A stretch of 64,000 bases of DNA from Macrophomina tecta (lineage: Eukaryota; Ascomycota; Dothideomycetes; Botryosphaeriales; Botryosphaeriaceae). Where the stretch lies: contig JAKSGN010000005.1 of NCBI GenBank assembly GCA_024180945.1, positions 3,534,001 through 3,598,000 on the forward strand, given 5' to 3'. Under the pieces are notes generated by a model. The model searched no databases and was not told the DNA's origin. It saw only the letters and a program-made list of their open reading frames with translations. The position numbers were made by a program, and so were the translations under genes. This document shows positions 1 through 64,000 of this stretch, piece by piece; the stretch's first letter is position 1, and the number at the start of each line of letters is the position of its first letter.

Positions 1-997
1 AACACTATTCAGTGGCTATACTGTGCATCCTGGCGTGTGGGTTGGTGCGGGGTCAGCATCTGGGCGTTGGCTTGGGGCATGGGGTGCAACATTCCCTCCG
101 TGACTACTGCCCGCGACGTCAGGGCCGCGGGCCAAGTAAAGAGGCGTAGGCTCGTTCGGGTTCGGATGCTGGCGTGCTTTCGGCCTGCCGACACTTGCGG
201 AATGAATCGGCGTCACATCGTATCAGAATGAGCCCGAAGGATCCTTCAGCCTGCCGACGGCGCGCTTGAACATGCTTTCTTCGTGAAGTTAGTATTAGTT
301 CGTGGTATGAGAAATAGTGGCGCGCGTTTACGAGACCAGGTGTTGGGGACCAGATCACGTCGCCACCGAAGGCCCGGAAATGGTGCGTTGCAGCGCCTGC
401 ACGCCACTGGTAGGGTGCAAGTCAATAATACACTGTGTGATCGTCCGAGCTGTAAAGGTGTGTGCATGGGACCTTGCAACGGCGACTGACAAGAGTCTCT
501 CGGTATTAATCGTGGCATGAGCGTAATTGGCTAGCATACTCTGGGCGGCGTCTTCGAATGATTCGGCAATGCTGTCGCAATGATTTATTGCTCTGGGCAT
601 CCGCTTCAAAGATGGCTTGTGGTACAAGCCGGGCGCTTCGAGCGTCGGATAGCTCACACAACAATGGCCTGGAAGTGTAGCGCGGCGTGACATGCAATCT
701 TCGTCGTTATGGCAGGTGGCTTTGCCGGCAGTTGTATGAAGGTCAGCGGAGGCTTTCCGTAGCTCGTTCGACACCTGCTAGCCCACGGTAAACAAGACTA
801 CCACACTGTAGCCGCTGAAGAGACCTCAGTTGTTCATCCAGGTAGCACGGCATCTGGGCCTCGCCAAGGTGCGGCGACCCCGCGCCAAGTGCCCATCGGC
901 TCCAGGGCTCTGGCTGGGGATCCGGCCGTGACCAGGCAGACGGCTCGGACAAAAAGCCGTTCTGGGAGGCCGGGCAAGTCTGAACGAGCGTTGGCGG
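1..997. other. Non-coding or unassigned left end
   Basis: Only short overlapping open frames occur here on both strands. None has recognisable protein motifs or a convincing splice pattern. No tRNA, repeat array or other structured element was seen. It may be the end of an intergenic region whose neighbour lies outside the window. Confidence 0.5.
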
Positions 998-1399
998 TCA
1001 GGCAGCTAGGAGGGCGCGAAGGCGGAGATCTTGGATCTCTCGGCGCCGCGCTTCGCCATGTGCGGCGCTAGTCTTGGTTCCCCACGGGGAACGTTGGGTG
1101 TCGGATGCGAGTTGCTCGTTTAGCTCGGTAGCTTCGGCGTCAGCTGGAGGTTGGTGACCTGAGGTTGGCTCGGCATGATCCGTGGCGGCATGGCTGTTGA
1201 GCTGGGCAGTGCTGCTGCGTGATTGCGAGTCCGATTTCTCCCTTGCTCTGGACCGTCGTCTCAACATCCTAGCGATCACGTCTGCTGCGAATGGACAGGC
1301 CGTCTTGGGCGCTTGTTGTGAGTCGATGAGGTCAAGTGTGCGCCGCTGATAGGCGTCGAAGTCATCACCCTTCTGCGCCGACCATTCCTTCTGCTGCAT
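998..1399 (-). CDS. Doubtful small hypothetical protein (133 aa)
   Basis: An uninterrupted 133-codon frame begins 117 bp downstream of the SAM50 stop, on the same strand. The product would be hydrophilic and rich in Ala, Arg, Gln and Ser, with a basic RRRSRAREK patch near the middle and no signal peptide or membrane segment. I recognise no domain. The close tandem position could mean an independent small gene, a 3' exon of something else, or chance open frame in GC-rich DNA. It is listed only because it is the longest frame in the left 1.5 kb. Confidence 0.2.
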   Translation of the reverse strand: MQQKEWSAQKGDDFDAYQRRTLDLIDSQQAPKTACPFAADVIARMLRRRSRAREKSDSQSRSSTAQLNSHAATDHAEPTSGHQPPADAEATELNEQLASDTQRSPWGTKTSAAHGEARRREIQDLRLRALLAA

Positions 1400-1515
1400 T
1401 CCTCAAATCGGGAGCAGACCCGCCCAGACTTACACGACTTTCGCGCAGACGTTCTCGTCTGTTAGGGAACTGAAATTGATCTTTGTTTCTTGCTTGATTC
1501 TACAGCCGTACGCTT

Positions 1516-3191
1516 CTACATGAATTCAATGCCCACACCAAAATGCACTCCCTTACGTCCTTGCTCACCCTTCCGAAGGACAAGCGGCAACGAGAAGTTG
1601 ACTTCAAATCGTGCGACGGGGTGGGCGTATACAAGTCCAATGCCAGCGGCAGCGCTGGGAAGCCCATTCCTTAGCTCCTGCAGCGTTGCCTTCAAGCTCT
1701 CTGCTGCATCTGCATTGCCCTCACTGTCTTTTCTCTCCTTCAGCGCAAGGAGACGGCCAGCGTTGACGAAAGCTTGTAGGCGGAGTGGCGTCTCAGCGCC
1801 AACACGCGGAAGCGGCAGCGTAAGGCTTGCACTACCCGCGGCAAAGACATCACCGCCAACGGCATCCGGACCGTCACGGGGACCGAGTCCTGCAAGCCGG
1901 AAGCCCCGGACATCGGTAGGCCCTCCCAATTGGAAGCGATCGTTGATCCGCGAAGGAGTCGGCTTGCCGCTACCGTCGGACAATGGGTGAAGCAGGCCGG
2001 CACGGAAGCTAGTAGTGAGCGCAACACCGGGAATAGGCGGGAAGGGAAGGGCGGCTTGCGATTCCAGTTCAAGTTTGCCGAAGCCGACATCGCCTTTGAG
2101 TGGGCCACCGGCGAGCTCGGCAACGGTCTTAAGCAAGTATCCACGAGAGGGGAGGAGTGGAAAGTCACGGCGGTCGAGAGTGTAGGTGTGGGAGACGCTG
2201 GACTTGAATGAATCCCCAGCGTCAGCGCGGACGGTCGGGGAGGCGGTTGCGGCGAGACCTGTGATTTGCCTCCAGAAGCCAGAGTATGCGAGCTCATGAC
2301 GGTGGCCGCCAGAAGACTGCCATTTGAGCTTGGTAGACCCACCCCTAAGAACTTCCTCGTGGCTGGCCCAGCTCTTCAGTGTCGAACTGGCCAGGCCACC
2401 AATCTCCCAGCGAAGATCGGGATTGCTAAGGATGGGAGTATCGAAATAAGCAGAGTAGGCAGAGCGCGTGCGCGTCCCAGCCGAAGCGTGAGCACTTAGG
2501 GACTCAGCACCGCCGAAGAGGTTGCGCAATTGAACGCTCGCATAGGCGGATCCTTCAGCGGAACCGGCTTCGGTTCCCGTCTTGATGGTATAGCGCGAGC
2601 GTTCGCGGGCGTGCAAATAGACGTCGATATCGGTGGAAGCAGTGCTGGGATCCGACTTGTCGGGCTTGTCAATGTAGACGGAGATGGGTGCCTTGAAGAT
2701 GTCTAGTCGGTATCAGCGAGCAGTCGCGGCGTAGCAAGGCGCAAGAGACAGACCGAACTTCTCAAGCTTTTTCACAGCGCCGCCGATATCCGTAAGAGCA
2801 TCTTCCAGAGTGTATGAAGCTTCGCGATTGGCGCTTAGTAGGGGGCTGAAGACGCGCTCGAGGAAGGCATGGCGGGTGTGTTTTGCGTGCAGGACGCGGA
2901 CAGACGAAATGGTCACGGGCAGCGTGAAGTTGCTGCCGACCTGGGAGGATAAGCGCAAGCAATGGGGGCATGGAGATGGCGGAGAGCTTACGAGGTCTGC
3001 CTGGCGAGCCACTGCCCTGTAGTACTGGGCGGCTATGCGCTCATTGATCTCGTCCTGCCGGCGCTGAAGCTCAGCCGGGTCGACTTTTTGCTTCAGCTTC
3101 TCGAACACCTGCGAGCTTGGTTAGGGAGCGCGACGGAGCAGCGCAAAGCCAGACGGCAAATACGCACATGGTCGTCCTGTGGCGACGCCAT
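1516..3191 (-). CDS. SAM50: SAM50/TOB55 beta-barrel assembly core of the outer mitochondrial membrane
   Basis: Omp85-family central subunit of the sorting and assembly machinery, which inserts beta-barrel proteins (porin, Tom40) into the outer mitochondrial membrane. Four exons are proposed: 3191-3168, 3108-2992, 2940-2754 and 2702-1516. The introns are 59, 51 and 51 bp; the second is in frame and would be missed by simple ORF calling. The predicted protein has 504 aa, normal for the family. The short N-terminal segment (about 110 aa, with FEKLKQKVDP and TLPVTISSVRVLHA) fits the single POTRA region. From about residue 140 (ARERSRYTIKTGTEAG) the bacterial-surface-antigen barrel runs to the C-terminus, which ends in alternating aromatic/hydrophobic strands (FGVGIEFM). 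The barrel contains the conserved loop-6-like DRFQLGGPTDVRGF. The third donor is GTCTGT, weaker than usual. The gene is head to head with UBC6. Confidence 0.95.
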
Positions 3192-3752
3192 TGGGCTCGC
3201 AGCTGCAGTGCAGTGGGGAAATGGACGGTGGTGTGATGCGGGCGAGGATGGTGGTGACGCTGAGGGCAGCAGTGCGGCAGCTCGCGCGCCGACTTGGCGC
3301 TCGGGCGGCGACCGGGCTAGCGGCTGCGGTGACCTGCGAGGACGCCCGCGAGGGCAATTATGGCGTCTGTCAAGTCAAGGAGACTACGTTTCTGGATGCC
3401 GTCAGCTTGGATGAGCCGCTCGACACCGCACGCCAGCCATCTAGTTGCACCAGAGACGCTGCGTTTTTGGCCTTGGTTAGGGCGGCGAGTAGCCGTCGGC
3501 TTGGCGCTCGGGTCGGCGACTTGCTCATTCATCATCCGCTCCGCCTCCGTCGCTCCCTCACCTATCCACCTCCATCTCGCCTGCTCTCCCAGAGCGACAT
3601 CCGCCCTCCCCTCCGCCTATCCTCCCGACCACCGCCACACCGCGCTTTCCTCCACCCAGCCCCGCTCTCTGTCCCATCCGCATACTTTTACCCCACCAAC
3701 GCATTGCGCAGAAGGCCATCCGCCCACCGCCTCTCCCGTCACTGCACCCGCC
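3192..3752. promoter_or_regulatory. Divergent promoter between SAM50 and UBC6
   Basis: These 561 bp separate the two start codons. The UBC6-proximal 200 bp are strongly pyrimidine-rich on the + strand (CCTC/CTCC/CACC tracts), typical of filamentous-ascomycete leaders. An open frame runs into UBC6 from 3360 but is low complexity and does not extend the conserved protein. No individual factor site was identified. Confidence 0.6.
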
Positions 3753-4574
3753 ATGGCCACCCCTCAGGCAACAAAGCGCTTGACGCGCGAATACAAGACC
3801 ATCTCGCAGAATCCTCCGCCCTACATCGTCGCTCACCCCTCCGAGAACAACATTCTTGAATGGCACTACATTCTCACCGGCCCGCCCGGCACCCCGTACG
3901 ACGGCGGTCAGTACTGGGGTACCCTCATGTTTCCGCCCGACTATCCTTTTGCGCCGCCCGCCATTCGCATGCACACTCCCTCCGGCCGCTTCCAGCCCTC
4001 GAGCCGACTCTGCCTTAGCATCTCCGACTTCCACCCCAAAAGCTTCAATCCGGCCTGGGAGGTCAGCACCATCTTGATCGGCCTGATGAGTTTCATGACG
4101 AGCGAGGAGATGACCACCGGCAGCGTGCGGGCCTCTGACGCAGAGCGCCGCCTGTTTGCTAGCCGCTCACGCTGGTGGAACTCCACTGGCGGCGGTTCGA
4201 ATGCCGCTTCTACTCGTCCGCGGTCTGGCGGTGCCGGCGCTATCAAGGCGGGAGACGGTGGTGCCAAGTTCCGCCAGGAATGGCCTGAACTTGATGCCGA
4301 GAACTGGCGCTGGATCAAGGACAACAAGATTGATCCGGCCACTGGTATGCCTCAGGCTCAGCAGGCTGACGGCCATGGACCGTGCGCTCCTGAGGCTGCT
4401 GCATTGCGGAGACGCCCCGTCGGCAGCGGCAGCTTGGGTGCCGTGGTCGAGGGCGGTCAGGTAGCGAGAGACGCTGGTCAGGGCTGGCTGAGTCGCAACA
4501 AGTACCTTATCGGCGCCGTTTTCTTATTTGGCTACGTCCTCGTCACCCGTGTCCTTGGTGTCGAGACGACTTGA
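3753..4574 (+). CDS. UBC6: ER-anchored ubiquitin-conjugating enzyme E2 (Ubc6/UBE2J type)
   Basis: Tail-anchored E2 of the endoplasmic reticulum that works in ER-associated degradation with Doa10-type ligases. It is a single exon of 273 aa. The UBC fold spans about residues 5-155, with the landmarks TGPPGTPYDGGQYWG and FPPDYPFAPPAIRM. The active-site cysteine is C87 in SSRLCLSISDFHP, the same position as in yeast Ubc6. As in other Ubc6/UBE2J enzymes the canonical HPN tripeptide is absent. A Gly/Ala/Ser-rich linker follows, then a single C-terminal membrane helix (about residues 249-267, LIGAVFLFGYVLV) leaving only a few lumenal residues. The start was chosen at the ATG in context CGCCATGG, where similarity to the family begins, rather than at the upstream in-frame codons. 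Confidence 0.96.
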   Translation: MATPQATKRLTREYKTISQNPPPYIVAHPSENNILEWHYILTGPPGTPYDGGQYWGTLMFPPDYPFAPPAIRMHTPSGRFQPSSRLCLSISDFHPKSFNPAWEVSTILIGLMSFMTSEEMTTGSVRASDAERRLFASRSRWWNSTGGGSNAASTRPRSGGAGAIKAGDGGAKFRQEWPELDAENWRWIKDNKIDPATGMPQAQQADGHGPCAPEAAALRRRPVGSGSLGAVVEGGQVARDAGQGWLSRNKYLIGAVFLFGYVLVTRVLGVETT

Positions 4575-5295
4575 ACAAAGGACGGATGCGCCATCTGGCT
4601 GTGATAATACACTGATTTCGAAGCGGGTATGGCGTTTGGGACTAATCGGATGATATCTGGCTTGGGGGCGTATTGGTTTACTGTAGCCTTTCTGTCGTCT
4701 CTTCTCACGCGCATGCTATAAGCAACCGGCGTTCACTGTTACTGCTTCAGCTATAATTCCGCTTGACCAGTCCGCCTGAGGTAGCCACACTTGGCTTTGG
4801 GCTGGCAAGAACACGCTCGCCGGATCCCGGTCTTCTTTGTGGATCTGCGCGTTGATGCTGGCTCGTCTTTAATGGCCTATAGAACATCATTCTAGAGAGG
4901 AGAATAAGAAAAGCTTCACACTATTCGCGTCTCACATCTTACCTGCCCATGTGGATATTATATCTTTATCTACCATCATTTGCCCAACAATGCTTCGATG
5001 TCTGGTTTGGATCGGTCTGACCAGACACAGCGGACTTGCAAACATCACCAGGCCATGGAGGCCTTGACAAGAATATCGACCGCGCAAAGATCACGAATTG
5101 GCTAGTGGTGCCGATCTGCTTGATATTCCTTCACATCTCCAGAACGGGTCCCTGACCCGCGCCTACCGCGGTGCTCCAACGTGTGGTGAGTCGTACGCAC
5201 ACGGAAAGTGCCTAGCTCTAGAGTGCTTTGGGTCTTGACGCCTTACATTGGAAACAGAAAATAAACCAAAACAGCCAGATCCTTATCCATCCTTC
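4575..5295. other. UBC6 3' flank / tRNA upstream region
   Basis: No convincing coding sequence. It holds the UBC6 3' UTR and the upstream flank of the tRNA-Ala. Some 5'-flank sequence may form a Pol II leader if the odd tRNA intron at 5305-5360 is real, but no TATA box was confidently recognised. Confidence 0.5.
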
Positions 5296-5436
5296 GGGCG
5301 TATAGTAAGTTTGACTACAGATCCTCTCTCCCACAATTCGTTACTGACAGTCTTCACTAGGCTCAGTGGTAGAGCGCCCGCTTTGCAGATCCTTCTCGAA
5401 TGCGGGAGGTCTAGGGTTCGATCCCCTATTCGTCCA
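5296..5436 (+). tRNA. tRNA-Ala(UGC) with two introns, one spliceosomal-like
   Basis: The mature RNA is 72 nt, assembled from 5296-5304, 5361-5387 and 5401-5436. The D stem is GCTC/GAGC, the anticodon stem CCCGC/GCGGG with loop TTTGCAT (anticodon TGC, 5384-5386), the T stem TAGGG/CCCTA with loop TTCGATC. The acceptor is GGGCGTA/TTCGTCC, with the alanine identity pair G3:U70 and one T6:T67 mismatch; the discriminator is A. The B box GGTTCGATCCC is intact. A 13-nt intron sits at the usual 37/38 position (5388-5400). A second 56-bp insertion (5305-5360) separates nt 1-9 from nt 10 onward. It begins GTAAGT, has ACTGAC at 5343-5348 and ends CACTAG, which is the pattern of a GT-AG intron. The 3' two-thirds is certain. 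That 5296-5304 is the true 5' end is inference, but the length, pairing and splice signals all agree. Confidence 0.8.
5305..5360 (+). other. GT-AG type intron inside tRNA-Ala between nt 9 and 10
   Basis: This 56-bp element interrupts the tRNA exactly at the boundary between position 9 and the D stem. It carries a perfect fungal donor (GTAAGT), a consensus branch site (ACTGAC, branch A at 5347) 13 nt before the acceptor AG, and a pyrimidine-rich segment in its middle. Length and signals match the protein-gene introns in this window (47-70 bp). A bulge-helix-bulge motif typical of endonuclease-excised tRNA introns was not evident at this junction by eye. Confidence 0.65.
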
Positions 5437-5437
5437 C

Positions 5438-5443
5438 TTTTTT
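5438..5443 (+). terminator. Pol III terminator (T6) of tRNA-Ala(UGC)
   Basis: A run of six T residues starts two bases after the tRNA discriminator, the expected RNA polymerase III stop. Confidence 0.75.
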
Positions 5444-5444
5444 G

Positions 5445-6621
5445 CTTTGGCGATTGAATTTACGTTCGTTTATGGATTTTGCAAACTCATGAGTTTCTTT
5501 TTCGCACAGGTGCCCAGAAGTGGGGACCTCGGCTAGCGAGAAAACAATCAATTGAAGTTGACGAAGCCATCATAAAAATGTAGATGAAACCATCCGCGTA
5601 CATACATAGCATGGGCAAACCTGTCCGGAGCATCATTTACCACAAAACTTGAGACGTCGGTGTATGATGCTCCATTCGGCCGGTCTCGAAGGAAAGCCGC
5701 ACGATCCAGCCCATGAACACAGCACTCGGTGCCACGAGAAATTCACGGATGCTTTCGCGGTTACAAAACAAGTTCACTAGAGGAGTGAACGAGACTTCCA
5801 CTAGTGCAATCGAGCTAGATTGCTCCTGCCGTGTGCAATGATCGCTTTTCTCGAATACGATGTATTGACAATAGTCATGTCGTTACTACCCAGAGAGTTG
5901 AAGTAGTCATACAGATGCCGATGTCATGATATGTTTCGAGCTTTTGCATCTGGACGAGTGCTTCAACTCTCCGGACACAATTGATGTTATGGGCGAATGA
6001 TTACTGCCCACTCATTCCCACAGCAGAATTATTAGAGCATCGGTCTTTTGCCCATCTATCCCCTTGCTTTACGCGGAGCCGTGAACCTGTGAGAAATATT
6101 GCACAAGACTTTGATGTTACCCTAAGGTCTATTATAGACCTCGTGTTTGTTACCTGGTGTTTGCTTCCTATTGTGTGACTTCTCTCTGAGTCGCTACTGA
6201 TTGTTTTGGTAAGAGCTGTTGTGGCGTTCAATGACGTGGGACCTTGGCTGTATATGACGAGTACTACTATATTCGAAGATATTGTTGGCCCAAAGGAACG
6301 GTTACGCGCTCCCGTATTGGAGCGTCGAACTGCCAAGGATTCATTAATTGTTGGGATTCTGATCTTCTACTTGCTCCCTGTGTTTATCTTCACTGACTTA
6401 CCCCCCTCCCTTGCATATCTCTTCCTCAAAGCTTTGTGCGGGCAACGCGCTTCCAAGTCACTTACTGGATCCGTTGGGATGGTCTGGCTTGCAAATGGAT
6501 TGGAACGCCCCTGAAACCTATGTACAGCAGATGCTGCTGAGAAGAGACTGTAAGCCTCTCTAGACCTTGATTAATTTCACATGCCCCTCCACTACACTTT
6601 TCATTTGAAGCTGCTGTCTGT
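5445..6621. other. Intergenic region, tRNA-Ala to NUXM
   Basis: Comparatively AT-rich, with only short frames lacking motifs on either strand. It includes the 3' UTR of NUXM. A perfect 7-bp inverted repeat GTTCACT/AGTGAAC with a 5-nt loop lies near 5770-5790. I see nothing else to annotate. Confidence 0.5.
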
Positions 6622-7403
6622 TTATTTGCCCTCCGCGGCCAGCTCACGCTCTGCCTGCTGGTAATACTTGGCGGTATCCACGCCATGCTGAACATCGTTA
6701 GACTACGCTTTCTTGGGAGTAACTCATGAGCACTGACCTGGTTATGGTTGGCGAAGTTGAACCACGGGAGCAGGTGGTTGAAGACGGCGCTGTATCTCGA
6801 GTTTCTGGCGGCAACGCCCTGAAGGTGCTCCGACATCTTGGATTCGCCATACAGAGGCTTGCCAGCCTTGACCTTATCAACCATTTCCCTCATATCTAGC
6901 TCAATCTCCCGCCTGTTCTCGGTAACACCGTAGAAACGATCTACAGGATTGTATCAGTAGCTGGATGTGGCACTGTCGAGGCACGGGGGCAGTACAGATG
7001 GAGCGGTTGTAGAAGGTCAGGAAGCCGGCGACGGCACCGACACCAGCAGTCAGGCGCACGATGGGAGGAAAGCCACCGCGGCCGACATACGAGGGCGCGA
7101 CGCGCTCCCAGAGCAGGAGCAGGGCGGGGCCGGCAGCAGCGGTAGCGGCACCGGCAACGTAGTCGGAGGGGCGGGCATAGGAGACGACTCTCTTGAAGTG
7201 GCTGCTGCTGTCAGCGGGGGCAATTGGGACGGAAGCGTGGCTGTGAGGGCCCGTACGGGTCGCTGTCAATGAGCTGGATAATATGTCAGTCGCTATTGGC
7301 CCATTGGACTGGCGTCGTCGAGGGAGGGTGCACGCACGGGGTAGTCGCCGTTGAGCTGCTTGGCGGGCACAACAGGCCGCGTCCGCACTTCGGGGTTCTC
7401 CAT
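6622..7403 (-). CDS. NUXM: Complex I 21 kDa-type accessory subunit (NUXM family)
   Basis: Fungal accessory subunit of mitochondrial NADH:ubiquinone oxidoreductase, in the inner membrane. Five exons: 7403-7338, 7273-7257 (only 17 nt), 7207-6996, 6940-6738 and 6687-6622. The introns of 64, 49, 55 and 50 bp all have GT-AG ends and consistent phases, giving 187 aa. The N-terminal NADH-UO-21kDa domain is seen as LIDSDP followed by HFKRVVSYARPSDY; a hydrophobic stretch (AATAAAGPALLLLWE) and a second (ing LTAGVGAVAGFLTFY) fit membrane segments. The C-terminal domain has EMVDKVKAGKPLYG and GVAARNSRYSAVFNHLLPWF, ending HGVDTAKYYQQAERELAAEGK. Family membership rests on remembered similarity to the Neurospora 21 kDa subunit. 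The gene is divergent from AQR. Confidence 0.92.
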
Positions 7404-7667
7404 TGTGGGCTGAGGATGGGGTTGGGGCTGCTATTCGGGCGTCGCAGCTGGGGAGCGGGCGTTGGTGGATGTCGGGTGAAGTTCGAGGATCGCCGGGGCG
7501 CCAAGGCCGCGGGCGCGAGCTGTCCGTCCGCTGCAAGGCAAAGAAAAGGTGACGGCGGGCTTGCTGCTCGACCCGCGCGCGTCTCTGACAGCTCCCTCCG
7601 CGCGCCGACCACTATGCCCGCCCAGCCCACGCCCGGCACCCCGCTGCGCTGAACACGCCAAAACACC
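7404..7667. promoter_or_regulatory. Divergent promoter between NUXM and AQR
   Basis: Only 264 bp separate the start codons of the respiratory subunit and the splicing helicase, so both core promoters and leaders must overlap or abut here. The segment is GC-rich; no TATA box was recognised. Confidence 0.6.
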
Positions 7668-10600
7668 ATGGCCACCATGGAGCTCGACACCCGGAGCCGC
7701 TCGCGCAATGGCTCCATCGTCCCCGTTGCCCACGCGCGCCCAACCGTCGCCGACCTGAATGGCGAGAACCACTATGCCCAGGTCGCGCGCAAGCACTGGC
7801 TGGACTGTTCCAAGCCGCCCAAGGTCCGCCCGCAGGTCGTCAAGGACGAGCTGTGGGACAGCTTGGAAAAGGACGATTTTCCCTATCCATCGCTGCTGAT
7901 CTTGGAGAATCTGCAGCTTCTGGAAAAGTACCTTTGGCCCGGCTACACCGACGACGCGTCCAACCACCATGTCCTGCTACTGGCCTTGCTAGTCAACGTC
8001 AAGCGCAGGGAGAATCTGGCTTCCTGGGGTACCTATCGAGCGCCTGGTTTCCCACAGTCCTCATGCTGATCGTGTGACAGAGCATTTCGCAACTAAGCCT
8101 TCCGAATTTTCCTCCTTCTTCCGCCGCATCCTCTCCATGGCCATCGACTCCTCTCTCTCCTCCAAAATCCGCACCCACCTGATTTCTTTCGTCATTGGAG
8201 CTTTCCAGTCCCTGGACAGTGGCCTCGTGCGCAAGGAATGTGCCCCATTGGTCTCAATCGCCATTTGGCAAAACTTACACAGTGAATCTGCGCGGGAGGA
8301 TAGGCTTGAGAAGAACGTTATGCTGCGCAAGGCATGGAGGTCGGCTGGGAAGAAGTACGACACCGGAGATGATGGAGTCAAGACCAAATTGCGCTTCGAG
8401 CGCGCATGGCTGTATACTCTCCTTCTGGATTTCCTGAACAGGATCTATGACACATCCCGAGCGCGGGATTCGGAGAACTTGCGATACTGCGAGCGCTTTG
8501 TCGAATTCATCACTGACCTAGAGAGTCAACTGCCTACCCGCCGTTACGTGAACACCCTTCTCCAGGACCTCAACCTTCTGCCGGCCATCCAACTCTCCCC
8601 GCTCTATGCCGATGAAGAGAACGGGCTTTTCCGAGATCTTTTCGTCCTCCTGAGGCATTTCGTATTCTTCCCCATAGATGACCAGGTCGGCCAGCAACAG
8701 TCACCTGTGGAATACCACCAGGCCCAATGTGCGAAACTGGCGAGGCTCCAAAGGACCGCAATCAAGCACTTCCCCTCGAAACTCACCCTCTTGGCACTCT
8801 CCAATTATGGCTCTCTAGCCCTACGGCCGGACCTCGAGGCTCACCTGGAAGCGTTAACAGTAGAGGAGCTGGTGGAGCTATGCAAGCTTATGGGTTTCCG
8901 GACGGAATACCCCAAGTCCTCGCTGGTCGTCCAGGACCGGGCTTTCTTCACGGAGCTGATTGTATCGGCGCATGAGGGGAAGCCGACTTTCCAAGATTCT
9001 GTCAGAGAAATGACCATTCTTCCCACGGAACGGACACTCTACGAGGCCACTTTCCTCCGCAACGAAAACTATGATGGATCAAGGCCATTAGCAATCCCAA
9101 AGTTGAATCTTCAGTATCTGACTCTTGGCGACTTCCTCTGGCGATCATTCATCTTGCACCGGTGTGAAGCCTTCTACGAGATCAGAAAGGATATGGAGGA
9201 TGTGATCAAACGTCTACAGCGGAAGAATGTTCGGGGAACTGTCCAGTTCAGCGGCAATTCCAGAATGGCTCTGCCAATTTCGAAGCCTGCCATCACCGAC
9301 GTAGCCCCGGCCAAGGTTGGTGAGACTTCCCCGTCTAAGGTACAGGCTGAAGTGATCTTGGATGTCAGTCGCCTGAACTGGAATGTTGTCAAGGAGTGGG
9401 AATCCTTACGCACTGATGATGTTGTATATCTCCTCTCAGTTGATCCTCCGGAAGACACCCGTGCCGTCAGGAACGGCGGCGCCCCACCATCTGGCGCCGA
9501 GAAGATTGGTCTGAAGTACCTGCGTTGTGCCGAGGTCGTGCAAGTCTTGGACGAGAATGGACGACAACTACGTGACAAGAATGACGAGCAAGGAGGCCAG
9601 GGACGCAAACCTCGCCAGCGCAGGATAATTCTCAAGATTGACGGCAAGATTTACCAGGAGGACATGGACCGCGTCGCCAAAGGATACCCCAATCCCTATG
9701 ACTCGATTAATTTGATTGTCCGTCGCCGTGGCCGGGAGAACAACTTCAAGCCAATTTTGGAGTCCATCAGACGGTTAACTCTCTCTGACCTCCCCGCACC
9801 GTCATGGCTCCAAGAAGTTTTCCTCGGTTACGGAGATCCCGCTGGTGCCACATATAAACGTCTAGCCAACAGACTGAAAAAGATTGATTTCCGCGATACG
9901 TTTCTTAATTGGGGTCATCTTGTTTCCAGTCTCGAGGGCAAGGCGGTGGAACCTGCTGACGATACGATGGGAAGTTTTGGTCCACCCTACGTCCTAGAGT
10001 TCCCTGAAGAGGATCCCCAGGAGGCGCCAGCGCGGCCTTCGAAGAAGCGCAGACGCACCAAGACAGAAGCGCCCGAACCTGCCCAAAACGGCCCCGAGGC
10101 TGTACGCGTATCAACATACAAGCCTCCCAACATGGGTCCATATCCGACCGATGCACCTAAGTTGAACTCTGTACCTTTCACCCCGGCGCAGACTGAAGCT
10201 ATCACTTCTGGCACTCAGCCAGGTCTCACAGTCATTGTCGGTCCACCAGGAACAGGGAAGACCGATGTCGCTACCCAGATCATCAACAACATCTATCATA
10301 ACTTCCCTCATCAAAGGACACTTCTTATTGCTCACAGTAACCAGGCGCTCAATCAGCTCTTCCAGAAGATTGTTGCCCTTGACATTGACGAGAGACATCT
10401 TCTTCGCCTTGGTCATGGTGAAGAAGAACTGGAAACGGAAGCGAGCTATAGCAAGCATGGTCGTGTGGAATCATTCCGTGAGATTGGCTCTCGTTACTTG
10501 GCTGAAGTGGACCGTCTCGCTGCCAATTTCAATGCTCCTGGTGCGCACGGTCAGTCTTGCGAAACTGCTGGTTATTTCAATTCCGTCTACGTCCAGCCTG

Positions 10601-12098
10601 CCTGGACTAAGTACTGGAATGCTGTGGAATCTGGTGAATTGAATGACGAGGACATGGTTGTTCAATTCCCATTCCACCAATACTTCTCCAACGCCCCGCA
10701 GCCCCTATTCCCTCCAGGATCATCGAGAGAAGCGCTGATGGACATCGCTGCCGGATGTTACCGTCACATTGAAAAAATCTTCTCGGAACTCGAGGACATA
10801 AGGCCTTTTGAAATTTTGCGGAGCCCGAGGGATAGTGCAAACTACCTCTTGGTCAAAGAAGCCAGGGTTATTGCCATGACTTCTACCCACGCAGCAATGA
10901 GGAGGCAAGAAATTGCCAACCTTGGCTTCCATTATGACAATGTAATCATGGAGGAAGCTGCGCAAATCACTGAGATCGAGAATTTCATCCCTCTCGCACT
11001 GCAGAATCCCAAGGATGGAGAGCTTCCCCTGCAAAGAGTAGTCTTGTGCGGTGACCACCTCCAGAACTCACCCGTTGTTCAGAACTTGGCCTTCAGACAG
11101 TATGCAAATCTGGAACAGTCGCTCTTCCTCAGGTTGGTAAGGCTCGGCGTTCCTACAATCATGCTCGATCAACAAGGTCGCGCAAGGCCAAGCCTAGCGG
11201 AGCTGTACAGATGGCGTTACCCTAAGCTTGGCAACCTGCCCGCCGTTGAGTCGAGTCCGGAATTCCAGAAGGCCAACGCTGGTTTCCGGTTTGACTACCA
11301 ATTCATCAACGTACCTGAGTACAAGGGCCGTGGCGAAATGGAGCCAACACCGCACTTCATCCAGAACCTTGGCGAGGCCGAGTATGCCGTTGCTCTATAC
11401 ATGTACATGCGCTTGCTCGGATACCCGGCTTCGAAGATCTCCATCTTAACCACGTACGCTGGTCAGAAGGCCCTGATCAGAGACGTGCTGTCCCACCGCT
11501 GCGCGAAAAACAGGCTTTTCGGCATACCCAGGATCGTCACGACGGTCGACAAATACCAGGGCGAACAGAACGACTGTAAGTTCTTCCCTTTACACTGAGC
11601 ACCTCACAATTGGGTCAATCATATACTAACGTTTTCTCAGACGTCATCCTCTCACTCGTCCGCACTGCGCGTGTCGGCTACCTCCGCGACATCCGCCGTC
11701 TCACCGTCGCGCTCTCGCGCGCCCGCCTCGGACTCTACGTCCTTGGCCGCCGTGAAGTCTTCGAGGCATCGTACGAGCTCAAGCCCGCGTTCGACATCCT
11801 GCTCCAGCGCCCGGACAAGCTGGCTCTCGTCACCAACGAGATGTTTCCGACAAGCAGGGACTTGGCGGACGAGGTTGAGGCGACGGAAATGGAGGGAGTG
11901 GAGCATTTGGGGCAGTATGTTTTTGAGATGACGAAGGCGAAGGTCGAGGCGTTGAAGGCGAATGGTGGTGTGCTGCCACCGATTGAGCAGATTCCGAAAG
12001 TGGAAGAGGACATGGATATGGATGAGGCGGAGGAGGATGAGGAGGATGAGGGTGACGACGGGTTGGACGACAATGAGGGGGAAGAGGAGGGAGCGTAG
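7668..12098 (+). CDS. cwf11: Intron-binding spliceosomal RNA helicase Aquarius (Cwf11)
   Basis: Superfamily 1 (Upf1-like) helicase that binds intron RNA upstream of the branch point in the activated spliceosome. Three exons: 7668-8028, 8081-11575 and 11641-12098, with introns of 52 and 65 bp (the latter with a perfect ACTAAC branch site). The protein has 1437 aa, close to the family's usual length. The N-terminal half is the helical ARM-like scaffold (KHWLDCSKPPKVRPQVVKDE, SNHHVLLLALLVNVKRREN). The helicase part carries Walker A GPPGTGKTD at about residue 841, motif II as EEAAQ, GDHLQ, QQGRARPS and YQGEQND split across the last intron, then RRLTVALSRARLGLYVLG. The C-terminus is a Glu/Asp-rich tail. 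Two in-frame ATGs lie 9 bp apart, both in CACCATGG context; the first was used. Confidence 0.96.
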
Positions 12099-13300
12099 AG
12101 ATGGTCTTTTCTTCAGGGGAACACGATATACGGTCGTGCGGCTTCCTTAAACTTCGGGGTTTTTGATAAAAGTGTGGCATATCGCTTAGGGCTACGGGCG
12201 GTGAGGATACCAGAACCAACAGACAGACAGCAAATATATTCACAGATATGAAAGATGTATTTCTGTTACCTACTCACGAGATTTGCCGTTGTGTATTTTG
12301 AATCTGGGCAATCGAATGTCTAAGACGTTTTTCTTCGGGATTTTGGAATCTACACCGGTCTGCCTTCCATAATAACTTACTCAGATCAGGTGCATTGCCT
12401 CTCAATCTCATTTTTGCTTCCTGCTCCCCCTCCCTTGGCTGTTGAGCCGTGTATCATGTCAACTCAGAGAGCTGTAATGTATGTGTTCTTTATGAAATGG
12501 TGAAAGGAAATGGTACGGCAACGAGAGGTGGAAACACCCGTATGGGAGCATTGAATAATCTATTCGACCCGAATAGAAAACAAACACTTGTCCTACTCTT
12601 TTCTATTTGAACCAAAATCTCGAATGCACGCACGGTGTATGTAAAATCTTCAGTAGACCACGAGTTCCTGCTGAGCCATACGCATGAACCGAGCGGTGTA
12701 ACGAGACGCTGATGTTGGTAATGAATGGGGGTTGGTGCAGCATAGGAGACAACCGAACATTGATGAGGGCTCGCTGCTGGGACATGATCTGATTTCCGAT
12801 CAAAAAGAAAGAAAAGAAAAGAAAAAAGCCACTGAGTTCTTGCAAGATAGACGGGCAGAAAGAGTGGGTAAAAAAGCAAAAACAAAAAACAACAGAATTT
12901 GATTTGACGAGCGGCACTGGGTATTATCAATATAATCCCAGGCCAAAGCTACCTAGTACTGACAGAAAGACAATAAGTCGATGAGATGAAATAAAAATAT
13001 GGCTTTCTTTTCTACCAATGCAAAGAAGCGTAAGGCCAAAAAGAACTGAGTGACAAAGACCGCCCGCAAAGACGACAAGCTCCACAGAAGCCGCCCTAAT
13101 CTATGGCGCTCTATACAGGAACTACTTGACCAACCCACCATATAGCCTGCCCGTCGACCCCGAAAAACCAAATCAACCCTCGTCTCCGAAAAAATGCAAT
13201 GCCCGATACGCCACGAACAAGTCGCTTATTGCGCCCATAAAACGCCCTTAATCATTTGTGAAAAGTTTTCTGTACACAAGGAAGATAGTGAGGAGAGTTC
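12099..13300. other. Convergent 3' intergenic region (AQR / ubiquitin hydrolase)
   Basis: About 1.2 kb between two convergent genes, holding their 3' UTRs. It is AT-rich toward 12780-13000, with A-rich tracts, and only short motif-less frames. No RNA gene seen. Confidence 0.5.
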
Positions 13301-15118
13301 TCAGGAATCATCCTCGCCGGGCCTCGCGATCTCATAAAAGAGGAGGTAGACCTCCTTCTGCATGCCCAGTACGTCGCTGGTCTTGCTCTCCTTGACCTTG
13401 TCGTCGCTGATACGCCACCACCGGTTGTCGCGTCTCTTCGGGCGGCGCTTCACCGACTTCGCGATGGACTCGGCCTTGGATGCCGCCTTCTCGCCTACGG
13501 CTTGGAGCTTCGAGGGGGAGAGACCGGAGGGGGTGTGCTTCAGGGAGATGTCGTCGCGGGGTGCGGAGGTTGGGGTGGGCCGTTGGCGCATGGAGGAGAA
13601 GGATGATTTCGAGGACAGTGATGCCGTGGATGCGACGGGGAAGGCAGGGGACGGTAGGTCAGCAGGGTCAGGGCTTTCCGAGGGTTCTCGGCTGGCGGAT
13701 GGACGAGGGCTTTGAACAGTGCTTGGTAGTGCGCTGGGATTGGGGCTGCCGGTGAGGCTGTAGACGCCCTCGGTTCCGAAGGAATGAGGGGTTGAGTAAG
13801 GCGGTATTTGGACTTGTCGGCGGAAGCTTTCGTAGTGGCCGCTATTGTGGCCGCCCTTGTGCGTGACGACGCCTAACAGATGATATTTCCTTTGGTCCAA
13901 GATGCCACCAAGAGGTAATGTTTCAGGGAAAGCGACCTTGGCCATGTTCTTGGTTGAATAATTGCCATAGTTTCCAGCGGTGAAAAGCGACCTCGAAAGA
14001 TGCACGGCCAGGATTTTGGGGAAAGTCAAGATGCGCATGTGCCGTGCGATCCTCCTTTTCGGCGCCAAGCTACTATCGGGTAGCTCGACATCCTTTGGCG
14101 GCTTTTCAGGATCTTCTTTCAACGCCTGGCGTAATTTCACGATGTCTGCCTTCAAACGTCCTCGAGCGTCATCTGTGATGCTCTTCTCCAGTTCTTTCTC
14201 CCTGACCTCAATCGCATGCTGCAAACGGCAGTATTCGCATTTAAAGTCATCAATATGCTCCACCTTGAGCATGCCATCGAAGCACTGGTTCAGTGACGTA
14301 GAAGACTGATGCGGGACAGCCAGGGTCAAAGTAACAAAGCTGGAGACCGCGGGCTTCGGCTTAAAGTGGCAAGTGAGGCACTCGATCTGTGATTCCAATT
14401 GGCCTTCGAAAGGAAAGCCTTCCTCGTCATCCTGATCCTCGGCATCTGAGTCGTCCTCGGCGTCGGCGGCAGGGCCAATCTTCTGCTTCAGGAGCTCCTT
14501 TCTGAGATCGGCACTCTCCTTTTCCGGCTCTTCCACTTTAGATAGGGCCGCCTGCTGCCTCCTCGCCCGCCTCCGCGCTTTCTGCCCGGCGTGATATTCC
14601 TCACAGACTCTTTCCGCGACAATTTGAAGGAACTCCTGGGCATCTTGCTGCTGCCTACTGATGCGCGACAGGAACGCGCGCTCGAGAGCGTTGACGAAAC
14701 TTTGCGCCGAGATCGTTTTGCGGTATATAGGCCGTTCGTTGAGCCTGTCCAGCACTTCTTTCAAAGCATGGGTCACAATGCCCTGCTGGAGGCCGTCCAG
14801 CTTCACGTCTTTGCGCACTTCGGCAGGGTCGGTCCCGTTTTCAGGGACTTTGTAGACTCCAGGGCCGTCGAGGGCGCGGCGATGGGTCTCGCGGATCAGG
14901 TAGAGGCGCAGATTGGGCAGGCCGGCGAGGGCCTGCAGGACGGAGTTGATAAAGCAGTCGTTTGCCGGGTTGCTGAGGCCGACAACGCCCTTCTTGCGGG
15001 CGGAATTAGCGGAATCGTCGTCGAGAAAGAAGGTCGGGCCAAAGACGTAAACGAGGGTGATGGCCGCCAGAGAGGCCCCGGCGGCGTAGGTCGCAATGGT
15101 CAGCGGCTTGTCCGGCAT
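13301..15118 (-). CDS. Membrane-anchored ubiquitin carboxyl-terminal hydrolase (USP/C19)
   Basis: Deubiquitinating cysteine protease, single exon, 605 aa. An N-terminal hydrophobic helix (about residues 8-30, TYAAGASLAAITLVYVFGPTF) suggests membrane anchoring, as in yeast Ubp1 and the mitochondrial Ubp16; which of these it matches cannot be decided here. The catalytic Cys box is GLSNPANDCFINSVLQAL (C55) and the His box THKGGHNSGHYESF (catalytic H428), followed by NRWWRISDD near the end and VYLLFYE. Two CxxC pairs (CLTCHFK and CEYC) form the usual zinc-binding fingers. Between the boxes is a charged Lys/Arg/Asp/Glu segment and a Ser/Pro-rich insert before the terminal motif. The open frame extends upstream to 15406, but that part is low-complexity Arg/Pro and overlaps the shared promoter, so the ATG at 15118 directly before the membrane helix is preferred. 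Confidence 0.93.
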   Translation of the reverse strand: MPDKPLTIATYAAGASLAAITLVYVFGPTFFLDDDSANSARKKGVVGLSNPANDCFINSVLQALAGLPNLRLYLIRETHRRALDGPGVYKVPENGTDPAEVRKDVKLDGLQQGIVTHALKEVLDRLNERPIYRKTISAQSFVNALERAFLSRISRQQQDAQEFLQIVAERVCEEYHAGQKARRRARRQQAALSKVEEPEKESADLRKELLKQKIGPAADAEDDSDAEDQDDEEGFPFEGQLESQIECLTCHFKPKPAVSSFVTLTLAVPHQSSTSLNQCFDGMLKVEHIDDFKCEYCRLQHAIEVREKELEKSITDDARGRLKADIVKLRQALKEDPEKPPKDVELPDSSLAPKRRIARHMRILTFPKILAVHLSRSLFTAGNYGNYSTKNMAKVAFPETLPLGGILDQRKYHLLGVVTHKGGHNSGHYESFRRQVQIPPYSTPHSFGTEGVYSLTGSPNPSALPSTVQSPRPSASREPSESPDPADLPSPAFPVASTASLSSKSSFSSMRQRPTPTSAPRDDISLKHTPSGLSPSKLQAVGEKAASKAESIAKSVKRRPKRRDNRWWRISDDKVKESKTSDVLGMQKEVYLLFYEIARPGEDDS

Positions 15119-15467
15119 GGCGCGACGAGGCCTGGGGAGTGGGAGGAGGAGGGAAAGGCGGCGGCGGCGGCGGCTTGGGCGGGCATGAAGAGAGCGCAGG
15201 AGAGGAGGATGTGGCGGGTATCGCCGGGGCAGGCAGAGGCGCGTGAGCTCCTCGGGCGAATCAGTTATTTGTACCTGGGCAGATCCATGGCGGATTATTG
15301 CGCAGCGCCCGCTTTGCGCAGGCCGCAATGCTCCGTGAGGTTTTGGCGCCGTCGGCACGGCCAAGTGCCGATGCCTCTGCGCGCGCCGCCAAGCAAAAGT
15401 TCCCATAGGCAGAGGCTCGCTTTGCCGCGAGCAACAGCCTCATCCATCAGCTTCGCCGACCGCCGCC
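15119..15467. promoter_or_regulatory. Divergent promoter, ubiquitin hydrolase / bL9m
   Basis: These 349 bp lie between two start codons on opposite strands. GC-rich, with a (GGC)n-like stretch near 15155-15175 on the + strand. No specific site identified. Confidence 0.55.
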
Positions 15468-16570
15468 ATGTCCGCTCCGCTGCGGCCCTCGCTGCTCCCG
15501 CGGTGCACGTCGTGTGCCCGTCGCCTTGCTGACTCGGGCTCGCGCGCCTGGTCTCCCTTCCAGCAGCAGCTCCGCGGCAAGAAGCAGGCCAGCAAGCTTC
15601 CGCAGACCATTCCCGTCCGCCTGCTCAAGGATGTCAAGGGCTTTGGCCGCAAAGGTACGCGTTTATATCCATCAATTGCACGCGCACAACTCACACGGCA
15701 ATGCCAGGGTCCCTGGTGCCCGTCGCACCCGGCCAGATGAGAAACGAATGGTTCCCTTCCCGCACCGCCGACTATGTTACGCCCATGCAGCTACGTGAGA
15801 TCAAGGCCAATGATGTATCGATCGAGCGCGACCATACGTTCGGCATGGAGCAGGTCGAAGTTCAAGGGGACAAGGGCCCTGAGGTGCTGGAGATTGCAAA
15901 GCCCAAGGCCATTGAGGTTGAGAAGATCAGCGTACGTGCTTCACATAGGCCTGGTTGCGGCAGCCATTGGGTGCATTCTCTGGGTTCGAGTAGTTCCTTC
16001 AATCTTGAGTGGCAGATACATGTCCATTTGCCAGATTGGAGGGGTCACTTGGAGCCAGGAGGTACACATGATGCTTGCCGGGAGCCATCGTGTTCGACTA
16101 CTGACGGCATGCAGGCTCAACGGTCTTTGGAGTTGATCAACAACCTCGTTCCGGCACGCATTGACGTGAGGAAATCGGCGAACGTGAGACCACAACAGCA
16201 ACAGAAGCCTCGGGAGCAGCCGCGGCATCGTGGCATGTCTGCAGCGGACGTGCTTGCGGCGGCATCCGCACCTCCGCCGGAGCCGGTTGACACGCGAGTC
16301 CCCATCCACGGATCAGTATCAACGACGGACATTGCAGCTATCATCAAGGAGCAGCTAAGTGTCAATGAAGAGGGCTCGCGGGTTGTGGTGTCGGAGAGCG
16401 ACGTGCGCTGGTTGAACGGCACGTCGGCCGAAGACCCGACCAGAGTGAGGTTTTTGGGCGAGTACGAAGTCGAGATCAAGCTCAAGGGGGCGGACGAAGG
16501 CGTGACGCGGAAAATCCGAGTTCTCCCTCTGGCGTCGTCGAGTGAGGTGGTGCCTGAGGTGGGATCATGA
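15468..16570 (+). CDS. Mitochondrial large-subunit ribosomal protein bL9m
   Basis: Nucleus-encoded bL9 of the mitoribosome large subunit. Three exons: 15468-15654, 15708-15931 and 16115-16570; 288 aa. The first intron is 53 bp; the second is 183 bp, about three times the usual length here. The N-terminus is Arg/Ser/Ala-rich and lacks acidic residues until RLADS, as expected for a mitochondrial import sequence. The bL9 N-terminal domain is clear: KLPQTIPVRLLKDVKGFGRK joined across intron 1 to GSLVPVAPGQMRNEWFPS. The C-terminal half is a Gln/Pro-rich linker followed by an alpha/beta region typical of fungal extensions and not recognisable from bacterial bL9. Yeast calls the family MRPL50. Confidence 0.9.
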
Positions 16571-17458
16571 TCGGCCGAGATCTGACTACGGGGCATCGGG
16601 GGCGTATATACTGTAAACACTACCTCTAAGGATGTTCGGGCCCGAAGTGGGCACCGGGAGCTGCGCGATACAAGGGGAAAGAAGACGGCAGGATTTTGAT
16701 GGGCCGCCTGTAAGATAAGCCGCGTCCGGAAATGGAACGAACGTACGGCCCCTCGCTGGGTTCCTGGTGGTGTTGGCCTTGCACGTGCTCGCAGCCGCAG
16801 ACGCTGACCGCCAAGCCGACCGCCCCGGCAGCAGGCCGGGCACAGCGCCTGGCCAAGACCGCACGGCAGCGGGCCCGACGAGCGAGCTGGTGTTGGGCCA
16901 ACGGAATCAAATGCGAGGCGGCACATTGGAGGAGGCGTGGGCGGGCGCTCGGACGGCTGGATGCTCGACGGCGCAGCGCTGGCGGGCGGCGGCGGCAGCG
17001 GCAGGGCGCTCGCTGATCGCGCGCAGCCGGAGACGAGGATCCTCGGGAAGATTTGCTGGTGGCAGCAGCGCCGATGCAGAGCCGTGGCCCCGCCGGCCAT
17101 GACACAATCGGTGATGAAATACCCACCTGCCCCTCAACACACGCAGCTTCTGCTTCCCACCGACTCGAGCCCACTGAAATCATCGCACCCTCATCGCTAC
17201 TGCACGCCTTGATCTGGTGAGTCTGCCTCCCATTTGCCAGCCTGCGCCACGCTCGCTGCACCTGCCGTGCGAGCTTGGACCCCGCTGATGCAACCGCTCC
17301 ACTGCCTCGCCCGGCCCTGGCGCTTCAAAACCTGCCCCTCCCCCTCCTCTCCTCGCACCTCTGCATCTACCTTGTGATACCCCTTCCCACGCACCCGCCC
17401 TGCCGTCGCCTTTCCGCCTCTGATCCCATCCCAGCATTGCCACTACCACGCCGCCAAA
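16571..17458. promoter_or_regulatory. FBA1 upstream region with pyrimidine-rich leader
   Basis: This holds the bL9m 3' UTR, then the aldolase promoter. From about 17320 to 17458 the + strand is dominated by C and T (CCTCCCC, CTCTCC, CTTCCC), a feature of strongly expressed fungal glycolytic genes, ending in a CGCCAAAATGG start context. GC-rich motif-less frames cover 16590-17100 on both strands. Confidence 0.55.
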
Positions 17459-18641
17459 ATGGGTGCCCAAGACGTTCTCAGCCGCAAGTCCGGCGTCATC
17501 TACGGCGACGACGTGCTGAAGCTGTTCAAGTACGCTCAGCAGCACAAGTTCGCCATCCCCGCCATCGTAAGTAGCCCTCCGTCCCCCCTGCCCGCGATTG
17601 GCTGACGCCCGCCAGAACGTCACCAGCTCTTCGACCGTTGTGGCCGCCCTTGAGGCTGCCCGCGATAAGAAGTCGCCCATCATCCTGCAGACTTCGCAGG
17701 GTGGTGCCGCCTACTTCGCCGGCAAGGGCGTCGACAACAAGGACCAGGGCGCCTCCATCCAGGGTGCTATTGCTGCGGCTCACTACATCCGCGCCATTGC
17801 CCCCGCCTATGGCGTCCCCGTCATCCTCCACACCGACCACTGCGCCAAGAAGCTTCTGCCCTGGTTGGACGGCATGCTCGCCGCCGATGAGGACTGGTTC
17901 AAGAAGACTGGCGAGCCGCTCTGGTCCTCCCACATGATTGACCTCTCCGAGGAGGAGGTCGAGTACAACGTTTCCACCACCGCCAAGTACCTTGAGCGCA
18001 TGGCCCCCATGAAGCAGCTCCTCGAGATGGAGATTGGTATCACCGGAGGTGAGGAGGATGGTGTCAACAACGAGGATGTTGACAACAACTCCCTCTACAC
18101 CCAGCCTGAGGACATCCTCATGATCTACCAGCGCCTCTCCAAGATCTCTCCCTTCTTCTCCATTGCCGCTGGTTTCGGTAACGTTCACGGTGTCTACAAG
18201 CCCGGCAACGTCAAGCTCCACCCTGAGCTTCTGTCCAAGCACCAGCAGCACGTCAAGCAAGCCATTGGCTCCCAGGACGACAAGCCCGTCTTCCTCGTCT
18301 TCCACGGTGGCTCCGGTTCTTCCAAGGAGGAGTTCCAGCAGGCCATCAGCTACGGCGTCGTCAAGGTCAACCTCGACACTGATCTGCAGTGGTATGTACA
18401 TTCCGATTCATGCACTCGAGACAGCCGCTAATAAGCAAACAGGGCCTACCTCACCGGCATCCGCGACTACGTTCTCAACAAGAAGGACTACATCATGTCT
18501 CAGGTCGGCAACCCCGAGGGTCCCGACAAGCCCAACAAGAAGTTCTACGACCCCCGTGTCTGGGTCCGTGAGGGTGAGAAGACCATGTCCGCCCGTGTCC
18601 AGGAGGCTCTTGTCGACTTCAACACTGCTGGCCAGCTGTAA
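17459..18641 (+). CDS. FBA1: Class II fructose-bisphosphate aldolase
   Basis: Zinc-dependent aldolase of glycolysis and gluconeogenesis, cleaving fructose 1,6-bisphosphate to dihydroxyacetone phosphate and glyceraldehyde 3-phosphate in the cytosol. Three exons: 17459-17566, 17616-18391 and 18443-18641, with introns of 49 and 51 bp; 360 aa, the family's normal length. Signature residues: HTDHCAKK (H108, catalytic D110, zinc ligand H111), EEEVEYN, GFGNVHGVYKPGNVKL and HGGSGS, then VVKVNLDTDLQW running across the last intron into AYLTGIRDYVL. Codon use is heavily biased to C-ending codons (CTC, GTC, AAG), stronger than in neighbours, as expected for a highly expressed enzyme. Confidence 0.97.
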
Positions 18642-20208
18642 GCTTGTCGCATAATACGCAATCAAGCTCTTTTGAGGTGTTAATGGGTGACGAACATTTC
18701 GTATGGAAAAAGGCGGTCGCATCCTTGGAGTAGAAGACTGAATTTGATGTATAAATGAATGCATGAATCTCGCCCAGCTGTGCTATGACTCTGACGCGTG
18801 ACACCTCGAATATGGACGCCACTCTGGTAGCTATCCTCGGCACCATGTTTGAATGGTATTTTCACCGGCATACGGAGCCACGGGACCGGGAGTCACCCTG
18901 ATGATCGATCCAAGGCCCGCTCAACCAAAGTATAGCTTGCACTCTGTTATAATCGTTTTGACCAGTCAGCCATCATCACAATATCTCGTGGTCTCAAGTT
19001 TTTTTTCATCGCTTCGCTCTTCGCATCACAGTTCCAGCTTCTGGCCAACATGTGTCGGATAACCTCAGAGCGGTTTTCCGTGCGTCGCGGAGCGTTCTTC
19101 CGCTCGCTAAGTCTTTTGCCTCGGATATCATAGATAGCTTTAGTCAAGGCAACACCACCACCGTCGCGGGATCGTGATTTGCAGGAGCCGATCAATCAAG
19201 CTCAGACTAGCTGGTGAGCGTTGTGTTCTGAGCGACCTGGGCAAGCGTGTGCGGGGGAGGGGAGGAGCGCTTTTTCGGGATCCCGCATTTTCCCGGGCAG
19301 GAACGTGGAACGGATGCGGAGGGCGGCAAATTGTGGGCACCGTTGTTATCGTTTCTCCATATCGAAGGTTGTGGAATTGCTGGGAATGGTGCCCGAGGCT
19401 GGTGCACATCGTGGCTTGCTTGTCTACTGGTGGATCATGGTTTTGCCGTAGGCGGTGGTGGTGGTGGTGGTTGTGTATACGCGTGGCTTGGGCAGGTGCG
19501 GTCCCGCAGATTCTTCCCGAGACTTTCCGGTGCGATATCAAAATGGAATATTCCTTTGCCGAGGCCAATATCGCTGCGAAAATAATGATAGCTATGATGT
19601 GGCGACAGAATAATGGTTGTGGAGTAGGTGTCGGTGGTCCGGGATGGGGGATGGTTCATGGTTGCGTCATGTGTCTACTGCCATGTGGAATGCCGGCCCA
19701 CTTGCAAGCAGTGAGCATCCGGAGAGCGAAGACTTCTGTCGAAAAGAGAACGGAATACTAGAGCCGCTTCCGCCAACGGTATGCCAACGCCCTTTGCCTC
19801 TTCCTATCATGAAAACAGCCAATAAAGTTGGTCTCGCCTGGATTTACTGATTTAGACTGCAACGGACGTTTCTTGATACTGCAAGTACGCATAGCACCAT
19901 TCGCCAGCGCTTCTACCAAAAACTGAATGTCCGGGCCTCTGTAGGGTGACATATACACAGGGGTTTGGTAAGTCGCATATCGCAAATATTATGAAAACCG
20001 TGGAACATAAGTCCAGACTACCGCTTATACTCCCCGTGTTATATGTGCGTGCGTGAGCTTGTTCTGGCCAACAATTGCGAGGCCGAATCCGTGTTTTGAT
20101 TGAATGCAAGTACAGGCCCTGAGACAACCCACCGGCCAAAAAAAGAGAACCCAGAATGCCTGCTCATCGATCCGACCACCTACAGAGCCAATTGTGGAAG
20201 CAATTGGC
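18642..20208. other. Gene-poor region downstream of FBA1
   Basis: Contains the FBA1 3' UTR. A GGT trinucleotide run of about six copies lies at 19454-19471, and an open frame of 195 codons overlapping it (from 19174) has Gly/Trp/Cys-rich low-complexity content and no motif, so it is not called. Nothing else was supported. Confidence 0.5.
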
Positions 20209-20212
20209 AAAA
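20209..20212 (-). terminator. Pol III terminator of tRNA-Ala(CGC)
   Basis: Four A residues on the + strand (TTTT on the coding strand) begin five bases past the tRNA 3' end. This is the minimal Pol III stop. Confidence 0.5.
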
Positions 20213-20216
20213 GAAT

Positions 20217-20303
20217 TGGACACTGTGGGAATTGAACCCACGACCTTTCACATGTACATTTTACTAATGCGAAGCGAAAATCATACCCCTAGACCAAGTG
20301 CCC
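20217..20303 (-). tRNA. tRNA-Ala(CGC) with 15-nt anticodon-loop intron
   Basis: Acceptor stem GGGCACT/AGTGTCC includes the G3:U70 pair that marks alanine tRNAs; discriminator A. The anticodon stem is TTCGC/GTGAA with one G:U pair, and loop TTCGCAT gives anticodon CGC (20271-20269). A 15-nt intron lies at 37/38 (20253-20267). The T arm is GTGGG/CCCAC with loop TTCAATT. The D arm (GGTCTAGGGGTATGAT) resembles fungal tRNA-Pro more than the tRNA-Ala(UGC) in this window, so identity rests on the anticodon and G3:U70. Confidence 0.9.
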
Positions 20304-21256
20304 TATTTGCCTTTCGAGCTATTTTGATAGTAGAAGTGCAAAAATAAAAATAAGTACTGCTAGTAAGTGTGGGGAGGTAGGCAAAACCCATCCATCTTTG
20401 ATCAAGCGAAATACACATGCTCCGACGACGAAAACAGCATTTGCTGAAGCTCCGAGCAGCTAATTCAACGCAGAAATATCAGTGGCGATTGTAATACCTC
20501 GTGGAAATGAAAAAAAAAAAAAAAAATTAGACATAGAGGACAAGTTGATTGGATTGGAGGGGGTTTCAGCTCTCCAATCAGTATAACACGAAATCCTCTG
20601 GCGGAATAGTTTTACAGCTGCAGAGGAGGACAGGAATCTCTCTGGCACCGCGAGGTTATGATTGGTTTAGCAGCGGGGAGTGATGTCCAAGCGAAGATTG
20701 GCACGTGAAGTTCCCGGAGGAATAACAGTACCATAACACAACCGCATGCTATTCTACACTTCAGCACTTGAAGATATCGACACCGCCTCTACATACACCC
20801 GAAGAAAAGGGCTTACTTCAATGTCTATGGCCCGGAAGCGAGAGCTGATTCAGCACACCACCGAACCAGCTCTTGAGGATCCCGTTCGGTATCGGCGAGA
20901 AGCAGAATTCGGCGGACATTTACAACACCCACACGCATTGTAGTGGGGCAGGCGAAGCCCCTCGCCATAAACTTTGATTGGCACCAGAAGCCCCGCAACC
21001 TAGGCAGAAAGCCCTTATCTTTCTCTTTTTCGGAACTCCAAGTTGAGCTTCGCGATTTTATTCTTCGCCTCAAAGGGGAAAGATCAGCATTTCTGCGCAG
21101 TCACTGAGCGGGAACAAGAGCGCATTCGGCCTCATTATCGGAACTGTGGGGCCATGAATGTTCTTTTGAAATCACAGCCACTGCCCCAAACCCCGAAAGA
21201 CCCTGAGGAGAAAAAGAAACGTGGGGCCGGCATCCACACAGTTACGCAGCCCATGG

Positions 21257-21391
21257 TGTTTGAATCAATGGTTATCTCTCAATGGGCCCTGGCGAAACTG
21301 CACACTATCAAATTAGGGTCAACAAGTGCTCTACTACATTCGGCAATTCCTTTGGGCTATCTCCTGCTACACGCATGTTCGTCTTCAAACA
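21257..21391 (+). repeat. Diverged direct repeat, copy 1
   Basis: Starts with TGTTTGAA-TCAATGG and ends with CTGCTACACGCATGTTCGTC followed by TTCAAACA. It aligns with 21580-21718 over its whole length with scattered mismatches and small indels. Confidence 0.7.
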
Positions 21392-21579
21392 CATGGAACA
21401 GGGTTGCCCCACTTCTTAGAGTTCGGATCAGGACTTCGCAGAAAATGGAGGTCGAACATAATTCTCGCTCTCTCTGACGAGTTCTAGGGTTCCGCCTTTA
21501 TGCTTTTCGGTTTTTCCTGCTCGGCAAATCAACCCGACCCAGCCAAGACCGTTACGCTAGTGTTAGTGGAGCCAGCCTC

Positions 21580-21718
21580 TGTTTGAACTCAATGGTCGTC
21601 CCTCAGAGGGCCTTCGGTGAAACTGCAAACTATCTAACAAGGGCCAAGAGCCACTATACTACATTTGGATATTCTCATTTGGACTATCTACTGCTACACG
21701 CATGTTCGTCTTCAAACA
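21580..21718 (+). repeat. Diverged direct repeat, copy 2
   Basis: Second copy, about 323 bp downstream of copy 1. It shares the start TGTTTGAA and the identical 3' end CTGCTACACGCATGTTCGTC. Both copies follow a GTTACGC about 10-35 bp upstream, so the duplicated unit may be somewhat longer. Confidence 0.7.
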
Positions 21719-22392
21719 GCCTCAAGCCAACGCAACAACCGTAGCGACTATTTGTTCCAATGATCCCGAGCCTGAAAAGTATTACCCCCGAACGAGCCCG
21801 GTCGTTCCAGTACCACCTCCCATACCAGCCGAAGTAAAGTCAATGTCTACAGCATTGCCGCGTGTTCTCGCTGGTAAAATCGAAGCAATATCCTGGACAT
21901 CATCACAGACCCCCGAGGAACTCTTTATAATGCCTTAAGTATATATCTGGCTTGCTAACACAAAGGGGGCTCTGCTTCCGGAGAGCTTCCATTAGCAGCT
22001 ATCTATAACGGTTATGAGGCCTTAGATCGGAGATCGTTGTTACTGCTGGACCGCACTTCCCGTCATTCTGAACCTTGCGTTCTGGAGAAGCCCATACACC
22101 CTGCCGGTAATGAACAAGAGATGCTCCCCGGGATGCAGTTCCTAAGGTCTCCCAAGACCCTTCTCAACCGTATTTTCACAAGGCAGTCTCAAGCTTTTGT
22201 GGATGAACTATGGCTAGGGTCCTTGTTTGCCGCCTTCGCATGCCATGGCTCTCCGCTGAGAAGATTGCTCTGGGCAGAATATAAAATAATTTGAACGCAC
22301 CTTCTCCTCCTAGAACCTTCTTTTTGAGCAAATTCACTTCCTCGCTCTCGTTTTGTCGCTGAACTTCCAAGGCACGCGCCTAACTAGCAGTC

Positions 22393-23411
22393 ATGGCACC
22401 TTCCAAATACGCGGCGGCCGCGATAGCGGCGATGCTCTGCACCGTCATCCACGCTGATCATCCCCTCGATGGTGCCACTGGCGGTGTCAACGTCATCAAC
22501 TACTGTTCGAGCCCGGTGTACTTGAATTCGGTGGGAGATAGTGATGGGCCCAGATTCACCATTCGGCCCGGCGAAGTCTGGAGGGAGCAATATAAGGAGA
22601 AGAAACACGGCGGAGGCCCATCCCTCAAGATCAGCCAAAAGGGCACGGCAATAATCCAGCTCGAGTACAACGCAGATGTGGCTGGCCGTGTGCTTTGGTA
22701 CAATCTCAGCTGTAAGGCACGACTCCAGCAAACTCTCGACACACAATTGCAACTGACCGCCAACCAGACGTCAACTGCTGGAATCAGCGTACCAAGTCCG
22801 GCGCTGCATGCCCCTTCTGGAATGAATCGTTCGTGGTCGAATCGCCCTTGACCAACATCCCATGCAAGAGCGGCAAGGAGTGCCCGTTCCCTTACCACTG
22901 TCCGCACGACGATAAGCCGCACATGACCACGATCAACGGCAGCCCCGTCGTCAACATGCACGACCTGACCCAGGATATCACGCTCCATTTGTGCCCGTGC
23001 GAGTTCGACCTCTCCTCGGCCGCTTGCCAGCTCGCCCAAGGCTCCGGCCTTGGAACGTGGGGCGACTACACTGAGCGCCAACAGAGTTACGACACATGCC
23101 CTGGCGAGTCTGGTAGCTCCACACCCGCCAACCGTGGGTTCTGGGACGACCACGCCCACCCCACCAAGTACACGTCCGATAACATCGTACTCCCGGGCTG
23201 GGTGGACTCTGATCACGTTGCCCCGGCCCTGCACTTGCCTGGAGCTCCGCCGCAGTTCTCCGAGCAGCCGAAATACGATCCCCCAGCCATAAACGCGCCT
23301 GCTTTCCTCCTGCCGAGGGCGCAGCCCAGATACGCTCCTCGCATTGCCCCCTTTGCGGAGGCCACCACCCTCCGAACTCAATATGGCAGCGCGCCTGAAC
23401 CTACAATCTAG
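22393..23411 (+). CDS. Secreted Bys1-domain (thaumatin-like) protein
   Basis: Two exons, 22393-22711 and 22768-23411 (56-bp intron with an ACTGAC branch site), give 320 aa. A signal peptide is evident (hydrophobic AAAAIAAMLCTVIHA, cleavage likely after about residue 21). The Bys1 pattern follows: VNVINYCSSPVYLNSVGD, GPRFTIRPGEVWREQY, SLKISQ and WYNLSYVNCWN, where splicing restores the conserved segment. Further Cys-rich blocks (IPCKSGKECPFPYHCPHDD, LHLCPCEFD, YDTCPGESG) suggest disulfides. The C-terminal 120 aa are Pro-rich and not recognised. Bys1 proteins are small secreted fungal proteins first described in Blastomyces; their function is unclear. Effector-like or cell-wall roles are only possible. 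It is isolated in a 6.7-kb gene-poor stretch. Confidence 0.85.
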
Positions 23412-25177
23412 TCAGAGTTTCCAGGACAGCCGATGAAACTCTGGGTTGCGGAAAGTAGGGCCAAGCACTTTCCGGGACACTCACTGCCCTTGAGGCCCGC
23501 TCAATTGCACATCTCCTCTTCATTATGGGCTATTTGAAGCTGTCGCCCCGTTCCCCTTTCCCCCTCCCACCTTCCCTAGACCCTCGACTCCAAGTGGTGT
23601 CTTTATACCACTTGCGGATATATCGGTGATGAACCAATTAATGCAACCTATTTAATCCACAGTAATGTCAATATGCCCCCTTGATAATGGCATTCTTCGA
23701 AAGCAAAGACGCTGTGAGAAAGTGCCGTGTGGAAGGCCGTTGATTCGGAAATTGGCCGAAAGGTATGGGAAAACAAGGGACTTCGCATGAGTTTCCAAAG
23801 GCTTCCATGGAAATTTTTCGCTACAGGCAACGGAATCATCCACGTTGAGACCAATGACCACGAGTGATCCCGGTATTGCTCCCGTCCCTGACTTCAACTG
23901 CTGGATGATCCACTAGACACATCATACCCACATAGATTCTTCCGCCAGTCCAGAATAGCACTAAAAGCTTTCCTCTGACCAGGGCCTTTCTCGACTCCGT
24001 GCTATACAAAGCCGGGGCTTTTTGAAAAGCCCCGGCATGGTACACTAGCTGCTGGGCCCTGCCCACGACCACCACGCTCAACAATTCCCTTTGCAAACTC
24101 AGAGCCATACAATAGATATTTCTCAGTATACGTACGTAATATATTTTCAAAGTAGATACAGCAAAGAACGCTTGCAACTGCATCACCATCATTATCTAAA
24201 AAAAAAAAAAAAGGAAAAAAAAAAAGTATCAGTAAGACATGGGCAGAGCAGGAAGTAGCAGCATGAGAACAGGACGCCCCATTCGAGGCAAAAAAAAAAA
24301 AAGAAAAAAAAAAGAGGCGAGGCAATACCCAAACAACGCTATCCTCCAAGATGTGATATGAACCAAGGGAGCACGCAGTTAAAAACACCACCCACCGACC
24401 CCACTAAATAGTGGGAGCGGAAACCGGTGGGACAAAGTCAAACCAGAAAAATGTACGAATCAGGGACAACACTCCCTCAACCACCAAACTCCCGAGTCGA
24501 GCCAGAAAGGAACTGGAAAAAGGGAGTTGTAGTAAAGCGCGCAAAAGAAAAAGCAAAGTGCTGGGATAAGGCTGGTCGAGTACGCTAAAGCGCAAAATGC
24601 ATACATGTCTCATAGCTGTGTGGTGGCTGTACGGGCCCGAGCAAGTCCACTGAACGACGTAGAAAGAAGCAAACGTATGAAATGCGCTAGAAAAGAAATG
24701 AGACACGAAAAGAAGAAAGAAGCTAGCGTGTTGGTTGATATTTTCCCTCACTCCCGAGGTGTGCCTGCCAGGAAATTCTAGCGGGGAAGAGAACATTGAT
24801 GCAGAGTGATACGTCACCACTAATCGGTAGATGAACCCTCTCCCACCATCCCCGCTTTCTCTCTCACACAAACTCACACATAAAATCTCCAAAAACATGC
24901 TTTCTCTCACTATTCCCTACCATCGTTTATATTTCGCTACGCCGTTGTACCCTTTTTTGTTATGACCAGCCATTTGAAATCTCCGTGGGTGATCCGCCCG
25001 GGGCTTTTTGGTGCGAATTTAATATTTACCCAAAAAGGACCTGGGAATGATGAGGATGAACGCTACCATCACCAATCCAATGGATCTTTTCCAAGTAACA
25101 ATTCTGAGTGTCTGCGCGCATGTGGCATGATGACGCAAAGAAAGAGAGTGAGAGAATGAGAGAGGGAGAGAGAGAGA

Positions 25178-25214
<37 letters not shown>

Positions 25215-25412
25215 AGAGAGGGAGGGAGGGAGGTAGGAGGGGTGAAAAGACAAGAAGAAAGGTTGAAGTTATCATATGATCAGCCAAACCATAAAACACC
25301 CAGTTTGCTCGTCTAGTTTCCGTTAAAAGCAAGGAACAGAAAGAAGACTAGTCGTTTGGAAGCTTTTAAGAAAGCCATGCTAGAAAGAACAAGAACACCC
25401 CTGGCCAAACCA
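23412..25412. other. Intergenic region with A-tracts and GA microsatellite
   Basis: Two kilobases between the convergent Bys1 and SRPK genes. Interrupted poly-A tracts occur at about 24199-24226 and 24291-24312, and a GA-rich microsatellite at 25133-25233. No coding or RNA gene supported. Confidence 0.5.
25133..25233. repeat. GA-rich microsatellite (about 100 bp)
   Basis: Imperfect (GA)n with interspersed GGGA units; on the minus strand it reads as CT repeats in the SRPK 3' flank. Confidence 0.9.
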
Positions 25413-27469
<2,057 letters not shown>

Positions 27470-28441
27470 TCAGGCGAGGGCGCGCTGGATCGCGGTGCGG
27501 TCAGACTGGTTTCCTGGCGGCGGATGGGTGCGACCGGCGATCGGGAGATCGGAGAGGCGCGTCGGGCGCGGTTCATCGAACGGCTTCCGAGCAGCGCGCA
27601 GGCGGGCAGGGGCTGGGCGGTTGGGGGTGGTGGAGGAGGAGGAGGAGCGTGTCGGCTTTGGCGGTGGTTGTGGAGGCGGCGCTTTCAGAGGGATTGCTGC
27701 CCTAGTAGGACGGGCTTGCGGTCGTGGTGCTGAGGCCGGGAAGACGGTGGGCCGTGCCACTGCGATTGGCGGCAGCGGGGCGAGGGCGTCACTGGCCGCG
27801 CTGCAAGCTGTGCGACAAGTCACGGGAGAGGGGCTCCTGGCCAGCCGTGTTTGGGCGCGTCCGGCGTGTTGAAACTGCTGCTCTCGACGTGCGCGGGTGC
27901 CACAGGCGTCGGAGTTGTGTGCGCGCCGCATTAAGGTTGGGGGCAGCAGCGCAGCGCAGAGGGAGCGCAGGCGGAGCGGAGCAGCGCAGAGGGAGCGCAG
28001 GGCAGGGTCTGCCGCGCGCCGGAGGCAATGATGCAAGACTGCCTCAGCAGGTTTGTGCCCAGCTGGCGCATCTCCACGCCGCCTCGCCCGCAATCGCGCC
28101 CCAAACTCGACCACCACCCGCCCATTCCGGACTGCCTGCCGGCCGCAAGCCAGCATGCGCTGCGGGAGATGCTCCGTTGCTCTGCCGCTAGTGGCAGTAT
28201 TGCACTTGTCCATTGCCTCTACCCTGCTGCATCTATCCTCTTCCTCTCGTCCCCATTACTACACCCCGCCAAACTGGCTCATGACGTACTGTCTCCGCAT
28301 CTCTCTCTCCGGATCGCCATGACGCTCCAGTTGCCCCAGCCCGGAGCCAAGCGCATACCTCACCTCATCCAGCCCCATTCCAGAAGAAAACAGGGCTGCA
28401 GGCGTCAAACCATACCCAAACCATCCAACACCAGCCCCCAA
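27470..28441. promoter_or_regulatory. SRPK promoter / IMH1 3' flank
   Basis: A GC-rich region between two genes on the same strand. A 247-codon minus frame here is Arg/Ala/Pro-rich with no motif and is taken as chance or 5' UTR. A 21-bp perfect repeat occurs twice (27951-27971 and 27981-28001). Confidence 0.5.
27951..28001. repeat. Two copies of a 21-bp direct repeat, 30-bp period
   Basis: GCAGCGCAGAGGGAGCGCAG plus a further G is repeated exactly after 30 bp in the SRPK upstream region. Confidence 0.85.
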
Positions 28442-31400
28442 TCACCTCGTCGTGATTGCGGACATCCACTTCTGCTCGTCCTTCTTGTCGAAATGTAGTA
28501 ACATCCCCAGCACTGGCACGAGCTGCATCTGGTGCTTCTTGTCCTTCTGCTCTAGGAACTGAAGCAGCACGTTCTTGAGATACACAAGGTCCATGCCCGC
28601 AGTGGAGCCTTGCCCAACTTCTGTCGCGATTGAAGGCGACCTGCCCTTGGATAGAGGAGGAGATGTGACCCTTCCGCGTGAGGAATCAATCGACGACCTA
28701 GAGGATTGAATCCCAGACTGTGTGGGTGACTTCGTCTTCGATTGCAGAGCCCGGAGCTCTTCAGCCAACGACTGCCCAATGTCAGCTGCTGTCCTGGTCA
28801 ACTGTACTGTGCTGCTTACCTTGTTGGACTTTTGCAGTCTCTCCAGCTTCGTCTGAGCCTCCTCCAGCGAGCGGCGTAATTCGCTCTTCTCCCTCTCCAA
28901 CTCGCGCGTCTGCTTCTCACCCTCATCCAGGGCATCCCGGAGCTGGTTCATCGCTGCTCTGACCTCCGTCACCTCCTCAGTGGCTTGTGATGCTTTGCGC
29001 TCTAGCTCCTCCTTTTGTTTACGCATCTCCTTCTCCGCCGAGGAATATTCCTCCTTCTCTTCCTGGACCCGGCTGAGAGATCTCTCGGCATCTCTGACCT
29101 TTTGCTTCAGGTCTTCGATCTCCCGTGCCCGACGACGACCGATGGTGTTGGCTTGGTCTTCGGCGCGATCTCTCTCCTCGACGGCCAGATCCATGCGTTC
29201 CCGCATCTCTTTGACCCGCGCCTCGGCTCGACTCTCCACATCCGCAAGGAGCCTTCTCATTGTCTCACCTTCACGACTGCGTTCGCTCAGTAGTCTGTGT
29301 GCATCGGCAAGTTCTTCTTCCAGACTCTCACACCTCTCGCGCACTTCCTTCATCTGAGTACCCATCTCCTGAGTCTGATCCTGCATGCTATTCATCAAGC
29401 TCTGAGCACTGGCGTATTGGGCGCTCTTCAACTCAATCTCCTCCTTCAGCGTCGAGGCGTCGCGATTCAATTTCTCCACCTGTTGTTCCAGGTTTCTTAC
29501 GTTCGCACGCGATGTCTTCAACTCTTCACGGGTCTTGTCGAGGTCCTTTTGTATTCTGTCCCGTGCCTCAATTGCCTCTGACCGTTCACCCTCCGACCTT
29601 TCGAGATCCCTCTGGGCCTTGCTGCAAGTTTGGTCCAGCGCGATATTCTTACTCGTCTCTTGCTTTAACTTGTCGTCAAGGGACTTGATCTCGACATCCT
29701 TGGCCGATACCTGAGACTTGTAGGAAGCGATCTCGGCCCGCAGGTCCCGCTCCCTAGCTTCAAGCTTGCGAACCTCCGCAGCCTTGCTCGTAGCTTCATC
29801 CTTGATATTCTTCAATTCAGCAACCTCCTTACGCAAAGAGGTGAGCTCCGGCTGTGCCTTCTGCAACACTTCCCTTAGCTCAGTAAGATCTTTGAATCGT
29901 TGAGCGGCAAGTTGCTGCGCTGCTTCTAAATCCGTCTCGAGGGAGTCCGCTTTAGCCTTGAGTTCCTCGAAATCCTTCGCCAAGCTCTGACGTTCTTTTT
30001 CCGCATCCGCGCTTGAAGCTTGTTTTGTCCGCATTTCTCCAATTTCTTTCTCGAGTTTGTCGATGCTGCCTTGCAAAGCGGCCCTCTCGGCCGTTAGCTC
30101 CTTGATCTTGTCCTTTGAAGCCACATGCTCTCCACCAACTTCCACCAGCTCATGTCTCAGATCGTCAAGCTCTTCTTGAAGGGCCTCCTGGTCCTTAATT
30201 CGGCTGGAGAGGCGCTCAATCGTCGCGTCCCTCTCGTCCAGAACACCTTGCAGTTCATCCAAAGTTGCTTTCATTGGTGCCTCACAATCCTCTGCCTCCT
30301 TTTCTGGCACCAAAGTGGTAGTCTCCGAAGGTGCAGGCGTACTGGCCCGTTCCGGCGTAGCGCTGGCTGCCCCACCTGCCGCAGCACCTTTACCGCCCTT
30401 CTTTTTCTTTTTGTTGTTCTTCTTTTTGGCTGCACCGGTTGCTGGTGCAGGCGCCGTGTCCGTTGTGGTGGGGTTCTCGGCCTCCTTCTGAGATTTCTCG
30501 GCAGTGGCTTCGATTTCCTTCTTTAGACTGTCCTTTTCGGCCTCGGCATCCTTCAACTGGTTCTTCAAGGTTTGTACAAGCCCGTTCAGGGTCTCAAGGC
30601 GATGTTCTGCCTTGGAGTGTGTGGAACGGAGGTCGGAAAGTTCTGATTGAAGTTGCCGTATCATGTCCTCCAGGCTTTTCTTTTCTTCGTCTGACGTCGA
30701 ACCATTGTCTTTAGCCTTGCGAAGATCTCCGAGTTCCTTGTTGGCTTCCTCAATCTTGGCGCGCATCTCCTTATTGGCCTCTTCCTGTTCTCTTCGGGCC
30801 TTCTCTTGATTCTCGAGTTCTGCATTTGCCTTGTCTAGTTTTTCCTTCAGATCGTCTGTTGTTGCCTCGAGAGTCTTGGCTTGCTCTGTAGCATCCTTTT
30901 CAGTACGGTCCTTAATATCCCTGAGAGCCTGCAAATCCCGTGTAGCTGTCTCCAGATTCTGCACAAGTTGCTCGGCAGATTCCTTGGCAGAGGTCAAGTC
31001 GTTCTTGAGAGTCTTGTTTTCCGCTTCGAGACTGGCAACCTGTTCCTCCCTCTCTTGCAGCTCTTTCTGTACTCTGGGAAGTTCGCTGTCATAAGAGAAG
31101 AAATCCTCTGTCTCTTCAGTAGAACCCTTGTCCCCATTTGCTTGTTTTGTATCCTTCTCCTCAGTGGCCCCGGCATCGGCATCCGTTGCATGTCCATTGG
31201 TAGATTCCCTGGCAGAGCGCAACTTCTCTGCCTCCTCTTGCGCCTCGGTCGCGCGCTTCTCGGCGTCTTCCAGCTTCTGCTTAAAAGAATCGCGCTCACC
31301 GGAAATGCGCTTGAGCTCGTCCATGACCATATCTCCTTTCAGCTGCAGCTGTTGCAAGTACTCGACAAGTGCACCGGGGTCGTTGATCGATGTCAGAGGG

Positions 31401-32032
31401 GTATGCTCCCTCAAAGAAGCTTCAAAGGGTTCAATAGCGGTCACGCGCGCGTGGGCGATACGGTATGAGCGTAGTAATTCTGTGGGCCGGTCAGATTGTC
31501 TGTCCGCGCGACAAGGCAGAGAGATATACCCGAGTATTTGGGCTCCAGCTTTTCCAGCTTACGTAGCCTTACGCGCACCTCTGTAGGCAGCTCATTCAAG
31601 ACAGCAGACTTGGCATCCCTTGCCGCCTCTGTACTCTCCTGCTCTCCCTTTGCGGCGTCGCCATTCTCTGCAGGTTTTTGCTGAGCAGGATCGTCCTTCT
31701 CATTCGGTGGGCGTGGAGTGGTGCTGCGGCTCAGTTCGTCTTCGCCGACGACAACATCCGGGTCGAACTCGGCAGGATCGGGGCCTCTGCCCGGCGGCTT
31801 GTCGCCGCTCACATCTGGAGTGCGAGGACGACGGCCGGCAGGCGACAGCGCATTCGAGTTGGAGCGGCGGAGGGAACTGGAGCGAGCAGGATGCTGGGGT
31901 TGGCTCTGCTGCGCGGCCTGGCGCTGGCGGGCCTGCTCCTCGGCGATGCGCGAGTCTATAGCGCCCTTGAGACGCTGTCTGCCATTTAGCAGGCGGAGCA
32001 GGGGACAAGAGCGAGCAGCATACCTGAAACAT
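28442..32032 (-). CDS. IMH1: GRIP-domain golgin (Imh1-like)
   Basis: Long coiled-coil tether of the trans-Golgi, recruited by Arl1 through its GRIP domain. Exons: 32032-32024 (9 nt, MFQ), 31974-31530 and 31479-28442, with introns of 49 and 50 bp. Within the last exon a 48-bp segment (28772-28819) begins GTAAGC, has GCTGAC and ends GGCAG, so it is probably a third, in-frame intron; the protein is 1147 aa if removed or 1163 aa if retained. The N-terminus MFQRLKGAIDSRIAEEQARQ is typical of the family. Nearly the whole body (about 150-1000) is heptad-like coiled coil rich in Glu, Lys, Leu and Arg, broken by a KKKNNKKKKKGGKGAA linker. The C-terminal GRIP domain is seen as DLVYLKNVLLQFLEQKDKK then QLVPVLGMLLHFDKKDEQKW. 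Confidence 0.92.
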
Positions 32033-32288
32033 GGTGACGGTGGGACTACGCTCCGAAGCGAACTGCGGGCGAGTACATTGTCCAGCAGCGACGCGGAATA
32101 GATGTGTTGAGCTGGGGCTTGAACCGGGGCCGAATTACGCGGCGGCAGCTGCCAGCTGGTCCCAGGGCTTTGACGGAAGAGAGATCCGCCAGCTGTCGGC
32201 GAATCTTCGGCCTGAGATTTGGTTCCTTTCAGAAAATCTCCAGCCTCGACCTCTTCCGCTGCTGCACTCTACACCTCCACCCGGCACC
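32033..32288. promoter_or_regulatory. Divergent promoter between IMH1 and ZUO1
   Basis: Only 256 bp between the two start codons. The ZUO1-proximal leader is pyrimidine-rich. No single site identified. Confidence 0.6.
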
Positions 32289-33678
32289 ATGTCATCCGTG
32301 CAAATCAATCTTCCGTTGCCTGTCCTGCCCTCAGGGTGGGCTGCCGACAAGGACTTCAAGGCCGTTGGCCACCTGTCTGCTCCGACCCAGCGCAATGTCG
32401 AGCCTGTTGGCCCTCACTTCCTCGCCCACGCCCGCAGAAAGCGCCACAAGCGCACATTCTCAGAGGATGACCGCATCCAGGCTGAGAAGGCCGCCAAGAA
32501 GGTTGAGGACGAGGACGATGGCGAGATTTCTGAGCCCGAAGATCCGCTGATGCTGCAGCGCGATGCCAAGGACTGGAAGGTAAACGCTTACACTCGCCCC
32601 GCTCCTTAAACCCTTGCTGACTGTCGTACCACAGAACCAAGACCATTACGCTGTGCTGGGCATCACCAAGTACCGCTGGAAGGCCACGGAGGAACAGATA
32701 AAGCGCGCCCACCGCAAGAAGGTCCTCAAGCACCACCCCGACAAGAAGGCCGCCGCTGGCAAGGCACAGGACGACAACTTCTTCAAGTGCATTCAGAAGG
32801 CCACCGAGGTCCTGCTTGATCCTGTCAAGCGCCGCCAGTTCGACTCTGTTGACAAGAACGCTGATGTCGAGCCGCCGTCCAAGAAGGAGGCACAGAAGGG
32901 CAACTTCTACAAGCTTTGGGGCAAGGTCTTCGAGTCTGAAGCTCGCTTCTCCAAGGTCCAGCCCGTTCCCATGCTCGGCAATGAGAAGAGCACCAAGGAG
33001 GAGGTCGAGACCTTCTACAACTTCTGGTACAACTTCGATAGCTGGAGGTCGTTTGAATACCAGGACGAGGATGTTCCCGATGACAATGAGAGCCGTGACC
33101 AGAGACGCCACATCGAGAAGAAGAACCTCAACGCCCGCAAGAAGAAGAAGGCTGAAGACAACGCCCGTCTGAGGCGTCTCGTAGATGACTGCCTGGCTAC
33201 TGATGAGCGTATTAAGAAGTTCCGGCAGGAGGAGTATGCCCAGAAGAACAAGAAGCGTCTCGAGAAGGAGGCTGAGGCCAAGCGCCAGGCTGAGGAGGCT
33301 GCTAAGAAGAAGGAGGAGGAGGCCCGTCTGGCCGCTGAGAAGGAGGCTGCCGCCAAGGCCGACAAGGAGGCCAGCAAGAAGGCTAAGGAGGCTGCGAAGA
33401 ATGCAGCGAAGAAGAACAAGCGTGTCATCCGGAACGCCGTCAAGGACGTCAACTACTTCCACGTTGGCGGTGACGCTCCGGCCTCGCACATCGACGCTGT
33501 TCTCAACCAGACAGACCTTCTCATCACCAAGCTTGACGCTGACGACCTTGCCGTCATGGTCGCCAAGCTCAACGGTAAGAAGGATGCTGCTGAGATCAAG
33601 CAGGTCTACGCCGAGGAGGTCCAGCGCCTCGTCGGTGATGGCAAGGCCAAGGAGGACGAACTCAAGGCGCTTGCTTAG
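32289..33678 (+). CDS. ZUO1: Zuotin, J-protein of the ribosome-associated complex
   Basis: DnaJ-type cochaperone that, with the Hsp70 Ssz1, binds ribosomes near the tunnel exit and stimulates Ssb. Two exons: 32289-32579 and 32635-33678 (55-bp intron with GCTGACT branch); 444 aa. Residues 1-97 form the N-terminal region, including KRHKRTFSEDD. The J domain begins directly after the intron (DHYAVLGITKYRWKATEEQ) with the HPD tripeptide at 131-133. The zuotin homology domain follows (FYNFWYNFDSWRSFEYQDED, RDQRRHIEKKN, LRRLVDDCLATDERI). A highly charged Lys/Ala/Glu helix (about 300-385) is the ribosome-binding region. The C-terminus is a short four-helix-like segment. Confidence 0.96.
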
Positions 33679-34601
33679 GGGTTTACGAACTTTGACGTTG
33701 AAGGTGGGCGGTAATGGATTCCGAAGAAAGGAGATTCTCTAGATTTGTTTTCACGATGCATCCGTTCAGAGTTCAAAATAGATGGTGTTCTGATAGTATA
33801 CATTTATGCAGGCGACAAAAAGCTTCTCTACCGTCATTCAGCGCGCCGATGCCGGTGTTTGTTGCCTAGCTGGATTTTTAAAACGTACATGGGCTCTTTG
33901 TGCCTATGAGAGCGAGAAATTTCCTCTCGCAACAAGAACAGCAACCACAGAAAATCAAATTAATTCGACTTTGATGACTACCCTACAAGCTTGCACTGTC
34001 TAATCTATCCCTAAAATTCCGAAGCCACTGGAACGATTGGAGATTAGCGTGACGTAGAGCTACGAGTCGTAGCTCAAGATCCAATCGCGGCATCTACCAC
34101 AATGCAATGGCCTGCGACCTATGGACTCCATTAGCCATGAATATCTGAGGTACAGTGAATGACGGCAGCGGCGCATTTCGCTTGGGTGCCGTCGGCGGGT
34201 GGGCGGCGGCTTTCACTCCAGAGCGCGGGGAGACCCTGGACTTGCATCATGCCGAGCATCGCGGCCAAGCCTCTATCCAACTCACTCAAACCGCTGCTCC
34301 TCCTCCGCCGTTGCGCTCCGTTTCCTCTGAACCTCTCCTCGTGATCCCGACGCGACCTAGAAAGGTCTGCTTGCAGCGCTTTCCACACCCCCAGACCCGT
34401 CATCGAATCGCTCGCGGAAGAAGCACCCCCCTCCCCAGCCCCCCGGCCTGTGTCAGCGAGCAGCGACGCGCAAAAGGCAGCTGGCGCGCACAGAGGCACG
34501 CGCCTGCTACGTCTTCTCCGGATATCACACAACCTGCACCAGCGGCTCCGCGGCTGTTCTGTCCTCGTGGCCCTCCACGTACCAATCAGCAACTGCCTAT
34601 C
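33679..34601. other. ZUO1 3' flank and upstream region of the USP gene
   Basis: The first 450 bp are AT-richer and hold the ZUO1 3' UTR. From 34155 an open frame continues in phase into the USP gene, but its content is low-complexity Pro/Arg/Ser and is treated as 5' leader. No RNA gene supported. Confidence 0.5.
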
Positions 34602-36310
34602 ATGCCGCACCCCACGCCGGGCCAGCCCACACCCGACGGTACGCAGTCGCCAACATCGCCCGTCGACCCGTCAGGCACCCCCGCCGTCGCCGCGGCGAAG
34701 CTCGACCCTCTGTCTGCCGTGCAGAAGCAGGACGTCGTGCGCCGTCCGTCCATCCAGTTCCTCGCGAACCAGGGTCTGCCCAAACGGAGTGGCAGCCCCA
34801 AGGTCAGGCCGCAGCGACGTCTGTCCTCTCCTCCACCTCCACCGTGAGTCTCAGCTGTCCGTCATGCCTGCGTTTCGTCCTAAGCTGGGAGCGGTCCGCC
34901 CCACCTGGGTCCCACCGCCCGCGCGTGGAGATGCACATAATACCCTAGCTCCAAAGTGCGTTGATCATGGACGACCCTCAACGTACACTTGCCGTTACAG
35001 TCGAGCAAAAGGCCACAAGCGTGTTTGCTGACATTTTGTAGCGTATTCCAACCCCGCGTATCGTTCGACACGTTTGACCGACCTGCCGACTTCATCGAGG
35101 AGAACTCTTTCACGTTGATCCGGAAGCACAAGGATTACGAATACTCGAAACGGTCGCGTACCTTTCTATGCGGCCTGGACTCAAATGAGTATTCGGCATA
35201 TGCACTCGAATGGCTGATCGACGAGCTGGTCGATGACGGCGATGAGATTGTCTGTCTGCAGGTCGTTGAGAAGGACGACAAGGTGGCCGGCGATACCAGC
35301 ATCGACAATGGAAGATATCGAGAAGAGGCGGAAAAGTTGATGGACAGCATTCAGATGAGGAACCATGAGAACAAAGCCATCAATCTCATCCTGGAGTTTT
35401 CGGTCGGCAAAGTTCAGAAGGTTATTGACGAAATGGTATGCGCCACCTCCCTCTGCAGCCATAAACCAGCCAGAGTTAATGATTGCAGATCAACTTGCAC
35501 GAGCCGGCCATCCTAATTGTTGGCACCCGTGGCCGCAGCCTTGGTGGATTCCAGGGCCTCCTTCCTGGATCTGTATCAAAGTACTGCCTTCAACATTCTC
35601 CGGTGCCGGTGATCGTTGTGAGACCTACCGGCAAGAGAGCGAAGACCAAGCGCAAGCGTATGCAGGATCCTACCAGGACCGGCTACAGGGATTTGCTGGA
35701 CAAGAGTGGATCAGCAGGTGGGCATCTGTTGGATACTGGCCATAGGCATAGCGTCATGCTCGATGAACTCCACGCAGCGGCAACAGATGAGGAGGCAGCA
35801 GCAGTTGCAAAGGCAGTCGGATTCAACCCCAGCCCTCTTGGTCAGGATGGCGGCCAAGCCCCACCCCAGACTCCTGACAGTATCGGTGGTGGTTTGATGA
35901 GTGGAGAGAACTCTCCAGATGACACGCGCGACATTGGCCCCGTCATGAAGAGCCCTGAGCTGCAAAATCTCGATACGCCTGCTGTGAGCAGTGACGAGGA
36001 CAGTAGCGATGACGAGGGTGGGGTGCAAATGTTCCCTCCCAACCCCCGTTCATCGGAATCCCAGGAATCTCCAGGCATATCTCCCGGGACGAACCCAGCA
36101 GACCAAAGCAAGACACTCACAATGCAAGAAACCGATTCCAGACAAGACGTGAGCCCTGGAACGACTACGCCTGCTGTCGAGAACCCTGGTAAAACCACGC
36201 CTGTTGTCGAGGATCCTGGAGCAGCGACGCCTACTATCGAGGAGCTTACGGTAGCGTCCGAGAGGAAGGCCTCAGAATCCAGTTCTGAAATCTCAAAGGA
36301 GAAGAGTTGA
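34602..36310 (+). CDS. Universal-stress-protein-domain protein with acidic Ser-rich tail
   Basis: Three exons: 34602-34843, 35042-35435 and 35489-36310; 485 aa. Intron 1 is 198 bp, intron 2 is 53 bp. The Pro-rich N-terminus precedes RVSFDTFDRPADF. The USP (UspA-like alpha/beta) domain starts at SRTFLCGLDSNEYSAYALEW, with DELVDDGDEIVCLQVVEKDD, NLILEFSVGKVQKVIDEM and, after intron 2, LHEPAILIVGTRGRSLGGF then LLPGSVSKYCLQHSPVPVIVV. The nucleotide-loop spacing (GTRG to PGS) is two residues longer than in the bacterial ATP-binding consensus, so ATP binding is uncertain. The C-terminal 250 aa are disordered, Ser/Asp/Pro-rich, and contain three 10-aa tandem repeats (36155-36244). Function in fungi is not established. 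The start could lie further upstream, since the frame stays open to 34155. Confidence 0.87.
36155..36244 (+). repeat. Three 30-nt coding repeats in the USP tail
   Basis: Three consecutive 10-codon units of the form PGxxTPxxEx (PGTTTPAVEN, PGKTTPVVED, PGAATPTIEE). Confidence 0.85.
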
Positions 36311-37003
36311 TGGGTTTAGATGATTGCGGGAAGGTTGATCAGCAGCTTCAGTGGTACGTCTCGACTCCAAGGCCTGTTACGGTCTGCCACATTCATGCCT
36401 TTTCTTTTGCCAGCGCGATATCGCCCTTTGACCTATGCCTTCGGCGGGGTCGGGGAACGGCAGACAGAATTTGCCGTCAACAGTTACAAATACTCTCCAA
36501 TGAACAAGATATTTTCGAAGTGAAACATTGGTGTGTGATCGCGTTTGCCATTTTCATGCTAGCTGAAAGAGTGAAGTGTTTCCCAAGGAAGCAAGTGGAC
36601 GGTGGGAAGTGCTCGAAGACAGATGTAGTAATTTAGGGAGGGCTCCGGACCGGACTCCGGCTGCCCGCATTCCGTCGTAAGGCTGGACCGAGCGGGACCG
36701 ACGGAAGAGGCATTTGGCGGACCCTGGGCCAGCCTCGGGCAGCCTTTCCCCGCTTCATTTAGCATTCTTGAGAGAGTCGTTACGTGCCTTTCGGTGTCAG
36801 AAGACAGTCTGGCATGAAAGTTTGCACTTGAGTTGGCGCTGCAACTGGCAGCAGGGCGGTCATTTGTCACAGGCCGGCGGGGGCATGACTCGCCTGGTGT
36901 AGATCGCTGAGGTTGGTACCTCGCTACCTTCTCACCCATACCGTCTACGGTTCCGGTTCCGCCTACACTCTTCGCCCCTCGCCACGGCTTTCTCCCAGAA
37001 GCT
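36311..37003 (+). promoter_or_regulatory. Ferric reductase upstream region
   Basis: USP 3' flank and ferric reductase promoter. No ATCWGATAA motif was seen here. Two GATA cores occur only in weak context. The last 60 bp are pyrimidine-rich. Confidence 0.5.
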
Positions 37004-39076
37004 ATGGAGGACCCTTCGAGTGCCTGGCTACGAGCCGCCATCCACCAAGCCTACTCCGTTGCCGCTCAATCCTCCGCCTTCTCCTTCTCCGCCGCATCGC
37101 CGCTTCTCAACGATGACGACACCATATCCGTCAACGAAGACTTCGATCCTGATCCTGGGAATAATCCGGGCAAGGACCCCAGGTTCAGGAAGCTGGTCGA
37201 GGCCGTCCTGTTCTCTAGAGCGTTCATGAATACCTACAACATCGTGCTGCTCGTTGTTCTGCTTGGCTTCACTATTTCGCAATGGGGCGGTGTCATGCAA
37301 CGAGCATACCGGCGGCGTGCGGCTGCCAGAAGAGCAAGGAATGAGAGCGGTTCCACATCGGGAGCCCGGACAGCGCAGGGCAGGAAAACCGTAGCGGCTG
37401 GTGCTGAGGAGAGCGGGGCGTCGTCATCGTCGAGCAGCACTCTGGAGGGTACAGCTACGCCTCCAGACGTGCCCAAGGCTAATGCCAACAGAACACCGGA
37501 CGAAAGACAGCCGTTGCTGCCACGCAACGGTTCGAAGGTGAGGAAGACCGGGGGCCTGGCCTTTGTGTTGCACCGCATCAAAGCTTGGCTGATGTATCAG
37601 CCACGGCCCATTCCTGTCATCAACAAAGAGCTGCCGTCCAACGGACAGACCTTGGTCATCCTGGCCTTCCTTGGGCTGAATATCTTTTATCTGTTCTTCC
37701 GCATAGAGTTCACACCTGAGCACATCTTCGTATTTGCAGATCGATGTGGCATCCTGATTGCCATCAATTTGCCACTTCTGTATCTCTTTGCAGCAAAGAA
37801 TCAGCCAATCACCTGGCTGACCGGCTACTCCTATGAGTCGCTAAACATCTTCCACCGTCGGCTAGGCGAGCTGCTATGCCTTTCTGCCTTCCTGCACGGT
37901 CTGGGCATGTTTGCCGTATGGTACGGGCTGCTCCGCAAACTCGGCTTCACCCTGGCCCGTTTTGTGTTCAGCAGGGTGGTTCTCTTCGGGCTCCTCGCCT
38001 TCGTCTGCTACGAACTCCTCTACATCACCTCCCTGCGCACCCTCCGCGTCCGTTGCTACGAGCTCTTCCTCACCCTCCACGTCGTCCTCCAGGCCTTCGC
38101 CCTCGTCTTCCTCTTCATCCACCACAGCCGCTCGCGCATCTGGGTCGGCATCGCCCTCCTCATTTTCGTCATTGACCGCTTCATCTACCGCCTCGGCATC
38201 AAATCGACCTACCTTCGTGCCGACCTCTCCATTCTCCCCGACGGTCAGACTGTCCGCCTCTCCTCCAACTGGTCCATCCCGCCCGGCACCTGGACCACGC
38301 AGCTCACCCGCCGCACTGTCCTGCGCGGCTGGAACGCCCCGGACCACGTCTTTATCAGCATCCCCGCCCTTGGAGGGCCCCACGCCCTCCAAGCCCACCC
38401 CTTCACCGTCGCTACCCCGGCCCCCTCCAAGCCCCGCGTCCTCCACCACCCGTCCAACGAGGAAGAGCGCCACGCCTGGCTCTCTCTGCTCGTCCGCGCA
38501 CAAGGCGGGTTTAGTAGAGACTTGCTGCGCCACGCCCAGACCAACTCGTCTACCCTCGTCCGCCTCGACGGACCCTACGGCTCAACCCATCCTCTCGCGC
38601 TGCTGCGTTCCGTTGATTGTGCCATCATCGTCGCAGGCGGCTCGGGTGTCGCCGTCGCTTTCCCCCTACTGTGGACGTTGCTCAACCCCGCTGCAAAGTC
38701 GGACCTCGAGCGTCAGACGCGGGGGATTGCAGCGGGGACTGGTGTTGCTGGCGGTAACTATCGCCCCTGTAAGGTGTGCTTCTTGTGGGTGGTCAGGAAG
38801 GCGAGCCATCGGGAGTGGTTGCCGGAGCAGCGGCTTGAAGAATTGAGGCAGTGGGGCGCGGATGTAAGAGTTGAGGGACCGACGGAGAGCGTGGGGAGGC
38901 CGGATGTGAGGGACATTTTGGAGGAATGGGTGGCTGTGTATGGAGACGCGGAGAGGTCGACTGGGTGTGTGGTTAGTGGGCCGGATGCGTTGAACAGGGA
39001 TGTGAGAAATGCGTGTGCAGGATTGGTGAGGGATGGAAGGGGGGTGAGTGTTAGTGTGGAGAAATTTGGGTGGTAA
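37004..39076 (+). CDS. Ferric reductase (FRE family, flavocytochrome b)
   Basis: Plasma-membrane metalloreductase that passes electrons from NADPH via FAD and two hemes to extracellular ferric iron or ferric siderophores. Intronless, 690 aa. After an N-terminal helix (NIVLLVVLLGFTISQW) and a cytosolic Ser/Arg loop come six helices of the ferric-reductase transmembrane domain. The bis-heme histidines fall at H284 and H298 (HRRLGELLCLSAFLH) and at H359 and H373 (HVVLQAFALVFLFIH), both pairs 14 residues apart as in the family. The FAD-binding region has HPFTVATPAP. The NADPH side shows DGPYG and AIIVAGGSGVAVAFPLLW. The C-terminus SVEKFGW matches the aromatic end common in FRE proteins. It faces a siderophore transporter 1.9 kb away, which supports a role in iron uptake. 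It could also be a copper or general metalloreductase. Confidence 0.93.
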   Translation: MEDPSSAWLRAAIHQAYSVAAQSSAFSFSAASPLLNDDDTISVNEDFDPDPGNNPGKDPRFRKLVEAVLFSRAFMNTYNIVLLVVLLGFTISQWGGVMQRAYRRRAAARRARNESGSTSGARTAQGRKTVAAGAEESGASSSSSSTLEGTATPPDVPKANANRTPDERQPLLPRNGSKVRKTGGLAFVLHRIKAWLMYQPRPIPVINKELPSNGQTLVILAFLGLNIFYLFFRIEFTPEHIFVFADRCGILIAINLPLLYLFAAKNQPITWLTGYSYESLNIFHRRLGELLCLSAFLHGLGMFAVWYGLLRKLGFTLARFVFSRVVLFGLLAFVCYELLYITSLRTLRVRCYELFLTLHVVLQAFALVFLFIHHSRSRIWVGIALLIFVIDRFIYRLGIKSTYLRADLSILPDGQTVRLSSNWSIPPGTWTTQLTRRTVLRGWNAPDHVFISIPALGGPHALQAHPFTVATPAPSKPRVLHHPSNEEERHAWLSLLVRAQGGFSRDLLRHAQTNSSTLVRLDGPYGSTHPLALLRSVDCAIIVAGGSGVAVAFPLLWTLLNPAAKSDLERQTRGIAAGTGVAGGNYRPCKVCFLWVVRKASHREWLPEQRLEELRQWGADVRVEGPTESVGRPDVRDILEEWVAVYGDAERSTGCVVSGPDALNRDVRNACAGLVRDGRGVSVSVEKFGW

Positions 39077-41014
39077 CAGAGGTGTAAGAGCCTTGAAGAG
39101 TTGGGTTGGCTTTACTTTTCTCCCTAGGCTTTTTTTTTTTTTTTTTTTTGCGAGAAATTTGGGTGGGCGCTTTGCCTGCTTGGCGTTGTGGTCGAGACTG
39201 GTACAGACTGAGATCATGATGGGACGGTCGTTTTGCGGGGATATCACAGATTCGAGGCTTCTGAGACATATCAATGATCAGAGTGCAGTTGTTTGCTTCC
39301 TCTAAAATAGTTGGTGTCTAGTGGCGGAGTAGTGAGCTATTCATTTCCTCAGATTTGCCGCCGGTAGGCAAGGTCCTCGTTGAGGCTCATATATAAGGCT
39401 CGTTATGGCCTTGCTTATCCAGGCGACTCAGCGGGTGGCACATGCCACCTTCGACACTCAGCTTGTTTCTGGACACAGCGTGTTCGACCCTCTTTCAACC
39501 GGAATAGAGTTCACTGACGCTGCTCAGCAGTTCTGAGCCAGTCCGTGTCTCACAGCGATGAACGACTCCATGTGCCAGACCCCTATACCAGCTCGAAATC
39601 CTAACGTGGCGTTAGTTCCCCCTCATGTCATCGAGGGCACCCGAGTGGTTCATTGAGCCCACTTAAACACAGAGACGTACCCGTACTTTTCCAATTCCTT
39701 CAACGATGGTGGATGTTGCGACTAACAGATACCCGAATTTCTTGTTAACGCGGTCTCCAGAAGCATACTTTTTTTTTTTTTTTTTGCCCTCTCGATTTCG
39801 GGTCCGTGTTTGCGGGGTTGACATGTGGGGTTTGTGGCTTCCTGCCCTTCCATGATAGGTGGCGTAGTACATGGTCTCTACCGCTCGCTGTTTGGGATTA
39901 TAGCTTCCGCAGGCCGCGCACTAATTCCTATTCGCATAGGTGATGATGCCATGTGCTAGTACATTCATCACCAGTTCAGAAGCCACCCAACCAGATCCCT
40001 CTCCCCAGCGGCGAACGGTATCCTCAACAGTCAAACAGCAGCACCTGAGTTCACGCTGTAATTCATTTCCACTCCATCACTGGTGTTCTTTACTCACCGA
40101 TGATCCGAGTGGGAGTCGTGTGGACTAAAAAGGCATAGTGTCTGCCTCTTTTTCTCTTATCAGGCCTGTGGATGTTCACAGTTGTTAGAAGTTATGTGTA
40201 GTTTCTCTCGGTGCGCTGTCTTCGGAAACATTCCTTTTCTGGCTCGTGCCCCTTTAGGTGGATGTTGCAGGTGAGAACTGCCATTCCACCCCCTGTGTAG
40301 GACATATGATGTAGTCGGCTATCTCAGCCACTACTATACACATTCAATTTTGCCTCTGGAGACCACTCGGTCGATCTTAGTTTCCTTATCCGGCGCCCGC
40401 TGACGCCCCGGACAGTCCCCAGTCCAGTTCATCTCCCTCTCTCCAGCGGCGACCCGAGCAATCCAGGCTTTCGATGGATGGTTCCACAGGAGCACTTTCA
40501 ATCAATCGGTGTTCTTTGCTCACCCAAACAGCTGTGCCACTTGCGTCATAGCGCTGAACGCAATGACAGTTGTCACATTCCAAAATACAAATTGTACCTC
40601 ACTCTATTCATACCAGGGCCAGAGTCTTGCATTACTGAAATGGTACGGCGGATATCCAATAGCGCGGTCCTTTGGAGGGCACTATTTTGTCTCCCCATCG
40701 TTCATTATGGGCACTTCTATCTGTCAGTTCACTTCGCTGAATCATTTGACATCCTTGTGGGGTTTTCTCAGTTCTGGATCACTCTACACTGCCTCCGCAT
40801 GATGCGAAGTCAGGTTTTCAGAATCGAGCACGAACTGTAGCGAATTGCATGTCCAGTCATCCCTACTGGCAAACAAGCGTATATGCAATTTCTTCCAGCG
40901 ATAGGTATTGCTCTTGTAAGGAATGACTTTGCATTTGACTACATTAGCTTCAGACTCATCGACCACTACGTCGAAATCCTTGGGTGCATTCTCTGCTTCT
41001 CCCGGCGCAAACGA
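39077..41014. other. Convergent intergenic region, ferric reductase / siderophore transporter
   Basis: Contains both 3' UTRs, a T20 run at 39130-39149 and a T17 run at 39769-39785. Short frames on both strands lack motifs. No RNA gene seen. Confidence 0.5.
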
Positions 41015-42986
41015 TCAGAAGAGCTTCGCCAGGAGCCCCTTCTTCTGGCCCTCCGCCCCCTGCCGAACCTCAGGCGCACCGTCTTTCCGTGCGAACTCCG
41101 CATCCGGCAAGCTCTGCTCGCCCGTGAGACGCGGATTGCGCAGCACGAGCGAGAAGAAGATCAGCAAGCTGGACAAACAAATACCCGTGATACACAGATA
41201 ATTCTGCGTCGTGCGGTAAGCAGCAATCACGCCATCGCGGTCCGGTGTGCCAACGGGGTTGCTATCAGCCCAGACGAGTGGGTTGGCGTAGACGGTGGCA
41301 GCGGTGGAGGCGTTGACGTGCTTCTCGAGCTCGCCAGGCAGGACCTGGGACCAGACGGCGCCGGACAGGCAGGCGCCGAGGGCGCTGCCGATGTTGTAGG
41401 TGCCGAGGTAGAGGCCGGTTACGATGGCGAGGTGCTCGTGACGCGTTGCGGCTTGGATTGCGGCCTGCGTTGGGTAGGGGAAGAGGCCGCCCGCAATGCC
41501 CAGGACCACCTGCGCGCCGATCATGCCGGCGCTGTGCGAGAGCGACGTCCCGCCGCGGTAGTGGATCAGCATGCCGAAGGCGACCATGAAGAGGCAGGTG
41601 CCGAAGACGATGAAGGGCTTTAGACGTCGGACTTTGAAAACCACAATGCCGAGGAACCAGCCCATCAGGACCGAGGCGAAGCTGTAGAGCTGCGTGATGC
41701 GCGTTGCGGACTTGACGGATTCGTTGAAGGCGACGATGAGGACAGTGTAGAGGAAGTCGGCTTGCATGTACCAGGCCCAGTTCAGGCACATGGCGATGCC
41801 GAGGGCGCCCCAGACGGAACGGTCCTTGAGAAGCTGGGGGGGAAGGTCAGCGGAGACATGTTAAAGTGACGTGTGGACGGCGACTTGCGTGGAAGGGAAT
41901 CAGTGGGTGGACAGCTTTCATCTCCCACCAGACGAACACGGGAATGCAGCAGAAGCCGACGACGAGCGGAGCGATTATGTGAGCCTGTTTCCAGGTTGAG
42001 GCGACACCGCCGGCAAGAGTGAGGGGTGTCAGGAGAAGCGCAAAGACGGCAATCATGAGAATGATTCCAATTACGTCAAGCTGCCAGAATAGAGCCTTGG
42101 ACAGGCCCCGGGCGCCAAGAATCTCGAACGGAGTTCTGTAATCAGCCAACTCGGCAGACTTCTTGGCCCTTCGGTGGGCGATGAAGAGGGCCGAGAGAAG
42201 GGGAATGGCGCTGACGGGGTAAATGATAGCCCACATGCCAATTCCCCATCTCCAACCAGCATTGGTGAGAGTTGAAGAGGCGATGTCTCCCGAGACCCAT
42301 GTGTTGATGATGAAGGGGGTTGCCGGAATGTATGAGAAGAACAGACGGGCGCGCAGAGAAGAGATGTCGCCGATAATAACCTCAACCAGCAGGATCACGA
42401 AAGTGTATCCAATCTACCTCTGGGTCAGCTGTAAGGCGGCGGTGAAGAGATGATGCAGCAGTACAGACCTGGTACAGGACAGCGCCCGCGCAAAACGTGG
42501 CGATGTTGTTTGAGGCAGCTTCGACGATGGTGCCGAGGACGTAAAAGAAGATAGAGACAAGAACCAGCTCGACACGGCCGAAGACATCCGCAATCTTGGA
42601 GGCAGTGGGCTGGCCAACGGCGGCAATAACACTGCGGACGACGTTGATTGAGGCCAAGAGGCTATGCTCGTTGAAGGAAGCTGTTGCTGTGGTCTTTGGA
42701 GGATTAACTGTCGGCGCAGCGCGGGGAACATGCATGTCGAAGATCCTCCTACCTGATATGTGTAGCGAACGGTCCCGTCAAGCGAATATGCATAAGCGAT
42801 GAGAAAAACACCAATAAACAGAAAGACGCGATCATAGAAGGTCAGATGGGTTGCAATGGCTTCGATACGCTTGACACCCGGGCTGGTCGCGCCCATTAGC
42901 TGGAACTCGTCCTCGCGGGAGGCAGCAGCACTGCGGCGCATCTCTTGAGAGGTGAACTCCTTGGAGGGGTGGGCCTTGGAAGCCAT
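41015..42986 (-). CDS. Siderophore-iron transporter, MFS (ARN/Sit1/MirB family)
   Basis: Major-facilitator permease for uptake of ferric siderophores. Four exons, all phase 0: 42986-42753, 42693-42469, 42413-41889 and 41833-41015; 600 aa. Introns are 59, 55 and 55 bp; the third begins GCAAGT, i.e. GC-AG. A cytosolic N-terminus ([15 protein letters not shown]) precedes about 14 helices, as in the family. Family landmarks: [51 protein letters not shown], and [19 protein letters not shown]; and in the second half [20 protein letters not shown] and [12 protein letters not shown]. Substrate specificity cannot be read from sequence. The acceptor of intron 1 (TCCAAAG) was fixed by phase and family similarity and is the least certain junction. 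Confidence 0.93.
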
Positions 42987-43787
42987 CCTGCTTCGCACTT
43001 GACGGGCACAGCCAGGTGGAGAGAGGCACGGTGGACTTGTATGCAGCGACCAGGCTTCACAGGCCCCGGGCAGCAATATAAATGATTGATTGATAAGATC
43101 AGGTCATGCCGACGCGCGGGACGGAGCGGCGGCGGCGGCGGCGTCGAGAAATTTTGCTCCCAAGAACGTGTCAAGGCGAGGTTTAGGCAGGAAGAGGCAA
43201 GCTAAGGCCGATGGCGGTGGCCCATGGGCGCGCTCGCTGATCCACCGGCACGCCGTTGAAAAGGAAAGCGCTCCCTCTGACGCCTGACGACCCGGTCCAG
43301 CAGACGAGAGCCTGCTGGCGATGAAAATGCACAAGGCGAAGAAGGAAGGCGGCGCAACCAGCGCAATGCGACTGCAACAGGTATGAAGGTGCCATGTTGG
43401 GCTTGCGTGTGCGTCGGGTGAGGGTGCAAGTCAGTGCGGGCGGCGCGCGGTCGATCATCCGTGGGGGGGACGGAGTGCTCTGTTGCATTCCCATTGCGTT
43501 ATGTTTTGCTCCAGCGCAGCTCCAAAGCAGAAAAAGGCAGGCAAGGCACCGTAGCAGCGGGCAAAATCAGTTAGAGATAATGCCGCGTGAAGTTACATCT
43601 GGCTACCAGCATCACAGAGGGGTGTAGGAGCCGACGGTTGGCGTGAAGCTGTTTCTCAGTACAACGATGCCCATGCTGGCCTATCGCATCCTCCGGATCC
43701 GGACAACAACTCTTCTTTTCAAGATGCACAGTCTTCGCGTTGACCGGCGGCACCCTGCAGTGTGCGAAACAAGCACGGCGGCCAAAG

Positions 43788-43796
43788 ATCAGATAA
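43788..43796 (+). promoter_or_regulatory. Iron-regulator GATA motif (ATCAGATAA)
   Basis: Exact match to the ATCWGATAA element bound by SreA/Sre1-type GATA repressors that shut off siderophore genes when iron is ample. It is one of two copies 22 bp apart. Function here is inferred. Confidence 0.6.
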
Positions 43797-43809
43797 CCTA
43801 ATTCATAGC

Positions 43810-43818
43810 ATCTGATAA
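43810..43818 (+). promoter_or_regulatory. Iron-regulator GATA motif (ATCTGATAA)
   Basis: Second exact ATCWGATAA match, same orientation, two helical turns from the first. Confidence 0.6.
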
Positions 43819-44002
43819 GCCAGCCACTGTCCGTCGCTTCTCAGCACATGACCATCCGTCAGCCTCGGCTCAGGCGCGTGAGGCCCGCGGGCGAGCTCGG
43901 AAGTCTCCAGTCGAGCGTCACCGCGCCGTCTGCCAGAGCACGCGCATCGCACCCACGACTGCTCCATGAATTGCTGCTGCTGAGACAGCACTCGCCGTCA
44001 CC

Positions 44003-45328
44003 ATGGTCCGCGAGGACCTCGTCAGCTCAGCGGCAAGTTCCATCTCCCCGCCCATCCGCGCCTGCGAGCTAACCGTCGACAGGTTACATGTGAGCACCTC
44101 CAGCACCGGCATATCGATGCCCGAACTCACCATCTTCTGCAGTCCTCCAGGATCCTTCCGTCGCCTCCTCTCCCGTCGAGAAGCGCATTGCTTTCCTGCA
44201 GTCCAAGAACCTCACCCAAGAGGAGATCGATGCCGCTCTAGCTCGTGCTGGCGGCGAAAGTCCGCCTCCGTCCACCGCAGTCTCTGCGCCTGCGAGCTCC
44301 GCGCCTCCGGGCTATGGATACCAGCAGCCGCCTCCACCGCCTGGATATGGCGCGTATCCTGCATACTGGCAACAGCCTCCGCCGCCGCCGTAAGACTTGC
44401 ATAGCCGGGCATGTTGGAGAAACGAAGCTGACCTGGAGGGGATTCAAGAGTGCCGAAGCGCGATTGGCGGGACTGGTTTATCATGGCTACCGTGATGGGT
44501 GGCGTAGGCTATGGCCTTTACTTCACGGCAAAGGTACACTGGATCCGTTCGTGGTTTAGTCAACGGCAGTGAACTGACAAGCATTAGCGCTACATCTACC
44601 CTCTGATCGCACCTCCAACGCCGCCCCAGCTCGAGCAAGATAAGAAATCCATCGACGAATCGTTTGAGAAAGCATTCGCCCTTCTGGACCAGCTGACCAC
44701 AGACACAACGGCGCTCAAGGCTTCGGAAGAGGCTCGGACACAGCGCCTAGACTCAGCCATCACGGAAATGGAGACGGTCATGGACTCGTTGAAAGAGTCT
44801 CTCAAGCGGCGCGACGCCGATAGCCGCAAGCTAGAGGATGACGTGAGAGGGCTGCGCGACCTGATTCCGAAGGCGCTGGATGCACACAAAGAGAGCACGG
44901 ATAATAGATTGAAAGATCTTTCTCAGGAGCTGAAGAGCTTGAAGACGCTGGTCGGAAACCGCATGGGCTCCAGCTCGCCCAGCACCGCGTCCAAACCAGC
45001 GTCGGGCGCAAACACGTGGGGCTCGCAAGGCGCGGGTGTGAATGGGAACTCGACTCCGGGCACCCCGGCCGCTACTGCGCCGGGCTCGGCAGGAGGTGCT
45101 ACGAACAGCACCACCGAGACACAGCAGCAGGATGGCGGCAGCTCGTCGTCAGCGGCGCCTGCTGCCCAGCCAGCGCCCGCTCAGGCATCCTCGAGCCCCT
45201 ACAGTAGGTTCAGCAATGGACGTGCGGCAATCCCGGCGTGGCAGATGGCGGCACAGAAGAAGACTGAGGCGGAGAAAAAGGACACTTCGGAGAGCGGCAC
45301 CGTCAGTGAGGCGGCTGCCGGGGCGTAA
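44003..45328 (+). CDS. PEX14: Peroxisomal docking protein PEX14, with a 7-nt micro-exon
   Basis: Peroxisomal membrane docking factor for the PEX5 import receptor. Five exons: 44003-44032, 44083-44089 (7 nt), 44143-44389, 44449-44533 and 44588-45328; 369 aa. The micro-exon GTTACAT links MVREDLVSSA to FLQDPSVASSPVEKRIAFL, exactly restoring the conserved N-terminal PEX5/PEX19-binding domain (SKNLTQEEIDAALARAG). Intron 1 is GC-AG (GCAAGT, with a CTAAC branch); the others are GT-AG (53, 59 and 54 bp). A Pro/Tyr-rich linker precedes RDWRDWF and a single membrane segment (IMATVMGGVGYGLYF). A coiled coil (about residues 135-220) follows, then a Ser/Gly/Ala/Gln-rich tail. The acceptor of intron 3 (TTCAAG) is unusual for its A before AG but fixed by phase and the conserved RDW motif. 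Confidence 0.92.
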
Positions 45329-48300
45329 ATAGGATGGGCAGCGGTAGGCTCAATCCGCTTGTTTTGTATCTATACTCTTGGCAGTTTGGGTGGAATCGTA
45401 TCGGCGTTTAACGTGGGCAAGTTGCAATCGGACGAGTGGATTATCCCTTGCTGTGGCTTGAGCGGTCTTCTTTCCCTCGACCTTGACGGGAATAACACAA
45501 ACAGGTTGTGATGATCAGTGATTCGTGAGTGTACTAGTGTTATGTTTCGAATGGCTTGCTGGGTGGGCTGGGCTACTCAATGCGGGCCGCCCTACCGTAA
45601 GCTTGCCGATTGGGCCGGTGTGGCTCTGCGGCACAGGCATTTGGCTTCCATTGCCTGTTGTTGAGCGATTGAGCGGCATTTGTAACCAGCCACGGCGATC
45701 TCGGACGGGCGGACGCGGCCCTGCAGCCCCGATTCTGTGGCTACATCACTGGTGAACGGTACGGATGGCGAATCGTTCCCCTCCGCGATCGCTGAAGCGA
45801 TTATACAAGCCGGACCCACCATACCTCCGAGACGGGGTGCGCTCTGTTTCGACCACTGGGAGGATTTCAAACCCGGCGACTGTTGCATCACCCTCATACG
45901 CTTTCATGTAAAGCACGAGCACTGCCAATCGCGATCATAGCTAATAGACCGCCGTGCATTAAGCAGAGAAAAAGAAAGACCAAATGATACCACACGAGAA
46001 TGCCATCGCGGAGCATCACAGATGATGCCTTTCTTTCTTAAGGCGCCCGAGCGTCCTTAATGAGCGATAGCACGCAGCGAACGTTCTCGCCCTGTCGCTC
46101 ACTCGCTTGCGACAGTCACTTTAGGCGCCCGCATTGATGAGCTGCGGAGCCGCACTGAAGTAGCAATCAATCGTCCATTATCATCCGCCCCCCCTTGGAG
46201 AGAAAAATAAAAAAGGCTACTCTCAAACCGCTCGGGTTCCACATGAAGGAGCACGGCTGATCCACAGTTTCCCCGTTTCTCGTGCCGTCATCATGCACCG
46301 TGACGACTGCGCTCTAGCCCTGCTGCTGCTGCTGCCGCCGACCACAAGCCGCAAGACACACGACGCCCGGTTTGCTGACCGCCCCATTTGCCTAAAACGG
46401 CCCATTGTCGTACAAAGGGTTATACACACCGCCGCCGCAGACCGCGAGGGTTCCGGTTACGTGTATGATTACCTGGAAACTTGTTTTTTTTTTTTTTTTT
46501 CCCTTGGAGAGGAGGGACAACGAGACGCGGAAGTGGTTACCAGAGCTGTCGTAGGGGAACACCCTGCCCGCTGGCGAATTTGCTAAGCAAAATGTCATAA
46601 CAACTACCGCTTTCGGTCGAAGAAACGCCGCAGAGCCCGGTATGATCGCTGATGATTGGATGAGCCGCCGCTAGAGGGGGAGAGGATCCTAAAGTGGGCC
46701 GGCAATAAGAAAGGGTTCTTTTATTTTTAATTTTGTTTCTTTTTTTTGTCTCAAGATGTTCGTCACATTTTTTTTTTTATTTGCGCTGCCTTGCATTGGA
46801 CCCTGCAGGTCCACGTCCACGGAAAAGGCGTGTTTCTTTGTTTAACCCCCCTGGACTGGCCGAATCGGGTAATCCATCAGACATTGGGTTTCTGCTCTGA
46901 GCGCGTGCCCTGCGCGCCTGGGCTCGAATGCATTTGGGCTCGGGCCGAGAGTGCACCGGCCGTCTGCATCGTCGCTGCCCATCAGGCGTGCCGCTCGTGC
47001 GTGCATTGAGTGGGTGATAGGGAAGGGACGTGGAAGTACGAGGCACGGGGTGGAAATCGAGAGAAAATAGTGGTGGCGGTGGGCAAAAAACAGTTGACGA
47101 TGGCTGCGTCCCTAGTGCGCCGTGACGCAAAGGGCGAGGATCGGAGGAATGGTGTGGGTGCGAGCACATGCGAGCGGGCGAGACGAGACCGGACAGGCGA
47201 GGCAGCCCGGCTTGTGCGGCGAGGGCTGCGCATATGTATTGTAAATCCGAGCAGGCATTTGTCCTTTTTTCTTTTTCTCGCCCGCCGCCGTTCGACAGTA
47301 CAAGAGGCTCGAGCCATGTCGCTTCTTTCTTTATTTTTTTTTTCTTCCTCTTCTTCTTCTTCTTCTTCTTCTTCTTCGCCGCGTTTTCCTTCCGCATTGG
47401 CTGGTGTAGTGGAAACTATAGCAGGCTATCGTTAGCAGGGGGGCATCATTCGGTCAGACCGGGCACGCATCTGGAAAATGGGCCCAGGAGCCGCTGCGCT
47501 ATCTGTGAGCTGATTGTCGCCGGGCCTTGCTCCTACAGAACCCAAAAGGCTTGGCTGAGACTGTCCGGCGTGCTGACGGTGCCCTTTCCACATATTTATG
47601 TACACACCTGCTCCTCACCCAGTCCTTCGCCCCCTTCAGTTTCAGCCAAAAACTCCCCACTTCATCGTTTCTGGATACGGTTGCGAATACCACTGAATCC
47701 TTAAATAAGGATACTGCACACAGAGGAGCCACACACATTCAGAAGAGCTCAAAAGAAGCTTATTTGTATAACTATTGCTCTCTTCCATTTCGGAGCCGAA
47801 CAAAGACAGTTCTATTCACGACACCGGAATTCCCTGGATCTAACGGATTGTACATTCCAGCGCGGGACAAATACAACACTCGACAAAAGGAACCCCATCT
47901 CTTAAGCGCCACGCTTTCTCCACTTGGACCATAGGGGGACATTGCCGAACAACATTTGGAAACACGTGCATGCCAAACTAAACTCGAGGGCTATGACAAA
48001 GAAAGAAAAAATACAATAGCAGTGTTCCTGTGGGGGCTATTCTAAATGAACTACCGGGATACAAAAGAGAAAAGAGAAAGGAAACAGCAAATGTTTGCGG
48101 CGATGGCTGGGAAAATTGGAAGTTTGGGGGGTATATGACGGCTCGACCTCACATTTGCAAAACGGCCAGACAGGAACGCACGACAGAGCATGTGCATTTC
48201 ACACGGGATTCATTGGGTAACTCGTTGCCTCATAGCAAGCCGTCCAACGGAAACTACGTGTGAGGACAGCACATTCTCGGCACTGACAGGAATAACTGCA

Positions 48301-48577
48301 GAACAGGGGTGAATATCCGCAAGCAATTGGCTCTGGCAGTTGCCATTTCTTCGTTGCTCATTTCCACGAACTCCCATGACATTGTCCGAATGTTTGTTGA
48401 CGTGGGGAGTTAGCGGGATCTTCGAACACTCGGATATTCATTCTCCATTTGGTCCAGAAATTTCTTACTATCTCACCACTGGGTCGAGGGCCTCGCGTGG
48501 ATATTTTGCGTCGGAATCTTTTCCAGCCGAGATTCGGAAGGACCACGAGTGCGAGCTTAGATATCGGTGTCATCCAC
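45329..48577. other. Gene-poor region, 3.2 kb
   Basis: Convergent intergenic space between PEX14 and the C6 regulator. It has a T17 run at 46484-46500, a T tract then (CTT)n at about 47333-47377, and a 7-bp inverted repeat CTGTCGC/GCGACAG near 46093-46116. Frames up to 206 codons are driven by low-complexity tracts (Lys or Ser runs) and are not called. Confidence 0.5.
47333..47377. repeat. Poly-T followed by (CTT)n microsatellite
   Basis: A T-rich tract passes directly into about eleven CTT units. Confidence 0.85.
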
Positions 48578-50820
48578 TCAATGCATGCCAGTCGCTCGGA
48601 CCTTTCCCATCAGGAATGGCATTTGCTCGAATATCTCAGGCGCAATGGTCCAGTTGTTCAGATTACTCATGTGTTCGCGGAATGCAGGCGACAGTACTAG
48701 GCTGCCGGAGTTAGGCTCGCAATATACGGTGTGGGACTCTTCGTGGGGCCAGTTCAACGACAGGTGGTTCACCAACACACCTGTGACGTGGTGCTCAGGG
48801 TTGTGAAGGAAGAAGTCTCGGACAGCAGGCCTATGGACCGAATGTCAGCATCCATTTCCAGTCGGTATTCTCGCCGAACCGTGGCTCGGGCCGCACAACG
48901 TACCAGGGGAGGATGTCGATAGCCGCATCGTGTGGAATAACTTGCTGGAATTGCGTTGGCCGTGCCCACTCTGGAAGCCTTTCCAGATTTTGTCGGCTAG
49001 GAGAGATTTGCCACTTCGTCACCTGTCAGTGGAATCCGCCATAAGGACCTGGGCTTCCGCCGGGCTGTTGGGTCCGTACGTACCGCCATGACGTCCTTAA
49101 GGATCTCGCAAGCCGCAAGTTTCTCTGGTATTCCGACTCCACTGAAGAACACATTCGCAACCCTTGGGGCCCACACGGACAGAGGCTGCTCATTGTCAAA
49201 ATTCGTCTCGCCACTCAGGAGCGCATGGATGTCGTTATCTCGCTGGCCAAACACTTTTTGATCGGATGCGCCGTCTGCTCGAGCTTGTCTTTTGCCTTCT
49301 CGGAAAGTTGCGTAGGTGTATGTTATTGGGTTGATCGAGGATCCGTGGGTTAGATTTGTTTGGAAGTTCATGGTCGGGTGATTCATGGCGTGAGCTGCGA
49401 TGGGTATGGGAGATGCACTGGATCCGAGAATGGCCTGCTTGCTATCATCAAGGTCAGTCAAGGACATCGCCTGGAAAAATGAGTACTAAGTGGTGATGGG
49501 CAACTAACTTTCCTTGCGGTAACACGGCGGGGGCACTCGACCCCTCCCGGTAGGGCGAGGCCTGCACATGCGGGGGAGAAAAAGTGCCATCGGGCATCCA
49601 GACACCACTGTCGCCCGTTGTTAGGAGGGGATGGGTTGACCACTGTGCCTGTAACGCGCTGTTAGGGATCCGGTCGTCGCCTGGAATTGCCGGATTATCT
49701 GAAACACACCTCGGTCGTCGTCGGCAGACCTTGCGCAAATCCGGGGCTCACGCTCTGTTCGTATCCCGAATAGTACGCGGGAATCGATTCTGGTGTTGCG
49801 CCCGTCGCCGTCACGTCACTCTTCTGGTCGCCACTCATTGACGAGGAGGAGCCGACGGCGGGAGCCCCACCATCAGCGTCTGGTCGCGTCGTCCTGGGCC
49901 CTTCCAGTATCTTTCTCATCTCTTCGGCCGAGTGTTCGGAAAACCCATTATTTTGAATCTCGAGCGCGAGCCGCGTTGCAGCTTCGCGCTGGGACGACGT
50001 CGCAAGCAAAGGGAGGACGGACTTAACCTCCTCCAGTTCCTGCTCCAGCTTCTTCACATTTACCCGCAACGTGCCCTGCCACCTGTGTTCCTGTCGCATG
50101 TCGTAACTGCACGTCGAGCCCTTCATTGCGCAGGTGTTGCAGACAGGCTGCAAACCATTGCACTGGACCGGTGTTAATTGTCAATGTGTGCGGCGGGGCT
50201 TGTCCATGGGGATACGTACCTTGCTCTTTCGCTTCTTGCACGGCACACATGCTATGGCGGTGATGCGTCCTCGCTTGGAGCCGAGCTTGGGGGTGGTGGT
50301 GGTCGGCGACGGAGTATTGTCCGAGGACTGAGAAGAAAGCTGTGGAGGAGAAGGGCCGACCTGGATGGGTCGAAACAATGGACGCTGCTGGTAGGCCGGC
50401 ATATTACTTGCTTGGGCTGAGGCAGAGGATTGAGGATGACTAGAAGAGCACAGAATGACTCGCTGATCCGGATCTCGCGCAGATCTCGGTGGCGGGCGAG
50501 TTGCAGCGGTGCGGAGGGAGGAAAGGTTTTGCTGCGATGCGGCCGACGAGGATAGGGTCGGGTCTATGGGAAGTTCTACGGCATTTTGTTATGTCAGTAC
50601 CACAAAAACAAGATCTCTCTATCTCCGCCGAATTGACTGAGTAAATAGGACCTTGGATTGGGCACCATCAGGTGCCAGCAGGCCCCAGTGTTTCGCCTCA
50701 TACGCAGCCAGAGCTTCGGGGTCGCAGCACAGCGGGCAGCGAAAGTCAAAGCACGACGCTAGGCGCGGCGGCCAGGCACCGCTTCTGGAACGAGTTATCT
50801 GGCAGCTTACCTGGAAGCAT
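48578..50820 (-). CDS. Zn2Cys6 transcription regulator with DUF3425 domain
   Basis: Seven exons: 50820-50811 (10 nt), 50575-50220, 50162-49710, 49648-49509, 49441-49084, 49022-48904 and 48830-48578; 562 aa. The binuclear cluster is CVPCKKRKSK then CNGLQPVCNTCAMKGSTC (C113, C116, C123, C130, C133, C140), split by an intron between K122 and C123. A short coiled coil follows (VKKLEQELEEVKSVLPLL). The C-terminal DUF3425 region has AILGSSASPIPIAAHAMNHP, WQISPSRQNLERLPEW, RPTQFQQVIPH and IDILPW/PAVRDFF, then NNWTIAPEIFEQMP. Intron 6 removes an apparent stop codon and restores the IDILPWP motif. The 10-nt first exon with a 235-bp intron is the weakest part; a later in-frame ATG at 50402 is the alternative start. 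DNA target unknown. Confidence 0.85.
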
Positions 50821-53800
50821 GCGGGCGGCCTACGGCGGGCGGGCGGGAGGGATGGGTCCAACAACGCTGACTGATCTTCCTACTTCTGCGACCGCCAGCC
50901 CGGCGGCCTTGGCTGGTTATAGACGCTCAACACCTGTGTCGCCATCAGCGGCTTCGTCGCCCAATGGCGCAGATCGGGGCGCGCATAAGGGTCCTCACCT
51001 CGCAGGCGCCGGAATGGAGACACGGAGATGCTTCCTAAGCGGTGGCTCTGAGCGGCGGTCAATCGATGCTGGCGGAGCGAATAGGCGGCACACCTTGTCT
51101 GCAGCGGCGAATTACCAGCGACGAGGGCAGAGGCAGGCGGGTGGTTTAAAAAAGGGAAGCCAGCCAGACCGATCTGCCGTGATCCCTACCTGCCTCCGCT
51201 AGTTTGATGAAGACAGCAGCAGCCGACACCAGCTGCCCGTTTGCCTTTCTGCGCTGGGGAGCAAACACGCCGTTTCGAGCCGCCAGCACGCTTCTGCCGC
51301 TTGCCTGTGGTCCTTGTCCCAAGCTTTCCGGTACGCTACCTTGCCACCTAGTGCAAGCTAATCCGGAACGACTCAAGCCTCTGTGCGCGCCGGATCTCGC
51401 AAGATATAGCATCACCCATCCTCGGCCGCCGCAGGGGACTGATTCAGCAGCCCAACCCTACCCTGCGAGCATCACCCTGATGAGCGGGATCGTCGGTGGG
51501 CGCAGCAATCGAGTCGCCAGCGCTCGCCCTGCCCGCCGCCATGCCACCACCGTCAGCGGCCTGCGCCAGAAGGCACTGGCTCCGTCGCCCATCCATGGTC
51601 GAATCTGTGCGCGACAGATCTGACAGTTGCTGCTGCACCCTGACGTCCGCCCTCACGACCACCGCCGCCCTGTCCGCCCCGGGAGCTACCCCACAAGCGC
51701 GTGGTCTGGACCTCCATCGCCAGCTTGTCGCCGCCAGGACGAGCCTCTGCCACCGGGCCAAGTCTTGATCGCAAGGCGTGCCTGGGACCCTCCGTCTTCC
51801 AAGCTCCCAAACACTCACCATCACCGCAGAGTGAACCCATATCGGCCCGACTCCTCCACCAGCAACCACTTCGACCCATCACCACCACCCCCAGAAGCCA
51901 CCCTCACGAGCCACAGCCGCTCCATGACGCGTGTCCGTGGCGTTCCGCTTCCAACGTCCCAAAAAGCCCCTTCATCATCGCGCAGCCCTCTCCCTGCCGC
52001 CGCCCTGATGAGCCTCCACAGCACGACGATCCGTTTCGGCCCTCGCCCACATGCTTGCTGCTGATCGCCGCCATTGGGTTGCCAGATCAACGTCCTCGCG
52101 ATGCCCTACGGAAATCAGTCCTCGCACAAGTCCGTCAAGGAGCCAGCCCTCCGCGCCACGCTGTTGTGAGCCCGAGACCCTCCCCGGCCGTAGCTAGCAG
52201 AGCCGCGCGACGGACGGCTCAGAACTCAAGATTGGTAGCGCGCTTCTTTATGGTGACGCAGCGAGCTTGGACGCTCCCCGGCGAAGCGCTGCCCAAGAAC
52301 TTAGACGCCCAAAGTCCTCCTGTCCAGCGCGTGCCCCTCGTACGGCTGTCTCGGGCCGCGGTTACTGATTCAAATCTCCGCGCGCGCGCAAAGACACGCG
52401 CCGCTTTGAGGAAGAGAGTCGTAGCGTCGCAAAGTGTCGCCCGCGGCCTCGGTAGACTCGTTTTGGGCCACGGGTGGCAGCTGCGGTCCACCTTGCCACC
52501 GGTGCCCCTTGGGTGTTGATGCAGCAGTGAAAATCTTTGTGCCTGTGGGTCACTCATTCTACCCTCATCTTGCTCACTGTCCCGAAAGGGCATGTAAAGC
52601 AGTCCGCTGCACTGAGGGGCCGTAAGGCGGCAGCCATCGGGTCCTCTTGGCCCTACAAGCAGATGCAGACCCACGCCTGAATGGCCATTAGCGCTTGCTA
52701 GCCATTCGGATCTCGCCTGTGTCGGATCGCTCTGTTCGGCAAGCCGTCTCGAGTTTGGCCAGTGCCGCTTCCTTGACCCGTCATTCGGATCGGGTTCCGA
52801 GAAGTTAGGCAATGTTGCCTCATCACTAATCCGAGGCACGAACTCAATGGCCGACGCTTCAAATAGAAGGCAGTCGAGTTTAGGGCTTGCAATATATAGA
52901 GTATCGCAAGCGAGGCGCTTCACTGACCGGAGAGGGAGTTGAAGGCGCCAAGACCGTTTATCAGACAGGCAAATGCCGACCGACGGCATCAGGTGTGCTC
53001 AAGCCAGGTAAGTCGTGTAAATCACCAAGGGCCTAGCCGCATCGTGTTGCTGGTCAGCGTGGACGGCTCTGAGCCCTGACCTTGGCCAGGATCGACCGGC
53101 ACTTAAAGGGCAGGTATCCATGTCGAGCTGAGGGTCTGCTGCAAAACCAGTTGGTGTCGTCGACTTCTGCGAGGCTCGAATCAGATGTCAGCATGAAGGA
53201 AAATAGACACGCGTAGGACACAGGCTGAGCCTTGCGAGGCTTGCGAGCGTTGGCTCCCGCGGCGGAGTCGAATGCCAGACCGCCGCGGCGTGAACCGCGT
53301 GCGTTGGAAGCTGGCCGATCATGAATCGTGTGGCGCTCGCTCTTATGCGCTTGGCTTAACGGCGGCGCCGATTAGCTGCATCCCCTGCTCCCTGGTTTTT
53401 GCAGCTGCGCTCGTCACCGGGGCGTACCAGCAAAAGATGTGAGGTTGCATCGGGAGGCGCCTGCGTGGGTCGGTCAGTCGAGGTCGAAGACGAGCTTCGC
53501 GTACCAGCTGAAACCTCTCTCCATGCATTTCTGCCAGCCGTTGCCAATAAGCGCGCCTCGGGAAGCAGCTTTCGAGTCATTTGCTTTATTGGGCGAAGGG
53601 GGGGGGGGGGTGGTTTTTTCTTAGATCAAAGCATCGGGTGTCACTTGCTCACAGACGGCTCTGGGTAAAAGGAAGCGTGCGTAGCTAGCTTGGATGAAGT
53701 GAAGCGTTCCGCAAGGGCCCGTGTCCTCAGGCCACATATGGTATCATTTCAACGGCAGCGTTCCCTGGAGCTGCTTGCTGAGATTGCCAAGCCGCTGAGG

Positions 53801-54657
53801 AGCGGGTGTTTTGACGGTGCATGAGGGCATTTGCTTGCCAGACGTAGATGAAGATGACCATGCGCGGGGCAGGCCTGGCGGCGGAAGTGAGATCCAGCTA
53901 GCTGCCTGAATCACGGCTCAACGCGAAATTACTTGTCCCAGCCGGCTGCAGTCCAGCCTAGGCGGTGGTCCAGTCAATGCGGCCACGACTTCGCTGCGCA
54001 GCTCCAGCTGGTGGCGTGCATCAGCGGACACAAGCTGAGGCCTGCTCAAGCGCGCCGGGGGCAGCTCGGGACGGCGGGGAGGCGGATGGCAGTGGAGCAA
54101 AGCTGGAGTCGCTCGCACCGTGAGACGCGTTGGCGTGGACGCGAGCTCCCCTGCGTAATGTAAGAGGCAGGTGGACATGAGGATCCGCAATGGTGGGCAG
54201 TAATGGTGCCTGAGGCGCTGATTTAGATTAGCAGAATCCCCGCAGTAAATCCTATGGCCTGTTGCTGAGCTCAGCGGCCTTGTGGGATGCCCTGGACGAA
54301 TCGCTGATGACTCAGCCGGCAAAACATTGGCCCATGGTCTGCCCGGGCAGCGACGACGGACGCCATCCGAGGAGCGCAATTATCGCGTCACACTACCGCA
54401 GTCGCGACTCCATACCATCTCCCTCTGGCTTGCATCCGCCAGGTAGTCGCGTTGCGTGCATCTTGTCTCCCGCGCCGCCTTGCGCCCGCAAGCTCTGCAC
54501 CAGACCCTCCGCTCCGCGGATTCAGGAGGAAAAACACATCTTGCTGGTTCGACTTCTGTCAAGCCTGCAACCTCGAAAAGACGTTAGCTAACCTCCATCC
54601 TATCGCTCTCCATCTCAGGCAGATCTGGTTCCGCAAGAATTTAGGTCAACAGTCATC
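50821..54657. other. Gene-poor region upstream of the C6 regulator and PRP4 kinase
   Basis: A 3.8-kb divergent intergenic region. Long overlapping frames exist on both strands (for example + 51701-52519 and - 52219-52989), but they are Arg/Pro/Ser-rich, antisense to each other and without motifs, so none is called. A G13 run lies at 53598-53610. It contains the promoters of both flanking genes; no individual site was recognised. Confidence 0.5.
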
Positions 54658-57214
54658 ATGAGCACACACTCTGAATCGGAGGGAGAAATTCCTGATCACG
54701 AGGTCCACAAGGCAACTACGGCACAGCCATTATCGACGGGCAACAGCGTTAACCGTCAATCCAGACCCCGCGCATCAGATTCGAAGTCTCCACGGGAGCC
54801 ATATGAGGGTGCTCCACGCCGCTACCGCTCCCGATCTCCTGACAGACACCGTTCGCCCCGTGGAGAGAAGCGCCGCCGTGACGATGACTTTCTCCATGAC
54901 CGAGACCGCTACGACCCGCGTCGCTTCAAGGTTCGCTACGAGGACAGACGTTCCTACGATGACGATCGTCGCCACCGTGTGTCTTACGCCGACATAGATC
55001 ATGGGGACACGGGCCGGCTCTCACGCTACGATGATCCGCGCGACCGAAACCGCTATAGTCGCCACTCTACCCGAAGCCGCTCGCCACCCAGGCGCGGCGG
55101 TCCTGACAAACGTCGTGACAGACGTAATGAGAGGCATGACCCGGACCGGAGAGACTGGCGGCAGCACCTTCGCGAGAACGGTGGAGATTGGCGCTCACAG
55201 GAGCATTCAGGCACTGAGCGAGTCAACAAGGGGAACGAGCGGAACACATCTGCGCCTAAAGACACCCGCAGCCGTGAAAAGCAGCAGCATACTGTGGTGA
55301 AGGATGTTGAAGCAGAGGCCGAGACGTACGTCTGATCATACATGCATTTGGAAATGATGGTTAACTAACAAATCACAGATCTACGGAAGTTCAGGATGGA
55401 ACCTTGAAAGATACCGAAATGGTCGACGAGCATAGCCAAGCACAGCCAGAGCTCGAACCAGAGCCCATCGATTATGATGCTGAAGTTGAAAGACGTCGGA
55501 AGAGGAGAGAAGCAATCAAAGCTAAGTATATGGGCTCGTCTACGCCCCTGCGTGTCCAAGTTCTGCAACCCGGGATTGAATCTGGTCCGTCTACTCCGCA
55601 GGCTGAAAGTCCGAATGGTTATCTTGAACGTTCTGGTATGTATATCCTTACCCTGACCTGATATGTTGCTAACATGACTGCAGTGTCTCCCATGATTGTG
55701 TCACCAAGCACACCCCAAGACAGTTCCGCGCCAGTCTCGCCTCCAGTCGTTGCAGTTCAGCACGATGAAGAACTTGCCAATCGCAAACGCGCGGATATTG
55801 CAGATGCTCAAGAGCCATCGGCTGCTGACTATGATCCTACCATGGACACCGAAGAGGACAGAGCTCGGGATCAGCAACAGAATCGTGATGTATCGGCCGC
55901 AGCCTACAACGAAGTGGAAGTCCAGCCGCAGCCACACGAAGCTCCAGTCGCGGATTCTAGGATCGAAGGGCAGCCTCTGAACAAGAAAACTAAGGACGAC
56001 TTCGATATGTTTGCTGAGGATGATGACGACATGTTTGCGGAAACTCCCGCCAAGCCAGCCGAAACCACCGAGGATACGAAGGCGCCACAGGTCAAGAAAT
56101 TGGACAGCAGCATGCTTGATGTCTGGGATGATCCGCAGGGTTACTACAAGGTGATCCTCAACGAGCTTCTGGACGATCGTTATGAGGTCCAAGCCCGCTT
56201 GGGCAAGGGAGTCTTCTCAGAAGTCGTCCGGGCGAAGGATGTTAAAACAGGTGACTTGGTCGCCATTAAGATCATTCGCAACGACGAAATCTTGAGGAAA
56301 GCTGGTGTCAAGGAGATTGAGATGCTGGAAAAGCTTATCGAGAATGACCCGGACGACAGGCGCCACTGCATCCGCCTTGAGAGATGGTTTGATCACAAGC
56401 ACCATTTGTGCATGGTTTTCGAGCATCTCAGCATCAACCTGCGCGAAGTGCTGAAGAAGTTCGGCCGTGATGTGGGACTGCACCTGAAAGCGGTCCGATC
56501 TTATGCTCAGCAGATGTTCATTGCGCTGAGTCTGCTCCGCAAATGTAACATTGTCCATGCAGACATTAAGCCTGACAACATGCTGGTCAACGAGAACCGG
56601 ACCGTGCTCAAAATTTGCGATCTAGGTTCTGCAGCGGACATCTCAGAGTGCGAAGTCCCGGCCGGACTACTAGTGAGTCGTTTTTACCGTGCCCCGGAGA
56701 TCATGCTGGGTATTCCTCACGACTACGGTATCGACATGTGGGCTGTTGGATGCACGCTGTTCGAGCTTTACACGGGCAAAATCCTGTTTACCGGGCGTGA
56801 CAACAACCAGATGCTCCGCTCGATTCAGGAATGCCGAGGTAAAATCAGCCCGAAGTTGCTGAAAAAGGGCTGGGCAGATTACGTGTACGAGCATTTTGAT
56901 TCAAACCTTCAGATGTTTAGGAGTGTCGAGACAGACAAGATCACTGGAAAGGCAAGTTGATCCGAGCTCATTACAGGTTTATGTTCCACTGACATGTGTT
57001 ATAGGACGTGACTCGCCTGGTCAACATCGTCAAACCCACACGTGATCTCAAGTCCCGCTTGATTGGAAGTACCAAAGGCCTTACCGAGGCGGAGATCAAG
57101 GAGATCAACCTATTCCATGACCTCTTGGACAAATGTCTCAACCTTAACCCCGAGAAGCGCATCACTCCCGCCGAGGCCCTCAAGCATCCATTCATTCACC
57201 GCACTAAAGTTTAA
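54658..57214 (+). CDS. prp4: PRP4-type spliceosomal kinase (PRPF4B/Prp4)
   Basis: Dual-specificity-like CMGC kinase that phosphorylates tri-snRNP proteins during pre-mRNA splicing. Four exons: 54658-55325, 55379-55635, 55684-56951 and 57005-57214; 800 aa. Introns are 53, 48 and 53 bp; the third is GC-AG (GCAAGT donor, CTGACA branch, TATAG acceptor). The first 200 aa are an Arg/Ser/Asp-rich, RS-like domain (RYRSRSPDRHRSPRGEKRRR). A Glu/Asp-rich region (DDFDMFAEDDDDMFAE) precedes WDDPQGYY, the motif just before the kinase domain. Catalytic features: LGKGVFSEVVRA, VAIKII (K504), HADIKPDN (D605), DLGSAADI and SRFYRAPEIMLG, then DMWAVGCTLFELYTGKILF. The C-terminal exon completes the domain with LDKCLNLNPEKRITPAEALK. 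Confidence 0.96.
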
Positions 57215-58163
57215 TTGCCCCCGATTTATTCATTCTTTTGCGTTTCGCGCATAGCATTCAGGATACTTGCAACAAAGATTAAAAGGGAATAGACGGGCGT
57301 ATGGAGCACTGAAATTCAGCGAGGAGTAAGCTATATCTACTTTCTAGCGGTATACGAACATCACATGGCTTTCTTGGCGGGAATTGCTTTTGATGGTCTG
57401 GTCGGCAGCTATGATTGTCGACGATTAGAAATCGGCTTACAAGGGTGATGGCGCTCTTCCATGGACGTGGAAAAGTATTCTTGGGTCGCTGGCTATTTAG
57501 CACAGATAGGCTCAGAGTATAACATGAGCTAAGGTAGCTCCACACACACAAGGTGACGACGATCTTGGTATCGCGTAGAAAACTGCAAAATTAAGTGTTT
57601 TCCTGGCTTTAGCCGATCTCCGTCCCCGGAAGTTAAGTGCCCGGTGCAACACCGTCGTCAACTGCCGCGTCATCTCACCGACAGTCTGTTCCCTGAACAT
57701 AATATCAATGCGAAAGCGGGCGTCGGAAGAAGCGTGCTGCATGCAGGGCCAGGCAGCCAGCGTGATATCGGAACCGGGGGCATGGGAAAGCTAGTGCTCC
57801 GCATCCGCCCTTACCGCCTCTCTCGTTCCCAACTTCCGGTCCAACGGTTCACCTGAGCCCTGTCTCATCCTTCGAACCTCTTCAGCCAACCCAAATACCT
57901 AGCGTCCCCTTCTCCTGGGACCAAGGAGTCAAGCGCCGAGGACGGGCCATGGTCGGCAACTGGGCTGACCTAAGATGCAGCCATACATGGACAGTTATAC
58001 ATGTGGCACGCGCGTGAATCCTCTTTGTTGCCTGCTAGCGCCTCGAATTGGTGCCCGGGGAATCATCCGCTGCGGTTTATGTTATCTCTTCCAATCACGG
58101 AATGGTCCGTTCACAATTGACAGGGTTTGCGGCTCGCCAGTCGTTTTGAGTTTCCTCGACCAA

Positions 58164-58188
58164 AGAGAGAGAGAGAGAGAGAGAGAGA
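58164..58188. repeat. (GA)n microsatellite
   Basis: About 12 dinucleotide units followed by A-rich sequence. Confidence 0.9.
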
Positions 58189-58682
58189 AAAAAAGAAAGA
58201 GGGCAAACAGCCTCGATCTTAGTTTCCTTTTTGTCTTTCGGGATGTTCCAAGCGGTTCAGTTTGATGAGCGTATGAGTAAGGAGAACCCGCGGCGGCATC
58301 CGAATTACGTTATCGGCGCTCGTAGGTTGACTTTTCGTTTTGTGGGATGCACATGATAACACCTAAGTGGCCACGTGCTGGCCGTGGTCACGTTCTCGTT
58401 CGTTCAGGCTAAGCCTCCGTTTTTGAGCACGCTGCGAAGAGATAGTGAGGGGATTCTATTGCCCAAAGTTCCCTCGGTGAAGAGAATCAAATGAGTGTAT
58501 TACTAAAAAGCATACATACAACTCCATCGTGACACACAGGACGAGTCGTCCTAAGCATTACTCTGTCTGCATATTGCATGTGTAGATCAAACGACTGCAA
58601 GGGCCTCTGCCGAGCTGCATCCGCGTCCTGGCACACTGGACGGGATTCCAGCTTCTACCTTCGTCGAGAGGATGGCATGTCT

Positions 58683-58686
<4 letters not shown>

Positions 58687-58714
<28 letters not shown>
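58687..58714. repeat. (CT)14 microsatellite
   Basis: Uninterrupted CT dinucleotides. Confidence 0.9.
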
Positions 58715-58717
<3 letters not shown>

Positions 58718-59479
58718 GACGGTGGTTTCAGCGCTTGCAGATGACAGAGCAGCAGATCATGGTCGTGAAGAAGCAATTCCGAGGCACGACGCATACTTCT
58801 ATCCCTCCTCTTTTTCCTTCCGCCCGACGGGCTGGTTGGTCTGGACGTCCCAACATTTCAAAGGCCGACGGCGACTGAGGATTAGTGTGTGTTACTGGAA
58901 CTGGAATGTGCATAACACCCAAGACAAGAAGGGAGCCGCGCTTGTGCGGGGCTGGTGCTTGCGGTGTGTCCGATGTGGGGTCACCAACACGCTTCCCTGG
59001 CCATCGGAGGCTCGTCATTTGCACACACCTTTTCTTCCATACCACCTCCACCTCGCTTCAAGGTACTCGGTCCGCTCGCGCGCGCCTGTTGCCGCCAAAA
59101 TCACGCAGCGGGATGATCCACCGGAGCTGTGCCATCTTGCAATTCCCACCAATCGTCCACTGATGCAAAAAGTAAGGCTGATACTGCCCCACCCTGGTGC
59201 GCGATAAAACACCCGAATTGTGGCTTTTCTTCGCTTCTGCAGCTTGGAAAAGGCGGGCTGCTGTGGCACGTTATGCTCCCCTTTGCTACTACCTTTCTTT
59301 TTCCGGTTTCGAGATTAACTCTTCCGGAGGGAGTCCCTGCATGCTCGATGCAATGCTACCCGCCAATACAGGGAAAAAAGGAGATCATTCCGAGCCTGTT
59401 GTTGTTGTGGCGGCCATCACACCATCTATCCCACAGGTGTAGAAGAAGGAAAAAAAAGCTTGGGCTATACGAGACACAA

Positions 59480-59501
59480 GAGAGAGAGAGAGAGAGAGAG
59501 G
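59480..59501. repeat. (GA)n microsatellite
   Basis: Uninterrupted AG/GA dinucleotides about 50 bp from the tRNA-Arg terminator. Confidence 0.9.
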
Positions 59502-59534
59502 GCAAAAACAGAATGCTTCAGCCAACAAAAAAAG

Positions 59535-59540
59535 AAAAAA
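59535..59540 (-). terminator. Pol III terminator of tRNA-Arg(CCG)
   Basis: Six T residues on the coding strand begin 11 nt past the tRNA 3' end. A second T run lies just beyond. Confidence 0.75.
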
Positions 59541-59551
59541 GAACAGATCTT

Positions 59552-59672
59552 CGACGCGGATGGGACTCGAACCCACAATCTTTGCCATGCTCCAGGACCA
59601 TTAAGGTCTTGCCGGGGATTTTTTTGCCCTCGGTCTCCGGAAAGCAACGCCTTACCATTAGGCCACCGCGCC
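59552..59672 (-). tRNA. tRNA-Arg(CCG) with 49-nt anticodon-loop intron
   Basis: Acceptor GGCGCGG/CCGCGTC (one G:U pair), discriminator G. The D stem is GCCT/AGGC, the anticodon stem TTGCT/GGCAA with a closing T:G pair, the loop TTCCGGT gives anticodon CCG, and the T stem is GTGGG/CCCAT with loop TTCGAGT. The intron occupies 59588-59636 at position 37/38; it is long for a tRNA intron and contains an internal GACC...GGTC pairing and an A7 run. B box GGTTCGAGTCC is intact. Confidence 0.9.
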
Positions 59673-62600
59673 AGATGATGAAAAGCTGAGCATTTGAAAA
59701 TTCTAAGTAATACAAATATTTTTCCCGAGAAACTACCGAGACCAAGTACTACTGACGTGGTTTTTTACATTGATCTTTAGTGCACTTTTGATGGGGGATT
59801 CAAATATGGTGGGATCTCCAAGGCAGAATAACCCCACAAGGATTTCAAGTTGCAGATGCTATGGGGCGTTGCGCAGCGTAAAATTGAAAATGGTTTTGGA
59901 GAGTTCGCAACGACTTGTGCATACGAGGGACCAGTGAAGTTCCGTTTTGAGCAACACAATTATGTCTCAATGGAGGCCAATCAACTAACGAGCGCATTCG
60001 GCCCATGCGCTACCAGGGCCAAAATCGAGTTGGGAAAGCTTCGTCGAACTTGAAGCCGGTCCTCCCCGAGGCTGATCACAGTTGCCATACCAGGTTTGCC
60101 CTTGTTAGGTTGTGACGCAGTACGGTACTGGAAAGGTCGGATTGGTGCTCGATCACTTGCTCAATGTTTAGATCATCGAGTTTCTGGCACTGTTGTTTAC
60201 GTCGATATCCCCAGGGTGGCTGCGGAATGTTAGCGCTCTTCTGTAGAATGGAACTGCAAAATCAATATGGTGACATGAGTTGAATAAAACTCATGAGAAT
60301 CTCCGCCTCTCCTTTTAAAGCATCATCCTTCTTATAGGAGATACCGGTGAATGCCTGCAGGAATATGCGCTGATGCGTACCATCGCTCTTTGCCCAGTAA
60401 AAGGTCATGAGCCACGACCATTCATGTTGGAGACGGTGCCATTCTTGTTGTCTTCCACGCTCGACAAGGATCCTTCGCCCACCTACTATTGTCAGCGCCT
60501 TTTGGCAAAGTTTCTGAGATCTTGCTTTGCACCCCGGAATGCCGCATCCGCGCCAGGCTGCGTCCAGCGACTGTTCGTTTCCCTCGGGATAACCATGCAG
60601 AATGTAAACCGTGACTGATTTTCAGACTTCGATGTTTTAATCTGGCCAGTAAGGCCCGTCAAAGCGATGTCAACCGCAGAATTGGGCTTCCCCATATTCA
60701 TGTCGTAGACACGGGAAAGCTGGAAAGGCTGGTTGCCGTACTTGTCGACACATGGGTGGATTGAAGGCATTTGGATACGCATCGTTCTTTTCCAGCTTGC
60801 TGGTGGCTTGATGGGTTTCGTTCCAAGGCCTGTGATTTTGCCAGGATTGGCAAAGACCTGGAATTTTTTTTATTGGCAAGAGCTCCAAGAAAGTTTTCAA
60901 CAAGAGGTTCATGGAGACAAACAAGACATCGCGCCTTACAAGAGCAGTTTTCTTGCCTGCGAAAACGAGGACAAGAAGTGGCCTTGTAGTACTTCCGGGC
61001 AAGAGTAACGGATTTGTCATGAAGGATTTTATGGTTCGGCCAGTACTAATAGTCGATGAAGAGAAAGACGGTTTGGTCAGTCAAGGCATTCAGCTGAGCA
61101 CCATCCCACTAGTCGGCCTTACGCTCGAAGGCCGTGGGGCGAGCCAGAAAGTCTCTAAACATGCGAGGGACCCAGAACTCTCCTTCTGACACGGGGAGGC
61201 TTCGACAATAGAGCTGAGGGGAATGTAGTCACCGGCCATCATTAAGATGATCTGCCCGTGCAAGGTGGCTGGCTAAGCTTGGTTGTTCCAGATCCGTTAG
61301 TGTTGACCACTGAGCCGGGATTGATCGGTACCTGGTGTCTGCGAGTTCCTGCCTGCAAGTTCGGATGTCTCTCTCATTCATGCGTCTACAGCGGCGCTCA
61401 TAGAGGCAGAGCGAGCCCTGCGGATACTAGTGTTCCCAAGTCTCTGGCAGGCAGTCGTACCCAAATGCCTAAAGAGCTCAATGTCTTCTGAACGCGGCAT
61501 ACAAGCAGCATATGGACATCCACTCTGTCGGTTCAAAAGAGTTTCATGGTCGGGTAGCCTCATGGGGACTTACTCCCGGAGATAGACGTGCGCGGTCGGG
61601 ACAGGGAGTCTCATATCATCCTTGTGGGCGAACGGACTTGTCTCGGCGTGGAGAAAGCGGCAGACGTGAATGACGCGGACAACTGCCGGGAAAGGGGATT
61701 AGCATGCACTGACAAAGCCGGCATATATGCTATCACCCAGATTAGCCAGATCGTCCCGGATGACTTCGCACCAGGCATTCCAATATAGCGAATCCATACA
61801 GTCTCTTCCCTGGCATGGTGGTGCTTAGCCATTTGCTTCCAAGAAGAGGCTGCTGGAAGGTTCTTGCCCTCCCGGTCCTACACCGCGATTATCCTCATGA
61901 GCTGTCGGATGGTGGGGCAGGAGGACTTGACATAGAAAACGGTGTGGCCCGGCCGTGGCCCTTGGTCAGCCGCAGTACAGGTGGGGAGCGGGATGATTTT
62001 CTACATAGGAAGATCGGAAACTGAAGGAAGAGTATCCATGCGTCACCCACGTCTAGGGTAAAAGCGAAATCTAGCTGTTTCTTAGATAGGTCCAAATCTG
62101 GAGCACTGACAGCCTGGAGACATTCGATTATAGCGTTGTAAACAGCAGCCACAAGGGCTTCCGGGTTCTGAGGGGTGGGTGCAGTGGCCAGCATGGTCAG
62201 TCGCGGGTACTTGGATTCCACTGGCGGCACCAAGCGGGCTTCTGTTGTAGTTGAGATGCGTCGCATCGTTTCCTGATTGGCAACGACTGTGTCGAGTCAA
62301 TCTAAGTGAAGTATGCTACACTGACCACTGGGTCAATGAAAGAGGGAGATGGTGAGGGCGGTCCCGTAAGCAATGAGCAGTATCAGGCCTAGCGGACGTA
62401 GCAGGGTTCGGAATGTGAAGTCGATAGGCGGTACTTCCGGCACGGCGGGCCATATAGGAATAGCAAAACTTGTTCAGTTACAGCACAAGCATCCCGTGCT
62501 ATCAGCTGTCAATTAAAGGCGCACTTGGCGTAGCTGTCGAATATGGCTACTCGTCAGGTGCGTGCAAGCTTCGTTACTCCACGTGCTCAAACAGCATAAT

Positions 62601-63069
62601 TTTCAGAGCGGCTGATACTTTCCCTGAGCCATCTCACGTTTAAAGTGTATCCATGGCTGAGTGAACATATGAGCCCCACAAGGTGCAGAAGATGTGCACT
62701 TACTTATCAGCTTTATGGTTCGTAGGGGGACACGCATATCCGCACGCTTAGAGCTGCAGTACGACAATGATCTCCACAAAATACATATATTCATTTATCC
62801 TGAGGAAACGTCGCGCGGCTACGCACTCGTAAGTGTTGACCGGTTGATCAGGATGTGATTTTTGAGTATGACAGAGACGTTGATGATGGGGAAATCTGCG
62901 CTGGTTAGCAGTTGGTAATGAATTCTGAAAAGCACTGGATCACACACGTCCAGACGACCGCCTAAATTCCCCATGTATATTTGTTGATGGAGATCCGGCG
63001 TCATCATCATTCTGCGCGGCAGGAGTACCGGCACCGAGGACCCGCCCCCCTCCCTCCCCCCACCCACCC

Positions 63070-63073
<4 letters not shown>

Positions 63074-63102
<29 letters not shown>
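63074..63102. repeat. (GA)n microsatellite
   Basis: About 14 uninterrupted GA units, preceded by a C-rich tract. Confidence 0.9.
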
Positions 63103-63104
<2 letters not shown>

Positions 63105-63153
63105 CACCATCCCTTTGTTACGGACCTACCTGTATATAGAGTTGTTGGGGCAC

Positions 63154-63205
63154 GATCAGCCACTAGGCTGATCATTGCTGAACCTTTTGTCGACTGGGAG
63201 TCGAC
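63154..63205. repeat. Two adjacent perfect inverted repeats
   Basis: GATCAGCC-ACTA-GGCTGATC (63154-63173) and GTCGAC-TGGGA-GTCGAC (63189-63205), separated by 15 bp. Confidence 0.8.
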
Positions 63206-64000
63206 GGGGGGTTGGCCGAATGGTCTTACGCGCCGACTGAAACCCAACACGGTCGGGTCCGTCGTAACACCCTTACCCCTTCATGCATCTCATCTTCGGC
63301 CTCCCCACAAGGACTTCCCTCCACAAAGAGCTCATGATCCATAAACCCGAAAGCACCACAGCCCGCAAACGCCATAATCCGCAAAGATCAGCACCTTACG
63401 GCGCGCAACTTCGCATTCCACGCAACAGCTCCAACTCGACTGAAAAATGGTTCGATACGTCAACAATATCTTCTGAACGGTCCAGCACCATACACACTAC
63501 CACATGTAGACTTACACCTCCACGTACTTCTCTAGGGAAATGTCCAAGCCACTGCTTACGGACTTCGATGTCTATTCGACCTGTCGTCTCATCCATTCTT
63601 GCAACTTCTTTTCTTTGCTCTCATTTATCCTCCCATCTTACGTATTCTCAAGCCTCAAAGGTTTCTAAGAGTACCAATAGGTAAGCATCTGGAGCCGAAG
63701 CATTCGTCCGGACGCAAATCTAGTCCAGTCTACTGAAAATTTGCGTCGAGATGATTGCTTCAACTTTATGCGGTGTTTAATCGATACCATTGTGCCATTC
63801 TGAGACCGGCGGCCCTCAGTATGAAACGATTGTAAGCAGCGGAAGAAGAGTGTAAGATTAAAAAAGATTGCCGTCGGGCCAAGAGAGATGCATTCTTACA
63901 CTATGCACCCTCTTGCTTGACATCAGACTTGGCTTGGAGACTCACAATCAAGTGGAGGAGCGACCGCGTTTGAAGATTGGTTTAGCCCTCTTGGAAGCAA

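Follow-up and report, generated by a model that had tools for sequence, protein, structure and literature searches.

Introns of the mRNA type are known in several structural RNAs, and what is new here is their presence in tRNA genes, a class thought to be free of them. Rogers et al. reportedly described, in 1993, an mRNA-type intron in the nuclear 18S rRNA genes of fungi. Like the introns described below, it interrupts a fungal gene for a structural RNA, but the product is an rRNA and not a tRNA. The U6 snRNA gene of fission yeast also carries an mRNA-type intron (Tani and Ohshima 1989, 1991, cited in PMC10484740), which, in the available portion of that source, is thought to have been derived from reverse splicing near the catalytic nucleotides. 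The two cases share an mRNA-type intron in a small RNA polymerase III RNA of an ascomycete, splicing being a prediction in ours; however, U6 is an snRNA and a component of the spliceosome (PMC10484740, same portion), unlike the five kinds of tRNA considered here.

As far as the available portion of PMC4090602 goes, most eukaryotic tRNA introns lie at position 37/38 and are cut by the tRNA endonuclease, the exceptions being found in nucleomorphs and in Cyanidioschyzon merolae. These exceptions resemble the present genes in that nuclear-type tRNA genes are interrupted at non-canonical sites, including the D and T arms, and sometimes by several introns. They differ in that a bulge-helix-bulge is critical for the tRNA endonuclease in C. 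merolae, whereas the introns tested here are without that motif, and in that the introns of the Guillardia nucleomorph measure 3–24 nt, against 52–58 nt for the GT-AG introns found here (PMC4090602, same portion). The part of a 2026 review that was available states that GT-AG signals are not used in tRNA splicing (PMC13149111). A preliminary description of the present locus had also known of no established GT-AG intron in a nuclear tRNA; likewise, we found no report of one in the open-access literature, subscription papers and bioRxiv being mostly outside this scope.

The window analysed here is a stretch of 64,000 nucleotides of Macrophomina tecta (contig JAKSGN010000005.1). Near its start lies a tRNA-Ala(UGC) gene that appears to be interrupted by an mRNA-type GT-AG intron, the removal of which by the spliceosome is predicted, and at least ten further genes of this genome are of the same kind. 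From the sequence, we put the probability of this reading at about 0.92. The features of the gene are listed in Table 1, together with those of three other interrupted genes. The preliminary description had proposed a split tRNA-Ala(UGC) with its first exon displaced upstream by 56 bp, and all of its features, including the intron start, the branch motif and the intron end, were found in their places, exact to the base.

Table 1. Features of the window tRNA-Ala(UGC) gene (positions in the window) and of interrupted tRNA-Ala(AGC) genes elsewhere in the genome
Feature	Position	Strand	Basis
tRNA-Ala(UGC) exon 1, GGGCGTATA, nt 1–9, holds G3 of G3-U70	5296..5304	+	sequence
Putative GT-AG intron, 56 nt, tRNA position 9/10	5305..5360	+	sequence; C27 paralog (start C27:314057) interrupted at equal position
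5′ splice site GTAAGT of this intron	5305..5310	+	
Motif CTGAC of the branch site; its A at 5347, 13 nt from the intron end, is the presumed branch point	5344..5348	+	
3′ splice site CACTAG of this intron	5355..5360	+	
A-box-like TAGGCTCAGTGG, last 3 nt of intron plus exon 2	5358..5369	+	what we take to be the A-box consensus
Exon 2, nt 10–36, D arm to anticodon UGC	5361..5387	+	
Ordinary anticodon-loop intron, 13 nt; tRNA endonuclease type judged by position	5388..5400	+	
Exon 3, final 36 nt, last base is discriminator A73	5401..5436	+	
B box GGTTCGATCCC, unbroken	5415..5425	+	
T6 run, RNA polymerase III terminator-like	5438..5443	+	
tRNA-Ala(AGC), 53-nt GT-AG intron after GGGTCTGTGGTTTAGTGG	C32:1827892-1828040		
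tRNA-Ala(AGC), 58-nt GT-AG intron after GGGTCTGTGGTTTAGTGG	C3:879740-879898		
tRNA-Ala(AGC), 56-nt GT-AG intron after GGGTCTGTGGTTTAGTGG	C2:456051-456200		

When the 56-nt insertion and the 13-nt anticodon intron were both removed, a 72-nt tRNA with G3-U70 was obtained, and ARAGORN called this 72-mer a full tRNA-Ala(tgc). In the unspliced locus, ARAGORN found no tRNA with anticodon-loop introns allowed, and the Rfam tRNA model matched the gene only at model positions 9–63. On recounting, six of the seven acceptor pairs were present, as had been claimed (G1-C72, G2-C71, G3-U70, C4-G69, G5-C68, A7-U66), the single mismatch being a U-U at 6/67. G3-U70 is the pair that marks a tRNA for alanine, and chance flanking sequence would hardly be expected to provide it. 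A chance origin of exon 1 was rejected by shuffling the 250 nt upstream, with the AG granted: a fitting exon plus 5′ splice site arose in one of 20,000 dinucleotide shuffles, and an exon, a 5′ splice site and a branch motif together in none. It may be noted that the three splice signals are common and, taken alone, say little: the combined motif occurs 10 times on the plus and 18 times on the minus strand of the whole window, and 8–15 times in five plus-strand shuffles.

The genome (54.1 Mb in 37 contigs) was then used for comparison; contig C17, which has a dense tRNA cluster and looks mitochondrial, was excluded from the tRNA counts. The spliced window tRNA, used as a DNA query, matched one other locus, on C27, and the match again started at nt 10. 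This second Ala(UGC) gene reads GGGCATGTA, followed by a 52-nt GT-AG intron at 9/10. Its anticodon intron again measures 13 nt, and another GT-AG intron, of 56 nt (GTAAGT..GCTAACC..GCAG), interrupts the T loop between U55 and C56. The two spliced tRNAs, each of 72 nt, have the U-U at 6/67 in common and show nine differences, namely, both sides of four stem pairs and one loop base; all four changed pairs are compensatory.

A count of intact Ala(UGC) genes had been suggested in the preliminary description. No uninterrupted Ala(UGC) gene was found, either by a DNA similarity search, which skips very common words, or by a search of the genome for a UGC anticodon loop followed by a B box, a pattern that requires the canonical B box; the only other copy found was the one on C27, also interrupted at 9/10. 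The pattern occurred at 12 places, including the window gene. Two of these read as Cys, three were Val introns and one was on C17, while the remaining five could not be recognised as genes for Ala(UGC); three of these five are near-copies of one another.

In all, GT-AG insertions were present in at least 11 tRNA genes of five kinds, with 12 introns among the window gene and ten more. A 54-nt insertion (GTATGT..CTACTAAC..ATAG) lies in the D stem of the Arg(UCU) gene (C2:1075105-1075230), after nt 11, and the acceptor of this gene contains three G-U pairs. The similarity search gave no second Arg(UCU) gene; four Lys(CUU) genes, at 82%, ranked next.

An interrupted copy of the initiator Met gene was first shown by an ARAGORN call in a neighbouring locus. 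Each of the four initiator genes found (on C18, C6, C37, and C35) has a GT-AG intron of 55–58 nt after nt 23. Because all four carry the intron there, the four main matches of the initiator search all began at nt 23; three short matches were the detached 5′ exons. As the search was made with the joined 72-mer, an intact copy would have come first, and no uninterrupted initiator gene was among the matches. In the C35 gene, acceptor pairs 6 and 7 (AGCUGAA with UUCAGCU) have both partners altered, one on each side of the intron. The initiator-exon patterns had no match in viral contigs. Eight matches in prokaryote genomes were rejected as chance, none being followed within 200 nt by CTCATAA, the initiator anticodon loop.

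Among the six Ala(AGC) genes found, three have a GT-AG intron at 19/20 (Table 1) and the other three are uninterrupted, reading GGGTCTGTGGTTTAGTGGTATAATACTCCC unbroken, which is an exact empty site. All six share one mature sequence. Similarly, one of the three Phe(GAA) genes found is interrupted at 30/31 and the other two have the exact empty site. The interrupted one (C29, near 1380347) has 57 nt, GTCAGT..GACTAAC..CCCAG, after ..GCGCCAG, in addition to an ordinary anticodon intron, and its spliced product was called a tRNA by ARAGORN. An ARAGORN Phe call at another locus (L081) was not counted as Phe, its sequence being unlike the other three. A search based on CTGAC gave no further interrupted tRNA gene; the extra matches of the CTAAC searches were Val(AAC) genes, which have CTAAC within the anticodon loop, and chance matches.

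The origin of these introns may be considered at this point. The preliminary description had suggested insertion of introner-like elements, and the introns could belong to these, or to some other family of mobile introns, having entered tRNA genes only recently; such an origin would be compatible with spliceosomal removal. The presence and absence of the intron among the Ala(AGC) paralogs, whose mature sequence is the same, and among the Phe(GAA) paralogs means gain or loss, and the end of the Phe intron, CCAG, repeats the last four bases of its upstream exon. On the other hand, no family sequence was seen among the 11 intron interiors compared, the best pair being 0.59 identical, where shuffled initiator interiors average 40%, and the diverged initiator introns at one common position suggest age. 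We regard a recent spread as unlikely.

The comparison of paralogs (the Ala(UGC) pair, and the C6 initiator against those of C35, C37, and C18) gave eight changed stem pairs. All eight are double compensatory changes, each to another standard pair, and in five of them the partners lie on opposite sides of a GT-AG intron. Intron 1 separates two such pairs in Ala(UGC), the second intron of the C27 gene separates one pair of the T stem, and the other two are in the C35 initiator. The initiator exons are 86–100% identical, while the intron interiors are 37–59% identical against a shuffle mean of 40%. Since the stem changes are compensatory, the exons conserved, and the intron interiors near the shuffle level, we infer that the joined product was kept functional as the introns diverged. 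For any organism, an initiator tRNA is essential to life.

These comparisons bear on the suggestion, also made earlier, that the window gene is a pseudogenised copy, in which the 5′ end would have decayed or been displaced and the upstream 9-nt match would be due to chance. The gene does have one acceptor mismatch, and 5′-truncated copies exist in this genome: a Gly(GCC) at C2:3305807 and an Asp(GTC) at C5:2397003 have no exon 1 in the upstream sequence examined. However, the shuffles did not once yield exon, 5′ splice site and branch motif together, and the only other Ala(UGC) found is a diverged paralog with the insertion at the identical place, its four double changes being compensatory and accompanied by a single loop change. 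An intact Ala(UGC) was not found, and neither was an intact initiator. Decay of the window gene is thus very improbable, and the spliceosomal reading, first proposed for this gene alone, is strongly supported by the ten other interrupted genes, by the exact empty sites of two tRNA kinds and by the compensatory changes that span introns. It may be noted that the Gly(GCC) and Asp(GTC) copies (L118 and L120) are true 5′-decayed copies, which calls for caution with truncated tRNAs in this genome.

All 12 introns are 52–58 nt long, start with GTNNG and end in AG. The 5′ ends are GTAAGT in five, GTAAGC in three, and GTAAGA, GTATGT, GTTAGT, and GTCAGT in one each; the 3′ end is YAG in 11 and AAG in one. 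One YTRAY motif lies in the branch region of every intron, with its A 10–13 nt before the end. Judged from the exon lengths, the insertion sites in standard numbering are 9/10, 11/12, 19/20, 24/25, 30/31, and 55/56, none of which is 37/38. The spliced products of the 10 intron genes other than Phe are 72 nt long and have 20 or 21 of 21 stem pairs. By comparison, none of 69 anticodon-loop introns predicted by ARAGORN had the combination of GT, branch motif and AG, even with shifts of 3 nt allowed. These 69 come from 85 nuclear ARAGORN predictions after repeats were removed by sequence; the count is approximate, and a few are mispredictions, some at the interrupted loci themselves.

A splice-and-rescan of 154 sources (309,509 bp, overlaps included) was also carried out. 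From 774 GT..YTRAY..AG candidates, 15 tRNA calls spanning the junction were obtained. Ten of the 11 genes were represented among them; the other calls were alternative splice positions at those loci and one spurious call (L023). The two-intron gene of C27 was missed and came from similarity. Shifted controls gave tRNA calls in 10 of 925 and 10 of 911 cases. As the controls also yield calls, a bare ARAGORN call does not discriminate, and weight was put instead on full pairing, empty sites and paralogs.

Could the tRNA splicing endonuclease remove these introns, as it does the non-canonical tRNA introns of Cyanidioschyzon, nucleomorphs and archaea? Such introns of the nuclear type have been described, and several may occur in one gene (PMC4090602, available portion). 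When 11 of our introns (all but that of Phe) were examined for a bulge-helix-bulge, however, none had it, the best showing three of four central and two of three outer pairs. The tRNA endonuclease needs no GT, branch motif or AG, and all 12 introns have all three. Cutting by this enzyme appears very improbable. Group I or II self-splicing introns were rejected, since these have a conserved catalytic RNA core of hundreds of nucleotides and 52–58 nt is too small for it; at gathering thresholds, Rfam detected no ribozyme across the window, nor at the loci on C27 and C2.

We return to removal by the spliceosome. The tRNA precursor would probably be made by RNA polymerase III, because a T4 run lies within 45 nt in nine of the ten intron genes other than Phe (the exception being the C37 initiator) and the B boxes are unbroken in the interrupted genes except that of C27. 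Near the interrupted Phe(GAA) gene, no T4 run was present within 40 nt. The GT-AG intron would then leave the precursor through lariat splicing, as in fission yeast U6, and the tRNA endonuclease would cut the anticodon intron where there is one (Ala, Phe). Maturation may be completed by RNase P, RNase Z and CCA addition. The order, location and polymerase of this processing are what we infer from the gene structures.

The hard spot of this scheme is how the promoters of the two Ala(UGC) genes would be used. With the intron at 9/10, about 60 bp lie between the start of exon 1 and the A box, although the TAG at the intron end would rebuild most of an A box. In the C27 gene, the B box is in addition split by the intron at 55/56. 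As a separate observation, the second intron of the C27 gene, while splitting the B box, starts with GTAAGTTCGAAAC, which is B-box-like, and the internal promoter may be partly rebuilt within the intron.

We consider it quite probable that a second tRNA-splicing pathway operates in this fungus, in which the spliceosome would mature five kinds of nuclear tRNA, in some cases (Ala, Phe) acting on a precursor that the tRNA endonuclease also cuts, and protein synthesis would depend on pre-mRNA splicing. The dependence of protein synthesis and of its initiation is suggested because every initiator gene found carries an intron. To our knowledge, tRNA splicing has hitherto been credited to an enzyme separate from the machine that splices mRNA. 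If the reading is true, this division is broken and translation initiation is tied to mRNA splicing. It would also suggest that, in some fungi, essential tRNAs may escape tRNA finders. The Ala(AGC) paralogs, with identical mature sequences and with or without the intron, would make a clean system for the study of intron gain, and the entry of RNA polymerase III transcripts other than U6 into the spliceosome becomes directly testable.

The introns of a protein-coding gene nearby were compared with those of the tRNA genes. The AQR gene adjoins the window tRNA gene, and its protein is 99% identical to that of Macrophomina phaseolina MS6, followed by a match at 92% and by Diplodia corticola at 89%. 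The fungus belongs to Botryosphaeriales, Dothideomycetes, in agreement with the Dothideomycete affinity suggested by the preliminary description. Two AQR introns, placed by means of the 99%-identical homologue, lie at 8029-8080 and 11576-11640 of the window and are GT-AG introns of 52 and 65 nt. The earlier remark that the tRNA insertion matches nearby protein introns in length is thus true for the two checked, both of AQR. They belong to the same length class as the tRNA introns, and the branch-like motifs CTGAT and CTAAC lie near their ends, as in the tRNA introns. Unlike the latter, they interrupt a protein-coding transcript.

Some further observations were made on the tRNA genes of this genome. 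The window has two more tRNA genes with ordinary anticodon-loop introns, at 59552-59672 and 20217-20303, both on the minus strand; the second is called Cys(gca) by ARAGORN, but its loop reads more like Pro(CGG). Anticodon-loop introns occur in 69 of the 85 nuclear ARAGORN predictions (nuclear loci examined, repeats removed by sequence, a few mispredictions included), which makes the set very intron-rich, and the longest one noted is 67 nt, in a Gly(GCC) gene. At about 110160 of C23 (L113), a tRNA-like stretch has a good T arm, GTGGGTTCGAATCCCGC, without a clear anticodon arm. The 3′ flank of five of the six Ala(AGC) genes (L127, L164, L133, L154, and L142) has a short hairpin with a B-box-like core before the T run. 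The cores are CTGGTTAGATTCCAG in three, and CTGGTTCAAATCCAG and CTAGTTCGATTCTAG in one each, and the hairpin looks like an extra, extragenic B box.
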